Assembly: GCA_002256485.1 (NCBI GenBank)
Contig: NNSG01000001.1
Span: 190,017-254,016 of the forward strand
Source: Fidelibacterota bacterium 408169
Lineage (GTDB): Bacteria; Fidelibacterota; Marinisomatia; Marinisomatales; TCS55
Reading direction: 5' to 3'
DNA length: 64,000 nucleotides
In this document: piece by piece, positions 1 through 64,000 of the stretch
Layout: each line of letters opens with the position of its first letter
Position numbering within the stretch: position 1 is the first letter of the stretch
Position numbers and translations under genes: made by a program
The notes under the pieces: generated by a model
Databases searched by the model: none
What the model was told of the DNA's origin: nothing
The model's input: the letters and a program-made list of their open reading frames with translations, nothing else

Positions 1-2
1 CA

Positions 3-359
3 TCAGCCCCATCTATGGAGTTTGACATCTCCGGAACAGGCTGTTTTCCTAAAAAAACAAGGCCTAGGACATTATGGCTTGGCATCAATGGAGATTTAAC
101 TCCTTTACAAAATTTAGTATATAATTTAAATGATGCATTAGACCCTTTGGGTTATCCAAAGGAAAACAAGGAGTATGTACCTCATTTAACATTGGCACGT
201 GTCAATTATCCTCAAAAAAATACTCCGGATATTTCTTCATTTCTTAATACAAATTATGAACCGATCAAATTGCAGATAAATAAAATTCAATTCATGCGCA
301 GTGAACTCTTTTTTAAAGGTTCAGTATATACTATTTTAGACACACATTATTTAACATAA
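3..359 (+). CDS. thpR: RNA 2',3'-cyclic phosphodiesterase (LigT/ThpR family), 5'-truncated
   Basis: C-terminal part of a 2H phosphoesterase that opens 2',3'-cyclic phosphate ends of RNA. The frame is open to the left edge (codons before the first ATG read S-A-P-S and continue the family pattern G-x-F-P...R-x-L-W-L-G), so the true start lies outside the window. The second catalytic HxT motif is visible as HLTLAR around residue 57 of the visible part; the first HxT must lie upstream. It ends 26 bp before recA on the same strand, a neighbourhood common for cinA/thpR-recA in bacteria, so co-transcription with recA is likely. Identity rests on motif and length. Confidence 0.85.
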
Positions 360-385
360 AATCAACATATAAGAGAGTCTTATTT

Positions 386-1408
386 ATGAGCGACAAACGT
401 ACAAAAGCAATTGAATTAGCCAAAACACAAATTGAAAAACAATATCGAGGTGAAGAACTATTTATCCAATTGGAGAGTGATAAACTTCAAGTTCGTGACA
501 ATGTAATATCTACAGGGTGTTTATCCTTAGATGTTGCATTGGGTGTGGGCGGAATTCCTAAAGGTCGTATTATTGAAATTTATGGTCCTGAAGGTTCGGG
601 GAAAACGACATTAGCGCTGCACATAGTTGCGGAAGCCCAAAAAGCGGGAGGCTACGCTGCATATATTGATATGGAACACGCATTAGATACGGAATATATG
701 AAAAAATTGGGTGTTGATACTTCTGAATTGATTGTTTCCCAACCGTCGTTTGGTGAACAGGCACTTGATATTACAGATACACTGATAAGAAGCAATTCAC
801 TCGATGTAATCGTTATCGATTCTGTCGCCGCTCTTGTACCTAAATCAGAGTTAGATGGTGAAATGGGCGATCATTTTGTAGGTTTACACGCGAGACTCAT
901 GTCCCAGGCAATGCGCAAATTAACAGGTACTGTAAAAAAGACAGATACATGTATCATTTTCATAAATCAAATTAGAGAGAAGATTGGTGTCATGTTCGGT
1001 AATCCGGAAACAACAACTGGAGGTCGAGCTCTTAAATTTTATTCATCGGTTCGCATGGAAATCCGACGCGTTACAGCCGTGAAAGAAGGAACAGATTTTG
1101 TTGGTTCACGGGTGAGAGTGAAAGTGGTTAAGAATAAAGTAGCACCACCGTTCAAATCAACTGAATTCGATATAATGTATGGTGAAGGAATTTCTTTTAT
1201 TGGTGATATTATTGATTTAGCAGTAGAAGGTGAAATTATCCAGAAAACCGGTGCTTGGTATGCATATAATGATGAAAAGATTGGTCAGGGCCGTGAAAAT
1301 GCAAAAGCATTCCTTAAGGAGAATCCGGATAAGCTGGAAAGTGTTGTTGCAGATGTAAAATCATTTTTGGGAATGAATCCGGAAGAGAAAAAAGAAGCTG
1401 AAGCGTAA
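386..1408 (+). CDS. recA: Recombinase RecA
   Basis: 340-residue RecA, full length for the family. It forms filaments on single-stranded DNA, drives homologous pairing and stimulates LexA self-cleavage in species that have it. Walker A is GPEGSGKTT at residues 67-75; the Walker B strand [12 protein letters not shown] and the L2-region sequence [22 protein letters not shown] are intact. The C-terminus is short and acidic (EEKKEAEA). A weak purine-rich site (AAGAGAG) precedes the ATG. No obvious LexA box was found in the 26-bp gap to the upstream gene, so any SOS promoter would lie within or before thpR. recX follows immediately. Confidence 0.98.
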
Positions 1409-1409
1409 A

Positions 1410-2042
1410 ATTACATCTATAAACCGACGAGGGAAAAAACATCCAAAACGGTTAATTACTTTTGATGATAAGAGCGTCTTCGAACTTTCCGAAGACGTTT
1501 TTGTTTCGACTAATCTTGAAGTAGGGAGTTTGGTCGATGAGAGCTTTATTGAAACATTTGAAGAAAAAGAAAATAGTCGTAAAGCGTTTCATAGCGCACT
1601 ATCGCTATTAAATTACCGAATGCGAAGCTCAGCGGAATTGCGGAAGCGATTAGCTGAAAAAGGATATAATGGGGACACAATTAAAAGTGTCATTCACAAA
1701 CTTCAAAAAAAGAAATTCATGAATGATGAAAAATTCGCCAGGGCATTTATTCATGATAAAATCAATTCCCGTTTACTAGGGCCTGTTGCCCTGCGGCGTG
1801 AATTAATCCAACACAAATTAGATTCTGTGTTAATCGAAAAGTTGATTCAGCAGGCTTATGAAGAAACACCAGAAGAAGAATTAGTGGAACGGCTTATGGA
1901 AAAACGAAGAATTTCCAAAGGGCAGAAGCTGACGCATAAAGAGAAAAACAGACTTTTGAATTTCCTAAAAAGAAGAGGGCATACGTGGGGAGTGATTAAC
2001 ATTATTTTCGACAAATGGTTATTGGTAACTGGTGAGAAGTAG
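1410..2042 (+). CDS. recX: Regulatory protein RecX
   Basis: Three-helix-repeat protein that binds RecA filaments and inhibits recombinase and coprotease activity. The core LNYRMRSSAELRKRLAEKGY and the HDKINSRLLGPVALRRELIQ repeat are typical. The first ordinary start is TTG at 1530, preceded by GTAGGGAG, but the same frame is open from 1377 and encodes the family N-terminus: [14 protein letters not shown], then LITFDDKSVFELSEDVF. Homology therefore places the true start near 1398-1410, where only CTG (1398) or ATT (1410) is available; I use ATT. The 5' end of the gene contains the recA terminator hairpin. The product is about 210 residues from 1410, or 170 from 1530. Confidence 0.85.
   Translation: MTSINRRGKKHPKRLITFDDKSVFELSEDVFVSTNLEVGSLVDESFIETFEEKENSRKAFHSALSLLNYRMRSSAELRKRLAEKGYNGDTIKSVIHKLQKKKFMNDEKFARAFIHDKINSRLLGPVALRRELIQHKLDSVLIEKLIQQAYEETPEEELVERLMEKRRISKGQKLTHKEKNRLLNFLKRRGHTWGVINIIFDKWLLVTGEK
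1475..1502 (+). terminator. Intrinsic terminator/attenuator hairpin between recA and recX
   Basis: Perfect 8-bp stem CGTCTTCG (1475-1482) / CGAAGACG (1490-1497), 7-nt loop, followed directly by TTTTT. It lies 67 bp after the recA stop and inside the reading frame that encodes the conserved RecX N-terminus. In E. coli recX is also expressed by read-through of a terminator after recA; by analogy this hairpin would keep RecX low relative to RecA (inference). Confidence 0.75.
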
Positions 2043-2155
2043 CTTGTGATAGAATATATATTTTCAGTTTTCTCAGCATAATCACAAAATTTTAGTATGC
2101 TTTCCTTCTAATGGAACCTGTTTGAGTATAATGAACAAGAACAGGAGTTAACGAT

Positions 2156-3895
2156 ATGCTAAAAAATATGGATCAATTTTCCACTAATGATCATACTATC
2201 CGTTCATTATTGGGACGAAAACCTACTGGTTTTGAATCAGATCTCATAAAACACATTTATTATTCACAGTATTTGAATAATCCCATCCCGGGAATTAATA
2301 AAATTCTCGATCAGAGTAAGAGCGATTTAAAGGTAGATGAAAAAACACAATTGATCGTGGGATTAGAAAGCAAAGGATCCATTACAACCTCATCAGTCTT
2401 AAGGCCATGTACTGCATTTGGAACAAAGCCTTCTATGAAATATCAGAGTAAACAGTCTAAAATTTCATTTGGGGTAGTTACAAAATTTGTTCAGAGGAAG
2501 ACTAATATTTACGGCACAGAGGATCTATTATTTCTTCAAGACAGTAAAAGCTTAAAAACAACATGTAAAGATATTATGGGATTGGAATCTGTCATTCTTA
2601 AACAGATCGATCCTGCTTCATTGGGGGCTGGTTTAAACTCAATTTCAAAGAATAAATTTGGAATGGATTTGAATTTATCTTCTGTTTCCCAAATTGAAAT
2701 TTTGTCTGATAAAAATACCCACGGTGTTTTGATTGTTGCAGATCCAAAATTTTCAGGAAAAATTAAAGGAATCTGCAGGAAGAATAAGCAAACTTGTTTG
2801 CATTTGGGAAACTTAAAATCTGTTCAATTTTTATCAATCTCCATTCGTAAAAAAACAAAAGGCAACATTCCTTTATCTGTCCTGAATATTATAGAACCTC
2901 CACAATCGACCATTGTACCGGCTATACAGAGTGATGATAAAAAAGACAGACTGAAAAATTATAAAGAACTGAAAAATTACTCTAATCAAGTCATGGATGT
3001 GTGGAAGATAATTAATAAACAAAAATGGTCTGTATTTAAACCCCAAAAGGATGCAATCGGAACTTTATCACTTATACCCGGAAAAAATGATTTTGCCGTC
3101 AGTATCCCGGACAATATTCATTTGCTGAAAAAAGATCTTAAAACCGGCAGCCGAATCGCTGCATCAAATGCTGCCAGGCAATTAGTGTGTAAAGGTTATA
3201 AACCAATCGGCATGGCATTGATTATGCACGGTGGAAATATGGAGAAAAATGATGACGTTTGGCATATACAGGAATTGTTTATGGGTGTTTCTGAAGCGTG
3301 CCAGATATTGCGTACTGAAATGTTTCGCCCTATAATAACGTGTGATAATAAAAAACATCCCAGTTTAGAATTATGTGTCGCGGGAAAGCGATTTAATAAT
3401 TCACCAACGGTTAATGAATCATTCATTAGTGAAAACGATTTCATTACCATGTTGGGCAGTCATCGCGGGGAATTGAACAGCAGTATGTATCAGGAAAAGA
3501 TTCAGAATCAAAAAAGCGGTTCAATTCCGACTGTTGATTTACTAATGGAATCTCGAGTTCAAGAAACGATACTGCAAGGCATTCAGACAGGATTGATCAA
3601 ATCTGCTGTTAATATCTCTAATGGAGGATTAGCCGTATCATTGGTAAAATCTCTGCAACATGCCGAAAAGGGTATAGGTGCCCGAATTCATCTTTCCAGG
3701 AAATTGAGACAGGATGAAATGCTTTTTGGTGAAACACAAGGAATGGTTGTCGTGTCAATCGGTGAAAAAGATCTTATGGAATTTGAGCGAATTTGTATGT
3801 CCATTGGAGTGCCCTCAACAACCATTGGCAGGGTCACAAATGATAATCAATTCAAATTTAACGATGTGGTTAAAATAGATAGAAAAAAACTATAA
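2156..3895 (+). CDS. Degenerate PurL-like (FGAM synthase II paralogue), probably non-catalytic
   Basis: 579 residues, against about 740 for small PurL. Landmarks in PurL order: linker IRSLLGRKPTGFESDL (about 16-31); a tandem AIRS-like layout with ASNAARQLVCKGYKPIGMAL (about 336-355), GVSEACQILRTE, and the C-terminal block NISNGGLAVSLV...LFGETQGMVVVSI (about 485-530) ending in IGRVT. The catalytic region expected as MWSEHCSYK reads IYYSQYLNN, so the active-site His is absent, and the glycine-rich nucleotide loops are also not recognisable. No stop or frameshift interrupts it, so it seems to be maintained rather than decayed. A good Shine-Dalgarno (AGGAG, 8 bp spacing) and a TATAAT at 2127 precede it. 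Its neighbours are not purine genes. A pseudoenzyme role is inferred; the function is unknown. Confidence 0.7.
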   Translation: MLKNMDQFSTNDHTIRSLLGRKPTGFESDLIKHIYYSQYLNNPIPGINKILDQSKSDLKVDEKTQLIVGLESKGSITTSSVLRPCTAFGTKPSMKYQSKQSKISFGVVTKFVQRKTNIYGTEDLLFLQDSKSLKTTCKDIMGLESVILKQIDPASLGAGLNSISKNKFGMDLNLSSVSQIEILSDKNTHGVLIVADPKFSGKIKGICRKNKQTCLHLGNLKSVQFLSISIRKKTKGNIPLSVLNIIEPPQSTIVPAIQSDDKKDRLKNYKELKNYSNQVMDVWKIINKQKWSVFKPQKDAIGTLSLIPGKNDFAVSIPDNIHLLKKDLKTGSRIAASNAARQLVCKGYKPIGMALIMHGGNMEKNDDVWHIQELFMGVSEACQILRTEMFRPIITCDNKKHPSLELCVAGKRFNNSPTVNESFISENDFITMLGSHRGELNSSMYQEKIQNQKSGSIPTVDLLMESRVQETILQGIQTGLIKSAVNISNGGLAVSLVKSLQHAEKGIGARIHLSRKLRQDEMLFGETQGMVVVSIGEKDLMEFERICMSIGVPSTTIGRVTNDNQFKFNDVVKIDRKKL

Positions 3896-4037
3896 ATGGT
3901 ACATATGATATTGAAGATGCCGGAGTGGTCAATATCATGCGTTGCAGAAGCTTTCGGTTAGTTATCACATTTATTATGAAAAAGACTCTATAATATATTT
4001 TTCATAGCTTCAGGAAAGACAGTAGTTATTTCAAAGA

Positions 4038-4820
4038 TTATAATATACCCATAATAATATCACTCATTTTCCTGTGAATAAGTGAATTCGTAACCAGGAT
4101 TTCATTTTCATAGATATCATAACTCGAACTATCCATTTTACTAACTTTCCCTCCGGCTTCAGTGGCGATCAAAATACCGGCGGCAGAATCCCAGGGATGT
4201 AAATCAAATTCCCAGAAACCATCTACTTTCCCGCAGGCAACATGGCATAAATCAACTGCTGCAGCTCCTAATCGCCGGACGCCTTGGGTTATGTCAGTAA
4301 AATGTTTGAATAATTTCATGTTCCTTTCCCATACTTCCCCATGTTCATACCCGAATCCCGTTACCAATAAAGATTGACTTAAATCATCTGTTTTTGAAAC
4401 AGATATTTTTTCTCCATTGCAAAAAGAACCCTGATCCTTGATTGCTGTATAAATATTGTTAACCGGTAATTCGATAATACAACCGATCAAAGGTTTATTT
4501 TTATAATGCAAAGCGATGGAAACGCCGAATGGGGGAAAACCATGAACAAAATTAGTTGTACCGTCCAAAGGGTCTATAATCCATTGAAAGTCAGCATGGG
4601 GGAGGGTGGATCCCGATTCTTCCGCCAGAATGCCGTGATCGGGAAATTTCGCTGTTAGATGTTCTCGAATGATCTGATCGGCGTCCCGATCGGTTTTTGT
4701 AACAAGATCCGTCTTTCCCTTAAAATCTGCAATCCGTGGCGTTTCCAAGGCAGTTAGAATAATTTCTGCGGCTTTTTCAGCAGCGCTTACAGCCACATCT
4801 AGAATGTGGTTCAAATTCAA
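4038..4820 (-). CDS. suhB: Inositol-1-monophosphatase family protein
   Basis: 260-residue Mg-dependent sugar phosphatase (IMPase/SuhB). Motif EESG (about 67-70), metal site WIIDPLDGTTNF (about 80-91) and second motif WDSAAG (about 210) are all intact. It hydrolyses inositol phosphates or related sugar phosphates in the cytosol; SuhB proteins of E. coli type also join rRNA antitermination complexes, but that role cannot be read from sequence. The start is TTG, lying directly after the alsT stop codon (TAA-TTG), with its ribosome-binding AAGGAAAAA inside the alsT 3' end, so translation is coupled. Confidence 0.93.
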   Translation of the reverse strand: MNLNHILDVAVSAAEKAAEIILTALETPRIADFKGKTDLVTKTDRDADQIIREHLTAKFPDHGILAEESGSTLPHADFQWIIDPLDGTTNFVHGFPPFGVSIALHYKNKPLIGCIIELPVNNIYTAIKDQGSFCNGEKISVSKTDDLSQSLLVTGFGYEHGEVWERNMKLFKHFTDITQGVRRLGAAAVDLCHVACGKVDGFWEFDLHPWDSAAGILIATEAGGKVSKMDSSSYDIYENEILVTNSLIHRKMSDIIMGIL

Positions 4821-6383
4821 TTATTTTTCCTTATAGGGAATATGTTCCTTACTAAAATAATCTTTTGTCATTACTTTGAGCGCAGTAGACAGAAAAATAA
4901 TGGAAATGAGATTGGGAAAAGTCATGATCCCCAGTGCTGCATCACCAAACGCCCAGATTGCTTCCAATTCAGCAATGGCTCCAATAAATACAAACAGCAG
5001 AAAAACCCATTTATAAGTTATGATAGCTTTTTCACTGAAAAGATAAACAACTGATCTATCGCCGTAATAAGACCAACTGATAGCCGTAGAAACGGCAAAC
5101 AACAACACAGACACGGTTACAATTTTATCGCCAAAACTAAAAAGAAATCCCAGACCTTCTTTAAAAGCATACGACGTAAGAAGACTACTGTTGAAAAGAC
5201 CTACATGGAGAATATCCTTTACCTGCTGGCTTGTCGGGTCTGTAATATTCATAAAGAACTGTGTATGCTGCCATGCACCTGTTGTTATGATGACCAGTCC
5301 TGTCAATGTGCAAATTATCAACGTATCTATAAATGGGCCCAGCATTGCAACAGATCCTTCACGTATGGGATAATTAGTTTTTGCTGTTGAGTGAGCAATT
5401 GCTGCGCTACCCTGACCCGCTTCATTGGAATACAGTCCTCGCTTTATACCCCAGAGCATTGTTAATAAAATTCCACCTCCGGTTCCGGCAATGGTTGCCG
5501 GCGGATTGAAAGCCATTTTAAAGATCAATTCAAAGCTTGGCCCTATTTTGTCAATATTAACCAGTAATATTATAGATGCTGCAACGACATAAATGACTGC
5601 CATTATGGGAGCAAGATAGCCGGTCACATGTCCGATCCGTTTAATACCGCCGATGATAACCATTCCAATTACAGTAACAAGCAGGACTCCATTAATCACT
5701 TGTTGAAATGAAAGTTCGAATCCTGTCCATACATGATGTTTTAGCGTTAGAAAATGCTCTGTCCCGAGGAACTGCGACATTTCTGAGTATATTTGATCTG
5801 AAACAGTAAATGCCTGGATGGCATTTCCTGTCGCAAATGAACAAATAACTGCAAAACTAGCGAATGCTACTGCCATCCATCTCCATTTTTTTCCCATTCC
5901 ATGCTCAATGGTATACATGGGACCGCCGGCTGTATGGCCATCATCCCTGATTTCCCTGTACTTTAACGAAAGAGAACATTCAGCGTATTTTAATGTTGTA
6001 CCAAAAAATGCTGTAACCCACATCCAGAATAACGCACCGGGACCACCATAATACAGCGCAGTGGCTACACCGGCGATGTTACCTATTCCAACCGTTGCGG
6101 ATAGGGCAGTAGTTAATGCCCTGAAATGGTTTAAATCTCCTTCATCTTCCGGATTGTCATATTTGCCTCGTGTAACATTTATTCCGTGTTTAAAGTAGCG
6201 TAGTTGAGGAAATCCTAATTGTATGGTCGCATAAATACCCGTTCCTACTAGTGCGATTATCATAAGTGGAATGGGCGAAAAGGAGGGAAATGACCACACA
6301 CCTTCGAAAAATTCTGTTCCAAATAATACTAATAATGTTAGGATGATAGCGAAAGATATAAATCCTGCTTTTGATCTATTCAT
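4821..6383 (-). CDS. alsT: Sodium:alanine/glycine symporter family protein (AGCS)
   Basis: Polytopic inner-membrane amino-acid carrier of the AGCS family. The family signature is visible as ALSATVGIGNIAGVATAL near residue 100 and GLYSNEAGQGSAAIAHS near residue 320; about ten hydrophobic segments follow. I prefer the ATG at 6383, which has AAGG 8 bp upstream, over an in-frame TTG at 6416. It is divergent from comEC across a 98-bp AT-rich gap that must contain both promoters, and is co-directional with suhB. Substrate (alanine or glycine with Na+) is inferred from family. Confidence 0.93.
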   Translation of the reverse strand: MNRSKAGFISFAIILTLLVLFGTEFFEGVWSFPSFSPIPLMIIALVGTGIYATIQLGFPQLRYFKHGINVTRGKYDNPEDEGDLNHFRALTTALSATVGIGNIAGVATALYYGGPGALFWMWVTAFFGTTLKYAECSLSLKYREIRDDGHTAGGPMYTIEHGMGKKWRWMAVAFASFAVICSFATGNAIQAFTVSDQIYSEMSQFLGTEHFLTLKHHVWTGFELSFQQVINGVLLVTVIGMVIIGGIKRIGHVTGYLAPIMAVIYVVAASIILLVNIDKIGPSFELIFKMAFNPPATIAGTGGGILLTMLWGIKRGLYSNEAGQGSAAIAHSTAKTNYPIREGSVAMLGPFIDTLIICTLTGLVIITTGAWQHTQFFMNITDPTSQQVKDILHVGLFNSSLLTSYAFKEGLGFLFSFGDKIVTVSVLLFAVSTAISWSYYGDRSVVYLFSEKAIITYKWVFLLFVFIGAIAELEAIWAFGDAALGIMTFPNLISIIFLSTALKVMTKDYFSKEHIPYKEK

Positions 6384-6481
6384 AGTTACCTTGATTTGAT
6401 TAAAAATTGATGCCAAGTTTACATGACTGTTTCCAGAGTGGCAAACGGCTTTTATGTTAGTTAATTAATATTTTAAATAAA

Positions 6482-8815
6482 ATGACATTCATTAATATTT
6501 TCAAAAATAATTCACTCATATATATTTCAGTTTCATTTATAATTGGTTTGATCCTTGGTGGAACTGAAATATCCATTATAATTCCTCTATTTATAACTGC
6601 TTTAGGAATTGGGCTATTATTTATAAAACGAGATATATATTTTATAAGTGGAATTTTGTTTTGCACTTCATCATTTGGATGGCAGATGATGTTTATTGAA
6701 ATATCACACATGAACTCAAAACGGTCAACTGCGAATCAATTACACGAAACAACTATTTCATTCAGCAGTGAAGTATTGGAAATACAATCAACAGAAAAGG
6801 GATTTAAATATAAAATCTCACTGAATGAGTATCATGGTATTGATGTTTGGTTTTTTAACAAGAAGCAGTTGTTTTGTGAAATCGGTGATACCATTTCAAC
6901 CGTGGGTGAATTCCAAGAAATTGGACCTGTACGCAATCCCGGAGAGTTCGATTTTCTGAATTATTATAATCGTCAAAATTTATATGGATGGATATTTGCC
7001 GATGAACATTATGTCATCCGCATTGATAAAAATGAAGCATTTCAACTAAACAAGTTTATAGATGCAGTTCGTGATAAAATTAGAGCATCTTTTAATTCTT
7101 ATTCTCCAGGTATTGCGGGAGACTTATTGAGTGCATTGATATTGGGTGACAAATCAGATGTGGAACCATCCATAAGAGATTCGTTTGCAGAAACGGGTGT
7201 GATTCATGTCTTGGCTGTTTCTGGACTGCATGTGGGTTATGTACTTATCATTTTACTTTTACTAAAAAATATGCTGGGTCTCCCATGGGGATGGGACAGA
7301 ATTATTGTTATTTTAGGATTAAGTATATTTGTTATGATTACAGGAGGTAAGGCAAGTGTTGTGCGGGCGTCAATTATGGCCGGTCTTTATATATTGGCAC
7401 CTATTGTGAATCGTCAAGTTAATATCTGGAATATAATTGCTGCAGCCGGATTTATTATTCTCTGTTTTAACCCTTTGGACCTTTTTGATTTGGGATTTCA
7501 ATTGAGTTTTCTCGCTGTTATTTCAATTGTATTCTTTTATAATTGGCTGAATGAAACACTTCCAGAAAAAATCAGAGTTAATAATATTCAAAATAGTAGT
7601 GTACGATTTATTTGGGGATTATTTCTGGTTTCATTTGCTGCTCAAATAGGAACATTGCCTTTAACGTCTTTTGTATTCGGGAAAATTCCTGTAGTAGCGC
7701 TGGTCGCTAATGTATTCATAGTTCCATTGATAGGTGTGTTGGTGGGTATTGGTTTTGCTATTTTATTTTTAATCTGGATACCTGGTATTGGTGTTGCTCT
7801 TGGAAATACTGCTTGGCTAATTTCAAAAATCATTACATCAATGACGTATTTTTTCTCCGGTTTAAAATACAGTTCGGTTCAAATGACATTTTCTCCATTT
7901 CACATATTGCTTTATATTATGATTATTTTTTCAATCGTGATGTTTTGTAACAGTCAAAAAAGAAAATATGGAATTATATGTATGTTGATTGTAAGCAATT
8001 TACTTATTTGGAAATGGGTAACTAATGAAAAGAAGATGGATATAATATTTATGGATGTTGGACAAGGAGATGCAGCAGTTGTTATTTTTCCGAATGATAA
8101 AACAATGTTAATTGATGCAGGTCAGAGGAATCAATATGAAGATAAGGGAAGTGAAATTGTCCTTCCTGTTTTGAAATATTTAAATATAGAAAATCTTGAT
8201 TGGGTTGTAATGAGCCATCCCCATAGTGACCATATTGGTGGATTAGTGTCTCTAATCAATGAAGTAAAAATTGATACTCTTTGGGATTCATTCATTCCAT
8301 ATAAATCTTGGACGTATAGAACAATTTTAAGCAGAGCAGAAAGCAATGATGTCCACGTGATACATCCACATCAGGGACAGGTGATGAAATTATCAGACAA
8401 CGTAATTGTCGAATTTTTAGCACCGGATTCTATTTTTGCAGTTTCAGAGCGTAATGTAAACAATGCCAGTATTGTCTTTAAATTAACGTATGGTAAAACC
8501 AGCGCATTATTTACCGGAGATCTTGAATTTGAAGGCGATCATTTTTTGCTACCTTATGAAAACATACTTAATGTTAACGTTTTAAAAGTCGCTCACCATG
8601 GTTCAATCACAAGTACGACATCAACTCTGTTGGATTTTATTCAGCCAGATATAGCTGTTGTTTCAGTAGGTAGGAAAAATAAATTCAGTCATCCCTCATC
8701 AATTGTTATGGAAAGGTTGGTGGAGCGAAAAGTACTTATTCATCGCACAGATGAGAACGGTGCTCTTTGGTTAAGATCAGATGGCGAAACATTTACGAAA
8801 GTGCTATGGAAATAA
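6482..8815 (+). CDS. comEC: DNA internalization competence protein ComEC/Rec2
   Basis: 777 residues with the full three-part architecture: N-terminal DUF4131-like domain with membrane segments and an OB-type region (1-190), Competence transmembrane domain (about 210-500; note SALILGDKSDV and VHVLAVSGLHVGYV) and C-terminal metallo-beta-lactamase domain with HPHSDHIGG near residue 578 and AHHGS near 705. It forms the channel that carries single-stranded DNA across the inner membrane in natural transformation. No com partner genes are in the window. The ATG has no clear Shine-Dalgarno. The 3' end overlaps the start of rnhB by 10 bp. Confidence 0.96.
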   Translation: MTFINIFKNNSLIYISVSFIIGLILGGTEISIIIPLFITALGIGLLFIKRDIYFISGILFCTSSFGWQMMFIEISHMNSKRSTANQLHETTISFSSEVLEIQSTEKGFKYKISLNEYHGIDVWFFNKKQLFCEIGDTISTVGEFQEIGPVRNPGEFDFLNYYNRQNLYGWIFADEHYVIRIDKNEAFQLNKFIDAVRDKIRASFNSYSPGIAGDLLSALILGDKSDVEPSIRDSFAETGVIHVLAVSGLHVGYVLIILLLLKNMLGLPWGWDRIIVILGLSIFVMITGGKASVVRASIMAGLYILAPIVNRQVNIWNIIAAAGFIILCFNPLDLFDLGFQLSFLAVISIVFFYNWLNETLPEKIRVNNIQNSSVRFIWGLFLVSFAAQIGTLPLTSFVFGKIPVVALVANVFIVPLIGVLVGIGFAILFLIWIPGIGVALGNTAWLISKIITSMTYFFSGLKYSSVQMTFSPFHILLYIMIIFSIVMFCNSQKRKYGIICMLIVSNLLIWKWVTNEKKMDIIFMDVGQGDAAVVIFPNDKTMLIDAGQRNQYEDKGSEIVLPVLKYLNIENLDWVVMSHPHSDHIGGLVSLINEVKIDTLWDSFIPYKSWTYRTILSRAESNDVHVIHPHQGQVMKLSDNVIVEFLAPDSIFAVSERNVNNASIVFKLTYGKTSALFTGDLEFEGDHFLLPYENILNVNVLKVAHHGSITSTTSTLLDFIQPDIAVVSVGRKNKFSHPSSIVMERLVERKVLIHRTDENGALWLRSDGETFTKVLWK

Positions 8816-9738
8816 TAGCAGGTGTTGACGAAGCAGGTCGAGGTCCGTTAGCCGGTCCTGTAACTGCAGCAGCAGTTATTTTACCTGATGACCATACCAT
8901 TACTGGTTTGACTGATTCTAAAAAATTGTCAGCAAGTCATCGTGAAAAACTCTTTGACGAAATATATAAAAATGCAATTAGTGTGGGAATTGGTATAGTG
9001 GAAGTAAATGAGATTGATAAAATCAATATTCTTCAAGCAACTTACAAGGCGATGTACAAAGCATTAGGAAATCTTGACTCTAAACCGGACAAAGCATTGG
9101 TTGATGGTTCTACTCTCCCGAACCAGATTATTCCCAATGAAGGTATTATTAAAGGAGATGATAAGGTGGATTGTATTCGAGCAGCATCTATTATTGCAAA
9201 AGTCACACGAGATCGAATAATGGAACAATTTGACATCATATTTCCTGAATATGAATTTGCTAAGCATAAAGGATATGGAACAAAAGTTCATCTTGAAAAA
9301 TTGCGGGAATATAAAGCGACTCTCATTCACAGAAAATCCTTCAGGCCAGTTAAAGAAAATTTGCCTACTATTACATGGTTGCAAAATAATCGAAAAATAG
9401 GACAGTGGGGGGAAAAATTGGCAGCACTGGAATATTACAAAAATGGATATAAAATCCATGCATTGAATCATCATTGCGCACCTTATGGTGAGATTGATAT
9501 TGTAGCAGAAAAAGATAATGAAATGGTTTTTGCAGAAGTAAAAACCGCTGCAGGAAAAATATTAGGCGGAATTGAAGACCAAGTTGATGAACTAAAATTG
9601 CAGAGATTAAGCGATGCTATTGATAAATACATTATGGATTATGAATTAGAAAAGGATATACGATTGGATGTTTTTGCTATAAGGCTCGGAAAATATGGCC
9701 CCAAATTGAAACATTTCAAAGCTATAGAACTTGAATAA
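8806..9738 (+). CDS. rnhB: Ribonuclease HII fused to YraN/UPF0102 nuclease-like domain
   Basis: 310 residues from the ATG at 8806 (a longer frame from 8767 adds residues with no family match). Residues 1-195 are RNase HII: GVDEAGRGPLAGPV carries the first catalytic Asp-Glu pair, and ALVDGS, IIAKVTRDR and KGYGTKVH follow. Residues about 197-310 are a complete YraN domain: GQWGEKLAALEYYKNGYKI, then YGEIDIVAEKDNEMVFAEVK, the restriction-nuclease-like E-D-ExK core. In many bacteria rnhB and yraN are adjacent separate genes; here they form one uninterrupted frame. RNase HII removes ribonucleotides from DNA and RNA primers. The role of YraN is uncertain, and the fusion suggests a joint DNA-repair step (inference). 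Confidence 0.95.
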   Translation: MEIIAGVDEAGRGPLAGPVTAAAVILPDDHTITGLTDSKKLSASHREKLFDEIYKNAISVGIGIVEVNEIDKINILQATYKAMYKALGNLDSKPDKALVDGSTLPNQIIPNEGIIKGDDKVDCIRAASIIAKVTRDRIMEQFDIIFPEYEFAKHKGYGTKVHLEKLREYKATLIHRKSFRPVKENLPTITWLQNNRKIGQWGEKLAALEYYKNGYKIHALNHHCAPYGEIDIVAEKDNEMVFAEVKTAAGKILGGIEDQVDELKLQRLSDAIDKYIMDYELEKDIRLDVFAIRLGKYGPKLKHFKAIELE

Positions 9739-9775
9739 TTAAAATTCGTATTTTAAATCATTCATAATTTCACCT

Positions 9776-10729
9776 ATGAACAAAAATAAATTTATTCAAG
9801 AAACACGATCATTATTTATGATAATACTTGTGGCTTTTTTATTAAAGGTCACCTTAATAGAAGCGTATATCGTACCTACGGGAAGCATGGAAAAAACTAT
9901 CATGATCGGTGATTTTTTGATAGGCAATCGTTTTGTTTATGGAATGCGTACACCCGATTGGATTGGAATCCCTTATACCGATATAGGTTTTGATATTCCC
10001 TATTTTCGTTTTCCCAAGTACAGAGAACCGAAACAAAGTGATATCATTATTTTTAAATACCCTCGCGATCCTCATGTTAAATATGTAAAACGATGTGTAG
10101 CAGAACCGGGAGATACATTGGAAATCAGGAATAGAAAAGTATTTATCAACGGCAATGAATTCGAACTACCTGAACATGGTAGATTTATTTTACCAATAGC
10201 ATCGAGTCAGCAGAAAGATCAAAATATATTTATGGGTAAGGGAAACAAAGATAATTTTGCGAATACAATTATTCCGAAAAAAGATGATCGAATTCCTATC
10301 GAGCCTGAAACGGCCTTATTGGTAATGCAATTAATGTTGATGGATGGCCATGAATTAACGTTAAAAAATGTTGATGGTGAGTTTCATTTTACAATGAGAG
10401 ATCCATCTGACATTTATCGCCGAAAAGGTACTTATGATGTGTTTGATGAATATTATCCTAATGGGAATTTATTGAATCCCTGGTCCAAACATATGCCCAG
10501 AGGAGAATTGTTTTTTGATGGTAATCCCATTATGGATTTGCAAGAATATAAAGTTGAGCAGAATTATTATTGGGCAATGGGAGATAATCGTGACAATAGT
10601 CTTGATTCAAGATTTTGGGGCTTTGTACCTGAAAACTACATTTTAGGTGAAGCATTATTTGCTTACATGTCATTGAATTTGGATACGTGGATACCACGAT
10701 TTAATCGTATCGGAACAATTATAAGATAA
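9776..10729 (+). CDS. lepB: Signal peptidase I
   Basis: 317-residue type I leader peptidase that cleaves signal peptides at the outer face of the inner membrane. One N-terminal membrane segment (about 13-30) is followed by the nucleophile in PTGSMEKT (Ser37), the general-base Lys105 in YVKRCVAEPGD, and box E GDNRDNSLDSR near residue 271. The region between box D and box E is enlarged, as in Bacteroidota-type LepB. The ATG lacks a Shine-Dalgarno. Four secreted or membrane-anchored small genes follow. Confidence 0.96.
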   Translation: MNKNKFIQETRSLFMIILVAFLLKVTLIEAYIVPTGSMEKTIMIGDFLIGNRFVYGMRTPDWIGIPYTDIGFDIPYFRFPKYREPKQSDIIIFKYPRDPHVKYVKRCVAEPGDTLEIRNRKVFINGNEFELPEHGRFILPIASSQQKDQNIFMGKGNKDNFANTIIPKKDDRIPIEPETALLVMQLMLMDGHELTLKNVDGEFHFTMRDPSDIYRRKGTYDVFDEYYPNGNLLNPWSKHMPRGELFFDGNPIMDLQEYKVEQNYYWAMGDNRDNSLDSRFWGFVPENYILGEALFAYMSLNLDTWIPRFNRIGTIIR

Positions 10730-10812
10730 TATTTTTCATCTTGTTCTAACATTTCCTAGTTCGTATTTTTTCTTATTCAGGCGCAACCAAAAACAACGAG
10801 GTAAGGAATACA

Positions 10813-11529
10813 ATGAAGCGCATTATACTATCGCTTTACATATTTTCAATATTAATTGCACAAAATGAAATTGCTGAAAATGCAACCGATACAACAAATA
10901 CTGTTGTTGATACGACAGCTTTAAATGAGGAATCAAGTATAAATATCAATGAAGATATGAATCTAAACCTTGGTTTGGATTTTGGTTATAAAGGTTTCAA
11001 ATGGGGGAGCTCAATTTCCATTTTACCAAAATTAGATAATTTTGCAGATGCTCAAGCAAACTCAGACCAAAAATCAGTAAAACTAGTTGGAGTGTTAGGT
11101 TTGGATTCTGTAGAAGTGAATTATGTTTATTCGGATAGTGGTTTTTGGAAAGTTGAAATAGACTATGAATTAAATAATAATGATATTGATGAACAAATTG
11201 ACAAATTTATCAGATTAGAAAAAAATATTTCTGAAGTGTATGGAAATCCATTTTCGACTGAACAGACTGTCAATGGACCATCAAGTTCATATAGTAATAT
11301 TTTACATATTAAATATTCTCGATCTTTTTATAGATCTTCATGGAATGTTTATCCGGTAAGAATATTATTGATTTTAAGCGGCATTATTCAACAGCCCCAG
11401 ACAGAAAATAGCATTCTTGAAGGCGATTTAAGTATTTTGAAACTGGTTTACTATAATCCTGATTATATGCAATCTCCTGTAAATAAAGTAGAAAACCAAG
11501 AATTGCCATCTATTTATGATATTTATTAG
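10813..11529 (+). CDS. Putative secreted protein of unknown function
   Basis: 238 residues with a signal-peptide-like start (MKRIILSLYIFSILIAQ), a Thr/Asn/Asp-rich linker (20-50) and a globular part starting FKWGSSISIL. The FKWG start followed by alternating beta strands ending in a Y-G-N-P segment (VYGNPF, about residue 150) resembles small periplasmic proteins with a F-x-G-x-x-W-G motif, but I cannot assign a family. GAGGTAAGGA precedes the ATG. Probably part of a run with the next three genes. Confidence 0.75.
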   Translation: MKRIILSLYIFSILIAQNEIAENATDTTNTVVDTTALNEESSININEDMNLNLGLDFGYKGFKWGSSISILPKLDNFADAQANSDQKSVKLVGVLGLDSVEVNYVYSDSGFWKVEIDYELNNNDIDEQIDKFIRLEKNISEVYGNPFSTEQTVNGPSSSYSNILHIKYSRSFYRSSWNVYPVRILLILSGIIQQPQTENSILEGDLSILKLVYYNPDYMQSPVNKVENQELPSIYDIY

Positions 11530-11538
11530 AAGTCAGTA

Positions 11539-12024
11539 ATGATTCGTACTTTATTCTTTGTTATGTTAAGTGTGCAGTTTTCATTATGCCCAACGCCTCC
11601 ACGAATGATGCGCTCTTTTCATTATAATATATCTCAATCAAAAGCGCTTGAAATTAGCTATATTGTATTAGAAAAACTTGGTTATGAAATAGAATTCTTT
11701 ACAAAAGAAAGCCATCTAATAAAAACCTACCTATCACCAATAAAAAAAGATTTGCGCCGATATGATTATTCACTTGCTGTTTACGTAGAAGATCAAATAA
11801 ATGTTTTTATTATAGCGCAAAAACATGTTTTTAAACGAGGATCAGAAACTTCAATAGGAGGGGAAAAATCAATTACTGAAGTTGATGCAGTTGATTGGCT
11901 GCCATATTCATTACAGCAGAAAATATTTTGGCCATTAATTGAAGAATTTTCAAAATATGGTCTAAAGGAATTTCAAAATTTCACTTTATTTCAATCAGAA
12001 AAAATAAACATAGCTAATGTTTAA
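11539..12024 (+). CDS. Putative exported protein of unknown function
   Basis: 161 residues with a hydrophobic N-terminus (RTLFFVMLSVQFSLC) and then an alpha/beta domain beginning with Ser-Lys-Ala-Leu-Glu and containing basic patches (KKDLRRYDY, KHVFKRG). The SLC could mark a lipobox but has Leu at -1, which is unusual, so lipidation is doubtful. It starts 9 bp after the previous stop, consistent with an operon. No family recognised. Confidence 0.7.
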   Translation: MIRTLFFVMLSVQFSLCPTPPRMMRSFHYNISQSKALEISYIVLEKLGYEIEFFTKESHLIKTYLSPIKKDLRRYDYSLAVYVEDQINVFIIAQKHVFKRGSETSIGGEKSITEVDAVDWLPYSLQQKIFWPLIEEFSKYGLKEFQNFTLFQSEKINIANV

Positions 12025-12098
12025 AATAGCATTTGGTCTTTATAGTTAGAGTGTATCAATTTCAACAGATTTATCAATAGCTAAAATCACTTTTTATT

Positions 12099-12407
12099 AT
12101 GTCAGATAAAGTAATTTTAAACGAAAAATTGAAAAGCTTGCTTCAAGGTATTAATGAACAATACGGTTCAACTTTAACAGATGAATTGATTGTTCGCTTG
12201 GAAAACACGATTTTAGATTTCAACGAAGAAGTTGATGCATTGATGAATAAATTAAAGGAAAATGCGACAATAAAAGAAAAAATGATGGCAGAAATAAAGT
12301 CAGGAAAAACGGAAGATATATCAAATGAACAAACTCCTGATAATGTTTCTGAAGAAGACGTTCAAGAAATGAGCGAATGGGAAAAAAGACTCGAGTCACT
12401 AAGTTGA
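12099..12407 (+). CDS. Small acidic helical protein of unknown function
   Basis: 102 residues, almost wholly predicted helix with heptad-like spacing (LNEKLKSLLQGI, LEEALMNKLKE-type pattern), ending in a charged EEDVQEMSEWEKRLESL segment. There is no signal peptide or membrane segment. It precedes by 9 bp a membrane-anchored coiled-coil protein, which suggests that the two interact (inference). No family recognised. Confidence 0.65.
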   Translation: MSDKVILNEKLKSLLQGINEQYGSTLTDELIVRLENTILDFNEEVDALMNKLKENATIKEKMMAEIKSGKTEDISNEQTPDNVSEEDVQEMSEWEKRLESLS

Positions 12408-12416
12408 GGAATAAAA

Positions 12417-12920
12417 ATGTCAGTTAAAGATAAAATTATATTTAGTTTACTAGCTGTTTTATTAGTTGCCGGTGGATATTTTCAATATATGTCCGGTGAA
12501 ATGATAAAACGAATGGATGTATTAAACACAAATGATGCAGAACATGTAGATGTAGTTCAAAATGAATTTCGTGAAGATCTACGGAAATTAAATCTACAAT
12601 TTATTGGTAGGGGAAAACACGTTCGGAAAGCTCAGCAAGATATTATTGCCAATACAAATTTAATTAATGCAACTGCAGATTCTCTTGCTGATTTAATTTC
12701 TGAAGTACAATTTAACCTGGATGAATTGGATCGTGATGTAAGTAAACGTTTTGTGGATGTGGAAATGGATATATCTGATTTGGAAGATGATTTTAATAGA
12801 AATAGACGGAAAACAAGTCAGACATTATCAGAAATTCAGCAGTCAATTACTTTATTACAAACAGATATGAACGAAGTTAAAGATAAGGTATTTGAAAAGG
12901 ATAAGAAGAAAAAGAATTAA
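12417..12920 (+). CDS. Membrane-anchored coiled-coil protein
   Basis: 167 residues: one N-terminal membrane segment (about 7-24, IIFSLLAVLLVAGGYFQYM), then a long helical coiled coil rich in Leu, Asp and Glu, with a Lys-rich end (EKDKKKKN). The topology is that of a bitopic protein with a periplasmic or cytoplasmic coiled coil. GAGGAATAAAA precedes the ATG. It is the last gene of the lepB-side run; a terminator follows. Function unknown. Confidence 0.7.
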   Translation: MSVKDKIIFSLLAVLLVAGGYFQYMSGEMIKRMDVLNTNDAEHVDVVQNEFREDLRKLNLQFIGRGKHVRKAQQDIIANTNLINATADSLADLISEVQFNLDELDRDVSKRFVDVEMDISDLEDDFNRNRRKTSQTLSEIQQSITLLQTDMNEVKDKVFEKDKKKKN

Positions 12921-12945
12921 GATTTAGGATTATTATATTTTTTAT

Positions 12946-12980
12946 AAAAAAAGGGATAATTTTTGTCCCTTTTTATTTTT
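12946..12980 (+). terminator. Rho-independent terminator after the lepB-side gene run
   Basis: Stem AAAAAGGGA (12948-12956) / TCCCTTTTT (12966-12974) with a 9-nt loop and a following T-rich tail. The A/T flanks make it potentially bidirectional. Confidence 0.8.
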
Positions 12981-13135
12981 GTATATGAAATGACTAAATT
13001 ATAAATAAGCATTAGGATTTCTTACTTGAATTCAATTTTCTGTTTAAAGAATTAGTTGAAGTAAATGAATATATGAATAGTCGTTTCACCGTATATAAAA
13101 ACGATGAGTCAGCAGAAGGAAAGTATGAAGTATCA

Positions 13136-13192
13136 GTATAAAAATTGGGGTAGATTTCACAATGACCTCGGTGCAAAGTGAAAATCTACCCC
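13136..13192 (-). terminator. Long hairpin downstream of tRNA-Leu, probable terminator
   Basis: On the minus strand a 14-15 bp stem with one bulge (arms 13178-13192 and 13147-13160) is followed by AATTTTTAT, 91 bp past the tRNA-Leu 3' end. The loop of 17 nt and the length of the stem are larger than usual for a simple terminator, so a palindromic repeat element is an alternative. Confidence 0.6.
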
Positions 13193-13283
13193 TTCCACAT
13201 ACCAAAGGTACCAAACCAGCACCTTCGTATTTAAAGTAAAAGTTTAAACACGAAAAATGCAAGAAAAAAATGAACGAAATTAG

Positions 13284-13367
13284 TGCCGAGGGCCGGAGTC
13301 GAACCGGCACGAGGAAAGCCTCATTGGTTTTTGAGACCAACGCGTCTACCAATTCCGCCACCCCGGC
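13284..13367 (-). tRNA. tRNA-Leu(CAA)
   Basis: Minus-strand class II tRNA. Acceptor GCCGGGG pairs with CCTCGGC, anticodon loop CTCAAAA gives CAA (reads UUG), variable arm stem GAGG/CCTC, T arm GGTTCGACTCC. Discriminator A; CCA is not encoded. Confidence 0.95.
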
Positions 13368-13448
13368 ATATTTCGATGAATAAAATTAGACTATTTATTA
13401 AAATAATATCAATATATTTAAACGCATTTTAAAAGGAGTTTGATCATA

Positions 13449-15230
13449 ATGAGCTATACAACAATAGCAGAAATGTTTTTTCAGAGTATTGAAAAATATG
13501 CAGACAATCCTGCATTTTTTGATAAGATCAATGGCGAATGGAAGGGTAAAACTTATAAAGAAGCGGGTGAGATAGTAAAAAATCTTGCAAGCGGATTAGC
13601 TTCATTAGGTGTTCAAAGGGGCGATAAGATTGCCATTCTCTCTACCAATACATCGAAATGGGCATATGCAGATTATGCTATTACAGGATTGGGAGCAGTA
13701 ACTGTAACTGTATATCCAACATTAACGAATCCTCAAATAAATTATATTTTCGATGATTCTGAAACACATTATGCGTTTGTTGAAAATAAAGATCAATTGA
13801 GTAAAATAAAATCATTATTGCAAAAATGCGAACATATGAAAACATATATAATCATGGATGATTCTGTTTCTGACGATGTTGATGTAATTGGTTTCAGTCA
13901 ATTATTAGAAAAAGGTATTGCTTTCAAGAATGAAACAAAATTTGACCTGGAAGCAATTTCCAATACAATTAAACCGGATGATTTATTGACATTAATTTAT
14001 ACGAGTGGTACAACAGGAAATCCAAAGGGTGCCATGCTTTCTCATAAAAATTTAGTGTCTAATATCTTAAGCGGCAGAAAATCAATATATATTGATGAAA
14101 GTGACGTTTTCTTATCTTTTTTGCCTTTAAGCCATGTTTTTGAACGAATGGTAGGCCATTTTACCGGACTCTCATCCGGAGGTCGCGTTTATTATGCTGA
14201 AAGCATTGATTCTGTAGCAGAAAATATGGGTGAAGTTAAACCGACAGTCATGGCCAGTGTTCCTCGGCTTTATGAAAAAATGTATGCTAAAGTACTTGAT
14301 AAAGTGAGTAATGATCCTCCATTACGTCAAAAGATTTTTTGGTGGGCTATTGGAATTGGTAAAGAAGCTATGCCATTTATTTGTAAAAACAGCCGGCCAG
14401 GCGGATGGTTAGGGTTCAAGTTTGGACTAGCTGAAAAACTGGTATTTTCAAAGATAAAAGAACGTGTTGGAGGGCGATTAAGATTCTTTGTCTCAGGTGG
14501 TGCGCCTTTATCCCAGGAAATAGCGGAATTTTTTGCCGCCGCAAATATTATAATTCTCGAAGGATATGGTTTAACCGAGACAAGTCCTGTGATAACAAAT
14601 AATAGACTTGAGCATGTAAAGTTTGGAACGGTCGGAAAACCAATCGAAGGTGTGGAGGTTAAGATTGCTGAAGATGGTGAAATCATTTGCCGAGGAGATA
14701 ATGTGATGCTGGGTTATTATAACAATGAAACTGAAACAAGAGCCGCAATTGATGATGGCGGGTGGTTTCATACAGGTGATATAGGTGAATTTGATGAAGA
14801 TGGATTTTTAAGAATTACCGATAGAAAAAAGAATATTATTGTTACTTCCGGAGGTAAGAATATTGCTCCAGCTCCAATGGAAAACGCTCTTGTAGCATCA
14901 AAATATGTCGAACAAGTAATTGTTGTAGGAGATAGAAGAAATTTTATTTCAGCATTGATTGTGGCAGCACCTGAAGCATTAAATGAATGGGCGAATAAAA
15001 AGAAAATTTCTGATGATATAATAAACAATGAACAAACAATTGAATTGTTTGAGGAAGTTGTCAATAAAGCCATGTCTGGATTTGCACAATACGAAACAAT
15101 AAAGAAATTTAAATTAGTCGCTGATGAATGGTCTGTGGAAACTGGTGAATTAACCCCTACTCTTAAAGTAAAACGTAAGGTAGTTGAGGAAAAGTACGCA
15201 GATTTAATAGATAGCATATATCAAGCATAA
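13449..15230 (+). CDS. fadD: Long-chain acyl-CoA synthetase (AMP-forming)
   Basis: 593-residue ANL-superfamily ligase that activates fatty acids to acyl-CoA via acyl-AMP. The P-loop motif LIYTSGTTGNPKGAMLSH (about 183-200), GYGLTETSP (about 375) and the hinge region GWFHTGDIGEFDEDGFLRITDRKK (about 440) are intact. The ATG at 13449 is chosen because AGGAG lies 10 bp upstream; an in-frame TTG at 13440 is too close to it. It resembles the FAA1-type long-chain family (large N-terminal domain, LSHVFERMVGH). Followed 39 bp later by gpsA, linking fatty acid activation and glycerophospholipid precursor supply. Confidence 0.93.
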   Translation: MSYTTIAEMFFQSIEKYADNPAFFDKINGEWKGKTYKEAGEIVKNLASGLASLGVQRGDKIAILSTNTSKWAYADYAITGLGAVTVTVYPTLTNPQINYIFDDSETHYAFVENKDQLSKIKSLLQKCEHMKTYIIMDDSVSDDVDVIGFSQLLEKGIAFKNETKFDLEAISNTIKPDDLLTLIYTSGTTGNPKGAMLSHKNLVSNILSGRKSIYIDESDVFLSFLPLSHVFERMVGHFTGLSSGGRVYYAESIDSVAENMGEVKPTVMASVPRLYEKMYAKVLDKVSNDPPLRQKIFWWAIGIGKEAMPFICKNSRPGGWLGFKFGLAEKLVFSKIKERVGGRLRFFVSGGAPLSQEIAEFFAAANIIILEGYGLTETSPVITNNRLEHVKFGTVGKPIEGVEVKIAEDGEIICRGDNVMLGYYNNETETRAAIDDGGWFHTGDIGEFDEDGFLRITDRKKNIIVTSGGKNIAPAPMENALVASKYVEQVIVVGDRRNFISALIVAAPEALNEWANKKKISDDIINNEQTIELFEEVVNKAMSGFAQYETIKKFKLVADEWSVETGELTPTLKVKRKVVEEKYADLIDSIYQA

Positions 15231-15269
15231 CATTCATTAGCTTAAACTAATTCATTATCTAAATATTCC

Positions 15270-16256
15270 ATGGGTAAAATTTCAATACTAGGTACAGGCA
15301 GTTGGGGGTCGGCTATAGGAGAGTCTTTAGCACAAAATGGTCATGATGTAACTCTTTGGCAGCGGGATTTTCAAAAAGCCAAAAAGATGCAAGATTTGCG
15401 TAAACATATCTTTATCGACAATTTTACTTTCTCTGATAATATCAATTTCACTTCCAATTTGGAGTCTGCTCTAAATAATGTAGACATAATAGTAGTTGCC
15501 GTACCATCCCACAGTGTTCGTGAATTAATTTCTCAAGCAAATAAATTTATAAATGACAGTATTGTCATCGTTAATATAGCCAAGGGTTTAGAAATTGATT
15601 CATTATTGACGATGAGTGCTGTGATTTGCGAAGAAACTGATGGAGTCAGTATAGTTTCATTATATGGTCCTAGCCATGCAGAGGAAGTTGTGAAGAAAAT
15701 TCCAACAACATTGGTGGCTGCATCAACAGATGAAAATGCACGTAAAATGGTACAGAAAATATTTTCCTCATCTGTGTTACGGGTATATACAAATAATGAC
15801 ATTCTAGGTATAGAATTAGGTGGTTCATTAAAAAACGTTATTGCAATTGCTGCAGGAATATGTGACGGAATCGGATTTGGCGATAATACGAAAGCAGCAA
15901 TCTTAACAAGGGGAATCGCTGAAATGACACGTTTGGGTGTCGCCATGGGAGCGCTAGAAAAAACTTTTGCCGGATTGAGTGGCATAGGAGATTTATTTGT
16001 TACATGCTCAAGTAAATATAGTAGAAATCGCTTTGTAGGTGAGGAAATTGGAAGAGGTAAAAAATTAGATGAAATATTATCTGAAATGAAAATGGTTGCT
16101 GAAGGAGTTAAAACAGCAAAAGCTGTCCATCAATTATGTCAAAAACACATAGTTGAGATGCCAATTTCTTTGGCAGTTTATAATGTTCTTTATAATAATA
16201 AAGACCCTCGTGAATCTGTTAAAGAACTTATGTCTAGGGATTTAGTATCAGAATAG
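15270..16256 (+). CDS. gpsA: Glycerol-3-phosphate dehydrogenase [NAD(P)+]
   Basis: 328 residues. Rossmann motif GTGSWGSAIGESLAQNGHDV at 8-27; GLEIDSL, SLYGPSHAEEV and LGGSLKNVIAIAAGICDGIGFGDNTKAAILTRG (family signature with catalytic Lys) are complete. It reduces dihydroxyacetone phosphate to sn-glycerol-3-phosphate for phospholipid synthesis. Length is normal. tRNA-Arg(CCU) follows 53 bp after the stop. Confidence 0.96.
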   Translation: MGKISILGTGSWGSAIGESLAQNGHDVTLWQRDFQKAKKMQDLRKHIFIDNFTFSDNINFTSNLESALNNVDIIVVAVPSHSVRELISQANKFINDSIVIVNIAKGLEIDSLLTMSAVICEETDGVSIVSLYGPSHAEEVVKKIPTTLVAASTDENARKMVQKIFSSSVLRVYTNNDILGIELGGSLKNVIAIAAGICDGIGFGDNTKAAILTRGIAEMTRLGVAMGALEKTFAGLSGIGDLFVTCSSKYSRNRFVGEEIGRGKKLDEILSEMKMVAEGVKTAKAVHQLCQKHIVEMPISLAVYNVLYNNKDPRESVKELMSRDLVSE

Positions 16257-16309
16257 ATTTCCCACTTTTACCCTCATTACAACCATTGTAATTTTGACAT
16301 CAGAATAAC

Positions 16310-16383
16310 GCCCACATAGCTCAGCAGGATAGAGCGACTGCCTCCTAAGCAGTAGGCCAGAGGTTCGAATCCTCTTGTGGGCA
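16310..16383 (+). tRNA. tRNA-Arg(CCU)
   Basis: 74 nt cloverleaf: acceptor GCCCACA/TGTGGGC, D arm GCTC...GAGC, anticodon stem ACTGC/GCAGT with loop CTCCTAA (CCU), T arm AGAGGTTCGAATCCTCT. No encoded CCA. Confidence 0.96.
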
Positions 16384-16418
16384 CAGTAAATAATAAACAT
16401 GAAGGAGAAAAATAATTA

Positions 16419-17108
16419 ATGCTTAAAGCAAGAAAAAGAATTACGAAGAAAGAAATTAAACATGATCCTTTTTTGGAATCAATTTATCAAACGAAGGAAT
16501 ATTTTGAGAAAAACGTAAAAGTTATTACCCGAGCAGGAATTGGATTAGTTGTAGTTTTAATTGCATTATATATGTTCAATAAAAATTTAAATGCAGAAAG
16601 AAATGCTTCTGAAGCAGCATTAGGTAAAGCAATCGTCAATTTAGGTATTGGTGATAGAGATAATGGACTTTTACAATTAGAACTTCTTATTGATGATTAT
16701 CCCGGATCTGATGCAGCTCAACGTGGGACATTTATGCTAGCCAGATTATATTATGAGCAAAAAGATTTTTTAACTGCTGAATCATATCTCCTGGATTTTC
16801 TCGATGACCCTACTACAGAATTTCGTGCCGGTGCTTTAATGATTATGGCAGATATAGAAAAAATAAATGGAAATACTTCCTCTGAAGAAAATTATATAAA
16901 AGAAGCTATTAAATATGCTTCAAGCGGCTCTGAAAAGGATAAATTCTCGTTAGAGCTTGCTGATCTTTTCCTGAGATCAGGTAATTATGCCGATGCCCGT
17001 GAATTGATTGAGCCCATATATAATAAATACGATAAAAACTCTACTTTGTATAATAAGTCAGAAGAAATACTAGGGTATCTCCACACATTCTCTTCCGACG
17101 AACAATAA
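16419..17108 (+). CDS. Membrane-anchored TPR-repeat protein (YfgM-like)
   Basis: 229 residues: basic cytoplasmic N-terminus, one membrane segment (about 40-58, AGIGLVVVLIALYMF), and TPR-like helical pairs outside (ALGKAIVNLGIGDRDNGLLQLELLIDDYP; TFMLARLYYEQKDFLTAE; ELADLFLRSGNYADARELIE). This is the topology of YfgM, an ancillary protein of the Sec translocon, but sequence alone does not prove that role. AAGGAG lies 13 bp upstream of the ATG. It precedes the rimP operon, separated by a hairpin. Confidence 0.8.
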   Translation: MLKARKRITKKEIKHDPFLESIYQTKEYFEKNVKVITRAGIGLVVVLIALYMFNKNLNAERNASEAALGKAIVNLGIGDRDNGLLQLELLIDDYPGSDAAQRGTFMLARLYYEQKDFLTAESYLLDFLDDPTTEFRAGALMIMADIEKINGNTSSEENYIKEAIKYASSGSEKDKFSLELADLFLRSGNYADARELIEPIYNKYDKNSTLYNKSEEILGYLHTFSSDEQ

Positions 17109-17110
17109 CC

Positions 17111-17139
17111 TTGTAAACATCATCATTAGGCTTTAATTT
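17111..17139 (+). promoter_or_regulatory. Candidate sigma70-type promoter for the rimP-pnp operon
   Basis: TTGTAA (17111-17116), 17-bp spacer, TAATTT (17134-17139), just after the TPR gene and 47 bp before rimP. The predicted start would fall at the beginning of the hairpin at 17146. Confidence 0.4.
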
Positions 17140-17145
17140 TGCCGC

Positions 17146-17182
17146 CGAAAAGTGGGTTCAAGGCCCACTTTTCGTTTGTTTA
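17146..17182 (+). terminator. Strong hairpin before rimP (terminator or 5' leader hairpin)
   Basis: Perfect 11-bp stem CGAAAAGTGGG (17146-17156) / CCCACTTTTCG (17164-17174), 7-nt loop, then TTTGTTTA. rimP starts 12 bp after the stem, which leaves no room for a promoter between them. It therefore acts either as an attenuator of read-through from the TPR gene or as a 5'-end hairpin on the operon mRNA. Confidence 0.65.
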
Positions 17183-17185
17183 CAC

Positions 17186-17623
17186 ATGGAAGATTTAAAA
17201 CATAAAATAGAGCAATTACTCCCAAAAGGAGTTTTCCTGATGGATATGAATGAAGATCCTCATAAGGCATTGTTGCGTTGTTTTATAGATAGTGAAGATG
17301 CTATATCGCTGGATTTAACGACATTGATTGCGAAATCGATCCGGAATTCAGGTTTGCTCGATACGATATTTCCCCAAGGAACTTCTTTAGAAGTAACAAC
17401 ATTAGGCCTTTCTGAACCATTAACACAGCCTTTTCAATACAGAAAAAATGTAGGCCGCTTGATGAATTTAACCTATGATAAAAAAGGGTATCGTAAGCAT
17501 ACAGAAGCAGAATTAGTTGGTTTTAAAGATAGTATTTTATTTCTTAAAAATGAGAATAAAGGCCATTTCCAGTTGGCATTAGAAAATATATTACAAGCAA
17601 AAATAATTGTTCAATTTAATTGA
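17186..17623 (+). CDS. rimP: Ribosome maturation factor RimP
   Basis: 145 residues, normal size. It has the two-domain layout (alpha/beta N-domain with LRCFIDSEDAISLDLTTLIAKSI; C-terminal SH3-like barrel from about 85) and the family signature LEVTTLGLSEPLTQPFQYRKNVG, a variant of the usual VSSPGLDRPL...F-R-R-x-G. It assists 30S assembly. First gene of the conserved rimP-nusA-infB block, which supports identity despite weak similarity. No Shine-Dalgarno precedes the ATG. Confidence 0.88.
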   Translation: MEDLKHKIEQLLPKGVFLMDMNEDPHKALLRCFIDSEDAISLDLTTLIAKSIRNSGLLDTIFPQGTSLEVTTLGLSEPLTQPFQYRKNVGRLMNLTYDKKGYRKHTEAELVGFKDSILFLKNENKGHFQLALENILQAKIIVQFN

Positions 17624-17635
17624 TACGGAGGAATT

Positions 17636-19150
17636 TTGATTAATCGAGAACTAATAGAAGTTTTTTCAGAAATAGCACGAGAAAAAAATGTAGAGCGCTC
17701 AGAATTGGGAAGCATTCTAGAACAATTATTCATGTACATAATTGAAAAAGAACGTGGTGATAATTCTAATTGCAGTGTTATTGTCAATCTAGATAAAGGC
17801 GAAATAGAAATTTATGCAGAGAAGGAAATTGTAGAAGAAATAGAAGATCCTGTTTTGGAAATTTTACTGGAGGAAGCAAATAATGCTATGCCGGAAGAAA
17901 AATTCGAGGTTGGCGATATTTTTGTTGAAGTAATTGATCCAAGAATATTTGGCAGACGGATGATTAATACTGCCAAACAGTTTTTCAATCAAAGATTACA
18001 GGACGTAGAGAAACATTACATTTATGAGGATTATTCTCAACGCATCGGTGAAATAGTCATAGGTGTTGTTCACCAAGTACAACGTGATAATATTTTTATT
18101 AATATTGAACAGGCTGAACTGCGTTTACCCAAAAAAGAACAAATTCATTCAGAACGATACCGCAGAGGGGATTCCATTAGAACAATTGTTAAATCAGTTG
18201 AAGTGAACCCACGTGGTCCTGAAATAATTGTATCACGAAGTGATAACCATTTTCTTTACAAAATGTTCGAAATGGAAGTTCCAGAAATTGAAGACGGTAT
18301 AATAGAAATTTTGGCAATAGCCCGACATCCGGGGGAACGAGCAAAAATAATTGTTAAATCACAAGATAGACGCATTGATCCTGTAGGCGCATGTGTTGGA
18401 ATGCGTGGGAGTAGAATTCAAGCTATTGTTCGAGAATTGAGTAATGAAAAAATTGATATTATTAATAACAGTGAGCAATCTGAAATTTTAATATCCAGAG
18501 CATTATCTCCTGCGAAACCAATCGACCTGTATATTGATGATGAACGGAAATATTGTGTCGCATTATTTAACGATGATGAGTTGGAATTTGCAATTGGTAG
18601 AGGAGGTGTTAATATAAACCTGGCTTCCAGAGTCACAGGCTTTCGAATTGATGCATTTGGTAAAAAACAGTATGAAAGGCAAAAAGAAGATCAAGCCACT
18701 TTACTGAAAATTGTACCTGAATTTCCGGATGAATTAGTTGCTTCCTTGGCCGAAAATAATATAAAAGTAGTTTCAGATTTACTAAACGCTGATGAAGAAC
18801 AATTATTAACAATTGATGGTATTAATGATGAAAATTTGGAAAAATGTTACTTGATCATACAGAATTATATTGAACGAACCGAAGAAGAGGAAACTGAAGA
18901 AGAGGAAGATATAGAATTAAAAGAAATACTTAAAAAAGTTGACGATGCAAGTAAATCAGAGGTTATAGAAGAAACTGAAAAGCAGAAAAATGAAAAAGAA
19001 GCTAAATCTACAGAAGATGAAGTTGAAGAAACTGTCGATACTAAAGATAATGATAAAACTGAAACAGAGACCAATATTGAAAATGATGAAAAAGTAGAAG
19101 ATGAAGTTGAAAACATTATTGAGACAGAAGAAGTGAAAGAGGCTGGCTAA
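17636..19150 (+). CDS. nusA: Transcription termination/antitermination factor NusA
   Basis: 504 residues. N-terminal RNA-polymerase-binding domain (1-130), S1 domain (about 137-200, IGEIVIGVVHQVQRDNIFINIEQAE), KH1 and KH2 with DPVGACVGMRGSRIQAI and FAIGRGGVNINLASRVTG, and a helix-hairpin-helix-like part (about 360-410). From about residue 415 the tail is extremely acidic (EEEETEEEED) and then Glu/Lys/Thr-rich low complexity. The start is TTG, supported by CGGAGGA 3-10 bp upstream. infB starts directly at its stop (TAA-ATG). Confidence 0.96.
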   Translation: MINRELIEVFSEIAREKNVERSELGSILEQLFMYIIEKERGDNSNCSVIVNLDKGEIEIYAEKEIVEEIEDPVLEILLEEANNAMPEEKFEVGDIFVEVIDPRIFGRRMINTAKQFFNQRLQDVEKHYIYEDYSQRIGEIVIGVVHQVQRDNIFINIEQAELRLPKKEQIHSERYRRGDSIRTIVKSVEVNPRGPEIIVSRSDNHFLYKMFEMEVPEIEDGIIEILAIARHPGERAKIIVKSQDRRIDPVGACVGMRGSRIQAIVRELSNEKIDIINNSEQSEILISRALSPAKPIDLYIDDERKYCVALFNDDELEFAIGRGGVNINLASRVTGFRIDAFGKKQYERQKEDQATLLKIVPEFPDELVASLAENNIKVVSDLLNADEEQLLTIDGINDENLEKCYLIIQNYIERTEEEETEEEEDIELKEILKKVDDASKSEVIEETEKQKNEKEAKSTEDEVEETVDTKDNDKTETETNIENDEKVEDEVENIIETEEVKEAG

Positions 19151-21547
19151 ATGGCTAAACGATCCAAACGCATATTCCAAGTCGCTAAAAATTTAAATAT
19201 ATCACACACGGAAATATTAATTTTTCTTAAGGGAAAAGGGATTGATGTAGCTAGTCACATGTCACCTGTTGATGAGGATGCATTGGCTCTAATTGAAACT
19301 GAATTTGCAAAAGATAAAGAAAATGTAGATCGATATCGAAAAGAGCAAGTACGTAGGGAAATTCATAATACGCGTATAATTGAACAGCAAAAGATCTCTA
19401 AGAAACTTGACCTTTTGTCTTTGGATGAACAACGAAAAATAGAAGAAGAAGAAAAACAAAAGGCTGTTAAAGAAGAAAAACAAAAACAGGAAGAAAAAGT
19501 TCTTAAACAACAAAAAGATGAAAAGAAAGCAAAGGAAACTAAAAAGAAATTAGAAAAACCTAAAAAACAGCGCTTGCGAAAAATTGATATTTCCGAAATA
19601 GAATCTCAAATCGGACAAACGTCCAGATCAAGAAGTAAGGTCGTGGACAAAAAAGAAAAGAAAGTACAAAAAAGCGTTAAAGATGCTGTCAAGCAAACCC
19701 TATCTAAAATCGATACAAAAACAAAAAAGAAACAATATAAAAAAGACAAGCTCGTTGTTGAAGAACAGGATGATGAAATTAAAAAAACAATTCGTGTTGC
19801 AGAATTTTCTAATGTGGATGAATTGAGCAAAATATTTGAAGTAAATGCTAGCAATATTATTCAGGAATGCCTTGGATTAGGCAAACTCGTTACGATTAAT
19901 CAAAGGATGGACTGGGACATAATAGAGCTTCTTGCAGAGTCATATGGATTTATTCCTGAAAAAATCATAGATATTGGTGAAGAAATTTTTAAAGTGGAGG
20001 ATACAGAGGAAGATATAGAAAAAGCAACTCATCGTCCACCAGTAGTAACGATTATGGGGCATGTTGATCATGGTAAAACATCCATACTTGATTATATTAG
20101 AAAAGCAAATGTTGTGGCGGGCGAATCGGGTGGAATTACACAACACATTGGTGCCTATAAAGTAGAATTAGAGAATAATAAAGAAATTACATTTTTAGAT
20201 ACACCTGGACATGAAGCGTTTACAGCTATGCGAGCCCGGGGAGCACAAGTCACAGATATTGTTGTTGTGGTAGTTGCGGCAAACGATGGGGTTATGCCCC
20301 AAACGATGGAAGCCATAGATCATGCAAAAGCTGCCGAAGTACCTATTATTGTTGCTATCAATAAGATCGATTTGCCTGAGGCAGATCCGGATAGGGTAAA
20401 GCGCGAATTATCTGATCATGAAGTATTGGTCGAAGATTGGGGTGGTAAAGTTCAAGCTGTACATGTTTCAGCAAAAACAGGTGAGGGAATAGATGATATA
20501 ATGAATTCAATTTTATTAGAAGCTGAAGTGCTTGAGCTAAAAGTCAATGCAGACACATATGCTCGAGGCACTGTTATTGATTCAAGATTAGATAAAGGAC
20601 ATGGCCCAATAGCTACTGTTCTGATACAAAAAGGTTCTCTCAACGTAACAGACCCTTTCATTTGCAGCAGTTATTCTGGAAAAGTGAGAGCAATGATGAA
20701 CGAACGTGGCCAACGTGTTGAGAGTGCAGGACCATCTGAAGCTGTTCAGGTTCTTGGATTTGATAAGGTGCCGCAAGCTGCTGATGTTTTTGCAGTGTTT
20801 GAGAATGAAAAAGATTTAAAACGAATTGCATCAGAACGTCAACGAATGAAGCGGGAAATTCAACAAAGGAAAGTCGCTACTCAATCATTAGATGCTATGT
20901 CAGCACTTATTAAAGATGGGGCAATTAAGACGCTACCATTGATCATTAAAGGTGATGTAGATGGCTCAATTGAAGTGCTAGCTGAATCACTAGAAAAAAT
21001 TAAGCATGAAGAAGTCGGAGTGCGGGTTATCCATAAAGCAGTCGGAATGGTTAATGAATCAGACGTACTTCTTGCAGCAGCTTCCAATGCAGTTGTGATC
21101 GGATTCCATGTACAAGTCAGTTCGAATGCAAAATTGCTGGCTAATCAGGAAGGAGTGGAAATTCGCTCTTATACAGTTATATATAATGCTGTTGAAGAGA
21201 TTAAACTCGCTCTTGAAGGATTATTAGAACCGGAAAAAGTCGAAAACATACTTGGCCGTGCTACCGTCCAAGAATTATTTAAAATTCCAAAAATTGGTTT
21301 TATTGCCGGTAGCAAAGTACATGAGGGTCACATAAAACGCGGTGAAATGGCCCGTGTTATCCGTGAAGAAGAAGCCATACACGAAGGTAGAGTTGTTTCA
21401 TTAAAACGATTTAAAGATGATGTAAAAGAAGTAAAGGAAGGAATGGAGTGTGGTATAGGAGTGGATGATTTCTCAAAATTCATAGAGGGAGATGAAATTG
21501 TCGTATTTGAAATCCAAAAAATTAAACGGAAACTTGAAACAACTTGA
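19151..21547 (+). CDS. infB: Translation initiation factor IF-2
   Basis: 798 residues: short IF2-N domain, a long Lys/Glu-rich helical linker (about 55-215), second IF2-N-like segment, G domain with GHVDHGKTS near 302, DTPGHEAFT and NKIDLP, then domains II-IV through [25 protein letters not shown]. It brings initiator tRNA to the 30S subunit and promotes subunit joining. The first codon abuts the nusA stop; the 3' end overlaps rbfA by 4 bp. Confidence 0.98.
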
Positions 21548-21906
21548 CATACAAAAAGCCTTATAAACGCACTGAACGCGTTAGTTTGCTGATTCAACAA
21601 ATACTCGGCGAAATCACTACCAAGCACATTGACCTTTCACATTTGGGTTTCATTACATTTACACGAGTTGACATATCTCCGGATCTTCGTCACAGTAAAG
21701 TTTATTACAGCGTGATTAATAAAAAATTTCCAGAGGATTTCATTAATTTGGAATTGAACAAATTGACGAAGTCATTTCGTAAATATTTGGGACAAGAGAT
21801 TCGACTAAAAAACACACCTGATATAACGTTTTACCAAGATGAAGCCATAAAGCATGAAGCGTATATGCAATTCTTAATGAAAGATTTGAAAACAGGTAAA
21901 TCATGA
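21544..21906 (+). CDS. rbfA: Ribosome-binding factor A
   Basis: 120-residue KH-fold 30S maturation factor: RTERVSLLIQQILGEI at the N-terminus, then FTRVDISPDLRHSKVYYSV and the C-terminal LKNTPDITFYQDEAIKHE. TTG start overlapping the infB stop (TTGA). Translationally coupled on both sides, since its stop overlaps the truB start (ATGA). Confidence 0.93.
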   Translation: MTYKKPYKRTERVSLLIQQILGEITTKHIDLSHLGFITFTRVDISPDLRHSKVYYSVINKKFPEDFINLELNKLTKSFRKYLGQEIRLKNTPDITFYQDEAIKHEAYMQFLMKDLKTGKS

Positions 21907-22556
21907 TTTTAAATATGTATAAACCAAAAGGGTGGACATCATTTGACGTTGTTAAAAAAGTAAGATCAATTACGAAAGAAAAAAAGGTGGGTCATGGAGG
22001 AACATTAGATCCATTTGCTGAAGGCGTACTTGTTTTAGGTACGGGGCCTGATACTAAAAAATTAGGTATGATTTCAGATACGAATAAGGAGTATTTTGCT
22101 ACATTAAAATTAGGTACAAGAACAGATACATATGATATTGACGGACAAGTTGTAGAAGATAAAGAAATTCCAATGTTAACTCTTAAAGAAGTAAATACTG
22201 TTTTGAAGTCATTTATTGGTGAACAATATCAAACACCTCCCATGTATTCAGCAAAAAAAGTAAATGGACAACGATTGTATAAATTGGCCAGAAAAAATAT
22301 TGAAATCGAACGTGAACCATGTTTAATCAACATTGTAGACATTGAGTTGATCACTTTTAATTCACCAGTCATTGAATTCAATGTTACTTGCTCAAAAGGT
22401 ACGTATATACGTGTTTTGGGCAACGAAATTGCAAACCAGTTAGGTACAGTTGGACACTTGATTGCTTTAAAGCGTAAGAAGGTTGGTGAATATGCAATCA
22501 ACGAAACAATTCAAATAGATGATTTAGTAAATAATGGATGTTTTAAAGAACCTTGA
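21903..22556 (+). CDS. truB: tRNA pseudouridine(55) synthase TruB
   Basis: 217 residues. N-terminal YKPKGWTSFDVV and the catalytic loop GHGGTLDPFAEGVLVLGTG with Asp36; YQTPPMYSAKKVNGQRLYKLAR and CSKGTYIRVLGNEIA are conserved. It makes pseudouridine 55 in the T loop of tRNAs. The protein is shorter than E. coli TruB (about 314) and ends without a PUA domain, as in short TruB forms. The last 23 bp overlap ribF. Confidence 0.95.
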   Translation: MILNMYKPKGWTSFDVVKKVRSITKEKKVGHGGTLDPFAEGVLVLGTGPDTKKLGMISDTNKEYFATLKLGTRTDTYDIDGQVVEDKEIPMLTLKEVNTVLKSFIGEQYQTPPMYSAKKVNGQRLYKLARKNIEIEREPCLINIVDIELITFNSPVIEFNVTCSKGTYIRVLGNEIANQLGTVGHLIALKRKKVGEYAINETIQIDDLVNNGCFKEP

Positions 22557-23469
22557 AAATATAAAAACCGAGGATCGATCCGTTTTAACCATTGGTTCAT
22601 TTGATGGTTTACATAGAGGTCATCAGGAAATTGTAAAAAAAGTAGTTTCAAAAGCTCAATCGCAGCATGTTAAATCTGTGGTAATTACGTTTGATCCCCA
22701 CCCGCGACATGTTCTGGATAAGAATAGAAAATTGCCTTTGTTAATTTCCTTGGATAAAAAACTATCATTGCTGAAAGAACTCCAGGTGGATAAGGTATTA
22801 GTAATTCCATTTACAGAAAATTTTTCTAAAATTCCCGCTGAGCAGTTTATGGATCAAATTGTGATTAATAATTTTAATCCGGACCATATCATTATAGGCC
22901 ATGATCATCATTTTGGCTATAATCGTGAGGGGTCTCCAAAGTTTATAAAAGATTATTGTGACAGTAGGGATTTTACATGTGAAGTCATTGAAGCGGTTAC
23001 AGATGATTCGATTGTTTTATCAAGCTCACATATTCGACAATTAATTCAGGAAGGGTTTGTCCGACGTGCCTCATTTGAATTGGGATGGGTGTATGGTTTT
23101 AAAGTTCACGTAGTACAAGGTGCAGGACGAGGGAAGGAATTATCATTTCCAACAGCAAATTTCATCCCAACCGAGGAAAATCAATTATTTCCCAAAAATG
23201 GAGTTTATTTTTGCAGGGGAAGGATTAATAGTAATTCACTGTATGGAATGTGTAATTTAGGAGTACGCCCAACGTTCGATGAAAATGATTTTGTTGCTGA
23301 AATTCACTTTTTTACTGAAGACATTAATAATTTATATAATCAGGAAATAGAGATCGAATTTCTCGAACGAATTCGAGATGAACAAAAATTTGAAAATGCT
23401 GACCAATTGGTACAGCAACTGAAAAAAGATAGACGTTATTGTAATCAATTAATACAAAAATATTTATAG
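22534..23469 (+). CDS. ribF: Bifunctional riboflavin kinase/FAD synthetase
   Basis: 311 residues. Residues 1-180 are the FAD synthetase (nucleotidyltransferase) domain with [13 protein letters not shown] and [14 protein letters not shown]; residues about 185-305 are the flavokinase domain with [15 protein letters not shown] and [13 protein letters not shown]. It converts riboflavin to FMN and FAD. The ATG lies inside the truB 3' end, so the two are coupled. rpsO follows 8 bp after the stop. Confidence 0.96.
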
Positions 23470-23477
23470 GAGAAATT

Positions 23478-23747
23478 ATGTCAATAACAAAAGAAGAAAA
23501 AAAAGAGATACTAGATGAATTTGGTAAGCACGAAACTGACACAGGATCTGCTGAAGGCCAAATCGCTTTGTTGACGAAGCGTGTCCGTGAATTAACGGAA
23601 CATGCTAAGCAACACAAAAAAGACCATCATTCACGTCGTGGATTGGTTATGATAGTGTCAAAGAGAAAGAAACTAATGAAGTACCTGCGTCGCAAGGATC
23701 CAAAAGGTTATGTGGAGTTGGTAAAGAAGTTGAAGATAAGAGGATAA
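23478..23747 (+). CDS. rpsO: 30S ribosomal protein S15
   Basis: 89 residues, exact family length. [22 protein letters not shown] and [24 protein letters not shown] are characteristic; the protein binds the central domain of 16S rRNA. AGGAGAAATT precedes the ATG. As in E. coli it sits directly before pnp (9-bp gap). Confidence 0.98.
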
Positions 23748-23756
23748 GAAAAGAAA

Positions 23757-25928
23757 ATGATAGTAAAAGAGATAGACCTTTGCGGAAAAACGCTTAGGAT
23801 TGAAACAGGACAGGTGGCACGGCAATCGGCCGGATCTGTTCTCGTGACGTATGGTGAAACCACTATTTTGTGTGCAGTAAATGCATCAAAGAAAATGAGG
23901 GAAGATATAGATTTTTTCCCATTACAAGTTGAATACAGAGAACGGCATTATGCAGCTGGTAAAATCCCAGGAGGATTTTTCAAACGCGAAGCACGCCCTT
24001 CAGAAAGAGAAGTATTGACCAGCCGATTGACGGACAGGCCCATCAGACCCCTGTTCCCAAAATCATTCAAATATGAGACACAGGTCATGATTACTGCCTT
24101 TAGTGCAGACGGTGAGAATCCGCCTGATATTTTAGCTGGAATCGGAGCTTCAGCAGCGCTGCTGATTTCCGATATTCCTTGGAATGGACCAATCGCAACT
24201 GTCCGAGTTGGACAGGTGGATGGAGATTTTGTCATTAACCCCACTAATAGTCAGATGGAAGACTCACGTATGGAAATGATTGTTTCCGGAAATGAGAAAA
24301 CGATAGTGATGGTTGAAGGTGAAGCGGATGAAATCAGTGAAGATGATATGGTAGCAGCATTACAAGCAGCTCATGAAGTCATTGTCCAAATCATAGATGT
24401 GCAAAAGGCACTTGCTGCCGAATTGGAGATTGTGAAGCGACCTATTCCAGAAGTAGAGGAAAATGAAGAACTGAATGCTGATATTGATAAACTCGTTCAA
24501 AGCAAGATTGGAGATATAATTAAGATCGCTGATAAAAAAGAACGAGATGAAGCCAGAGATGAATTGTATAGTAATACGAATGAATCTTTGGAAGATACAT
24601 TTCCGGATATGGAAAAAGAAATAAGTAGTCAAATTGATACTTATTTCAAAACAGCTTTTCGAGATCAAATTCTAAATGAAGGAAAACGTAGTGACGGACG
24701 TAAAACTGATGAAATCAGGGAAATAACAATTATACCCGGATTTCTTCCCAGAACGCATGGTTCTGTGCTTTTCACTCGAGGTGAGACACAAGCTTTAGTT
24801 GTTTTGACGTTAGGGACTAAAAGTGATGAGCAGATCATCGATACAATGGCAGATGATTATAAGAAGAATTATTATCTTCACTATAATTTTCCACCATATT
24901 GTGTCGGTGAAGTCGGACGTATCGGTTTCACCGGACGCCGTGAAATCGGCCATGGTAATCTGGCAGAACGTTCATTAAAAACTATTTTGCCAGAATATGA
25001 TGATTTTCCCTATACATTACGGATTGTCTCTGAAATCCTTGAATCAAATGGTTCGTCTTCCATGGCTTCGGTGTGTGGTGGCTCATTAGCATTAATGAAT
25101 GCTGGTGCACCAACTAAATGCCATGTGGCAGGTATTGCTATGGGTTTGATTATGGAAGGGGATAAGCATGCAATTTTGAGCGATATTCTTGGAGCAGAAG
25201 ATCATTTGGGTGATATGGATTTCAAGGTTGCAGGTACAGAAAAAGGAATCACAGCTATTCAGCTTGATCTGAAAATTGAAGGAATTTCTTTCGATTTAAT
25301 TTCAGAAGCATTAGCTCAAGCTAATACAGGGAGAATGCACATCCTCGGGCTTATGAATGAAGCTCTTCCTGAACCGTCCGAAATGTCTCAATATGCACCA
25401 CGGATTACTAGTTTACAAATCAATCCGGAGAAAATTGGAGCATTAATAGGTCCTGGTGGTAAAAACATCAAAAAAATCATTGAAGACACGGAATGTGAAA
25501 TCAATGTGGATGACGATGGTGTTGTAACTATTGCCAATCCTGACGCGGCCAAATGCAACGATGCAATTGAACTTATAAAAGCGATCACATTTGAACCAGA
25601 AGAAGGTCAGGAATTTGACGCCATTGTAACTCGACTGATGACATTCGGTGCATTTGTTGAATTTGCTCCCGGGCGCGAAGGTCTTGTACATATTTCAGAA
25701 CTCGATTGGAATCGAACTGAAAAAGTAGAAGATGTAGTTAAAACTGGGGATGATATTCGAGTTAGACTCATAAAGATAGATGATCAAGGCAGACTAGACT
25801 TTAGCCGTAAAGCCCTTCTACCAAAACCTGAAGGATATGTTGAGCGACCTAAAAGGGAATCAGGTAACAGAGGCAAACATAAGAGTGGTGGATTTAGAAA
25901 AGATCGCAACAGAGGACGCCGCAGATAA
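23757..25928 (+). CDS. pnp: Polyribonucleotide nucleotidyltransferase (PNPase)
   Basis: 723 residues. Two RNase PH domains, the first with PGGFFKREARPSEREVLTSR and the second with GTKSDEQ...GEVGRIGFTGRREIGHGNLAERSL, a linking helical domain, KH domain (KIGALIGPGGKNIKKI, about 562-577) and S1 domain (about 620-690), ending in a short Arg/Gly-rich tail (RNRGRRR). It is a 3'-5' phosphorolytic exoribonuclease of the degradosome type. Its stop codon abuts the ald start (TAAATG). Confidence 0.98.
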   Translation: MIVKEIDLCGKTLRIETGQVARQSAGSVLVTYGETTILCAVNASKKMREDIDFFPLQVEYRERHYAAGKIPGGFFKREARPSEREVLTSRLTDRPIRPLFPKSFKYETQVMITAFSADGENPPDILAGIGASAALLISDIPWNGPIATVRVGQVDGDFVINPTNSQMEDSRMEMIVSGNEKTIVMVEGEADEISEDDMVAALQAAHEVIVQIIDVQKALAAELEIVKRPIPEVEENEELNADIDKLVQSKIGDIIKIADKKERDEARDELYSNTNESLEDTFPDMEKEISSQIDTYFKTAFRDQILNEGKRSDGRKTDEIREITIIPGFLPRTHGSVLFTRGETQALVVLTLGTKSDEQIIDTMADDYKKNYYLHYNFPPYCVGEVGRIGFTGRREIGHGNLAERSLKTILPEYDDFPYTLRIVSEILESNGSSSMASVCGGSLALMNAGAPTKCHVAGIAMGLIMEGDKHAILSDILGAEDHLGDMDFKVAGTEKGITAIQLDLKIEGISFDLISEALAQANTGRMHILGLMNEALPEPSEMSQYAPRITSLQINPEKIGALIGPGGKNIKKIIEDTECEINVDDDGVVTIANPDAAKCNDAIELIKAITFEPEEGQEFDAIVTRLMTFGAFVEFAPGREGLVHISELDWNRTEKVEDVVKTGDDIRVRLIKIDDQGRLDFSRKALLPKPEGYVERPKRESGNRGKHKSGGFRKDRNRGRRR

Positions 25929-27047
25929 ATGATCATTGGTGTTCCGAGAGAAATAAAACAAAATGAAAACCGAGTTGCGTTAACTCCGAGCATTGCTCTT
26001 GAGTTGACACAGCAGGGACATGAAGTTATCATAGAAAAAACCGCTGGTCTATCCAGCGGTTTTTCTGATAACGATTATGAAGATGTAAATTGTCGAATCG
26101 TTGAAACACCAAAGGAGATTTTTGATAATGTTGAATTGGTGATTAAGGTTAAAGAACCACAGCCTGTTGAAATAGCTATGTGTCCAAAAGGTTTGACCAT
26201 GTTCACCTATTTTCATTTTGCAGCTTCCGAAGAATTAACAATATCATTCTTGGAAACCGGTGCTACAGCCATTGCCTATGAAACAATCATGACAAATGAT
26301 GGTAGTTTACCCTTATTGATACCTATGAGTGAAGTTGCAGGTCGTATGTCAGTTCAGGAAGGTGCTAAATTTCTTGAAAAAGTGAAGGGTGGAAGAGGTA
26401 TTCTTTTGGGGGGAGTCCCCGGAGTTGAACCTGCAAAAGTAACTATTTTAGGAGGTGGAATAGTTGGAACAAATGCTGCTTTAATTGCAGCTGGATTGGG
26501 TGCAAATGTTTTCATTTTAGATATTAATTTAAACCGATTGCGTCATTTAGAAGAAATTATGCCCAAAAATGTGCGCACTGTTTACAGTAATCAATACAAT
26601 ATCCGTGAACATTTAGCACAAACAGATTTGCTTATTGGTGCAGTGTTAATTCCTGGGGCAGTCGCTCCGAAATTAGTGACTAGAGATATGCTTAAATTGA
26701 TGCGACCGGGATCAGTAATTGTCGATGTAGCTGTTGATCAAGGTGGTTGTATTGAAACATGCAAGCCCACAACTCACGAAGATCCAATTTATGAAGTAGA
26801 TGATATTATACATTATTGTGTGGCAAACATGCCAGGTGCCGTACCATTTACATCAACAACAGCATTGACGAATGCAACGAATCCCTATATACAAAAATTA
26901 GCAAATGATGGCATACTGAACGCATTGCGTAATGATGACTCTCTCGTCCATGGATTAAATATGATTAACGGTTACGTAACTCATAAAGCAGTAGCAGACG
27001 CATTCGATTTGAAATATACACATCCTGAAATTACCTTAAAGAATTGA
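25929..27047 (+). CDS. ald: Alanine dehydrogenase
   Basis: 372 residues. MIIGVPREIKQNENRVALTPS, the KVKEPQP loop, FTYFHFAASEELT, and the NAD site VTILGGGIVGTNAALIAAGLGANVFILD (about 169-196) give a clear match to NAD-dependent L-alanine dehydrogenase, which interconverts alanine and pyruvate plus ammonia. It follows pnp without a gap, an unusual extension of the rimP-pnp operon. The alsT-type carrier at 4.8-6.4 kb may supply its substrate, but it is distant. Confidence 0.96.
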   Translation: MIIGVPREIKQNENRVALTPSIALELTQQGHEVIIEKTAGLSSGFSDNDYEDVNCRIVETPKEIFDNVELVIKVKEPQPVEIAMCPKGLTMFTYFHFAASEELTISFLETGATAIAYETIMTNDGSLPLLIPMSEVAGRMSVQEGAKFLEKVKGGRGILLGGVPGVEPAKVTILGGGIVGTNAALIAAGLGANVFILDINLNRLRHLEEIMPKNVRTVYSNQYNIREHLAQTDLLIGAVLIPGAVAPKLVTRDMLKLMRPGSVIVDVAVDQGGCIETCKPTTHEDPIYEVDDIIHYCVANMPGAVPFTSTTALTNATNPYIQKLANDGILNALRNDDSLVHGLNMINGYVTHKAVADAFDLKYTHPEITLKN

Positions 27048-27112
27048 TTTAAATTCTTTGCACCGACGGTATCTCTGCATTAATTTAAAGTATCGCTTTA
27101 AATAGCGTTTCC

Positions 27113-27484
27113 ATGAGATCTACACCAAAACAAATAAAAAAACTTTACTATTCCATTGGGGAAGTAAGCAAACTCACAGAGTTGAAACCCTATGTTTTAC
27201 GATATTGGGAAACAGAGTTTAAACAACTTGCACCCCCTAAAAATAGAGCTGGGAACAGAACATATCGACAGAAGGATATAGATATTATTTTACAGATTAA
27301 GGATCTTCTTTATAATAGAAAATTCACGATTAAAGGTGCCATAACTCAATTTACTTCTGGGGAAAAAGCAGAAGAAATGATAAACAAGAAAGAGACTGAT
27401 GGTTCAAATGAAAAGAATAGCGAAATTTTGGTTAAAGTAAAACAAGAACTGGAATCCATTTTAGAATTTATACATAAAAATTAA
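27113..27484 (+). CDS. MerR-type HTH transcriptional regulator
   Basis: 123 residues. Winged helix-turn-helix at the N-terminus: YYSIGEVSKLTELKPYVLRYWETEF then RAGNRTYRQKDIDIILQIKDLLY, as in MerR family members. The C-terminus is a short helix without the Cys motifs of metal sensors, so the ligand is unknown. This short MerR subtype is often encoded near translation genes in Bacteroidota-like genomes. It ends 1 bp before tRNA-Pro(GGG). Confidence 0.88.
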   Translation: MRSTPKQIKKLYYSIGEVSKLTELKPYVLRYWETEFKQLAPPKNRAGNRTYRQKDIDIILQIKDLLYNRKFTIKGAITQFTSGEKAEEMINKKETDGSNEKNSEILVKVKQELESILEFIHKN

Positions 27485-27485
27485 T

Positions 27486-27559
27486 CGGAGCGTGGCGTAG
27501 CCCGGTAGCGCACTGCAATGGGGTTGCAGGGGTCGCAGGTTCAAATCCTGTCGCTCCGA
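27486..27559 (+). tRNA. tRNA-Pro(GGG)
   Basis: 74 nt: acceptor CGGAGCG/CGCTCCG with the C1-G72 pair typical of bacterial tRNA-Pro; D arm GGCGTAGCCCGGTAGCGC, anticodon stem CTGCA/TGCAG with loop ATGGGGT (GGG), T arm GCAGGTTCAAATCCTGT. CCA is not encoded. Confidence 0.96.
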
Positions 27560-27561
27560 CG

Positions 27562-27593
27562 AAAAGCCTTCCTCGATTGAGAAAGGCTTTTTA
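27562..27593 (+). terminator. Rho-independent terminator after tRNA-Pro(GGG)
   Basis: Stem AAAGCCTT (27563-27570) / AAGGCTTT (27583-27590), extended by an inner CTC/GAG, followed by a T run. It begins 2 bp after the tRNA. Confidence 0.9.
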
Positions 27594-27621
27594 ACTTGAT
27601 TCAATACTTAATTTAAACAAA

Positions 27622-28320
27622 ATGAAAATATTTATTAATAATCCAAAATTCACTTTAATTCAATTTCCTATGATTGCTATTGTTGTATTTGTATCATTGC
27701 TGTTAATTGGATCGCAATTGTATTCAGGCGGGACGGAAGTGAACTCGGAAACTGTAGGATATATTTTTACAGAAAATTATATCAGTGACCTTGGTCGTAC
27801 CACAACACATTCCGGGGAAAGTAATCTATTTTCATCACTTATATTTATTATAGTTTTTTCTATAATGACATTCTCATTATTTACATATTTCTATGGTAAT
27901 TATTCCTTTTTCAAAAACAAATTTCACACTGGAGGCAATATGTTTAAACTGGGCACATTTTTTGGAATGTGTTTCAGTTTGTGTTTTTTGGGTATAGCAC
28001 TAACTCCTGCTGATATAAATTTGAAAGATCATATTCTTTTTGCTGAATTTTTATTCAGGTTTCTCTTTGGAAGTTCAATATTATTATTCCTTTCTTTTTA
28101 CAAAATGCACCCATCAACGCGTCTACTCTCTTTTGGATATTTACTTATAGCAGCAGCAACTGGAACGTATATAGCTTTATCAGATTTTGAATTGAATTCA
28201 ATGCTGTTTAGCAATAATTATTTAGCAGAAGTCATTACTCAAAAATTGATTACAATTAGCTTATTATCGGGATTTGTTTTAGTCGGAACGATTAATAATC
28301 GGATACTAAAAGAAAAATAA
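27622..28320 (+). CDS. DUF998-like polytopic membrane protein
   Basis: 232 residues, about six hydrophobic segments. The early loop reads ENYISDLGRTTTHSGESNLFSS, like the Y-x-S-D-L-G...N pattern of DUF998 membrane proteins, whose function is unknown. First gene of a co-directional set (DUF2914, phosphodiester glycosidase, GT2, YqaA) after the tRNA-Pro terminator. Confidence 0.7.
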   Translation: MKIFINNPKFTLIQFPMIAIVVFVSLLLIGSQLYSGGTEVNSETVGYIFTENYISDLGRTTTHSGESNLFSSLIFIIVFSIMTFSLFTYFYGNYSFFKNKFHTGGNMFKLGTFFGMCFSLCFLGIALTPADINLKDHILFAEFLFRFLFGSSILLFLSFYKMHPSTRLLSFGYLLIAAATGTYIALSDFELNSMLFSNNYLAEVITQKLITISLLSGFVLVGTINNRILKEK

Positions 28321-28361
28321 GTCTATTTTATTTCTTCAATAAACACCTTTAAATTTCTTGA

Positions 28362-29027
28362 ATGATTGACCGTCTCATCGACGATCCTGCGTTTCTGCCT
28401 ATTACCATTACATTATTAATACTGGTAATTGTAGCTATATGGCAGAAACTGGATCGATTTATCCTACCCTTGGTAATAATGTATGTTGTTTATGCTGTAA
28501 TTACTGGAATCTCAATCACAGAAGATAATGACATAATAAAATCTGCAGAATTAGTTCAAAGTAAAATTGAAATCAATGGCGATTCTATAATTTTAAAAAT
28601 TGTAGACGAAACTTCGCTTTCAGATACTGTTTCAATTGAAGTGGAAGAACAAAAAGTAGATACTATAGATGAAGAGCCTGTACAACTTGAATTAGGAGTG
28701 AATTCATTGCTCATGTGTGAAAGCATGATTGACAGTTTACGTAAACCTGTGAACGCTCGTAGAGAATTCCCAGTGACGTTGAGTCGTGTTTATTGTTATT
28801 CCGGTATTCGAAATGCATTGAGTGAAAGAACGATTTTATATGAATGGTATTTTCAGGATAATTATATTGATACAATTCCCATCAAAATCGGTAGATCGGT
28901 GCATTGGCGTTCTTGGACGTATAAGACTATAACGGATGCTCAAATTGGTGAATGGTTCGTTGTCCTTCGCGATGAAATCTCAAATACTGCATTGGATACT
29001 ATTCATTTTACAATTATAGACGAATGA
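28362..29027 (+). CDS. DUF2914 domain protein, membrane-anchored
   Basis: 221 residues. Two hydrophobic segments at the N-terminus (about 10-24 and 29-48), an acidic linker, and a C-terminal DUF2914-type domain: YEWYFQDNYIDTIPIKIG then WRSWTYKTI...GEWFVVLRDE. The W-x-x-G and G-x-W-x-V pattern is the recognisable part. The start of the next gene overlaps its stop (ATGA), so the two are coupled. Function is unknown. Confidence 0.72.
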   Translation: MIDRLIDDPAFLPITITLLILVIVAIWQKLDRFILPLVIMYVVYAVITGISITEDNDIIKSAELVQSKIEINGDSIILKIVDETSLSDTVSIEVEEQKVDTIDEEPVQLELGVNSLLMCESMIDSLRKPVNARREFPVTLSRVYCYSGIRNALSERTILYEWYFQDNYIDTIPIKIGRSVHWRSWTYKTITDAQIGEWFVVLRDEISNTALDTIHFTIIDE

Positions 29028-29965
29028 AGAGATTTTATCACTTAACAATTATTATATTTACTCTCGCTCTTTTTTCCTGCGGAGAAATTCGTTCATATCG
29101 CAGTATTCCCATGGGTTGGAAAAATATTTCACATAACTTTAACGAACTTCCTGGAGGAATTCGCGTATTTTCAGGACGAAATAAACACATTCCAATCAAT
29201 GCATGGTATGTTGAAATCGATAGTAAAAATAAACATTTATCTACAGAAATCGTTGTTTCCAATGACCAAGACAGAAGGGAAACACCAAGCCAGTTTGCTG
29301 ATCGAATGAATGCAACTGTCGTTTTGAATGGCGGATATTTTCTTATGCATAAAATTCCAGCTGAACATGTGGGTTTATTAATGGATAATGAAATTACTAT
29401 TTCCAAAACACTACGTTCCATGCTTAAAAGGGAAGAACGATATTACTTAACCAGAAGTGCTATTGGATTCGATTATGCAGGACGGATGGACATTGCATGG
29501 ATTGCAAGTCATAACGATTCAATTTATCAATGGAAAAAACCAGTTAAAAATAAACCTGACAATCCTGTTACAGAACTAAATTATAAAAATGGAATGTATT
29601 GGAATGTGAGAGATGCTATGCAAGCAGGACCTGTGATCGTATCCAATAGTCGTAAGAATATTACGTCTGATGAAGAAGTGTTTTTCTGGTCAAAGATCCC
29701 CGATATCCATCCACGAACTGCAGCCGGATATACGAAAGATGGAAAATATATTTTTCTAGTTGTTGACGGTCGTCAACCCAATAGTAGGGGAGTTGACTTG
29801 AATGAATTATCCATCATGATGTTTGATTTGGATTGTGTAGAGGCTATCAATCTAGACGGGGGTGGTTCAAGTGCTATTGTTGTTAATGGAAAATTATTAA
29901 ATAAACCTGCTGGTTTCACCACGCAACGTGAAGTCATGTCTGCCATTGCAGTTTTCACTGAATAA
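29024..29965 (+). CDS. Phosphodiester glycosidase (NAGPA/DUF2233) family lipoprotein
   Basis: 313 residues. Signal sequence ending in a lipobox (LALFSC, Cys19) predicts a membrane-attached lipoprotein. The NAGPA-type domain is visible in ATVVLNGGYF, RTAAGYTKDGKYIFLVVDGR and the hallmark INLDGGGSSAIVVNG (about 281-295). Related enzymes remove GlcNAc from phosphodiester-linked glycans, and bacterial members are thought to act on cell-surface polymers. The next gene, a GT2 enzyme, starts immediately after the stop codon. Confidence 0.85.
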   Translation: MKRFYHLTIIIFTLALFSCGEIRSYRSIPMGWKNISHNFNELPGGIRVFSGRNKHIPINAWYVEIDSKNKHLSTEIVVSNDQDRRETPSQFADRMNATVVLNGGYFLMHKIPAEHVGLLMDNEITISKTLRSMLKREERYYLTRSAIGFDYAGRMDIAWIASHNDSIYQWKKPVKNKPDNPVTELNYKNGMYWNVRDAMQAGPVIVSNSRKNITSDEEVFFWSKIPDIHPRTAAGYTKDGKYIFLVVDGRQPNSRGVDLNELSIMMFDLDCVEAINLDGGGSSAIVVNGKLLNKPAGFTTQREVMSAIAVFTE

Positions 29966-30625
29966 ATGACATTACCTTACATTATTGTTCCTGTTTTTAA
30001 TGGATCTTTACCCTTGAATAATTTTATAACTCGAATTAATGAATCTTGGCTTGATCAATTAGTCTTTATTGATGACGGAAGTTCGGATGATACAATTGAA
30101 AAATTAAAAAAATTAGATGTTACATATTTACAACATGATGATAATCTTGGAAAAGGTGCAGCTATACAAACTGCAATGGATTGGATTTTACAAAAAGGTG
30201 GTGAAAGCGCTGTAACCATGGATATAGACCTTCAACATCCACCTGAATTATTAGATTATTTCTGTAACATTCCTGAAAAAATAATCTTTCTTGGATATAG
30301 AACTAATCGACAAAATATGCCTTTAACACGTCAATTTTCAAATTTTATAACCAGCTTACTTGTTTCGATTCGTTCAAATTCAGTGATAAAAGATTCCCAG
30401 TGTGGATATCGTTCGTTCCAGACAAACATCTTTTATGATATTGATTGCTTTGAACAAGGATTCCAATTTGAAAGTGAGTTTCTCATTAAAGCATCCATAG
30501 CAGGTTGGAAAGTGCAGCATGTACCCATTCCAACTATTTATAACAATCATCCATCTGCTATGCGGAATGTAAAGGATACAATTAAATTTATCAAAATGTG
30601 GTTAAAGAGCTTTTTCTGGACATGA
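29966..30625 (+). CDS. Family 2 glycosyltransferase (dolichyl/polyprenyl-phosphate sugar synthase-like)
   Basis: 219 residues. GT-A fold with IIVPVFNGSLPLNNF, the nucleotide-sugar site VFIDDGSSDDT (about 34-44) and TMDIDLQHPPELL carrying the DxD-like metal site (about 83). SQCGYRSF near residue 147 is typical of DPM1-like synthases. No C-terminal membrane anchor. Likely adds a sugar to a lipid phosphate or surface glycan; substrate is unknown. Its stop overlaps the following membrane protein gene (ATGA). Confidence 0.88.
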   Translation: MTLPYIIVPVFNGSLPLNNFITRINESWLDQLVFIDDGSSDDTIEKLKKLDVTYLQHDDNLGKGAAIQTAMDWILQKGGESAVTMDIDLQHPPELLDYFCNIPEKIIFLGYRTNRQNMPLTRQFSNFITSLLVSIRSNSVIKDSQCGYRSFQTNIFYDIDCFEQGFQFESEFLIKASIAGWKVQHVPIPTIYNNHPSAMRNVKDTIKFIKMWLKSFFWT

Positions 30626-31233
30626 AAACGATTAGGAAAATATATGATTGGGTGTTGCATTGGTCAGAATCGAAATATGGACCTTTCGCGCTATTTTGCC
30701 TGGCATTTGCTGAATCTTCATTCTTCCCAATTCCACCAGACGTTTTATTAATCGCTTTAGCGCTCGGTGCCAGAAAAAAATCGCTTCAATTTGCAATCAT
30801 CTGTAGTGTAGCTAGTATTGCCGGCGGATTATTCGGTTATGGAATAGGTCATTATTTGTGGTGGGAGGGAAGCGCCTATTCGGGATTAGCGCATTTTTTC
30901 TTCAATAATATTCCGGGATTTACTGAAAATATATTTTTATCAGTGCAAAATCAATATGAACACTATGGTTTAATGATCATTTTTACAGCTGGATTTACAC
31001 CCATTCCCTATAAGATTTTTACGATAACTGCCGGTGCTTTCGACATCAATTTATTCAATTTTCTTATTGCATCAGCCATTAGCAGATCAGCTCGTTTTTT
31101 TCTTGTGGCAGGATTGATATGGAAATTCGGTAAACCAATTAAATTATTCATCGACAAGTATTTCAATATTTTAACAATTGTTTTTACAATATTATTGATC
31201 GGTGGATTTTTACTGATTAAATATGTTTTTTGA
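30622..31233 (+). CDS. YqaA-type SNARE-associated (DedA/VTT superfamily) membrane protein
   Basis: 203 residues from the ATG at 30622, which overlaps the GT2 stop; an in-frame GTG at 30598 is less likely. The sequence FCLAFAESSFFPIPPDVLLIALALG and a later GFTPIPYKIFTITAGA are the two re-entrant P-rich loops of the VTT fold. Relatives move polyprenyl phosphate or phospholipid between leaflets, which fits the glycosyltransferase upstream (inference). Confidence 0.88.
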   Translation: MKTIRKIYDWVLHWSESKYGPFALFCLAFAESSFFPIPPDVLLIALALGARKKSLQFAIICSVASIAGGLFGYGIGHYLWWEGSAYSGLAHFFFNNIPGFTENIFLSVQNQYEHYGLMIIFTAGFTPIPYKIFTITAGAFDINLFNFLIASAISRSARFFLVAGLIWKFGKPIKLFIDKYFNILTIVFTILLIGGFLLIKYVF

Positions 31234-31283
31234 ATATTTGAAGGCTTTGCAGTATTGAATAATTTTAAATTGCATGTCTGTTT

Positions 31284-31358
31284 CGGGGTGTAGCGCAGCC
31301 CGGTTAGCGCGCGTCGTTCGGGACGACGAGGTCGAAGGTTCAAATCCTTTCACCCCGA
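31284..31358 (+). tRNA. tRNA-Pro(CGG)
   Basis: 75 nt: acceptor CGGGGTG/CACCCCG, D arm GCGCAGCCCGGTTAGCGC, anticodon stem CGTCG/CGACG with loop TTCGGGA (CGG), T arm GAAGGTTCAAATCCTTT. CCA is not encoded. It is intact and is followed after 3 bp by a GIY-YIG gene and then by a rearranged copy of its own 3' half. Confidence 0.95.
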
Positions 31359-31361
31359 CAT

Positions 31362-31610
31362 ATGTTTCATATGTATATATTGAAAAGTGAGAAGAATGAT
31401 AAATACTATATTGGACACACAAACGATATACATCGAAGACTTGAAGAGCATAATTCTAGACATACTAAATCAACAAGAGCAGGAATCCCTTGGAAGATTG
31501 TTTTTGTAGAAGAGTATAAAACGAAGCATGAAGCAATAATAAGAGAAAATAAGATCAAGTCAATGAAAAGTAAAAAATTTATTAAGGAACTCATTAATGG
31601 TGTGAATTAG
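31362..31610 (+). CDS. Small GIY-YIG nuclease (UPF0213/YhbQ-like)
   Basis: 82 residues, a complete stand-alone GIY-YIG domain: MYILKS, KYYIGHTNDIHRRLEEHN with Tyr16 and Arg25/Arg26, and the catalytic Glu62 in IRENKIKSM. All residues expected for nuclease activity are present. It begins 3 bp after tRNA-Pro(CGG), and its stop codon is formed by the TTAG that opens the rearranged tRNA copy. Stand-alone members of this family are common in Bacteroidota-like genomes but have no settled function. The tight placement between a tRNA and its partial duplicate suggests a selfish or homing-type element (inference). Confidence 0.9.
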   Translation: MFHMYILKSEKNDKYYIGHTNDIHRRLEEHNSRHTKSTRAGIPWKIVFVEEYKTKHEAIIRENKIKSMKSKKFIKELINGVN

Positions 31611-31670
31611 CGCGTCCCGACGAGTCGGGAAGGCCGAAGGTTCTCCCGATACATCGGGATCACCCCGACA
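31607..31670 (+). repeat. Rearranged 3' half copy of tRNA-Pro(CGG) carrying two 16-bp palindromes
   Basis: Order: TTAGCGCG (copy of 31304-31311), palindrome TCCCGACGAGTCGGGA (31615-31630) where the anticodon arm should be, AGGCCGAAGGTTC (31631-31643, tRNA variable/T arm with one change), palindrome TCCCGATACATCGGGA (31644-31659) in place of the T loop, then TCACCCCGACA (31660-31670), identical to 31350-31360. Both palindromes are perfect 7-bp inverted repeats with 2-nt centres. Confidence 0.92.
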
Positions 31671-31737
31671 ATTTTGTTTTTGATAGCTTGAGAAAAAGCA
31701 CCACTAACCAATTATAATTAAAAACTAATAAAAAATA

Positions 31738-34152
31738 ATGAGTTACAATCATAAAAGTTTAGAAAAAAAGTGGCAAGCGTTTTGGGAAGAAAACGGAACA
31801 TTTAAAGCTTCTGAAAACCCTAAAAAGCCCAAATATTATATTCTGGACATGTTTCCTTACCCATCGGGGGCCGGGCTTCATGTGGGACATCCGCTGGGAT
31901 ATATTGCTACGGATATCGTCGCCCGCTATAAACGCATGAAAGGCTTTAATGTGCTCCATCCCATGGGCTGGGATGCGTTTGGACTTCCGGCGGAACAATA
32001 CGCTATTAAAACAGGGACTCACCCTCGTGAAACAACCAAAACAAATATTGATAATTTCCGTCGCCAAATAAAAATGCTTGGTTTTTCTTATGATTGGGAT
32101 AGAGAAATTAATACAACTGATACCGGTTATGTAAAATGGACGCAATGGATATTTTTACAGCTTTACAATAAAGGATTAGCATATGAGGCTGAAAAGCCTG
32201 TGAATTGGTGTCCGGAATTAAAAGCCGTCTTGGCTAATGAAGAAGTTGTTGACGGAAAATCCGAAATCGGTGGACATCCGGTCCATCGCGTTCCCATGAG
32301 ACAATGGATGCTGAAAATCACTGATTACGCTGAATCGTTATTATCCGGATTGGATGACCTTGATTGGCCCAACAGCGTTAAAGAACTACAAAGGAACTGG
32401 ATAGGCCGGTCAGAAGGTGCTGATGTTGATTTTAATGTTGTTGACAGGGAAGACGTCATTACTGTGTTTACGACTCGTCCTGATACGTTATATGGAGCGA
32501 CATACATGGTATTAGCACCTGAGCATCAGTTAACCGATGAATTGACATCTGCAGACCAACAGGATGCCGTTAAAAATTATCAGGAGAAAGCCAGTCAGAA
32601 ATCGGATTTAGAAAGGGGAGAACTCAATAAGGAAAAAACAGGTGTTTTTACAGGAAGTTATGCTGTTAATCCGGTTAATGGAGAAGAGATTCCCATCTGG
32701 ATAGCTGATTATGTATTGATGACGTATGGTACTGGTGCCATTATGGCTGTTCCCGGACAGGATCAGCGCGATTGGGATTTTGCGAAAGAATTCAATTTAC
32801 CTATCATTCGTACTGTCGAGCCAACAGAAGATTTTGATGGTGAGGCATTTTTAGGAGAAGGCCTGGCGATAAATAGCGACTTTCTAAATGGATTGAATAT
32901 TAGAGATGCAAAGGCAAAAATTATTACATGGTTAGAGAAGGGAAACAAAGGCAAGGGAACTGTACAATATAAACTACGTGATTGGCTGTTTTCTCGTCAA
33001 AGATATTGGGGAGAACCTATGCCGATAATACATTATGGTGATAATGTTAAACCATTGGATGAATCAGATTTACCTTTAGTATTGCCGGAAGTTGAAAAAT
33101 ATGAACCCACAGGCACAGGTGAATCCCCTTTAGCAAACATAGCTGAATGGGTTGAAATCAAAAATGAAGAGGGTGAAGTTGTGGGATTGCGAGAAACGAA
33201 CACCATGCCGCAATGGGCAGGTTCATGCTGGTATTACCTTCGATATATTGATCCAAAAAACAATGAGAATGCATGGGATTCAGATAAAGAATCCTATTGG
33301 ATGCCCGTTGATTTGTATGTGGGTGGGGCAGAGCACGCTGTTCTTCATTTGCTATATGCCCGATTCTGGCATCATGTATTGCATGATTTGGGCTTTGTTT
33401 CAACGAGAGAACCATTTCAAAAGCTATTTAATCAAGGCATGATTCTCGGTGAAGATGGTTCAAAAATGAGTAAATCCCGTGGGAATGTGATCAATCCTGA
33501 TGATGTTGTAGATGAATTTGGTGCTGATTCCATGCGCTTGTATGAAATGTTCATGGGTCCATTGGATAAATCAAAACCATGGCATACTGCAGGATTGCAG
33601 GGCTGTTCACGGTTTATAAAGAAATTATGGGATAAAGTATGTTCAGACGATGATATAAATGATTGTATAACTGGAGATATACCAAACAGTGAAACTATTA
33701 AGTTATTGCATCAGACTATTAAAAAGGTTGGAAATGATATTGAAGATCTTCGTTTTAATACGGCTATTTCACAAATGATGATTTTTACCAATCACCTGGT
33801 AACATTAAATGTAATTAACAAGGATATTTTAAGAACATTCACTCAATTATTGGCACCGTTTATTCCACATGCTGCTGAAGAGCTTTGGCGGCGTTTGGGA
33901 AAAGATTATTCTGTTACTTATGAACCTTGGCCTAATTTTGATGAAAACTTGGCTAAAGATGATCTAATAACTATAGCAATTCAAGTTAATGGAAAATTAA
34001 GAGCGAATATTGAAATTAATTCAAATGATAAAAAGGAAAGTGTATTAGATAAAGCAAAGAAAAATGAAAAAATAATGTCTTATTTATCAGGGTGTGAAAT
34101 TATAAAAGAAATATATGTGCCAGGGAGATTGATAAACTTCGTTATAAAATAG
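31738..34152 (+). CDS. leuS: Leucyl-tRNA synthetase
   Basis: 804 residues, class I synthetase. HIGH-type motif [16 protein letters not shown] (about 41-56), CP1 editing domain with [19 protein letters not shown] (about 240-258), and [11 protein letters not shown] near 576. It charges tRNA-Leu; a tRNA-Leu gene lies at 13.3 kb. No Shine-Dalgarno is visible before the ATG. It converges with the K+ channel gene across a 45-bp AT-rich gap. Confidence 0.98.
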
Positions 34153-34197
34153 AATATATTAGATTATTGTATTATACATAATATATATTATACGTCA

Positions 34198-35187
34198 TTA
34201 TCTTATTGATTTCTTTAATCGTTCTAAATTCTCCTTTGTCCCTATAACCATAATAGTTTGGTCTCTATGCAATACTTGATCAGAGCTTGGATTTACCATT
34301 ACATCTCCTTTTACGTCAATAATTCCTACAATTAATAGTTCATAATCCTCCCTTAAACGGCAATCTTTTACCATCATACCATCAAATCGATCCAATTCAC
34401 TCATTTGAATTTCATCAATTCCATAATCAATCGAAGTATGTTGCGGTGTTGTTATGGTAACACTGTCTTCCAATTGAGGGCTTAATAATAATTCAGACAT
34501 CTTGTGCCCTCCTGTTACATATGGATTTACAATTTTGTCCACACCGGCTCTGCGTAGTTTTGACGATGTATCAGTTACACTGCACCTGGAAAGGAGAAAA
34601 GCATTGCTGTTCAGCGTTCGAATAGACATACTGACAAATAAATTATCCTGATCTGTGTGTAATACAACGACGATCCCTTTTGCTTTTTCAACGCCGGCCT
34701 CGATGAGCGTTTCTTCTAATGTAGCATCTCCTTCAACATATAAAAATCCGTATTCCTCTATTTTACGTATTTTTTCAGGATTAAATTCAACGACGACGAA
34801 ATGCTGCTTTTTCTCATGCATTTCTTTTGCAATGACAGCTCCCATTCTGCCGTAACCGCAAATGATGTAATGATCGTGTAATCTTTTAATTGATTTTAGC
34901 ATTTTATTTCTCCGGTATAAGTCTAAACGGAACAATTCCTTACTATATTCTGAAAACAAATACGCAACACCTGTTACGCCAAATAATATGACTAGAATTG
35001 CCCAAATTTTGCCTGCACCGTTCAAGGGTTGTGTTTCACCAAATCCAACTGTAGAGAGTGTAATAATGGTCATATATACACTCTCCAAAACAGACCACTC
35101 TTCCCCAAGGCTGTAAAAGCCGAATGATCCGATAAAGATTACCAAACCAAAATAAACTAAAAATCGCAAGCGTGTTTGTAGTAGCAT
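34198..35187 (-). CDS. Two-TM potassium channel with RCK (TrkA-N/TrkA-C) domains
   Basis: 329 residues, MthK-like layout: two membrane segments (about 8-27 and 60-82) around a pore helix and filter TVGFGE (46-51), then a TrkA-N domain with CGYGRMGAVIAKEM (about 110-123) and VEGDATLEETL, and a TrkA-C domain near 250-325. The filter reads GFG instead of GYG, a variant seen in some K+ channels and compatible with K+ selectivity. It probably gates on a cytosolic ligand. Its start overlaps the upstream stop by 1 bp (TAATG). Confidence 0.92.
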   Translation of the reverse strand: MLLQTRLRFLVYFGLVIFIGSFGFYSLGEEWSVLESVYMTIITLSTVGFGETQPLNGAGKIWAILVILFGVTGVAYLFSEYSKELFRLDLYRRNKMLKSIKRLHDHYIICGYGRMGAVIAKEMHEKKQHFVVVEFNPEKIRKIEEYGFLYVEGDATLEETLIEAGVEKAKGIVVVLHTDQDNLFVSMSIRTLNSNAFLLSRCSVTDTSSKLRRAGVDKIVNPYVTGGHKMSELLLSPQLEDSVTITTPQHTSIDYGIDEIQMSELDRFDGMMVKDCRLREDYELLIVGIIDVKGDVMVNPSSDQVLHRDQTIMVIGTKENLERLKKSIR

Positions 35188-37691
35188 TATCCTATAATGA
35201 TTTCCGTCATTAATAATACATCAAAAATATTATACAGACCGTCATGATTTAAATCAATAACTTGTTGATGATACTCTGTTGGTACTTCCTCATTCATAAT
35301 AAGCAGGATTAATTCAATGATATCTTGGTAATTCACAATTCCATCACCATTCATGTCACCGGCAACTAATACCGGATTTGAATCAAATGTAAAATCCCAG
35401 ATACCTCGACCATATGTACCAAATCGGGCTGTATAAATATCCTGTATATATTCTACTGTCCAGTAGGTTTGGTCCGGAGCTGTCAATTCACTCATATCAC
35501 TCCATAAATTATCATCAGCAGAGAATATATAAGGCCCGACTTCAGTCGCTGCAAATAGTAATGATTCGTCAGGAAGTCCTTCTATATCAAATACAAGCGT
35601 GTTGGGAAGTCCATTGTACATTGTATTAAACGACAATCCATTATCTGTTGATTTAAACACCGGTGGGTTTGAATAACCGCTACCACCGATAACAACTGAA
35701 CCCAAATGTATATTAGACGGATGAATAGTTGCACCATAAAAGTAATGAGAATCAGGACCAGTAAAATTAGTGGACAAAGTCCAATTGACTCCTCCATTTG
35801 TACTTGAATAAAATTTTCCATTTGTTGTCAAAACATACCAATACGTGTGATCAATTTGAGAATAAGCCATCGCAGAAATTGATCCATCAAAATTAAATGG
35901 CATTTCCTGGATAGACATTCCTCCTCCTACTACAGTCATTTTGATCATGTGATTCCCACCATTTAATCCGCCGCCACCTAAATAAGCAATATTTGCACTG
36001 GAAGGATCATTCATGAGCGGTGGAAGCCATAGTTGTCCTGTACTGGTAAATTCCCAATAAACATAATTTACACTATTCACAATATCTTCATAATAAATTG
36101 AGAAGCCGGGGTAATTCATCCAAATACTTGAACCATTATTTGTTGATGTAATATGTCCGTAATCACCACTGATGACCTGTTCAAAATCTAGTACTCCTCC
36201 CGTATCATTACCCAAATGGCGCTGAAATCCCTGATCTTGGCTCCCTACATATATATGAAAAGGATCAAATCGACTGGTATAGGTTGAATAGTATTGACTA
36301 ACTCCAAGCCCATTTAATGATAAATTCAGTACTGTATTCAAATCATCATATGAAATGTAAACTCCACCGTCAGTACTGATAAGTTGGAATTCATCACCAT
36401 TTTCATCAAAAAAATAGCGAATTTCAGGAATATCAGCATGGAGGAATATTGACGGATTTCCATAGTAATCATACCAGTGATTAATCAAATTCCAATTTTG
36501 TCCCCCATCGCTGCTTTTGTATGCATCAACATATCCAATAGCAATTTTATCGGGGTCGATATTGGAACTATTCATGCTGTTGCTCATGAATGATCCTGTG
36601 GGTAAATCGCCTTGATTCGTCCATGTTACCCCGCTATCCATGGAACGAAAAAGTTCATCATCTACTCGTGCGAATAGAAATTCCGTACCATTCGAAACAC
36701 CACCTGACAAATTATTATTTCCACTGCTTTCAGGTGAAAATGATCCGACTAAAGAATAGGTATCATTCGCAGATATTTCATAAATGTTGCCATTGTTTTG
36801 AAGAAAAATTCCACCACTTTCATAACGTGGTGTCCACATTTCAAAGGAATCACCGGACATAGTAAAGCCATTACTAGCACGTAAATCAATTATTTGAGAA
36901 AATGATTGTCCCATATTTGTTGATTTATACACTGTAGAAATCATCTCCCAACTGGAGTAATCCCATTCAATGACCCCTAGATAAATAATATTTTGATTAT
37001 CAGGATGAACAACTGTTCTATATATATAGCCCCAATCTTGAAATGAACTCAACCCGGTCGCATCTGAAATAGTTAAACCATCGTCTTCAGTATAATTAAA
37101 ACTCTTACTGTTTGCAAAACATAACCTTGGCGAACCATTATTATCCAGCAATCGTAAAAAATGGATCCCTTTTAATTGACGATAATCCGTTAAAGACATC
37201 CACCCTGTTCCATCCAGATTCCCTTTCCAAATATTTCCACCGGAAGATGCAACAAATATCCAATCATTCACAAGGTCTACCTCCGCTACATGAATACGCC
37301 CTGCCTGATTATTACTACCCCGTTCAAACCATTCTCCTGGAATTTCACGAGATGTTAGTCTGGATTGGGGGTATTCACTTCTGGATTTAGACAGAATCCC
37401 TTGTTCAATCAGATTCTTCCTTTTTTCTACCACCCTTCTGCTCCGTTCATCGCGAACTGCTTTGTCCATGGCTTTCCAATCCGTGTCAGGATGGGCTTTA
37501 TGCATTTGACGTATATATTCCTTTCGGTGTTTTTTGAAATCCTTTTTATCTTTTTTGTACTGTATAATTTCTGTTGGACTTGGCAATGTACTGGGGTCAA
37601 TAACAGGTAGCGTCTGCAATGGTTGTAAATATAATTGTGAAATTATTACAACAATTGTAAACAAAAATAAAATAAGGATTTTTGATTTCAT
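35187..37691 (-). CDS. Secreted BNR/sortilin-type beta-propeller protein with C-terminal dockerin-like domain
   Basis: 834 residues. Signal sequence (about 4-20), then many sialidase/VPS10-like repeats recognisable as S-x-D-G-G-x-x-W (KSSDGGQNWNLI, SSTNGGVNWTLS, KSTDNGLSF), i.e. a WD-like propeller typical of exported proteins. The end has two calcium-loop repeats, DMNGDGIVNYQD and DLNHDGLYNIFD, the dockerin-type arrangement common at C-termini of exported Marinimicrobia proteins. No cohesin is in the window, so the tail may serve in calcium binding or surface sorting rather than a cellulosome. The stop overlaps the channel gene. Confidence 0.85.
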   Translation of the reverse strand: MKSKILILFLFTIVVIISQLYLQPLQTLPVIDPSTLPSPTEIIQYKKDKKDFKKHRKEYIRQMHKAHPDTDWKAMDKAVRDERSRRVVEKRKNLIEQGILSKSRSEYPQSRLTSREIPGEWFERGSNNQAGRIHVAEVDLVNDWIFVASSGGNIWKGNLDGTGWMSLTDYRQLKGIHFLRLLDNNGSPRLCFANSKSFNYTEDDGLTISDATGLSSFQDWGYIYRTVVHPDNQNIIYLGVIEWDYSSWEMISTVYKSTNMGQSFSQIIDLRASNGFTMSGDSFEMWTPRYESGGIFLQNNGNIYEISANDTYSLVGSFSPESSGNNNLSGGVSNGTEFLFARVDDELFRSMDSGVTWTNQGDLPTGSFMSNSMNSSNIDPDKIAIGYVDAYKSSDGGQNWNLINHWYDYYGNPSIFLHADIPEIRYFFDENGDEFQLISTDGGVYISYDDLNTVLNLSLNGLGVSQYYSTYTSRFDPFHIYVGSQDQGFQRHLGNDTGGVLDFEQVISGDYGHITSTNNGSSIWMNYPGFSIYYEDIVNSVNYVYWEFTSTGQLWLPPLMNDPSSANIAYLGGGGLNGGNHMIKMTVVGGGMSIQEMPFNFDGSISAMAYSQIDHTYWYVLTTNGKFYSSTNGGVNWTLSTNFTGPDSHYFYGATIHPSNIHLGSVVIGGSGYSNPPVFKSTDNGLSFNTMYNGLPNTLVFDIEGLPDESLLFAATEVGPYIFSADDNLWSDMSELTAPDQTYWTVEYIQDIYTARFGTYGRGIWDFTFDSNPVLVAGDMNGDGIVNYQDIIELILLIMNEEVPTEYHQQVIDLNHDGLYNIFDVLLMTEIIIG

Positions 37692-38005
37692 GATTCAACG
37701 GACTCACTGATCCAATTTAAATAATCTTTCGATCCTTTTTGAATAGGGAGTGTAATGACTTCAGGTATGTCATAAGGATGAATTTCTTTCAAGGATTCAT
37801 ATACAGTTGTTTCTTTATCAGCTGTTGTTTTAATCATGAGGAGAAACTCATTTTCCTTACAAACTTCATTTTTCCATTTATAGACTGATTCAATATTGGG
37901 AATAATGTTAACGCATGCAGCAGTTTTATGTATTACCAAATGATTGGCAATTGAGTGTGCGTCCTCTTTTTTGCTGACTGTTGATAGAATCAGGACATAT
38001 TCCAT
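37688..38005 (-). CDS. cutA: Divalent-cation tolerance protein CutA
   Basis: 105 residues, standard size. LSTVSKKEDAHSIANHLVIHKTAACVNIIP, SVYKWKNEVCKENE and HPYDIPEVITLPI are the family signature of this trimeric PII-like fold. It was named for copper tolerance in E. coli; its biochemical role is still unclear. The dockerin protein gene starts inside its stop (ATGA). Confidence 0.95.
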   Translation of the reverse strand: MEYVLILSTVSKKEDAHSIANHLVIHKTAACVNIIPNIESVYKWKNEVCKENEFLLMIKTTADKETTVYESLKEIHPYDIPEVITLPIQKGSKDYLNWISESVES

Positions 38006-38027
38006 ATCGGAATTTATGGAAAATTAT

Positions 38028-38510
38028 TTAACGATTGTATTTCTTCATAATCGACTGCAAGCGATCATGAGGCAAGGAATAAACTTTATTATTATTAATT
38101 CCTTCCATCGTTTCTGTAGCGACGAGTGCATTAATGATCGCTTCCTCAACTGATTGCACCGTTGCTTCAAAAAGGGGCGAAATTAGCCAATTCGGCAACA
38201 TATCTACTTCGACTTTTCCTGTTGCAAAAGCAACATCCTGATTTGCTGTTGAAAATGCGATAAAAATATCACCAGATCCATCATGACCATAACCACCTAC
38301 TTTTCCAATTCCCATAGGTACTCGGCGCGCTAATCGCTTCAATTGATGGGCAACCAATGGAGCATCAGTAGCAATAATCACAATAATAGATCCCTCTCCC
38401 TCATTATCATACTCAAAACTATCTCGGGGCATTAAATCTGTAATTTCTCGCCCCACAGGAACTCCGGCAATCGTCAAGTTTTTCCGGTCGCCATAATTGG
38501 CTTGAACCAA
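38028..38510 (-). CDS. P1/DmpA-family peptidase, C-terminal part (gene broken by in-frame TAG)
   Basis: 160 residues from a TTG, in the same frame as the fragment at 38517-39200 and separated from it only by a TAG codon. It contains LVQANYGDRKNLTIAGVPVG and the self-processing site EGEGSIIVIIATDAPL, in which family members cleave before Ser to make the N-terminal nucleophile. The two parts together would be an ordinary DmpA-type aminopeptidase of about 390 residues. Whether this part is translated alone is unknown. Confidence 0.85.
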   Translation of the reverse strand: MVQANYGDRKNLTIAGVPVGREITDLMPRDSFEYDNEGEGSIIVIIATDAPLVAHQLKRLARRVPMGIGKVGGYGHDGSGDIFIAFSTANQDVAFATGKVEVDMLPNWLISPLFEATVQSVEEAIINALVATETMEGINNNKVYSLPHDRLQSIMKKYNR

Positions 38511-38516
38511 AACTCC

Positions 38517-39200
38517 CTATGTGTAATCAATGCTATCGATTTTGACAACTCGTGAAGAAGTACCAATACCACCTTTAAATGAATGACATACCATTCCTGT
38601 ACCACCGCCAACATTTCCTTCTTCAATCACACCGCTTTTGGCGCTGCGGATGGCATCGTGTGCATGTTTTTCTTTGATATGAAACCCATTTATATCATTT
38701 AAAAATCCATCCCAGGTTTCCGCAACAACCGGCAATGACCACCAGTAACCGCTGGCATCAGAAGATCCTTGACTTACCCGCCAGGAAATAACCGCATCAC
38801 GGACAATTCCGACACTATGAGTATTTGTAATCATAATAGGACCCTCTAAAAATCCCGATTCTTCCACCCATGTTGTACCGGTCATTTCTCCATTTCCATT
38901 TAATGAATACCAACCTGCAAATGATGGATCATCTAAACTTCTATCCCCTCGAGGTAATATGGCTGTAACTCCTGTTCGTACAGGTCCTTTTCCTTGCACT
39001 AATTTTCCATTCCCTGATATAATTGTACTATGACCAACTTCAACACCTTTTACATCTGTAATGGCATTTAAAGAACCTGGAGTGCCGACAAAAGGTATTC
39101 CTAAATCACGGGCACGTGGTTTGCCCTCAAGGATAACACTGAAAAGGAAAAATAATAAGAGCAGTTTTTGCATTAATTGATTCATGATGGAAATCCTCAC
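38517..39200 (-). CDS. P1/DmpA-family peptidase, N-terminal part (gene broken by in-frame TAG)
   Basis: 227 residues. Signal peptide (LLLLFFLFSVILEGKPRA), then ARDLGIPFVGTPGSLNAITDVKGVEVGHSTI, typical of the DmpA/L-aminopeptidase D-esterase family, and GNVGGGTGMVCHSFKGGIGTSSR. It ends DYT-TAG; the codon after the TAG continues the family sequence GVLVQANYG without a frame change. No other damage is visible, so the nonsense change is recent, a sequencing error, or suppressed. Confidence 0.85.
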   Translation of the reverse strand: MRISIMNQLMQKLLLLFFLFSVILEGKPRARDLGIPFVGTPGSLNAITDVKGVEVGHSTIISGNGKLVQGKGPVRTGVTAILPRGDRSLDDPSFAGWYSLNGNGEMTGTTWVEESGFLEGPIMITNTHSVGIVRDAVISWRVSQGSSDASGYWWSLPVVAETWDGFLNDINGFHIKEKHAHDAIRSAKSGVIEEGNVGGGTGMVCHSFKGGIGTSSRVVKIDSIDYT

Positions 39201-39365
39201 TATTTAAATCAGAGGAAATTATGATGAATACTGTATCCAAAAACAATAATCAATATGATTTAAAAATAAGTTCACGAATTTGAGAAGATTGTGTCACATG
39301 ACTCATTTCAAATTCTTTATCCTATGTGGTGTTGAATCATTTTTAGTTGAAATAATTCACTGCTG

Positions 39366-40166
39366 TTACGAATTCTTAATTGCCACAACAGTTATACTAT
39401 AAATTCCCAGCCCACTCATTTGAAAATTTTTCATTTGAATGTCATCCAGGTAAGATTTCAGCAAATCATCTGGTAAAATAATTTCTCTGGATTTTTTTAT
39501 TTCTACATTAATGAAACTGGCTTTGTGAATAATATCGATATAATCGTTTTTCTGCAGAGCGCCAGAAACACAACCGGCATACATTTCGGCTGATTTCTTT
39601 AAACCAGCGGGGATATCTCCTTCTAGAACTATATCTGATACACAAAAATGTGCACCGGGTTTTAAAATACGGTAAATTTCGCTAAACGCTTTATTTTTGT
39701 CCGGGACAAGATTTAGAACACAATTACTGACAACAACATCACTCATTTTATCATCAAGAGGAAGATCTTCGATATCGCCTAATCTGAATTCAACATTCTC
39801 AAAACCAAGTTTCGCTTTATTCAGATTTGCTTTTTCAATCATCTCCGGTGTCATATCAATGCCGATTACACGACCAGTTTTTCCTGTAATCCGCCGTGCC
39901 ACAAAAACATCATTTCCAGCGCCCGATCCCAAATCTACAACCGTATCACCCTCTTTTATATTCGCAAATTCAGTTGGAATACCGCAGCCCAGTTGCAGGT
40001 CAGCCTCTTCCACATACCCTTCCATTTGAGTATAATCCAGACTAAAAGCTGAATAATCTATTTCCGGATTGCAATCAGATGACGGACTACAACAGGACGA
40101 TTTCTGTGTAACAATTTCTGCATATTTTTTCTGTACAATATTTTTTAATTCAGTATCATTATTCAT
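39366..40166 (-). CDS. arsM: Arsenite methyltransferase ArsM
   Basis: 266 residues, SAM-dependent. SAM motif VVDLGSGAGNDVFVA (about 73-87), VIGIDMTPEMIEKA, SNCVLNLVPDK, and MYAGCVSGAL contain features specific for ArsM. Thiols suited to As(III): Cys61 in LGCGIP, the Cys of SNCVLN and the Cys of AGCVSG; Cys25/26/32 near the N-terminus form an extra cluster. It methylates arsenite to volatile or less toxic forms. It lies 28 bp downstream of an ArsR gene, and both are controlled by the operator at 40530-40549. Confidence 0.93.
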   Translation of the reverse strand: MNNDTELKNIVQKKYAEIVTQKSSCCSPSSDCNPEIDYSAFSLDYTQMEGYVEEADLQLGCGIPTEFANIKEGDTVVDLGSGAGNDVFVARRITGKTGRVIGIDMTPEMIEKANLNKAKLGFENVEFRLGDIEDLPLDDKMSDVVVSNCVLNLVPDKNKAFSEIYRILKPGAHFCVSDIVLEGDIPAGLKKSAEMYAGCVSGALQKNDYIDIIHKASFINVEIKKSREIILPDDLLKSYLDDIQMKNFQMSGLGIYSITVVAIKNS

Positions 40167-40194
40167 GTCGATTTTCCTTTTTACTTCTGGTTAT

Positions 40195-40515
40195 TTAACA
40201 ACATTTAAATGTTGAAAATAATGTTGTAAATATAGATTTTGTTTTTTCAATAACCGTTTCATTAAGACAGTAACATGTGCGTGGCCCTTCAATCTCTCCT
40301 TTTATCAAATTCACCCGTTTTAATTCCTTCAAGTGCTGGCTTACTGTTGACTGTGATAATGGAATGAGTTCAACAATCTCTCCCGTAATACAGGAATTGA
40401 GTTCGTTTAGGATGCGCAGGATACTAATTCGCGCAGGATGGGATAACGCTTTGGCTACATTGGCTAATTCTTTGTCGGATTGGTTAAAGGTCTCTGTTTT
40501 TGCAAGTGACATCAT
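40195..40515 (-). CDS. arsR: ArsR-family metalloregulator
   Basis: 106 residues. Winged helix: LSHPARISILRILNELNSCITGEIVELIPLSQSTVSQHLKELKRVNLI. Possible metal ligands are Cys in NSCITG, two in RTCYCLNE and a terminal Cys pair (FKCC); the classical ELCVCDL site is reduced to one Cys, so arsenite is probably bound by another set of cysteines. Shine-Dalgarno AAGGA precedes the ATG. It probably represses its own operon with arsM. Confidence 0.93.
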   Translation of the reverse strand: MMSLAKTETFNQSDKELANVAKALSHPARISILRILNELNSCITGEIVELIPLSQSTVSQHLKELKRVNLIKGEIEGPRTCYCLNETVIEKTKSIFTTLFSTFKCC

Positions 40516-40529
40516 AATTCCTTATTCGT

Positions 40530-40566
40530 ATATCGTAAATATACGATATATTACATTTAAATTCAA
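40530..40566 (-). promoter_or_regulatory. arsR-arsM promoter with overlapping ArsR operator
   Basis: Perfect palindrome ATATCGTA-AATA-TACGATAT at 40530-40549. On the minus strand a -35 TTGAAT (40566-40561), 17-bp spacer and -10 TATATT (40543-40538) fall so that the -10 lies at the palindrome centre, 23 bp before the arsR ATG. This is the expected layout for repression by ArsR. Confidence 0.8.
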
Positions 40567-40575
40567 TTATAACTA

Positions 40576-40880
40576 ACCCTGGATTCAAGTAGTAAGTGAT
40601 ACATTGTATGATTCTCCAAAAAACACTTCAAATTTTATGTCTAACTTTTTCGAATAGCCATAGCATTCGTAACGACGATTTGGGAAAATCGAACTTGTCT
40701 AAATGTCTATTTTTGCTAAAATGTCTAACTCAACGAACCAAAATGCGTAAGTATCTGTAAAACAGGGACTTAGCCGACGAACCAAGTGGCTATTGAAAAA
40801 ACCAGAGAATCAGAGACTTTTGGTGTATTTGTTCGAATAACCATAAGATTGGCATACGACACATCAATTTAATCGGAAAT
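40576..40880. repeat. Non-coding gap with a diverged repeat
   Basis: No credible gene. TTTTTCGAATAGCCA at 40646-40660 recurs as an inverted copy at 40787-40801 (13 of 15 match) and as a diverged direct copy at about 40828-40860 (CGAATA-CCATA...GGCATACGAC versus CGAATAGCCATAGCATTCGTAACGAC). It may be the remnant of a small inverted-repeat element; evidence is weak. Confidence 0.35.
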
Positions 40881-40970
40881 TGTGGGTTGGTTAAAAGGGA
40901 GTAAATAATGCTGTAAGTAGTCGTATTTACTAATAGATACAGCAAACCCCACAGTTACCTGCAGGGTTTG
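40881..40970 (-). other. Alternative hairpins downstream of tRNA-Arg(CCG)
   Basis: In minus-strand RNA, GGGTTTG can pair with CAAACCC (40943-40949 with 40964-40970). The same bases are alternatively part of a longer nested stem: TGTGGGTT/AACCCCACA (40881-40888 with 40945-40953) enclosing TGCTGTA/TACAGCA (40909-40915 with 40938-40944). The two cannot form together. No T run follows either. It could be an end-processing or termination structure for the tRNA transcript. Confidence 0.4.
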
Positions 40971-40996
40971 GTAAATCAACACTCGATTATTTTAAG

Positions 40997-41073
40997 TGGT
41001 ACGCCCGACAGGATTTGAACCTGTGACCTCTTGCTCCGGAGGCAAGCGCTCTATCCAGCTGAGCTACGGGCGC
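40997..41073 (-). tRNA. tRNA-Arg(CCG)
   Basis: Minus strand, 77 nt with encoded CCA (40997-40999). Acceptor GCGCCCG/CGGGCGT (G1-U72 wobble), D arm GCTCAGCTGGATAGAGC, anticodon stem CTTGC/GCAAG with loop CTCCGGA (CCG), T arm ACAGGTTCAAATCCTGT. It is the only tRNA in the window with an encoded CCA. Its 5' end is the first unit of a 70-bp tandem array. Confidence 0.95.
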
Positions 41074-41357
41074 ATTAAAATTTTCAAATATCGACGTCCG
41101 TAGCGAAGCTGCCTGTCCCGATTTATCGGGAAGCTACGGGCGCATTAAAATTTTCAAATATCGACGTCCGTAGCGAAGCTGCCTGTCCCGATTTATCGGG
41201 AAGCTACGGGCGCATTAAAATTTTCAAATATCGACGTCCGTAGCGAAGCTGCCTGTCCCGATTTATCGGGAAGCTACGGGCGCATTTTAATCTTTCAAAT
41301 ATCGTTGTCCGTAGCAAAGCTGCCTGTCCGACTTTTGGCGGAAGCTACGGGCGCATT
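41062..41357. repeat. 70-bp tandem array built from the tRNA-Arg 5' end and a palindrome
   Basis: AGCTACGGGCGCATT recurs at 41062, 41132, 41202, 41272 and 41343 (periods 70, 70, 70, 71). Units 1-3 are identical; unit 4 is diverged. Each unit holds the first 12 nt of tRNA-Arg(CCG), an AT-rich spacer, CGTCCGTAGC (an inverted, near-identical copy of the tRNA start GCTACGGGCG), and the palindrome TCCCGATTTATCGGGA. Unit 4 has a related TCCGACTTTTGGCGGA instead. Confidence 0.95.
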
Positions 41358-41417
41358 CTTTGGTGAATGTTTAATTGTAACTGTTGAGAAGTTCATCGTG
41401 CCTATTTACCTTATAAT

Positions 41418-42302
41418 TTAAACACTAACCAAACGCTCAGCAGCTTCTATCGTATTTTCCACAAGCATAGCAATGGTCATTGGACCCACACCGCCCGGAA
41501 CTGGTGTTATTGCTGAAACTTTATCATTCACTGACTCAAAATGTACATCGCCAACTAAAGAATAACCTTTCTCCGATTCGTCCTCTACCCTGTTAATTCC
41601 CACATCTATAATCACAGCACCTTCTTTAATGTGTGCAGATGTTACAAATTCAGGTGCACCAATTGCTGCAATCAATATGTCTGCCTGCTGAGTATAGTAA
41701 GGAATATCAGTTGTTCCGGAATGGCAAATCGTTGTTGTGGCATTTGAATAAGATTGTTTCAGACTTGTGAGAATTGAAATGGGACGGCCGACGATATTAC
41801 TGCGTCCCAATACAACCACATGCTTTCCCGACAAATCAATTTTAAAATAATCTAGTATACGCATTATTCCCTTGGGTGTACAAGGAACAAACCTGGGATG
41901 TCCGGCAGTTAACCTGCCCAGGTTTTCCGGATGAAAACCGTCCACATCTTTTAATGGATTTACAGCTTCAATAATGGTCGAATCGTTCAGATGATTTGGT
42001 AAAGGCATTTGCACTAGGATACCATGAAATCTGTTATCTGTATTTAAGTCATTAATTAAAGATAAAACTTCTTTTTCCTGAACAGTGTCCGGCAATGTGA
42101 ACGTTTCAGAAAATAAACTCATTTTATCAAATCGTTTCGCTTTACTTTTTACATAAATGCGAGAGGCAGAATTGTCACCCACTAATACAACTGCGAGTCC
42201 CGGTGTGCATCCTGAAGATATAAGTGAGTCTATTCGTGTTTGAAGGGATTTATAAACATTCTGGCTGACTGTTTTCCCCGATAAAATCAGTGTTTCTGCC
42301 AT
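41418..42302 (-). CDS. folD: Methylenetetrahydrofolate dehydrogenase/cyclohydrolase FolD
   Basis: 294 residues. GLAVVLVGDNSASRIYVKSKAKRF with the catalytic Lys of YVKSK, VQMPLPNHLN, PLKDVDGFHPENLGRL, and VVLGRSNIVGRPI...TPVPGGVGPMTIAMLVENT are complete. It interconverts methylene-, methenyl- and formyl-tetrahydrofolate. Last gene of the thrS-pheT-zapA block; a 60-bp gap separates it from the tRNA-Arg repeat array, which therefore lies at the operon 3' end. Confidence 0.97.
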   Translation of the reverse strand: MAETLILSGKTVSQNVYKSLQTRIDSLISSGCTPGLAVVLVGDNSASRIYVKSKAKRFDKMSLFSETFTLPDTVQEKEVLSLINDLNTDNRFHGILVQMPLPNHLNDSTIIEAVNPLKDVDGFHPENLGRLTAGHPRFVPCTPKGIMRILDYFKIDLSGKHVVVLGRSNIVGRPISILTSLKQSYSNATTTICHSGTTDIPYYTQQADILIAAIGAPEFVTSAHIKEGAVIIDVGINRVEDESEKGYSLVGDVHFESVNDKVSAITPVPGGVGPMTIAMLVENTIEAAERLVSV

Positions 42303-42322
42303 TGATGAGTTAATATATTATT

Positions 42323-42613
42323 TTAGATATTTTCGTCAATAATTTCAATCAGAGATTGAACTTTATTTTCCATTTCTGATGAGAAATTTTCATTATTTTT
42401 GTTATGAGTAAACAGTTCATCAGAAATATTCATTGCAGCTAAAATTGCGATACGTTCAGTTGATTGTACATCAGGCATTCCTTCCTGAACTTCGCGCATT
42501 TTCGTATCTACATATTCAGCGATATTTTTTATATATGTTGAATCAGCCGGAGCCTTTACTGTGTATTCGTGTCCAAAAATGGAAACACGGGCTAAACTGT
42601 CATTGTTATCCAT
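42323..42613 (-). CDS. zapA: Cell division protein ZapA
   Basis: 96 residues. RVSIFGHEYTVKAPADSTYIKNIAEYVDTKM is the ZapA globular domain, then IAILAAMNISDELF and a C-terminal coiled coil. It cross-links FtsZ filaments. Its place after pheT is a common arrangement in many bacteria. The gap to pheT is 21 bp. Confidence 0.92.
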   Translation of the reverse strand: MDNNDSLARVSIFGHEYTVKAPADSTYIKNIAEYVDTKMREVQEGMPDVQSTERIAILAAMNISDELFTHNKNNENFSSEMENKVQSLIEIIDENI

Positions 42614-42634
42614 AGTATAATCCTGTTTTAATAT

Positions 42635-45001
42635 TCAGTCTCTTAATTTAGCATCAAAATGCTTCGTTATAATAGCTGTAATATCATTCATTGCTGAATT
42701 TATCTCTGCTTCTTCAAGGGTTTTAACAGCACTCTGAAACTCAAGATGAAACGTAACGCTTTTTTTATTCTCTCCCAGTGATTCATGTTGAAAAATATCA
42801 ACCGGTTTTACGGAGATTAATATTTTACTGTTTGTATTTTTCATTGCCTTTGTTACATCTCCGGTGTCAATATGCTGATCAAGGACAAAATTCATATCTC
42901 GGTCGACTTTTGGATATGGAATAATTGAAGCATATTTTTTAACAAATTGCATTTCTTCTGTAATAGGCTTGAGCTCAATATCAAATCCATAAATTTCATC
43001 CATATCTACATCCAAATTATGAAGTAATGATTTCTTCATTTTACCGCAATTTCCAATGACTATTTTGCCAAGTGAAATACTTAAGCCAAAGTCATAATGG
43101 TCATGTTCTATCTTTGCAAAGTTGAAAGCATTTACATTTAATCGTATAAATAACGCTTCTAGAATTCCCTTTAAAGAATGAATGGATTGGTGTCGTTCAC
43201 TATTATGAACACTTTTATTGAGCCATTCTCCATGCAACACCCCAGTCAAATGATAAACTTCACCGTATTCTTTCCCTGAATTGTATTCTTTTCCTATCTC
43301 GAACAGATTCACATTTGCATTTCCATTTCGTATATTGTAATTCACCGTTTGTAATAACCCGGGAAATAATGATGTTCTCAAATGGGATAGGCTTGCACTC
43401 AATGGATTTTTCATTGAAACAGAATTATTGCCTATCAACCCTGCAGTTTTTTCATCCGTGAGTGAATTCAAATAACATTGCCTAAAGCCAAGACCGGACA
43501 TAGTATTGGAAATGTGACTCAATACATCTTCCGGGTCCACTTCTGCCAGATCGTAAAGTCCCCCATAATGAAAACTGGAATGAATTTTATCATACCCATA
43601 CACTCGGCAGCATTCCTCGATCAAATCCACTTCTCTTTCTAAATCAGGGCGAAATGATGGTGGAATACATGTCCATTTATTTTTTCCGTCATTTTTAACG
43701 TCGATTTCTAATTTTGATAATGTGTCCGTTATAAATGTATCGGAAAATTCACACCCGGATAGAATATCAATCTTTTCACGTGTTAGAGTTATTGCATTCT
43801 GAATAAACTTTTTCGGATATTCATCAATCATGCCCGGCACCCACTCTCCACCTGCAAATTCTTCCAACAAATCAACCACTCGCCAGTATGCATTTTCAAC
43901 ACCTTTCGGATCTGCACCGCGCTCAAAGCGTTTAGAAGCTTCCGTAGACATACCTAATGATTTGGCGCCACGGCGAATGGTAATAGGGTCAAAATATGCG
44001 CTTTCAATTAAAACAGTGGATGTTGTATCCGTAACTGCAGAATCGAGTCCGCCCATGACACCGGCGATTGCAATTGGTTTTTTGCCATCGGTTATAACCA
44101 ATTGATCGGTTAATTTTCTTTTTTCTTCATCAAGTGTGGTGACACATTCTCCCTTTTTCGCCTTACGTATACCGATAGTATGTGACGGTACTTTATCATA
44201 ATCAAAAATATGTGTAGGATGCCCCATTTCCAAAAGTATATAATTAGAAATATCTACAATATTATTGATACTACGCTGACCAGCCGATTCCAGTAAATCC
44301 CTCATCCAATCAGGTGATGGTCCGACTTTTATATTTTTTACAACACCTGCTACATATCGGGGACAACAATTTTTATCATCAATCTTAACAGATAAAATAT
44401 CATCTACTTCATTCTTTTTACAGTGTCGCTTTTCAGCATGTGTAAACATCATTTCCTGTCCAGTCTTTACAGAAATTTCACGTGCGACTCCAACGTGTGA
44501 CATGCAATCAGGCCGATTTGGTGTAAGGTCGATTTCCAAATAATCAAAGTTTGAATTCAAATAATCTTCAAAATTTGAACCAATTTTTGCATGTTCATTC
44601 AATACCATTATTCCTTCATGTTCATCAGAAAGACCTAATTCTCTTTCAGAACATATCATTCCTAAGCTGACTTCACCGCGAATTTTGGTTTTTTTGATTT
44701 TAAAATCTTCCCCAAGTATAGCACCCACTTTGGCAAATGGTATAATTTGTTCAGCAGCAACATTGGGAGCACCGCAGACAACTTGATACTCTTCTTTACC
44801 ATCTGAAACTGTACATAAGCTCAATCGGTCAGCATTTGGGTGTTTATCCGCTTTTAATACTTTCCCCACTATAATACCTGAAAAAGAAGCACTCTCAGGC
44901 ATCTCCGCTTCCAATCCAAGCATGGTAAGTATATCCGCCAGTTCAGCCGCGGATTGCTTTATATCAACGAATGTCTTCAGCCAAGGAATCGATACACGCA
45001 T
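42635..45001 (-). CDS. pheT: Phenylalanyl-tRNA synthetase beta subunit
   Basis: 788 residues, full bacterial length. N-terminal tRNA-binding (EMAP-like) domain with VGKVLKADKHPNADRLSLCTV, B3/B4 editing domain (LTPNRPDCMSHVGVAREI), B5 domain, the catalytic-like core and a C-terminal anticodon-binding domain (FPKVDRDMNFVLDQ-type YPKVDRDMNF). Its ATG overlaps the pheS stop by 1 bp. It forms the alpha2beta2 enzyme with PheS. Confidence 0.97.
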   Translation of the reverse strand: MRVSIPWLKTFVDIKQSAAELADILTMLGLEAEMPESASFSGIIVGKVLKADKHPNADRLSLCTVSDGKEEYQVVCGAPNVAAEQIIPFAKVGAILGEDFKIKKTKIRGEVSLGMICSERELGLSDEHEGIMVLNEHAKIGSNFEDYLNSNFDYLEIDLTPNRPDCMSHVGVAREISVKTGQEMMFTHAEKRHCKKNEVDDILSVKIDDKNCCPRYVAGVVKNIKVGPSPDWMRDLLESAGQRSINNIVDISNYILLEMGHPTHIFDYDKVPSHTIGIRKAKKGECVTTLDEEKRKLTDQLVITDGKKPIAIAGVMGGLDSAVTDTTSTVLIESAYFDPITIRRGAKSLGMSTEASKRFERGADPKGVENAYWRVVDLLEEFAGGEWVPGMIDEYPKKFIQNAITLTREKIDILSGCEFSDTFITDTLSKLEIDVKNDGKNKWTCIPPSFRPDLEREVDLIEECCRVYGYDKIHSSFHYGGLYDLAEVDPEDVLSHISNTMSGLGFRQCYLNSLTDEKTAGLIGNNSVSMKNPLSASLSHLRTSLFPGLLQTVNYNIRNGNANVNLFEIGKEYNSGKEYGEVYHLTGVLHGEWLNKSVHNSERHQSIHSLKGILEALFIRLNVNAFNFAKIEHDHYDFGLSISLGKIVIGNCGKMKKSLLHNLDVDMDEIYGFDIELKPITEEMQFVKKYASIIPYPKVDRDMNFVLDQHIDTGDVTKAMKNTNSKILISVKPVDIFQHESLGENKKSVTFHLEFQSAVKTLEEAEINSAMNDITAIITKHFDAKLRD

Positions 45002-45993
45002 TAGAACTGCTCCAGAAATCGAACGTCATTCTGATAAAAGAGGCGAATATCATCGATACCATACTTCAGCATAGTCATACGCTCAATTCCCATTCCAAAG
45101 GCATAGCCATGCCAAATACTCGAATCATATCCTACATTATCGAATACATTCGGATCTACCATGCCACATCCCAAAATCTCCATCCATTTTCCACGTTTTT
45201 TATCCCAAATGTCCACTTCAGCACTTGGTTCAGTAAAAGGAAAAAAACTGGGACGAAAACGCATGGATGTTCCTTCGCCAAAAAAACGTTTTACAAAATA
45301 GTCCAGAATTCCTTTAAGATCAGCCATTGACACGTTTTTATCCACGTATAACCCTTCGATTTGATGGAATAGACAATAACTTTTATAACTGACTGCTTCA
45401 TTGCGATAAACACGCCCGGGAACAATGAATCGTAGGGGCGGCTCCTGTTCTTCCATGAGATGGATTTGTACATTCGATGTATGGGTGCGTAATACAACAT
45501 CATCCTCTACAAAAAATGTATCCTGCATATCTCGAGCTGGATGATGCTTGGGAATGTTTAGTGCTTCAAAATTGTGGTAATCATCCTCAATTTCCGGACC
45601 ATATGCCACTTTAAATCCTACTGATTTAAAAATACGTTTAATTTCATCCAAGGTTTGTTGCAATGGATGAATCGATCCGTTAGTAATGGGAAATCCGGGC
45701 AAAGTAAGGTCTAATGATTTTTCGTCAGCATCTTGACTGTCACCGTTGACTAAAGTTACTTTTTCATCAAATTCAATCTGTAATTTAGATTTCAATGCAT
45801 TAATAGCTTGTCCTGATTTTGGTTTTTCTTCTAAAGATAAACCTGCCAGAAGTTTATATAGATCGGCAAGTAAACCTTTTCGGCCAAAATATTTTGAACG
45901 CAGTAATTCGACTTCCCTCAGGTCTGAAGGAAACGAGTCAAGGTCGGCCCGAAAAGATTTTCGGACCGACGCTATGGACTCATTGATGGTCAT
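45001..45993 (-). CDS. pheS: Phenylalanyl-tRNA synthetase alpha subunit
   Basis: 330 residues, class II. N-terminal coiled coil, motif 2 TSNVQIHLMEEQEPPLRFIVPGRVYRNE, SFFPFTEPSAEVDIW, and motif 3 FGMGIERMTMLKYGIDDIRLF (about 300-320). Two bp separate it from the stop of rplT. It charges tRNA-Phe with PheT. Confidence 0.97.
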   Translation of the reverse strand: MTINESIASVRKSFRADLDSFPSDLREVELLRSKYFGRKGLLADLYKLLAGLSLEEKPKSGQAINALKSKLQIEFDEKVTLVNGDSQDADEKSLDLTLPGFPITNGSIHPLQQTLDEIKRIFKSVGFKVAYGPEIEDDYHNFEALNIPKHHPARDMQDTFFVEDDVVLRTHTSNVQIHLMEEQEPPLRFIVPGRVYRNEAVSYKSYCLFHQIEGLYVDKNVSMADLKGILDYFVKRFFGEGTSMRFRPSFFPFTEPSAEVDIWDKKRGKWMEILGCGMVDPNVFDNVGYDSSIWHGYAFGMGIERMTMLKYGIDDIRLFYQNDVRFLEQF

Positions 45994-45995
45994 CG

Positions 45996-46343
45996 TTAGT
46001 TCTTTACAGAACTGACTAATTCGGCAAAAGAATCGGGATTGTTCATGGCCATATCGGCCAAGACCTTGCGGTCCAGTTCAATCTCCTTTTCTTTCAAACC
46101 GGCAATAAATGCAGAATAAGTCAAACCATGCTGTCGGACAGCCGCATTGATGCGAGTGATCCATAGTCTGCGGAAAAAACGTTTCCGCTGACGGCGATCA
46201 CGATAGGCATATTGCCCTGCTTTCCAGACTGCGTCCTTCGCAGCCTTGAAATTGCGGCTCCGGGCACCATAGTAGCCTTTGGCCTGCTTTACTACCTTAC
46301 GATGACGTCTGTGTCTTGGCACAGAACTATTAGCTCTTGGCAT
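45996..46343 (-). CDS. rplT: 50S ribosomal protein L20
   Basis: 115 residues: [36 protein letters not shown] and [17 protein letters not shown] are diagnostic. The protein binds 23S rRNA and in several phyla represses its own operon through a leader pseudoknot. It lies 13 bp after rpmI. Confidence 0.98.
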
Positions 46344-46356
46344 CTCTTATACTCCT

Positions 46357-46551
46357 TTAGATTCCAAGCATCTTGCGGACGCGATTTTCTTCTGCGCTGG
46401 AAACGAGTCCTGCATTACGCATTTTTCGCTTTGCACTTTTGCTCCGCCTGATAAGCATGTGTCTATGGTTTGCTTTGTTACGTCGAATACGTCCGGTTCC
46501 GGTTAATCTGAACCGCTTTGCAGCGCTTCGACGTGTTTTCATCTTAGGCAT
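46357..46551 (-). CDS. rpmI: 50S ribosomal protein L35
   Basis: 64 residues, exact family length. MPKMKTRRSAAKRFRLTGTGRIRR and the ending VRKMLGI match L35. It lies 9 bp after infC in the universal infC-rpmI-rplT order. Confidence 0.98.
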   Translation of the reverse strand: MPKMKTRRSAAKRFRLTGTGRIRRNKANHRHMLIRRSKSAKRKMRNAGLVSSAEENRVRKMLGI

Positions 46552-46560
46552 TAGGTTCTC

Positions 46561-47076
46561 CTACTTTGCAGTAAACATGACGGATATTCTCCGTCCTTCC
46601 AATTCTGATTGTTGTTCAGGTTCAGAAATGTCTTCTAACATTGCTGTTATACGTTCGAGAATAGCATCGCCCATTTCTTGAGCGCGGCTTAATTCACGTC
46701 CACGGAACATTATCGTCACCTTTAATTTACAACCATCTTTCAGAAATTTTCTCCCCATGTTCATTTTCGTATTTAAGTCATTTTCGCCGATGGCTGGACG
46801 AACACGTACTTCCTTAATTTTTATAACATGTTGCTTTTTTCTACTGTTTTGAAGTTTTTTCTTCGCTTCATATTTAATTTTTCCAAAATTAAGAATTTTA
46901 CATACAGGTGGTTTTGAATTAGGTGCAACTTCTACTAAATCGAGCCCGGCATCTTGTGCTTTTTGCAATGCATCATCAATTTTAACGACACCCAGCTGCT
47001 CACCGTTTTCAGAAATTAATCTAATTTCATCTTCAATTATGTTTTCATTTATACGTGTTTTATTCCTTTTTCCGAT
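46561..47076 (-). CDS. infC: Translation initiation factor IF-3, non-canonical start
   Basis: The first ATG of the frame (46968) begins in mid-protein at the QKAQDAGLDLVEVAPNSKPPVC segment and would lose the N-domain. Upstream codons encode the missing part: GKRNKTRINENIIEDEIRLI and NGEQLGVVKIDDAL, exactly the family N-terminus. The only starts consistent with it are ATC at 47076 or ATA at 47079, after AAAGGAG. I use ATC, giving 171 residues. E. coli infC starts with AUU, and IF-3 discriminates against such codons to autoregulate, so the same control is likely here. The start overlaps the thrS stop. Confidence 0.93.
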   Translation of the reverse strand: MGKRNKTRINENIIEDEIRLISENGEQLGVVKIDDALQKAQDAGLDLVEVAPNSKPPVCKILNFGKIKYEAKKKLQNSRKKQHVIKIKEVRVRPAIGENDLNTKMNMGRKFLKDGCKLKVTIMFRGRELSRAQEMGDAILERITAMLEDISEPEQQSELEGRRISVMFTAK

Positions 47077-48992
47077 TATGAACTCCTTTGTTTTATTTCG
47101 TCATTTAACAGATCGATCAGTTCTGCAACATCCATTGGACCCAAGTCACCTTGATGCCGACGACGAACAGATACTGTTCCGGCTTCTGCTTCTTTTTCGC
47201 CTACGATGAGCATAACGTTTATTTTACTCAATTCAGCTTGGCGAATTTTTGCTCCGATTTTATCAGCTTTATCATCCAGTTGAAAACGCAAACCGGCAGC
47301 GTTTAATTTTTGTGTAATTGATTCGGCATAACCTTGTACTTTTTCTGAAACAGGTAAAACAGTTACTTGTACAGGCGCCAACCACAAAGGAAAATCTCCT
47401 CCGCAATGTTCCAAGTATACACCAAAAAATCGTTCCAACGATCCTAAAATGGCACGATGAATCATAACAGGACGTTTTTCACTTCCATCTTCAGCAATGT
47501 ATTTCAATTTGAATCGTTCAGGCAAAACGAAATCCAATTGGATTGTTGCCAATTGATGATCACGCTGTAAAGCATCTTTTACATGAAAATCAATCTTTGG
47601 TCCGTAAAATGCCCCCTCTCCTTCATCGATTGTAAATTTATAATTCGACTTTTCTAAAACATCAGTTAATGTTGATTCAGCTTTATTCCACAACTTTACT
47701 TCACCTAAAGCTTTCTCCGGTCGTGTACTCAATGCTATAGATAAATCTTTAAAATTAAACGTATCGTACACTGTTTGAACCATTTCAAAAAGATCACATA
47801 TTTCATCTCCAATTTGATCGGGAGTGCAAAATATATGGGCATCGTCTTGAGCCATGCTGCGAACCCGCGTCAATCCGGAAAGAACACCTGCTTTTTCAAA
47901 TCGATGTAAACGCCCAAAATCGGCCATACGAATTGGAAGATCCCGATACGAATGAAGACCATGTGAATACATTAATGTGTGACCAGGACAATTCATGGGT
48001 TTTAAACCAAACTCTCGTTCGCCCATTTCCATACTAAACATATTGTCAATAAACATTTCGTAATGCCCCGACTGCTTCCATAATTCCATATCAAACACTT
48101 GAGGACTAATAACTTCACCATAACCATACTGCAGATACAGTTCACGCATATAACGTACGAGACCGTTATAAATGACGGCACCTTTATCCGTAAAAAATGG
48201 ACTTGCAGGTGATAATGAGTGGAAAAAAAATAGATCTAATTCTTTTCCTAGTTTACGATGATCCCGCTTTTTCGCTTCTTCCAACTTTTGAAGATATTCA
48301 TCCAATTCTTTTTTTGAACTGAATACTGTTCCATAAATTCGCTGGAGCATTGTGTTATTTTCATCACCCCGCCAATATGCACCCGATGTACTTAATAGTT
48401 TAAAGTGCTTAATCTTTCCCGTTGTTGGGACATGCGGTCCGCGACATAAATCTATAAAATCATCTTGACTATAAGCCGAAATCGTATCCTTTTCATCAAT
48501 CTGTTCTATTATTTCCACTTTATACGTTTCACCCATGTCGTCGAATTTTTTAAGAGCAGCATTCCGAGTCAATTCTACTCTCTGTACTGTGAAATCCCTT
48601 TCAGACAATTCCCTCATTTTAGCTTCAATCTTTTCTAAGTCTTTATCCGAAAACGTGCCTTCAATATCAAAGTCGTAATAAAATCGATTTTCAATTGCCG
48701 GACCGATGGTTACTTTGGCATTAGGGAAAAGAGCTTTAACTGCCTGGGCCATTAGGTGTGCTGTGCTATGGAGAAGCACCTCGTGTCCTGCATCAGAATC
48801 ACCCGTAATAATTTCAATTTCAGCATCTGTATCAATGGGTAATGATAAATCGGCGAGTTCGCTGTTAATTCGTGCTGCAACTGCTGCTTTTGCCAATCGA
48901 GGGCCGATATTTTCAGCAATCTCAATTGTGGAAACACCGGAAGGGAATGACCGTGTAGATTGGTCGGGAAATGTTATGGTTATATTACTCAT
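47076..48992 (-). CDS. thrS: Threonyl-tRNA synthetase
   Basis: 638 residues. TGS domain (1-62), editing domain with HSTAHLMAQAVK and the SLCRGPHVP-like DLCRGPHVPTTG, class II core with MNCPGHTLMYSHGLHSYRDLPIRMADFG and DFPLWLAPVQVTVLPV starting the anticodon-binding domain. First gene of the operon thrS-infC-rpmI-rplT-pheS-pheT-zapA-folD. Its leader of about 130 bp shows no clear tRNA-mimicking structure by eye. Confidence 0.98.
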   Translation of the reverse strand: MSNITITFPDQSTRSFPSGVSTIEIAENIGPRLAKAAVAARINSELADLSLPIDTDAEIEIITGDSDAGHEVLLHSTAHLMAQAVKALFPNAKVTIGPAIENRFYYDFDIEGTFSDKDLEKIEAKMRELSERDFTVQRVELTRNAALKKFDDMGETYKVEIIEQIDEKDTISAYSQDDFIDLCRGPHVPTTGKIKHFKLLSTSGAYWRGDENNTMLQRIYGTVFSSKKELDEYLQKLEEAKKRDHRKLGKELDLFFFHSLSPASPFFTDKGAVIYNGLVRYMRELYLQYGYGEVISPQVFDMELWKQSGHYEMFIDNMFSMEMGEREFGLKPMNCPGHTLMYSHGLHSYRDLPIRMADFGRLHRFEKAGVLSGLTRVRSMAQDDAHIFCTPDQIGDEICDLFEMVQTVYDTFNFKDLSIALSTRPEKALGEVKLWNKAESTLTDVLEKSNYKFTIDEGEGAFYGPKIDFHVKDALQRDHQLATIQLDFVLPERFKLKYIAEDGSEKRPVMIHRAILGSLERFFGVYLEHCGGDFPLWLAPVQVTVLPVSEKVQGYAESITQKLNAAGLRFQLDDKADKIGAKIRQAELSKINVMLIVGEKEAEAGTVSVRRRHQGDLGPMDVAELIDLLNDEIKQRSS

Positions 48993-49119
48993 GAATAAAT
49001 GTGTAAAAAATACAAATCAGATTGTAAAATGGATATACATCACCCTATGCAAATTTTCATCTGCAGGGAAAAGGTTCGAATTTGTTTTTTGTCTCAATAT
49101 TAAACTATTTTTATTCCTG

Positions 49120-49173
49120 TGGGCGATGGCAGACTTCCCGCCTACATTTCATTTCGGCGGACAGGGAACTGCC
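49120..49173 (-). repeat. Partial copy of tRNA-Val(GAC) 3' end with a palindrome in the T loop
   Basis: TGGGCGATGGCAGACTT (49120-49136) repeats the tRNA-Val 3' end at 49189-49205 exactly, 69 bp away. In the copy the T loop is broken by an imperfect hairpin with arms TTCCCGCC (49135-49142) and GGCGGACAGGGAA (49156-49168); the tRNA continues after it as AACTGCC. The outer TCCC...GGGA ends match the palindromes at the Pro and Arg loci. Confidence 0.9.
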
Positions 49174-49188
49174 AATCACTCATTCTTG

Positions 49189-49262
49189 TGGGCGATGGCA
49201 GACTTGAACTGCCGACCTCTTGCATGTCAAGCAAGCACTCTAACCAACTGAGCTAATCGCCC
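49189..49262 (-). tRNA. tRNA-Val(GAC)
   Basis: Minus strand, 74 nt: acceptor GGGCGAT/ATCGCCC, D arm GCTCAGTTGGTTAGAGT, anticodon stem CTTGC/GCAAG with loop TTGACAT (GAC), T arm GGCAGTTCAAGTCTGCC. CCA is not encoded. A modified copy of its 3' end follows. Confidence 0.95.
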
Positions 49263-49335
49263 CATTATATGTGGAAAAAAGTCGTGGAATTTAATGCAAT
49301 TCTGACGGAATAATAGAAGGGTTTTCAGTAAAGTT

Positions 49336-50994
49336 TTAATTATTCGTAACTGCAATGAATGTTTCTGAATATGCCATAGGATCGTGAAGCAGCTGGCGAG
49401 CTTTAATAATAACATTGTCATGATCAAGATTGTAGCGGATTCGACCTTTATTTCCATCAAAGAGCTGTGCAAAATTAGCATAAACACCCTTTTTAATTTC
49501 CTGAAGTTCCTCTTGAATTAACGTTTCTTCAGTATCTTCAATAAATTCTTCAATCACTTTTATTGCATAATTCAGTTTGGCATTTTTCTTATCATAGGAC
49601 TGTAACTTCTCTTTGCTTTGTTCAAATTGGGTTTGTCCGTCTATTTTGACATCCAATTCATGGTTTGATAGATAGTTTGAAAATGCGTCTATAATTCCAT
49701 CATCATTTAGAACATCTTTGAACGATTCAAATCCATTTTTATTTTCACGAGCAAAAGAAAAGAAATAACTCTTCCGCCAGCATTCACGGGTAAGTGGTCC
49801 AACTGGAATATCTTCCACGATAAAATCAGGAACAATACCACCGCCACCTTTCACAGATCGTCCGCCTTTTGTTGTAAAAATAGAATCTTCCATGGCAACA
49901 TTTTTTACAACCTGATTATTTAAATAATCAGGTTTTTGAATAAGCCTGCCGCTTGGTATATAATATTTCGCCGTCGTTACTTTCAATGATCGTTTTTGAT
50001 CTATACCATATACTGATTGTACCAATCCTTTGCCAAATGATTTATTTCCAATAACAATTCCCCTGTCTAAATCTTGAATCACTCCTGAAACAATTTCACT
50101 TGCAGATGCACTGCCTTTATTGATTAAAACAGCAATTTTAATTTTATCATCCAATAAAGGATTTTTACGGGAAATAAATTCACGGTTAGATTCTCTATTG
50201 CGACCTTTTGTCGAAAGTAGTTTCTCCCCTTTTGGAACAACTAATTCCAAAATATCAATAGCCGCTGCAAGCAAACCACCAGGATTATTGCGTAAATCCA
50301 GAATAAGATTATCCATGCCCTGGCCTAATAAGCTACGTAGAGCTTTTTCCATTTCTTTAGGAGCATTTTTGGAAAAGCGTGTTAACACAATGTAACCGGT
50401 TTCATCGTCTATCATTTCTGCAAAAGGAATATCCTGAACGTGTATATCACTCCGTGTTAATTGAAATTCAATTGATTCATCTTCATCTAAACGAATAATG
50501 GTTAATACAACTGTTGTTCCTTTTTGACCGCGAATGAGCTTTGCTGCTTCATTTAATGATAAACCTTTGACATCTTTATCGTCTATCTTGCTAATAATAT
50601 CTCCACTTAAAATACCAGCATTTTTTGCAGGAGAATCTTCCATTGGAGAAATAACAGTTAAATGATCATCCCTTTTTCCAAGTTGAATACCAACACCTCC
50701 ATATTTACCATGTGTAAGCATATCCAAATTATCCCGTTCTTCCGACTCTAAATACACAGTATAGGGATCCAAATCCGAAAGCATATTATTGATACTTATT
50801 TTGGTGAATTCATCCGTATTCAGTTCGTCGGCATAATTAACAATCAGATGTTTATATACTTCATTAATGATTCGTTGGGAGCGAGCGATACTGCGATATG
50901 TATCAGAGTTTGACGCACCGATAATGATAAAAATAAAACCAGTGAGTAGAATGCTGATTAAAATCTTTTTACTTTTACGACTAAATAAATGCAT
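49336..50994 (-). CDS. ctp: C-terminal processing protease (S41 family)
   Basis: 552 residues from the ATG at 50994 (TAATG overlap with tmk). N-terminal membrane anchor/signal (ILISILLTGFIFIIIG), PDZ domain (GGVGIQLGKRDDHLTVISPMEDSPAKNAGILSGDII), and peptidase core with LDLRNNPGGLL, catalytic Ser in INKGSASASEIVSG and catalytic Lys in GNKSFGKGLVQ. It degrades or trims periplasmic proteins. The C-terminal extension of about 150 residues is helical and charged. Confidence 0.95.
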   Translation of the reverse strand: MHLFSRKSKKILISILLTGFIFIIIGASNSDTYRSIARSQRIINEVYKHLIVNYADELNTDEFTKISINNMLSDLDPYTVYLESEERDNLDMLTHGKYGGVGIQLGKRDDHLTVISPMEDSPAKNAGILSGDIISKIDDKDVKGLSLNEAAKLIRGQKGTTVVLTIIRLDEDESIEFQLTRSDIHVQDIPFAEMIDDETGYIVLTRFSKNAPKEMEKALRSLLGQGMDNLILDLRNNPGGLLAAAIDILELVVPKGEKLLSTKGRNRESNREFISRKNPLLDDKIKIAVLINKGSASASEIVSGVIQDLDRGIVIGNKSFGKGLVQSVYGIDQKRSLKVTTAKYYIPSGRLIQKPDYLNNQVVKNVAMEDSIFTTKGGRSVKGGGGIVPDFIVEDIPVGPLTRECWRKSYFFSFARENKNGFESFKDVLNDDGIIDAFSNYLSNHELDVKIDGQTQFEQSKEKLQSYDKKNAKLNYAIKVIEEFIEDTEETLIQEELQEIKKGVYANFAQLFDGNKGRIRYNLDHDNVIIKARQLLHDPMAYSETFIAVTNN

Positions 50995-51635
50995 TACAAA
51001 AAATATCTCCTTTTTATTTCTTGCCAAATATTACGCTGAATATTTTTGATTGTTTCATGACCATCTACAACAAAAATTCTTTCAGAAAACCGTTTTGCTA
51101 ATTCATGATACATTTTACGAACATTTTGTTGAAAATCCATACCTGCTTTTTCGATGCGATCAGGATTATCAGCTTCCTTCCTTCGCTGGCCTTCTTCAGG
51201 TACAATATCCACAAAAACAGTTATATCCGGTAATAATCCAGCCGTTGCGAAATCATTCAATTTAATTAGCCATTCAATATCTAATTGACGACCACCGCCC
51301 TGGTATGCCAATGTTGAATCAGTAAAACGGTCTGCGATGACCCAATTCCCCTTATCAAGATTAGGTAAAATGATTTCATCGGTAAGTTGGGCACGACTGG
51401 CTGTCATAAGCAATGCTTCGGTTCGATTCTCTAGCTCATCCATTCCTTTGGTTAATAAAATTTCCCGAACCGCTTCAGACACACGTGTTCCGCCTGGTTC
51501 GCGAACAAGAATTGTTTTGCAACCTTCTTCATTCAACGATTCCATGAGCAGTTTCGCCTGTGTGGATTTGCCGCAGCCGTCGATGCCTTCAAATGTGATA
51601 AATCGTGATTTAGTCGAAGTAGACATTTGGATCAT
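50994..51635 (-). CDS. tmk: Thymidylate kinase
   Basis: 213 residues. P-loop FEGIDGCGKSTQ (about 14-25), DRFTDSTLAYQGGGRQLD with the DR(Y/F) motif, and the LID with RRKEADNPDRIEKAG. It makes dTDP from dTMP. ATG 51635 has AGGA about 5 bp upstream; a second ATG three codons later is possible. It overlaps the rsmI 3' end by 26 bp, so the two genes are coupled. Confidence 0.96.
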   Translation of the reverse strand: MIQMSTSTKSRFITFEGIDGCGKSTQAKLLMESLNEEGCKTILVREPGGTRVSEAVREILLTKGMDELENRTEALLMTASRAQLTDEIILPNLDKGNWVIADRFTDSTLAYQGGGRQLDIEWLIKLNDFATAGLLPDITVFVDIVPEEGQRRKEADNPDRIEKAGMDFQQNVRKMYHELAKRFSERIFVVDGHETIKNIQRNIWQEIKRRYFL

Positions 51636-52314
51636 CTTTTCCTATCATTAAAACACATTCTCCCTTTGGAGCTTTTTGGGAAAAATACGTCATTAACTCC
51701 GCAACAGTTCCACGAATTATTTCCTCATACATTTTGGTTAATTCTCGAGCTAAAACGGCTGGTCGGTTACCAAAAACAGCATAAATATCTTTTAATGTTC
51801 GACCGAGGCGATGGGGACTTTCAAAAAATACAATAGTAGCATTTTCATCTTTAATTGTTTCAAGTCGTTTCTTTCTCCCTTTTTTTGATGGTATAAACCC
51901 TTCAAAAAGGAACCGATCAGTTGGCAGGCCTGAAGAGACCAGTGCAGTCAATAATGCTGAACTTCCAGGAATACTTTCAATCTTTATATTTTCATCAATG
52001 GCAGCCCGTACTAATTTGTAAGCAGGATCACTGACACCAGGGGTTCCAGCATCTGTTATTACAGCAATATCTGATCCAGATTTCAATGTTTCTATAATTT
52101 TGGGAATTCTGGTAAAGCGATTGTGTTCAAAATAACTTACTTGAGGTGTTTTAATATTGTAATGTTTTAACAGGATTCCAGAATGGCGAGTATCTTCTGC
52201 AGCAATCAGAGATACATTTTGAAGGGTTTCAACTGCTCTATAAGTTATATCTTTCAAATTTCCTATAGGAGTAGAGACAATGTACAATATTCCTGCATTT
52301 TGATTGGGTTTCAC
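51610..52314 (-). CDS. rsmI: 16S rRNA (cytidine(1402)-2'-O)-methyltransferase RsmI
   Basis: 234 residues. GILYIVSTPIGNLKDITYRAVETL, AEDTRHSGILLKHY, VITDAGTPGVSDPAYKLV and PGSSALLTALVSSGLPTDRFLFEGF are diagnostic of this SPOUT-unrelated tetrapyrrole-methylase fold. It methylates the ribosomal P site region. The start overlaps the stop of the aminotransferase gene by 4 bp, which ties it to the lysine catabolic pair by transcription but not by function. Confidence 0.97.
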   Translation of the reverse strand: MKPNQNAGILYIVSTPIGNLKDITYRAVETLQNVSLIAAEDTRHSGILLKHYNIKTPQVSYFEHNRFTRIPKIIETLKSGSDIAVITDAGTPGVSDPAYKLVRAAIDENIKIESIPGSSALLTALVSSGLPTDRFLFEGFIPSKKGRKKRLETIKDENATIVFFESPHRLGRTLKDIYAVFGNRPAVLARELTKMYEEIIRGTVAELMTYFSQKAPKGECVLMIGKDDPNVYFD

Positions 52315-53618
52315 AGTTTTTGAATTGCTCTATCTATCATTTCAAAACCTGCATCTATCTCATCAAGAGAAATATTTAAATGGGGGCGAAAGCGGATGGT
52401 TTTTGTGCCACAGCCGAGCATAAGCGCTCCTTCATCAGTTATCAAGCCAACTAGTTTATCTCTTACAATTCCATCTGGTAAATCAAATGCGCAGAAAAGT
52501 CCTTTCCCTCGCGAATTTGAGACAATATGTTCATATTTATCCTGAAGTTCATGAAGTTTATCCATAACATATTTGCCATTATCAGCAGCTTTTTCAACAA
52601 GTCCTTCTTGTTCAATCACTTCTAAATATAGAGTAAAACGAACCATATCAACAATATTCCCACCCCATGTGGAATTTAATCTGCTCGATTCATGAAATAC
52701 ATTTTGGGCTACCTCATCCACTCGTTCTGAAACGAAAATTCCGCAAATCTGGGTTTTCTTACCAAAACATATTATATCCGGACGGCACACTTCACTGTAA
52801 TGCTGATGCGCCCACATTTTACCCGTAAGACCAATTCCTGTTTGGACTTCATCGTAAATGAGCATTATTTCATTTTCGTCACAAACAGTTCGTAATTCTT
52901 TAAAAAATTCTTCACGAAAATGATTATCTCCTCCTTCACCTTGAATAGGTTCAATGATCAGTGCAGCGATTTCATCTGGATTTGCTGTAATCGCTGATTT
53001 GATTTCTGCAATGGATTTGGCTTCAGTTTCCTTAACGCGTGATTCATTTAGGGGAAATGTCATTTTAGGATTAGACACTCGTGGCCAATCAAATTTGGGG
53101 AAATACATGGTTTTCCTTGGATCAGGTGAATCAGTCAGGGACATTGTGTAACCTGAACGACCATGAAAACAATCCTTAAAATGAATCACTTTACTCCCTT
53201 TTTCTCCTTTTCCGGCATCCAAGTTTTTACGCACTTTCCAATCAAACGCAACTTTCAAAGCATTTTCAACCGCAAGTGTTCCGCCCTCCACATAAAAAGC
53301 GTAAGGCAAATAATCCGGTTGAGCAACTCGAGCCATTGTATCAACAAAATCTGCCATTTCTGTTGAATAGACATCTGAATTGGTAACTTTGTTTATAGCT
53401 GCTTGAGTTAAGCGTTCTTTATTTTCCAAAACATACGGATGGTTATAACCAATGGGCATGGATGCAAACATGGAAAATAAATCCAAATATTCCCGTCCGT
53501 CACGGGCATCCACTAACCAAGAGCCGTGACTTTTTTCTAATTCAATAACCTGTTCCATGCCATCTGCAAGCATATGTTTACCAATGGTTTTTCTTACGTC
53601 AGAGGGTACTATTGTCAT
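52311..53618 (-). CDS. lat: L-lysine 6-aminotransferase
   Basis: 435-residue class III PLP aminotransferase. DLFSMFASMPIGYNHPYV, IIEPIQGEGGDNHF, LIYDEVQTGIGLTGKMWAHQ and the PLP-Lys region CFGKKTQICGIFV (Lys287/288) match lysine epsilon-transaminase rather than ornithine or acetylornithine enzymes. It converts lysine and 2-oxoglutarate to alpha-aminoadipate semialdehyde and glutamate. The aldehyde product is the substrate of the dehydrogenase encoded 8 bp upstream, which strongly supports the call. Confidence 0.92.
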   Translation of the reverse strand: MTIVPSDVRKTIGKHMLADGMEQVIELEKSHGSWLVDARDGREYLDLFSMFASMPIGYNHPYVLENKERLTQAAINKVTNSDVYSTEMADFVDTMARVAQPDYLPYAFYVEGGTLAVENALKVAFDWKVRKNLDAGKGEKGSKVIHFKDCFHGRSGYTMSLTDSPDPRKTMYFPKFDWPRVSNPKMTFPLNESRVKETEAKSIAEIKSAITANPDEIAALIIEPIQGEGGDNHFREEFFKELRTVCDENEIMLIYDEVQTGIGLTGKMWAHQHYSEVCRPDIICFGKKTQICGIFVSERVDEVAQNVFHESSRLNSTWGGNIVDMVRFTLYLEVIEQEGLVEKAADNGKYVMDKLHELQDKYEHIVSNSRGKGLFCAFDLPDGIVRDKLVGLITDEGALMLGCGTKTIRFRPHLNISLDEIDAGFEMIDRAIQKL

Positions 53619-53626
53619 TATTCTTC

Positions 53627-55144
53627 CTATTCTGTTAAATCAAATTTGATGCCTTGAGCCAAAGGTAGTTCGCTGCTCCAGTTGATGGTATTCGTCTGTC
53701 GGCGCATGTACTGCTTCCATGAGTCAGAACCGGATTCTCTTCCGCCACCGGTCTCCTTTTCACCACCGAAGGCTCCGCCGATTTCGGCGCCGGAGGTGCC
53801 GATATTAATATTGGCAATACCGCAATCGCTGCCCACAGAAGACAAAAATGTTTCTGCATTCTGGACATTCAATGTAAACATCGATGAAGACAATCCTTGA
53901 GGAACATTGTTATGTATAGCAATCGCCTCATCCAAAGTCTTGAATGTGATAATATATAATATGGGCGCAAATGTTTCTTCCTGGACAATCTCCCAATGAT
54001 TTTCTGCTTTTACGATGGATGGCTGGACAAAATTACCGTCGAGAGTTTTTCCGCCGTAAAGAATTTCTCCACCGAATTCCTGCACTTTTTCCAATGCATT
54101 CTTAAAATCTGCAACAGCACTTTCATTTACCAATGGACCCATGAGAGTACCATCTTCCAACGGATCGCCGATATTGACTTGCTCGTATGCGCTTACCAAT
54201 TTTTTTACCAATTCATCATATCGGGTTTCTTGAACAATAATTCTTCGAGTACTTGTGCAGCGCTGTCCGGCTGTTCCCACAGCGCCAAAAGCAATAGCGG
54301 GTATTACCATGTTCATATCGGCTGTTTCATCAACGACAATAGCGTTATTTCCGCCGAGTTCTAAAATTGTTTTACCAAACCGTTCAGATACAACTTCGGA
54401 TACATGGCGTCCCATTTTTGTGGAACCGGTAAACGAAACAAGTGAAATTCGTTTGTCATTCAACATACGCTCCCCAACCACGGAACCGCTGCCGATAATT
54501 GTATTAAATATTCCTTTATACCCATGTTTCTTCAAAACCTCATTTGCAATATTTTGCACAGCAACAGCACAGAGTGGTGTTGATGAAGATGGTTTCCAAA
54601 TGGTAATGTCACCGCAAATAGCCGCTAAACAGGCATTCCATGCCCACACAGCAACTGGGAAATTGAATGCGGTAATAACTCCCAAAATTCCCAAAGGATG
54701 CCACTGTTCATACATACGGTGGTCTGTTCGTTCTGAATGCATGGTTTTTCCATAGAGCATCCGAGATTGGCCCACTGCAAAATCGGCAATATCGATCATT
54801 TCCTGGACTTCTCCATCGCCCTCTTGTTTTATTTTTCCCATTTCCAATGTTACAAGGCTGCCTAATGCATCTTTCTTTTCTCGAAGAGCTTCACCAATTT
54901 CACGAACCAATTGTCCCCGAATAGGAGCCGGAACCTTTTTCCATTCTTCAAAGGCCTTTTCAGATGCATTCAATACTTTTTCATAGTCTTCTTCAGAAGC
55001 CTGATAAACTGATGCAATAAGCTCACCAGTGGCAGGATTAAATGAATCTAACTTCTTTCCGTTTGTTGTATTGAGCCAATCTTCACCGCCAATACAGGCG
55101 CCGAAATTTTCTTGTTCAATTCCCAGTTCTTTTAAGAAATCCAT
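53627..55144 (-). CDS. Alpha-aminoadipic semialdehyde dehydrogenase (ALDH7 family)
   Basis: 505 residues. Aldehyde dehydrogenase with Asn161 in TAFNFPVAVWAWNA, Glu262 in LELGGNN and catalytic Cys296 in TAGQRCTSTRR. HSERTDHRMYEQWHPLGILGVI and FGGEKETGGGRESGSDSWKQYMRRQT are typical of the ALDH7A1/antiquitin type, which oxidises alpha-aminoadipate semialdehyde to alpha-aminoadipate. Together with the adjacent lysine 6-aminotransferase it forms the first half of the aminoadipate route of lysine degradation. No later genes of that route are in the window. Confidence 0.93.
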   Translation of the reverse strand: MDFLKELGIEQENFGACIGGEDWLNTTNGKKLDSFNPATGELIASVYQASEEDYEKVLNASEKAFEEWKKVPAPIRGQLVREIGEALREKKDALGSLVTLEMGKIKQEGDGEVQEMIDIADFAVGQSRMLYGKTMHSERTDHRMYEQWHPLGILGVITAFNFPVAVWAWNACLAAICGDITIWKPSSSTPLCAVAVQNIANEVLKKHGYKGIFNTIIGSGSVVGERMLNDKRISLVSFTGSTKMGRHVSEVVSERFGKTILELGGNNAIVVDETADMNMVIPAIAFGAVGTAGQRCTSTRRIIVQETRYDELVKKLVSAYEQVNIGDPLEDGTLMGPLVNESAVADFKNALEKVQEFGGEILYGGKTLDGNFVQPSIVKAENHWEIVQEETFAPILYIITFKTLDEAIAIHNNVPQGLSSSMFTLNVQNAETFLSSVGSDCGIANINIGTSGAEIGGAFGGEKETGGGRESGSDSWKQYMRRQTNTINWSSELPLAQGIKFDLTE

Positions 55145-55315
55145 TGTTGTACCTAAACTTAATATTTGAATGAAAATATTGTGCCATTTTTCCAGTAAAA
55201 AATGCTGGCAAAATTACATTTATTGGTGTGTGTAATCCTATATGGGAAAGGCAATAATTATTAAACATAAAATTTGTTCTATGTTATAAAAATATACCAA
55301 ATAGCTTAAAATAGA

Positions 55316-57346
55316 TTAACGCCCAAAACTGGCAGTTGGCATGGAAAACTCAAACCTTGCTCTGGAGACCAGCCAGGCAAAATCTGTAATGAATGCACTT
55401 TCTTCATCCCAGCTTTGGTAAAGTGGAAAAAATAAGCTTATAAAACCCAAATCTAATTTGAGACCCATATCAGAATAAATATTATCCAGATCAGTTGCTC
55501 CGGCAAGGTCTAAAAAAATATCAATCGGTAAATACGGTATTGAATGATCGATATTCAATCCCCAGGCTGTTTCCTCTGATGCTGCATACACAGCACCTCG
55601 CAAGGCTGGACCGCTCTGCAAATATTGTTCGTCATAAATGTCGTATCGGCTGCCATTGGGATCCCCGCCATTATCTGTACGATTAAATATGGCATCACTC
55701 TCAAAATTAGGATCTACCCCGCCACTCATCCATATTTTATATTGATTTGGAATAGTTTTACCCGGAAGAAAACTACCGACATAACCTCTGGCATTTACTG
55801 TCAATTTTTCGCTGTAGCGCCAACGTATTTTACCAGCTATTGAAATTGATGAGAATGCTGTTTTATGTTTACCTGCTTTAAAATGTATTCCTCCTGAATA
55901 ATTAAGGAACGGATTTACTCTATGAATATATCCTGCATTCATATGCATAAAAGTCAATTTACCTGGAGTATAATATATTGGATTCACTGCAGTAGAATGA
56001 ATATCATGATAAAAGAATTTTGCTGACACAATTCCAGAAGGTGTAGATACAACCGGTTTTCTTTTTACTCCGGATACTTGGATCATGCCACCTTTGCGTC
56101 CTTCAAATTGTGAAATATTGCTGGTGAATGTTAGTGAACGAAAACCCATTGTTTGATAAAAGGTCTTCTCTGCCGATACCGAACCTGCAAGACGATCATG
56201 TTCAAAATCCCAAACAGGTAAAACAGATAACCCATAAGAATATCCGGGTACAAAACCGGAATAGATACTAAAACCAGGTGAAGCACCATTAAACTCTGAC
56301 CACTTGAACCAAGGCAAATAGTATATATCATTTTCATAAAATCCAGGCTGATCAAATACAAAATGTGTTTTCATATTTTTTGAAGTGGTATTGTTTGTTC
56401 TGTTAATATCAGGCAAATAATTTTCCGGGTCAATTATAACCTTTTCTGTCCCACTTGGGAGATCAACCTTTTGCTCATTGTCAAATCCTCCCAACCAAAT
56501 CCTCTTAATTTCAGAATTATTTTTACCATAAAATGCCAATTCCAATGGCGGAGACATGTTGCCGAGGTTTTCAATTAAAATATCTTTTTTACTCATTCGA
56601 GACACAGCATAATCAGTAACTTTAGTATCATCTATTACATCATCAAAAAACCAACTCAAATCCTCATCAACTATTTGCGAAAATGAAGCTTTTAAATCTT
56701 CCGGACCGGGATGTCGAAATTTCCAGGATTCATAATAATCCCGCATCACTTCATCCATCTTATCTTCCCCAAGATATTCTTGTAAGTACCGCATATAAAT
56801 ACCCGTTTTCCCATACACAATAGAGCCGTAATTACTGCGGTGAAAATCCTGTGATGGAATATCTATCGGTTGATCATCACCAGAAACTGCCCGGCGCTGA
56901 TAACCCAGGTATCCCATAACCCAGCGAAAATCAAGATGCTCTGCTATTTTCAATTTATTTTGCATAAAATCCTGAACGATTATTTGTCCATTCCGCTCCG
57001 GATATTTCTTTTCCCAATAACGGATATTGCTGTATTCATTTATTCCTTCATCCAAATAGGCATGATCACGTTCATTGTTACCCAATATACCATAAAACCA
57101 ATTATGCCCAACTTCATGCATAATCACAAATTCTAATATATCTTTAGACGAGCTGCTGGAAATCACTGTAATGTTGGGATATTCCATTCCGCCTCCTGCA
57201 GACATGTCGCCATCAACCGCTGTTATATGATTGTAGGGATAATCTCCGTAAAACTCGCTGTACCAGTAACCGGCATCATGGATATATTCCAGAGATTGTT
57301 CCCATACCTTTGCATTCTTTGGCAAATACATGCTCCACAGGGTCAC
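55316..57346 (-). CDS. M1-family metallopeptidase, C-terminal part (frameshifted gene)
   Basis: 676 residues from an internal Met; the frame in fact extends upstream to about 57500 and carries KFKTLHFHQENVHDFAWFADPNW, typical of M1 aminopeptidases. The exopeptidase loop GGGMEYP and the zinc site HEVGHNWFYG with Glu 18 residues later (LDEGINEY) are intact. After about residue 330 follows a beta-rich region of outer-membrane-barrel character (alternating aromatic residues, FYHDIHSTAVNPIYYTP). It reads on from the 57492-58298 part once one A of a seven-A run is discounted. Confidence 0.85.
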   Translation of the reverse strand: MTLWSMYLPKNAKVWEQSLEYIHDAGYWYSEFYGDYPYNHITAVDGDMSAGGGMEYPNITVISSSSSKDILEFVIMHEVGHNWFYGILGNNERDHAYLDEGINEYSNIRYWEKKYPERNGQIIVQDFMQNKLKIAEHLDFRWVMGYLGYQRRAVSGDDQPIDIPSQDFHRSNYGSIVYGKTGIYMRYLQEYLGEDKMDEVMRDYYESWKFRHPGPEDLKASFSQIVDEDLSWFFDDVIDDTKVTDYAVSRMSKKDILIENLGNMSPPLELAFYGKNNSEIKRIWLGGFDNEQKVDLPSGTEKVIIDPENYLPDINRTNNTTSKNMKTHFVFDQPGFYENDIYYLPWFKWSEFNGASPGFSIYSGFVPGYSYGLSVLPVWDFEHDRLAGSVSAEKTFYQTMGFRSLTFTSNISQFEGRKGGMIQVSGVKRKPVVSTPSGIVSAKFFYHDIHSTAVNPIYYTPGKLTFMHMNAGYIHRVNPFLNYSGGIHFKAGKHKTAFSSISIAGKIRWRYSEKLTVNARGYVGSFLPGKTIPNQYKIWMSGGVDPNFESDAIFNRTDNGGDPNGSRYDIYDEQYLQSGPALRGAVYAASEETAWGLNIDHSIPYLPIDIFLDLAGATDLDNIYSDMGLKLDLGFISLFFPLYQSWDEESAFITDFAWLVSRARFEFSMPTASFGR

Positions 57347-57491
57347 TTTCCTTGAAGAATCGGCAAGCCAAAGTTCACCCTTTCTTACTATCCAATTCGG
57401 ATCTGCAAACCAGGCAAAATCATGGACATTTTCCTGATGGAAATGGAGTGTTTTAAATTTCTTAACCGACTCATCTTTTTCATCTGTTTCT

Positions 57492-58298
57492 TCATCTTTT
57501 TTTAAATAATGATTTCAACGAAAATTTACCGGACTTTTTTCTTCCCTTTTTTAACTCCTTTATTTTTCTCTTAAATGCTTTTTTATCCAAATTATGAAGG
57601 GCATCACCTTCCTTTCCTAATGAATCCAGCCAAGCGATTTCTTTCTCGCCGTCAATCAAGTCGCCTGTTGCCATTATTCTGTAATTTTCCGGAAGAGTAA
57701 TCTTCACATCAAATGTTCCAAATTCACTGTAAAACTCACCCATATTCAAATAAGGCATGGGATGCCAGCCGTCAACGTCATATACTGCCGGTTTCGGATA
57801 CCATTGTGTAATTTCATAATGTTTTCCTGTATGTCCCAAGCGGCTGAACACTTCCGGCAGTTTTACATAGAATGGTGTTTCAATTGTTACACTTTTTCCA
57901 GGCAGTAATGGATTTGCAAGAGTTACTTTTGCAACATCTATCCATTGGGGATGGTATTCCCAACTCAATTGAGTACCGTTACTTTGAAAATCAAGACTGT
58001 CGATGAAACCTTTTTGATCTTCATCCGCATAATAAAACCGAGTTGAAAAATTCGCCAACATTTGCTTTGCCAATGCAGTTTCATTATTTTTATACGCATT
58101 TGGCCATAAATGAAACCATATAAAATCAAGAGTGTCCGGTGAATGATTGGTGTAAACAATTTTTTCATATGCTGTAAGCGTATGAGTGGAATCATCCAAT
58201 AATACGTCAATTTCGTAGTCTACTTCCTGTTGAAAATATTGATTCTCACCAAACAGAATCGAGAGAATAAATATCATTGATTGAAGAATTTTTATCAT
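57492..58298 (-). CDS. M1-family metallopeptidase, N-terminal part (frameshifted gene)
   Basis: 268 residues. Signal peptide (ILQSMIFILSILFGENQ), then the M1 N-terminal beta domain: YEIDVLLDDSTHTLTAYEKIVYTNHSPDTLDFIWFHLWPNAY and YEITQWYPKPAVYDVDGWHPMPYLNMGEFYSEFG. It ends at a stop after SLFKKR, immediately following AAAAAAA; with six A's the frame would run on as LFKKDEETDEKDE into the zinc-site part. The total would be about 990 residues. Confidence 0.85.
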   Translation of the reverse strand: MIKILQSMIFILSILFGENQYFQQEVDYEIDVLLDDSTHTLTAYEKIVYTNHSPDTLDFIWFHLWPNAYKNNETALAKQMLANFSTRFYYADEDQKGFIDSLDFQSNGTQLSWEYHPQWIDVAKVTLANPLLPGKSVTIETPFYVKLPEVFSRLGHTGKHYEITQWYPKPAVYDVDGWHPMPYLNMGEFYSEFGTFDVKITLPENYRIMATGDLIDGEKEIAWLDSLGKEGDALHNLDKKAFKRKIKELKKGRKKSGKFSLKSLFKKR

Positions 58299-58386
58299 TA
58301 TTTTTTTCCTTTAAAGTGTGTCATAATTATGTTCGATTCCTTTGAATATAAAAGGTTGTCATCACTTTTTATACTGCATGATTAAA

Positions 58387-59289
58387 TCATCCAACATGAA
58401 TACAATTCCAGTCATGCTCTTGATCAGAAATCAACTTAGGAAATGCATCGCTGCACACTTCCTCCGCAACTTCACACCGTGGATGAAATGGACATCCGGA
58501 TGGATAATAACGCGGATCCGGTACAGAACCATCAATTGTGATAAATGCATTATTCTCTTTTGCCAATCCGGCAACTTGCATTAACGCTTTTGAATAAGGA
58601 TGCTTGGGTGATGAATAAAGTTCTTCCGTTGGAGCAGATTCAACAATTCTCCCTGCATACATCACCATGGTTCTATGGGCAAATGATTTAACCAAAGACA
58701 GGTCATGGGAAATAAATAAAATGCTTAAACCACCCTTCTCATTTAAGTCTTTCAGCAAGTCAATGATCTGGGCTTGAATGGTAACATCCAGTGCAGTAGT
58801 TGGTTCATCAGCAATGAGCAAATCCGGTTCTTGTGCCAGAGCCATGGCAATCAATACCCGTTGTCGCATTCCTCCCGAAAATTCATGGGGATATTGGTTA
58901 TACCGCTTTTCCGGTTTATCAATCCCAACTTGTTCTAAAAGGGAAACAACTTCTTCCTTTTTACTTTTTAATTCTTCCTTATTTCCTATTCCTTCTAAAA
59001 TCTGTTTCCCTATTTTCATCACCGGATTGAGCGCATTCAGCGGATCCTGAAAAATCATTGCTGATTTAATGTTATTTTTAACTTTCTGTCTAACATGTGC
59101 TGCTTTTGTTAACAGTCCTGCAAGTGATAAAGCGACTTGTGTTTTTCCACAACCTGATTCACCCACTAATGCAACAATTTCTCCAGGATTTATAAAAAAA
59201 GAAACCCCATCCACAACAGGGACAGGGTTTCCTTCAATATTATATTTTATGGTTAAATCGTTTACGTCTAACAAACGATCATACTGCAT
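58387..59289 (-). CDS. Oligopeptide/dipeptide ABC transporter ATP-binding protein (OppD/DppD type)
   Basis: 300 residues from ATG 59289. Walker A GESGCGKTQVALSLAGLL, signature FSGGMRQRVLIAMALAQEPDLLIADEPTTALDVTIQAQI with Walker B, H-loop FISHDLSLVKSF, and a C-terminal Opp-type extension (SSPKHPYSKALM; CPFHPRCEVAEEVC, whose Cys residues match the iron-sulphur-like motif of this subfamily). No permease, binding protein or OppF partner is nearby. Its start overlaps by 11 bp the end of an uncharacterised polytopic membrane gene, so it is translated with that operon. Confidence 0.92.
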   Translation of the reverse strand: MQYDRLLDVNDLTIKYNIEGNPVPVVDGVSFFINPGEIVALVGESGCGKTQVALSLAGLLTKAAHVRQKVKNNIKSAMIFQDPLNALNPVMKIGKQILEGIGNKEELKSKKEEVVSLLEQVGIDKPEKRYNQYPHEFSGGMRQRVLIAMALAQEPDLLIADEPTTALDVTIQAQIIDLLKDLNEKGGLSILFISHDLSLVKSFAHRTMVMYAGRIVESAPTEELYSSPKHPYSKALMQVAGLAKENNAFITIDGSVPDPRYYPSGCPFHPRCEVAEEVCSDAFPKLISDQEHDWNCIHVG

Positions 59290-60127
59290 CTTCACTCACA
59301 GTTGTTCCTTTACCACTTCCTTTAAAAGCATCATAGCCTAATATGATGATCATGATAACCAAGACCCAGACTGTTGCATTTAAATATTCACTTCCAGAAT
59401 ATTTAATCAGATCTACAAAGCGACCGATAAGTAAAGAAATTCGACCCATAACAGCAAAGCCGAATGAAGCGCCAAAACTGATCATTAGGAAATATATTCC
59501 CACTTTGGATACTTTGCCCAATAATCCCTTATGTTCTTTGGAAAAATAGAAATAAAGAAGTCCGGTTATGGTCCCGACTAAAATCACAATACTGTTAAAT
59601 ATAGAAGGTGATGTTAAGCTGAAAAACGGCAAGTTAGGATCAGCAAAACTTGCAGCCGTTCCTTTAATCTGACCAATCACATTTGAATTTAAATATCCAT
59701 ACGCACGTAAACCGGCCGCCATACCTACTGTGTAAGCAATACCCCAACGGGCAAACCAGTTAATTTTCGGTATGAGACTCAAGAGCATCATAATACCTAA
59801 TGCCATTGGCAAAAGGTAAATCAAATGCATGTCGTGGCCCTTGTCAATACCTCCTTCAGGGAAAACCGACGATGATAAATAACCTAATCCATTGTATATC
59901 GTATACCAAAATGAATCAGTAGAGAATTCCGAAGACGGCCAAAGTCGACCAAACAAATTTGGTTGAATTTGCGTCCAAAAGAAAATTGACGTCCAATATC
60001 CTGCTGATATTCCCACAAACAAATGTTCTGCTATCTTATAGAATGGATTGTCTTTATACAAATAGGAAAAAATTCCCAGTGTTAAAAAGACGGCTATCCA
60101 TGCGCCAAGTATGGCTGTCATGCTCAT
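59279..60127 (-). CDS. Polytopic membrane protein of unknown function (membrane operon)
   Basis: 282 residues with about seven hydrophobic segments (start ILGAWIAVFLTLGIFSYLY, later ALGIMMLLSLIP, IVILVGTITGLLYFYF, IYFLMISFGASFGFAVMGRISLLIGRF). The early PFYKIAEHLFVGISAGYW is the most distinctive motif. No transport family is recognised. It lies 12 bp after the previous gene and overlaps the OppD-type gene. Confidence 0.75.
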   Translation of the reverse strand: MSMTAILGAWIAVFLTLGIFSYLYKDNPFYKIAEHLFVGISAGYWTSIFFWTQIQPNLFGRLWPSSEFSTDSFWYTIYNGLGYLSSSVFPEGGIDKGHDMHLIYLLPMALGIMMLLSLIPKINWFARWGIAYTVGMAAGLRAYGYLNSNVIGQIKGTAASFADPNLPFFSLTSPSIFNSIVILVGTITGLLYFYFSKEHKGLLGKVSKVGIYFLMISFGASFGFAVMGRISLLIGRFVDLIKYSGSEYLNATVWVLVIMIIILGYDAFKGSGKGTTVSEDAV

Positions 60128-60139
60128 AATTTTATCTCC

Positions 60140-60991
60140 TTAATACTTTTTGGAATGCTTACGCTCAATGAAAAAAGCTGCATTCCCTAAAATGATAAAT
60201 AATACAATAACCAAATGGGCAATGGACTGGGCATCCATTCCGCTTGTTGCAGATCCTTTTTGATCAATTAATGCCTCATATTCTGCTGCTCCGGGCATTC
60301 CGGCCAATACGCCCTGCATCTGACCTGATTGAACATAGGGCATGACTTCATTCACCTGAATGGACGTCACACCTGAACTAATGGGAACACCGGTTGGATC
60401 TGCAGCGTATTGCACCCATTCAATAGTTCCCGGGTATCCGGCAGACGATGTAAATAAAAATGCAAAATCGCTGAATTTATTTACATCTTTCATTAAGGGA
60501 ATTTCATCCACTTTTGTTTGATAGACATCGACAGTATAAAGTTTACGGATATTGCTCACAATTCCTTTGACGACAGCTTCATTTCCCGGTCGAAATCCAA
60601 GAAAGACATAATCCTCTCCATAGATTTTTCCAAATTCTTCATCTGCAACCTGTTTGAGAGCATCTTGCGCCATGAACTGCCCATCCGGCCATAAACAGGT
60701 AACAAACACTTTATGATCATTTTTAAACAAATGCCTTAAAATGCTTATAGTCATTGGATGATTTTCAGGTTTTGTACTGGGACTGTATTCTACGGAAACA
60801 AGCACTTTCGAATTCGGTGGCAGATTTTCAATGGCATCATACACCACTTTTGTCGTAACCGTCGCCCGAATGGGCATACCGATGGGAGTCAGTATTGGAA
60901 TAAATACAACAATAGCAAGAACCAAAAATATCCATCGTCTGTCCACTCGACCAATTTTTAAAATTAAATCTGTAAATGCTTTCATGATCAT
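60140..60991 (-). CDS. Bitopic membrane protein with a large extracytoplasmic or cytoplasmic domain, unknown function
   Basis: 283 residues. One membrane segment near the N-terminus (about 20-38, WIFLVLAIVVFIPILTPIG) and one near the C-terminus (about 257-275, HLVIVLFIILGNAAFFIE). The central alpha/beta domain contains KVLVSVEYSPSTKPE, YVFLGFRPGNEAVVKGI and GVLAGMPGAAEYEALI; no enzyme signature is recognised. The ATGA overlap with the upstream gene indicates coupling. Confidence 0.75.
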   Translation of the reverse strand: MIMKAFTDLILKIGRVDRRWIFLVLAIVVFIPILTPIGMPIRATVTTKVVYDAIENLPPNSKVLVSVEYSPSTKPENHPMTISILRHLFKNDHKVFVTCLWPDGQFMAQDALKQVADEEFGKIYGEDYVFLGFRPGNEAVVKGIVSNIRKLYTVDVYQTKVDEIPLMKDVNKFSDFAFLFTSSAGYPGTIEWVQYAADPTGVPISSGVTSIQVNEVMPYVQSGQMQGVLAGMPGAAEYEALIDQKGSATSGMDAQSIAHLVIVLFIILGNAAFFIERKHSKKY

Positions 60992-61812
60992 TCTCCGATA
61001 TACGATTTTTCAATGCCAAGAATATATCGGATCGAGGTGGCAAAAATTCCCAATCCTATACCTATCATAATGGCTCGAGCTCCGGCAACATTTGGGTAAA
61101 AATAAATCCATTCCTGAATGATAGGTAAATAAAATATCCCCGGTTGATCTATGGGCCATCCTGTCATCATTCCCGCAATAGTTACAATGGCAATCCCGAC
61201 GCCAACAACACCGAAAGTAATCTTCTTATCCTTCTTCCAGGCATTTACACCAATACCCAAAGACAACACAACGATGTACATGATAAACCATGAAGAAATC
61301 ATACTGCCGATTGGAACACGCCCAACCATAATTATAATTCCCGCTACGAGTAAAAGCGTCGCCTCAAAGTTTCTAATACGAAATGCGCGATAAGATGCAG
61401 ACGCTACAAAGAAAGCCAATAGAGAAAACATGGTAGCAGACATGGGAGTGAACATATAGTCAAACATCCATTTAAAAACTGTTCCTTCTGTCGTTACATG
61501 AGCGCCCCAAACAGCAACGGAATCATCAACTCCTTTAATAATAAATCCTGCAGTGATAGCGAAAATGAATCCACCAATAGCCACCAGACTATAGGGCCAT
61601 CCCTTTTTCTTCCTTGCCACTTTTTGGATTTGCAGTTTCATCAAGTTAAGCGCACCGAGTATGATGGCAAAACTGGCTAAAATATCATACCATTGTGTTG
61701 CATCATCGTCAACAAACGCTTGAATCCCCGGCTGGTCAACAAACCATCCAAAAAGGGTAATAGCCCCAACTACTGCAACAATAAGAATGGGGATTTGTCT
61801 TTTCCAAATCAT
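60988..61812 (-). CDS. Polytopic membrane protein of unknown function (membrane operon)
   Basis: 274 residues with about eight hydrophobic segments, beginning IPILIVAVVGAITLFGWFVDQPGIQ. The motif DQPGIF/Q occurs twice (VDQPGIQAFVD and IDQPGIFYLP), indicating an internal duplication around the first and penultimate loops. No family is recognised. The gap to the upstream DUF6754-like gene is 9 bp. Confidence 0.75.
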   Translation of the reverse strand: MIWKRQIPILIVAVVGAITLFGWFVDQPGIQAFVDDDATQWYDILASFAIILGALNLMKLQIQKVARKKKGWPYSLVAIGGFIFAITAGFIIKGVDDSVAVWGAHVTTEGTVFKWMFDYMFTPMSATMFSLLAFFVASASYRAFRIRNFEATLLLVAGIIIMVGRVPIGSMISSWFIMYIVVLSLGIGVNAWKKDKKITFGVVGVGIAIVTIAGMMTGWPIDQPGIFYLPIIQEWIYFYPNVAGARAIMIGIGLGIFATSIRYILGIEKSYIGE

Positions 61813-61821
61813 GAAATTCTC

Positions 61822-62685
61822 CTACTGAACCGTTAAAAGTTTAACCACATCGAAACCAATCTCCCATGTTTCGTACAGGAATCGAAAAAGAGTGGCCAGA
61901 ATAATAACTGTAATGACACCGGCTTTTACCATATCTTGCCCTCTCACGCCGCCAATCAGTTCCGGTTTTTGAGAGAGGTACGCACTGGCGGCGAAGAACT
62001 CTTCACCGATAAGGGTATAATCACAAGCTGTTACAAAAAAAGGAATCTGCGCTTGAGATGCTGTTCCGGCAATTTGAATCGCGCCGATTGAATTCCCCGT
62101 TTCTGCCAGAATCAGTGACTCCGCATAAAATTTACCCATATATAAACAGGCTGCCGGTTTTTCCCGAACCATAATACCGTTTACTCCGGCAGCATAGGCA
62201 AATTGGTCATCGGTTAAATAATGCACCATATCTTCATGAAACATGTCCGGGCGACCTTCCAACATATAGGATTCACGACACGCTTCCCTCGCCGCTTTCA
62301 TCACAATAGATCTGGAAACTGGCACATTTAAACTTGTTTCATATCGGGCTGTCATTTTTGAAACATGACCCAAAACAATCACCCCGGCAACTGTTTCCAC
62401 TTGGTCCATATCCATAATCCCGGGAACATACAAAACAGGTTTCCCCATTTCTGTAGAACGTCCTACAGCTTCCTCAACTGCTTTTAGACCGGGGATAGGT
62501 CGTAAATAAAAATCCTCGCCCCGTTCCGCCATGCGAATATTATAAATCAGCGTGGCTCCGATTCCCATAATTGCAACAAACATCACCAGTCTGTCTTCAT
62601 TGAACATTGGGTGCCCGAGGAACCAAAAAATCAGGAACACAAGGGACAAGCCTCCAATGACCATCCAAAATTGTTTATCTTTCAC
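61822..62685 (-). CDS. DUF6754-like membrane protein
   Basis: 287 residues. Two membrane segments at the N-terminus (about 8-24 and 32-48) and one near the C-terminus (about 253-270) flank a soluble domain with GRSTEMGKPVLYVPGIMDMDQVETVAG, a stretch that I associate from memory with the uncharacterised DUF6754 family of candidate-phylum bacteria; this assignment is tentative. It overlaps the preceding small gene by 11 bp. Confidence 0.7.
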   Translation of the reverse strand: MKDKQFWMVIGGLSLVFLIFWFLGHPMFNEDRLVMFVAIMGIGATLIYNIRMAERGEDFYLRPIPGLKAVEEAVGRSTEMGKPVLYVPGIMDMDQVETVAGVIVLGHVSKMTARYETSLNVPVSRSIVMKAAREACRESYMLEGRPDMFHEDMVHYLTDDQFAYAAGVNGIMVREKPAACLYMGKFYAESLILAETGNSIGAIQIAGTASQAQIPFFVTACDYTLIGEEFFAASAYLSQKPELIGGVRGQDMVKAGVITVIILATLFRFLYETWEIGFDVVKLLTVQ

Positions 62686-63001
62686 GTGGTTCTCCTTCCA
62701 CTAAAGAGTCTTCTTTATCCAGACGTTCAACTTCTGATAATAGAAATTCTATAGAATCCGGTTCTTCAAAAAGTTCTGCGGCGCGATAATAGCCGTCTGC
62801 TTGTATAAATGCATTTATAATTGGACCAAAAAATACCATGGCATGACTGCCTAACAACGCCAGTGGTTTTGTCATTTCCAGAAAAAATATTGCCGGTGTT
62901 ACAAAGCCGGAACTTTGAATACGTTTTGCCAGTCTTGTAATAAATGCCTTGTCTTGATCAGACATTGTAGATTGAATTTCAGTTTTGATTATGGTATCCA
63001 A
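62675..63001 (-). CDS. Small protein of unknown function (membrane operon)
   Basis: 108 residues, one weakly hydrophobic stretch (FLEMTKPLALLGSHAMVFFGPIINAFI, about 40-66) and acidic ends. The overlap with the DUF6754-like gene suggests that the two products act together. No family is recognised. Confidence 0.65.
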   Translation of the reverse strand: MDTIIKTEIQSTMSDQDKAFITRLAKRIQSSGFVTPAIFFLEMTKPLALLGSHAMVFFGPIINAFIQADGYYRAAELFEEPDSIEFLLSEVERLDKEDSLVEGEPRER

Positions 63002-63166
63002 AATGAATCTATCCCTAATCTTTTACAGGACTGTCCTGTATGAGTGTATTGAAATTGGAAATTAATATTGTATTAATTATTTGAGTCATAAAATAGTTTT
63101 CAGAATAGAAAATTGTTTACCTTAAAATTCTTCGTGAAAGTTCGTGTCATTCGTGGACAGATAAGT

Positions 63167-64000
63167 TTAATCCGTTTCTACCATTTCCAGATTCGCCCGT
63201 GGAATTTCAACATTTTCACCATCAATTTCGATTACTGCCACTCTAACCATCGTTTCTGACTCCATTTTCTTTAATTCAGATGGTAGATTCACGACTTTTC
63301 CCATTCTGCCAAAATATGGAGCACGAATCACACGTACCAGACTCCCTGCCTGAATTCCCTCAGATGCATCTGCATCTTTATGATCGCCCTTTAGCTGATC
63401 TTTAGTTAACGGGATAACAATTTCCGGTCGAATCACGCCGGCTCGTATTTGAGTTGCACCATTTATGGAAGCGAATTTACCATGATGTTCTTTTAATAAA
63501 TCAAAGGTTTGTGATCCCATACGGATTTTTCCATATCCTTCAGTAACGATCAATGATGTTATCAGATCTTCTGAACCAGTAATGGCAACACCTAATGTAT
63601 ACCCAAGAATATCTTCCAAATCAAAATAATTAAAACCGCCCACTACAATGCCTGCAATGTTTAGCTGAATAGCTTTTTTATATGCTTTTAAACTGATAAA
63701 CGAACCACCCACTATAATTTTCCCTGTTAATTCAGTCGTTAGTAATTCTTCAGTAATCTCATCTTCACGGCTGTCCACGATGACTTCTAACTCGCCTCTA
63801 CTCTCTCCACCAATACCGAAAATTCCCTGGATAAATACACCTTCAGATTCAATAACAACACCTTCTTCAGGAATAACCTCTTTTATGGAACCGCTCATAT
63901 ATGCATCAATTTCAACAGGAATGGGCGCTTCTCGAATGACCACTTGTCCTGTTGTATCAGAAATGACTTCTATTGTACCGTCCACCGGCGCTGTCACATT
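63167..64000 (-). CDS. KOW-like/beta-barrel domain protein of unknown function, N-terminally truncated by the window edge
   Basis: At least 276 residues; the frame is open to the right edge, so the start lies outside. The visible N-terminal part (TAPVDGTIEVISDTTGQVVIREAP, then GSIKEVIPEEGVVIESEG) looks like a repeated beta-hammerhead/biotinyl-like fold; the middle has GKIIVGGSFISLKAYKKAI and GIVVGGFNYFDLEDILGY; the C-terminus has a KOW-like GSLVRVIRAPYFGRMGKVV. No signal peptide can be judged. A 165-bp gap without a recognisable feature lies between it and the small gene at 62675, so it may be the operon head or a separate unit. Confidence 0.7.
   Translation of the reverse strand, partial: NVTAPVDGTIEVISDTTGQVVIREAPIPVEIDAYMSGSIKEVIPEEGVVIESEGVFIQGIFGIGGESRGELEVIVDSREDEITEELLTTELTGKIIVGGSFISLKAYKKAIQLNIAGIVVGGFNYFDLEDILGYTLGVAITGSEDLITSLIVTEGYGKIRMGSQTFDLLKEHHGKFASINGATQIRAGVIRPEIVIPLTKDQLKGDHKDADASEGIQAGSLVRVIRAPYFGRMGKVVNLPSELKKMESETMVRVAVIEIDGENVEIPRANLEMVETD

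Follow-up and report, generated by a model that had tools for sequence, protein, structure and literature searches.

A degenerate PurL-like protein next to recA and recX in Marinisomatales, probably a displaced purL maintained mainly for its C-terminal AIRS domain

The window analysed here is a stretch of 64,000 nucleotides from Fidelibacterota bacterium 408169 (order Marinisomatales; genome G000). At 2156..3895 on the plus strand it encodes a PurL-like protein of 579 aa with an ATG start (PLL), interpreted as an orthologue of the ancestral small PurL that has degenerated and is non-catalytic. PLL is very probably the original purL of the lineage, which was displaced, degenerated in place and has since been maintained as a non-catalytic protein. 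A different, complete FGAM synthase encoded in a pur cassette would have taken over the reaction, and the stand-alone PurS partner would have disappeared. The old purL would have stayed at its locus, lost its catalytic half (N1-C1) and its nucleotide-site residues, and then been kept for a function carried mainly by the second AIRS C-domain (C2). We infer this order of events, and the function, from the fold, motif loss, synteny, selection and domain-wise constraint described below.

The preliminary description of the window had called PLL a PurL-like pseudoenzyme. The present analysis adds that the protein is probably a vertically inherited purL at its ancestral locus and not a stray paralogue, that selection appears to act mainly on C2, and that degenerate PurLs occupy the corresponding locus in other lineages too. 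Pseudoenzymes usually arise from a spare duplicate. PLL seems to have taken another route: a core-pathway enzyme gave way to a PurL of another type yet stayed where it was, and one of its domains is constrained as strongly as in the PurL that now works. No bacterial PurL pseudoenzyme was found in a literature search that covered part of the literature, and no published account of a displaced, retained PurL was found in a search that was thin on subscription journals.

Gene, domains and fold of PLL

The 579-aa ORF is preceded by a Shine-Dalgarno sequence (AGGAG, 2143..2147, plus strand) 8 nt 5' of the ATG, in agreement with the intact frame and good ribosome-binding signal described before. The location outside any purine cluster was likewise confirmed: recA (386..1408, plus strand) and recX (1530..2042, plus strand), the immediate neighbour, lie upstream, and an inositol-monophosphatase (IMPase) family gene (4038..4820, minus strand) and a Na:alanine symporter gene of the same conserved block (4821..6416, minus strand) lie downstream. 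No convincing promoter or terminator was found in the gap between recX and PLL; the region 1300-4100 contained 15 promoter-like sites, compared with 11.1 (sd 3.2) in shuffled sequences.

PLL begins with a remnant of the PurL linker domain (LGRxPxxxE; aa 12-41, 2189..2278), after which the position of SEHC is replaced (YSQYL region). The remnants of the first AIRS pair (N1-C1; aa 42-245, 2279..2890) have their catalytic and nucleotide loops deleted or substituted. The second AIRS N-domain (N2; aa 276-420, 2981..3415) is partly conserved (R341, G347, P350, G410). C2 (aa 421-579, 3416..3892) is strongly conserved and contains the motifs GSHRGELxxSxY, GARIHLSRKLRxDExLFGETQG, and ERICMxxGVPSTTIGRVT. 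All four segments lie on the plus strand.

Motif loss was read from an alignment of 63 PurL-like proteins, in which 127 columns were invariant (at least 95%) in 23 catalytic PurLs. In the 27 PLL proteins of the order, the His of SEHC, all of ESHNHPS, the GATGVGG segment, and SESQER were lost, the acidic D of SAHDISDGG was gone, and the C1 loop TGRDGIHGATFAS was deleted (gap in 96-100% at A221-S225). H48, H95, and H97 (L105 numbering; SEHC and ESHNHPS), which we take to be catalytic residues of PurL, were kept in 0 of 27, and the C1 loop presumably binds substrate, by analogy with PurM; motif roles are those described for PurL and PurM. The residues kept were mainly structural glycines, the linker LGRxPxxxE, and R341, together with the GEL..SxY loop, GG490-491, FGE524-526, and G558 in C2. 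The loss of SEHC and the nucleotide loops stated in the preliminary description is therefore correct, since SEHC, ESHNHPS, GATGVGG, TGRDGIHGATFAS, and SESQER are all absent. Its estimate that PLL is about 160 residues shorter than small PurL stood in the comparison with the 741-aa PurL of locus L105, from which PLL differs by 162 residues.

PLL scored 142.6 bits against NCBIfam NF002290 (cut-off 648) and 126.1 bits against TIGR01736 (cut-off 526), below the level of small PurL in both cases; the E values of the NCBIfam PurL models were 1.3e-41 and 1.4e-36. Pfam AIRS_C (PF02769) matched aa 428-567 with 51.7 bits (gathering cut-off 23.1), which places PLL in the AIRS superfamily, and Pfam AIRS (PF00586) reached 22.3 bits, just below its cut-off of 24. 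A sequence search of the PDB returned one chain, the Thermus thermophilus PurL (E 4.7e-14).

An AlphaFold2 model built from 34 sequences (the window protein, 31 other PLL proteins and two catalytic locus PurLs) had a mean pLDDT of 85.3 and a pTM of 0.86. The best Foldseek match was T. thermophilus PurL 3viu (E 3.2e-34, query TM 0.70). Superposition on this protein gave Z 34.0 (rmsd 4.9, 558 residues, 18% identity), with residues 4-579 of the model aligned to residues 6-711; other FGAM synthases gave Z of about 20-26. Because the model matches T. thermophilus PurL almost end to end, the domain order linker-N1-C1-N2-C2 claimed for PLL is correct. Single AIRS pairs of PurM, ThiL, HypE, and SelD matched parts of the model with Z of about 20-22, below that of PurL; PLL also differs from these proteins in that both halves are covered and the ATP-site residues are gone. 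With small PurL (NF002290 and TIGR01736) PLL shares the whole fold, the domain order, the linker motif and the C2 motifs; it differs in its missing catalytic and nucleotide motifs, its shorter length and its position away from pur genes.

The locus in relatives and the working PurL

A scan of contigs with PLL-derived patterns found 43 loci, all under Neomarinimicrobiota/Marinimicrobia, "bacterium" or FCB group titles, and a PLL-type match was present in 36 of 61 genomes of the order (two partial). The gene order at most PLL loci was dnaX-ybaB-recR-pgsA-pgpA-cinA-thpR-recA-recX-PLL, and at the others uvrC-PLL; downstream, the IMPase and symporter genes followed either directly or with an FAH hydrolase gene in between (several neighbour names in relatives were assigned by eye from sequence). 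Since the upstream gene is recX at most loci and uvrC at others, the conserved order upstream may reflect history and not function, and recA and recX were rejected as functional neighbours. The FAH gene lies directly 3' of PLL at many loci, but not in the window genus, where the FAH-family gene of the window genome lies elsewhere (contig C2, position 91361; 42% identity). FAH hydrolase as an obligate partner was rejected as well, as G048 and G059 carry PLL and have no FAH match; it stays a lead.

At the corresponding locus, a complete small PurL is found in other families of the phylum. In L105, L106, and L107, a PurL of 741-745 aa lies directly 5' of the IMPase and symporter genes, as PLL does in the window, so that the IMPase gene adjoins the catalytic PurL on the same, downstream side. 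The locus PurL of L102 has 746 aa. Motifs of full-length locus PurLs were read in L102, L105, and L107: SEHC and ESHNHPS were intact in the first two, and L107 had SEHC and an X inside the second motif. The L105 protein matched T. thermophilus PurL at E 5.5e-182. Catalytic locus PurLs of other classes lie after uvrC and/or before FAH.

The second, catalytic purL proposed for the window genome was found on contig C4 of G000. It encodes a PurL of 765 aa with SEHC and ESHNHPS, followed by purM and, 3' of both, PurQ (438-aa frame). In relatives the cassette order is purA-purL-purM-purQ-purC-purE (purL, purM, and purQ assigned by families; purA, purC, and purE by eye). This PurL is of a different type from the locus PurL. 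Four genomes with a catalytic locus PurL had no cassette PurL, and their 35-37% matches were the locus PurLs themselves, except that G061 had one extra, archaeal-looking PurL (L115), which may be contamination.

PurS, judged by a profile that a diverged or fused PurS would escape, gave no match in the window genome (12 of 14 control genomes were positive). It was present in 4 of 4 genomes with a catalytic locus PurL versus 0 of 4 with PLL, and in 1 of 61 relatives (G018, with the cassette PurL type only and no PLL match). The full-length PurL at the same locus and the PurS pattern together make PLL best read as a displaced orthologue and not a stray paralogue.

Cassette PurQ proteins of relatives (418-427 aa; L190 1378-2658, L193 474-1730, L194, L195) carried at the C-terminus a conserved extension (about 190 aa) that had no Pfam match and, in a comparison with one PurS sequence, no likeness to PurS. 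The G120 assembly contained two cassette-type PurL frames (L196 on contig C64, and contig C108; 80% and 75% identity to the PurL of G000), possibly through contamination or strain mixture. In five PLL genomes that were at least 90% complete (G001, G005, G016, G026, G032), no PurL was found, nor a PurM or PurQ over cut-off; purH over cut-off was also missing in the last four, with a 34-aa purH end detected in G026, and G001 had a purH with one in-frame TAG. Because several pur genes are clustered and a purH end remained in G026, missing contigs may explain these absences, which do not establish PLL as a sign of purine auxotrophy.

Degenerate locus PurLs in other lineages

In family f21, which belongs to another class, all 10 locus PurLs examined lacked both SEHC and ESHNHPS; in its genus g55 the degenerate locus PurL lies after uvrC and before FAH. 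Besides this degenerate protein, genomes of f21 (L204-L207, L154-L163) encode a PurL of a third type, with frames of some 1000 aa, which may mark a separate displacement. The L207 protein has 1004 aa and a PurS-like N-terminus just below the Pfam cut-off. PMC3261824 describes an mdPurL of some archaea with a longer, PurS-like N-terminus. The f21 protein is similar to it in layout, but it would be the displacing catalytic enzyme and not PLL. In family f29, 3 of 3 locus PurLs were degenerate, each before FAH, and the cassette-type PurL shared 64-66% identity with that of the window genome.

The C2 of f21 g55 had 48% identity to its nearest relative, the catalytic PurL of f20, versus 35% to the PLL of the order; the corresponding values for f29 were 44 and 32%. 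The nearness to catalytic f20 PurL points to independent losses of catalysis and suggests, from these sequence identities, separate origins of the degenerate locus PurL in f21, f29, and the window order. If they arose independently, the f21 and f29 cases form a natural experiment in which the catalytic job of PurL and a non-catalytic one come apart, and which names C2 as the domain to examine.

Trees were built with all groups together (one from 63 sequences, with nine near-duplicate or long rows and five cassette PurLs omitted, and a second of 33 rows for AU tests) and with single groups (15 of 18 catalytic locus rows plus one degenerate group: nine rows for the order, three for f21 or two for f29). 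When the PLL of the order was the sole degenerate group, its sister was the catalytic PurL of the class it belongs to (94/91). In the all-group tree this placement was disfavoured (AU p 0.022), f29 joined the PLL of the order (88/90), and f21 took no firm position. Alone, f21 and f29 also took no firm position, with AU values of 0.306 and 0.503 for joining the class of the window. Long branches occurred throughout these trees, and the all-group trees gave one degenerate group or two.

Constraint on C2 and possible functions

The dN/dS (NG86) of PLL was 0.135, 0.152, and 0.122 for unsaturated pairs of the window genus and 0.206 for a g2 pair; for comparison, close pairs gave 0.024 for recA and 0.17-0.23 for recX. 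C2 alone had 0.05-0.06 in the genus and 0.10 in g2. Its synonymous divergence (pS 0.50-0.54, three close genus pairs) equalled or exceeded that of the other parts of PLL; since synonymous change is not lowered, the constraint is on the protein, and constraint at the DNA level or an overlapping gene was rejected as the reason why C2 is conserved. Among 175 phylum genomes searched, 35 of the 36 strongest PLL matches had no in-frame stop; the orthologue of G086 had one in-frame TAA, and the frame was split in L078, L101 (with N), and L103.

Mean pairwise identities of PLL and cassette PurL in the same six genomes were 26.7 and 69.3% for the linker, 19.4 and 84.0% for N1, 24.3 and 76.0% for C1, 28.2 and 77.6% for N2, and 55.3 and 57.1% for C2 (minima 45.7 and 48.6%), where one near-identical genome pair inflates the PLL means and the partial G067 PLL was omitted for linker, N1, and C1 (10 of 15 pairs). 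Across more families, the C2 of PLL averaged 50% and its N1-C1 18%; within groups of catalytic locus PurLs, N1-C1 was about 79% and C2 56-60%. C2 is thus held as firmly in the dead protein as in working PurL, and the remainder is not.

No PLL match was found in g4, g8, f15, and part of f7. Sixteen recA regions from genomes without a PLL match were checked. Seven readable regions downstream of recX, all of family f1, showed a clean deletion with no PLL remnant, recX being followed directly by FAH (G007, G014) or by the symporter (G008, G015, G012, G030, G033). In G053 a PLL start lay at the contig end, and the regions of f7 and f15 held other genes or ended early. PLL is missing in several genera and is therefore dispensable there. 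The FAH hydrolase ORF of G007 (L230 2180-3253, 358 aa) has a C-terminal part that resembles RNase HI by eye, and appears to be a gene fusion in a genome that lost the PLL between recX and FAH. The recA match of a streamlined f15 genome (L222, G060:C3:11557-12534) has an in-frame TAA, which may be an assembly error.

That PLL is a decaying pseudogene, the remnant of a displaced purL in the course of being lost, is extremely improbable. Its missing motifs, the N-terminal half close to noise level, the deletions in several genera and the interrupted frames of G086, L078, and L103 would fit such a remnant, but the gene is found in many families of the order, its C2 conservation equals that of the working enzyme, and plain decay was rejected on the intact frames together with a dN/dS of 0.12-0.21, well below 1. 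PLL appears instead to be under purifying selection, mainly on C2. Of the earlier proposal of a repurposed structural or regulatory protein rather than decay, the second part therefore stands. An ancient paralogue, duplicated before the radiation of the phylum, would account for the tendency of all-group trees to split degenerate from catalytic proteins. It is nevertheless very unlikely to be the origin of PLL: these trees have long branches, the PLL of the order taken alone is sister to the catalytic PurL found in its class, degenerate and catalytic PurLs occupy the same locus and occur together in no genome of the tables examined, and the C2 of f21 g55 and f29 shares more identity with catalytic f20 PurL than with the PLL of the order.

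For the function of a displaced purL, AIRS domains allow PurL-derived proteins to pair, and PurS was not detected in PLL genomes, which would suit an auxiliary subunit of the FGAM synthase that took over, for instance in place of PurS. This role is very unlikely, as G007 (96% complete), G050 (98%), G054 (92%), and G060 (96%) have a cassette PurL and no PLL match, and f21 keeps its degenerate protein beside a PurL with its own PurS-like N-terminus; the PurQ extension could also replace PurS, even if likeness to the one PurS compared was not found, and the five PLL genomes without PurL speak against it too, subject to missing contigs. A new enzyme, with C2 and N2 retooled, could use Cys547 of the ERICM motif, which was present in 27 of 27 PLL proteins of the order versus 0 of 18 catalytic locus PurLs, in a strongly conserved C2. 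This is unlikely, since nucleotide-site residues are gone from both halves and the position is T or A in the 13 degenerate proteins of f21 and f29. Since features of the order such as Cys547 are absent from f21 and f29, a function shared with these families, if any, would rest on the older C2 features (GEL loop, FGE, GR).

That C2 is retained as well as in working PurL suggests that this domain has a further, non-enzymatic job. With a chance somewhat short of even, PLL may be a non-catalytic docking or scaffold protein that acts through C2. The PurL body would then be the frame, and the candidate binding face for a partner protein or ligand would be the surface of C2 (GSHRGEL loop, GARIHLSRKLRxDExLFGETQG, ERICM helix). 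When the three degenerate lineages are considered jointly, there is a nearly even chance that the job of C2 predates displacement and that each takeover, by the 765-aa cassette type in the window order and f29 and by the 1004-aa type with the PurS-like N-terminus in f21, cost the catalytic half and spared C2, exposing a moonlighting function. If the catalytic ancestor had already used C2 in this second role, the term "repurposed" may not fit.

A parallel is the gammaherpesvirus vGAT, which we take to be derived from large PurL. PMC6868034 describes vGAT (ORF75 family) as an amidotransferase homologue without key active sites that recruits cellular PFAS. PLL is like vGAT in being a PurL homologue without active-site residues; it differs in that vGAT is viral. 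Against the tegument family TIGR01739, PLL scored 22 bits (cut-off 716.1) and is not a member.

Two further observations were made in the window. The 323-aa RNase HII ORF at 8767-9738 (plus strand) has a C-terminal third that resembles a YraN/UPF0102-type domain by eye, a possible RNase HII-YraN fusion. GC skew changes sign at about 34000-36000, with the cumulative maximum near 34 kb, which would mark a gene strand switch or a replication landmark.

Follow-up and report, generated by a model that had tools for sequence, protein, structure and literature searches.

The window, a stretch of 64,000 nucleotides of contig NNSG01000001.1 from Fidelibacterota bacterium 408169, contains an intact tRNA-Pro(CGG) gene (31284..31359, + strand; ARAGORN, with 64.3 bits against Rfam RF00005), followed on the same strand by a stand-alone GIY-YIG nuclease gene of 82 amino acids (31362..31610; Pfam PF01541, E=4e-16) and a copy of the tRNA-Pro 3' half that begins at about tRNA base 21 and extends to the 3' end (31607..31669). 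The gap between the tRNA and the nuclease gene measures 2 bp, not the 3 bp given in the original prediction, which was right that the tRNA copy supplies the stop codon of the nuclease: the TAG lies inside TTAGCGCG, where the 3' copy begins. Two palindromes, also read on the + strand, interrupt the copy. The first, TCCCGACGAGTCGGGA (31615..31630), replaces exactly the whole anticodon arm (bases 29-45), as had been described; it is preceded by base 28 and followed by variable-loop bases. The second, TCCCGATACATCGGGA (31644..31659), was thought to take the place of the T loop, but replaces a different part of the T arm, covering the end of the T loop and the 3' strand of the T stem, with base 58 joined to base 67. 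The flanking arms, said to be preserved to the last base, are preserved bar one (AGGCCG in the copy, AGGTCG in the intact tRNA).

A second decorated tRNA of the window lies at 41 kb on the - strand. Here an intact tRNA-Arg(CCG) (40997..41073; ARAGORN) adjoins three tandem 70-bp units without a nuclease gene (41074..41283), each a 5' part of tRNA-Arg into which a TCCCGATAAATCGGGA hairpin has been inserted after tRNA base 12; a fourth, degenerate copy of the unit was recognized by inspection (41284..41354). This array is a non-autonomous 5' form of the arrangement. The further TCCCGA-type palindromes of the window, at 41116, 41186 and 41256, all lie within these partial tRNA copies.

Across the genome of the window (2.47 Mb, 46 tRNAs), we found 20 palindromes of the form TCCCGA-N(0-14)-TCGGGA, against 5 for the reversed control pattern. 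Fifteen of the 20 are located at tRNA genes, nearly all of them visibly within partial tRNA copies, where about 0.4 would be expected by area (500 bp on either side of the 46 tRNAs, or about 1.9% of the genome); the arrangement is thus not the product of chance. The genome has 10 GIY-YIG matches, and six small GIY-YIG genes are found downstream of, and on the same strand as, tRNA-Val(CAC), tRNA-Pro(CGG), tRNA-Ser(GCT), tRNA-Ser(CGA), tRNA-Leu(CAG) and tRNA-Met(CAT), the Leu-linked gene having an internal stop. At a separate locus (L004; G000:C47, locus positions 1330-1980), a gene for a four-helix-bundle protein (S23/IVP-like) is split by a GIY-YIG gene with its halves on both sides, which may be an element of this kind that targets a protein gene.

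The protein encoded in the window has the motifs, the catalytic Tyr/Arg/Glu and the fold of the GIY-YIG superfamily, with the catalytic residues Y5, Y16, G18, R26 and E62 all present. Among 120 tRNA-linked nucleases, Y5, Y16, G18 and E62 are invariant and R26 is retained in 115, and dN/dS between close pairs is mostly 0.05-0.3; together, the low dN/dS and the invariant catalytic residues indicate that the nuclease is being maintained. An AlphaFold model (pLDDT 86.8) has UPF0213, SLX1 and I-TevI as its nearest solved folds, and by sequence its closest characterised relative in the PDB is again SLX1, an endonuclease that is structure-specific. The protein consists of the catalytic domain only, which makes the reading of one specific tRNA hard to account for.

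Searching GTDB contigs with the window protein alone, we obtained 11 homologues from Ignavibacteria, Bacteroidota and Patescibacteria, every one of which adjoins a tRNA or a hairpin-bearing tRNA half. As an unbiased set, a PF01541 search of 41 related genomes yielded 72 readable stand-alone domains, of which 47 have a same-strand tRNA nearby (up to 500 bp upstream or 300 bp downstream), and the remaining 25 are mostly either truncated by contig ends or members of a longer, distinct subfamily. In the controls, 0 of 8 UvrC genes and 1 of 30 Y1 transposase (Y1_Tnp) genes lie by a same-strand tRNA. Over the whole phylum, the nuclease type is present in 108 of 245 genomes (E<=1e-12), the compared genomes being mostly metagenome assemblies. 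The expectation that such genes would be found by tRNAs with marked copies is therefore borne out in the protein search and in the unbiased set alike, and neither homologues at unrelated sites nor a lack of enrichment of tRNA copies beside them was what we observed.

Several variants were seen among these loci. The longer GIY-YIG subfamily (about 97 amino acids) lies away from tRNAs at nine loci, one of which (L012, in G000) has the dispersed repeats GCGATCTCC...CGCGATGACA on its flanks. A mirror-image form, in which the nuclease gene is upstream of the intact tRNA, occurs at 11 loci; in one of them, L044, the nuclease gene comes after a hairpin-bearing 5' half. In G063 (C1:2679679-2681991), the nuclease gene is present four times at an exact spacing of 692 bp, a tandem amplification like the one driven by SegB in phage T6. 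Three Ser-tRNA elements (L007, L008 and L098) have arrays of short CCAACCTGC-type repeats between the CCA end of the tRNA and the nuclease gene.

On a tree of the 120 tRNA-linked nucleases, the amino acid of the linked tRNA changes 26 times, compared with a mean of 75.9 and a minimum of 69 when labels are shuffled. For 89 of the 120, the nearest relative from another taxonomic family is at a tRNA for the same amino acid, where 18 would be expected (maximum 37 in 1000 shuffles). Single branches of this tree are unsure because the alignment has few columns; the label statistics are independent of any one branch. Across families and phyla, the members of a nuclease clade stay with a single tRNA species, and loci of the same isotype may have differing gene neighbourhoods: tRNA-Pro lies by leuS in the window and by another gene at L036, L039 and L045. 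The position of the hairpin is likewise specific for the isotype, being the anticodon arm in Pro and Val, only its 5' part in Asn, the T arm in Gly and Asp and the T loop in Leu, and it is usually equal in the 5' and 3' halves within one locus. Hairpin stems fall into four classes (CCCGA, CCCGC, CCGGC and CCTGC) that change 6 times on the nuclease tree, against a mean of 16.5 for within-taxon shuffles (minimum 11 in 1000). As hairpin classes follow the nuclease tree, the hairpins must travel with the element and are not a host-wide repeat.

Halves of tRNAs also occur without a nuclease gene, and the element is seen in 5'-only, 3'-only and nuclease-less forms as well. At L031 (G000:C34:187264-187560), the acceptor region, D arm and anticodon arm of a tRNA-Asp 5' half without a nuclease gene together contain at least four hairpin-like inserts. 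What recurs is a GIY-YIG gene at the end of a tRNA, with one or two tRNA halves split by a palindrome at an isotype-specific position, and the Pro arrangement of the window is one case of this widespread element.

That the unit is mobile, as originally proposed, is supported by comparison of empty and occupied sites. The tRNA-Pro locus downstream of a DedA gene is occupied in G000, G001 and G029, decayed in G053, and empty in G005 (where DedA is 95% identical), G009, G013 and many others; in G039, G016 and G048 only the hairpin-bearing 3' end is present, without the nuclease. Empty and occupied sites were also found for the tRNA-Val and tRNA-Asn loci. Like homing elements, then, these units occupy a defined site in a conserved gene, are present in some relatives and absent from others, and have a clade-specific target.

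The tRNA-Pro copy in the window is so nearly identical to the intact tRNA that replacement of one by the other cannot be demonstrated there. In the same genome, at the tRNA-Val(CAC) locus (L005), the acceptor strands of the outermost halves, GGGCGAT and ATCGCCC, pair with each other, and the working tRNA-Val between them has the acceptor strands GGGCGCT and AGCGCCC. An intact tRNA-Val of the type GGGCGAT...ATCGCCC is found at the same place in eight of the relatives' genomes read, including G001, in which the TonB-type neighbour is kept. Compared with the native genes in G006 and G009, the halves have 1 mismatch in 43 bases; compared with the working tRNA, they have 9 in 43. A similar pattern is seen in another family, f29, at a locus with a HIT-protein gene and tRNA-Asn: the native TCCGGAG...CTCCGGA gene is intact in G221, G219 and G211, whereas in G214 it is split at the hairpin, with a TCCGGCG...CGCCGGA tRNA instead. 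These halves have 2 of 65 mismatches to the relatives' native gene and 14 of 65 to the intact tRNA, and the foreign-type tRNA-Asn is the only full-length match found in G213 and G214. Both outer halves are clearly unlike the intact tRNA at these two loci only, and at both they are halves of the native gene accompanied by a different working tRNA. The claim that the functional tRNA is restored and a marked copy left behind therefore holds for tRNA-Val and tRNA-Asn, two loci only, and the replacement at this pair is the core of the case.

Given these observations, we consider it probable, at roughly 0.75, that the arrangement is a small homing-type mobile element that has a tRNA gene as its target and carries its own replacement tRNA. 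Under such a mechanism, the nuclease would cut the tRNA gene, or possibly a hairpin-bearing end of the element, and recombination would copy the element into the break, as in homing. The native gene would be split at the cut and the tRNA of the element would assume its function, amounting to a natural form of cleave-and-rescue. Later recombination between the tRNA repeats could remove parts of the element, giving the 3'-only form of the window or the 5'-only form of tRNA-Arg at 41 kb.

One version of events differs in what is cut, and we regard it as possible, though with odds clearly below even. It holds that the nuclease cuts the palindromes and not the intact tRNA, that the palindromes are the ends of the element, where cutting frees or recombines the unit, and that the unit reaches the same tRNA species solely through the homology of the attached tRNA halves. 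This would account for the survival of the intact tRNA, and it is consistent with the tracking of nuclease clade by hairpin class, with the presence of one hairpin class at matching positions in both the 5' half and the 3' half of a locus, and with the structure-specific activity of SLX1, the nearest characterised homologue. The anticodon arm of the intact tRNA-Pro is identical between occupied and empty genomes, which counts against cutting of the target and means that a recoded, cut-resistant replacement tRNA, as a general account of self-immunity, is not supported for tRNA-Pro. However, the co-variation of hairpin and nuclease would be expected from linked inheritance alone, and SegB, a GIY-YIG enzyme of phage T6, is reported to cut inside tRNA genes (PMC13096335).

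Ordinary slippage or unequal crossing-over could also produce tRNA copies, with the nuclease genes as passengers that tolerate such spots, and tandem arrays of tRNA parts without a nuclease do exist (41074-41283 in the window, and L127). We think this very unlikely, as it leaves the isotype-specific nuclease clades, the clade-specific hairpins, the exact arm boundaries of the palindromes and the foreign replacement tRNAs without explanation. An action of the tRNA-like copy as RNA, for example as a tRNA decoy or as a signal for processing where the nuclease mRNA ends, would fit the exchange of tRNA arms for other stems with the stem-loops kept, but is about as improbable: some halves have no nuclease gene beside them or lie upstream of the tRNA, and we rejected tRNA mimicry at the RNA level since the 3' halves, having no 5' acceptor strand and in many cases no T loop, cannot fold as a tRNA. 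A group I intron or another Rfam family was likewise rejected, as Rfam shows tRNA alone. Least probable of all is an origin of the palindromes as general dispersed repeats of a REP-like type, spread by RAYT/Y1 enzymes and surviving only in dispensable tRNA copies, for while Y1 transposases and palindromic repeats are present in these genomes, the Y1 genes have different flanking palindromes of their own, the TCCCGA type is concentrated at tRNAs (15 of 20) and the hairpin class follows the GIY-YIG clade; we rejected a REP/RAYT origin of the hairpins on the first of these grounds. RAYT-type Y1 transposases were catalogued in the same genomes (L146-L175), many with their own flanking palindromes.

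Returning to the homing-type reading, we put forward tentatively, at a little less than even odds, its broadest form: a natural, phylum-wide cleave-and-rescue system in which nucleases, each tied to one tRNA species and a cognate hairpin, would break native tRNA genes, install a replacement and seed hairpins into the dead halves, so that the nuclease would move a class of palindromic repeats not described before. A full-text search of the open-licence literature found no earlier account of GIY-YIG elements that are linked to bacterial tRNAs and have tRNA halves with hairpins. Genes for tRNAs are essential and highly conserved. If elements of this kind break them time and again and provide a replacement, they would be nature's equivalent of the engineered cleave-and-rescue drives. 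Such elements would further account for the replacement of tRNA genes between lineages and for many small, unexplained GIY-YIG genes by tRNAs, and would offer compact nuclease/hairpin pairs with built-in target specificity.

Among known systems, a close likeness is to the mORFs of fungal mitochondria (Allomyces atp6; Glomus atp6, atp9, cox2 and nad3), in which the 3' part of the target gene has been exchanged for a foreign one with a homing endonuclease gene behind it, and the native 3' part, displaced downstream, is nearer to relatives in sequence than the working copy is (PMC3630166). The same order of a foreign replacement ahead of the nuclease gene and a native part behind it is found here at tRNA-Val (L005) and tRNA-Asn (L182) only. 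Unlike mORFs, which hit mitochondrial protein genes and swap the C-terminal part, the present elements are found at bacterial chromosomal tRNA genes, and at these two loci a whole foreign-type tRNA is flanked on either side by native halves, with hairpins where they join. SegB, one of the free-standing GIY-YIG homing endonucleases of T-even phages, resembles them in that its gene adjoins tRNA genes; it is reported to cut within tRNA genes and to drive tandem amplification of tRNA and nuclease (PMC13096335). Its reported motif, RAWTSGAAC, is on our reading the complement of the tRNA T loop. SegB differs in being a phage enzyme that is reported to have no preference for particular isotypes (PMC13096335), and it is not known to have tRNA halves, hairpins or a replacement tRNA. 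The window protein has a weak partial match, over residues 1-33, to a phage GIY-YIG homing endonuclease family; tblastn of 50,697 phage records gave no significant match to it, and the search for phage and plasmid carriage found none on plasmids. With its different class of host gene and its hairpin ends, and with cleavage that is putative, the element is not assigned to the mORFs or to the SegB group.

Like REP/RAYT systems, the elements combine a mobility gene, here a nuclease gene, with flanking cognate palindromes and have orphan palindromes elsewhere, but the enzyme family is another one and the local RAYTs have other palindromes, placing them outside that class. Integrative elements that use the 3' end of a tRNA as attB also restore the tRNA and leave a 3' fragment; here, the fragments contain hairpins, 5' halves are present as well, and the 310-bp unit has no integrase gene, the GIY-YIG gene being its sole functional ORF. 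In synthetic Cleave-and-Rescue drives, an essential gene is broken by a nuclease and a functional copy of it comes with the element. Those drives are engineered, whereas the element of the window is natural and its cleavage step is putative.
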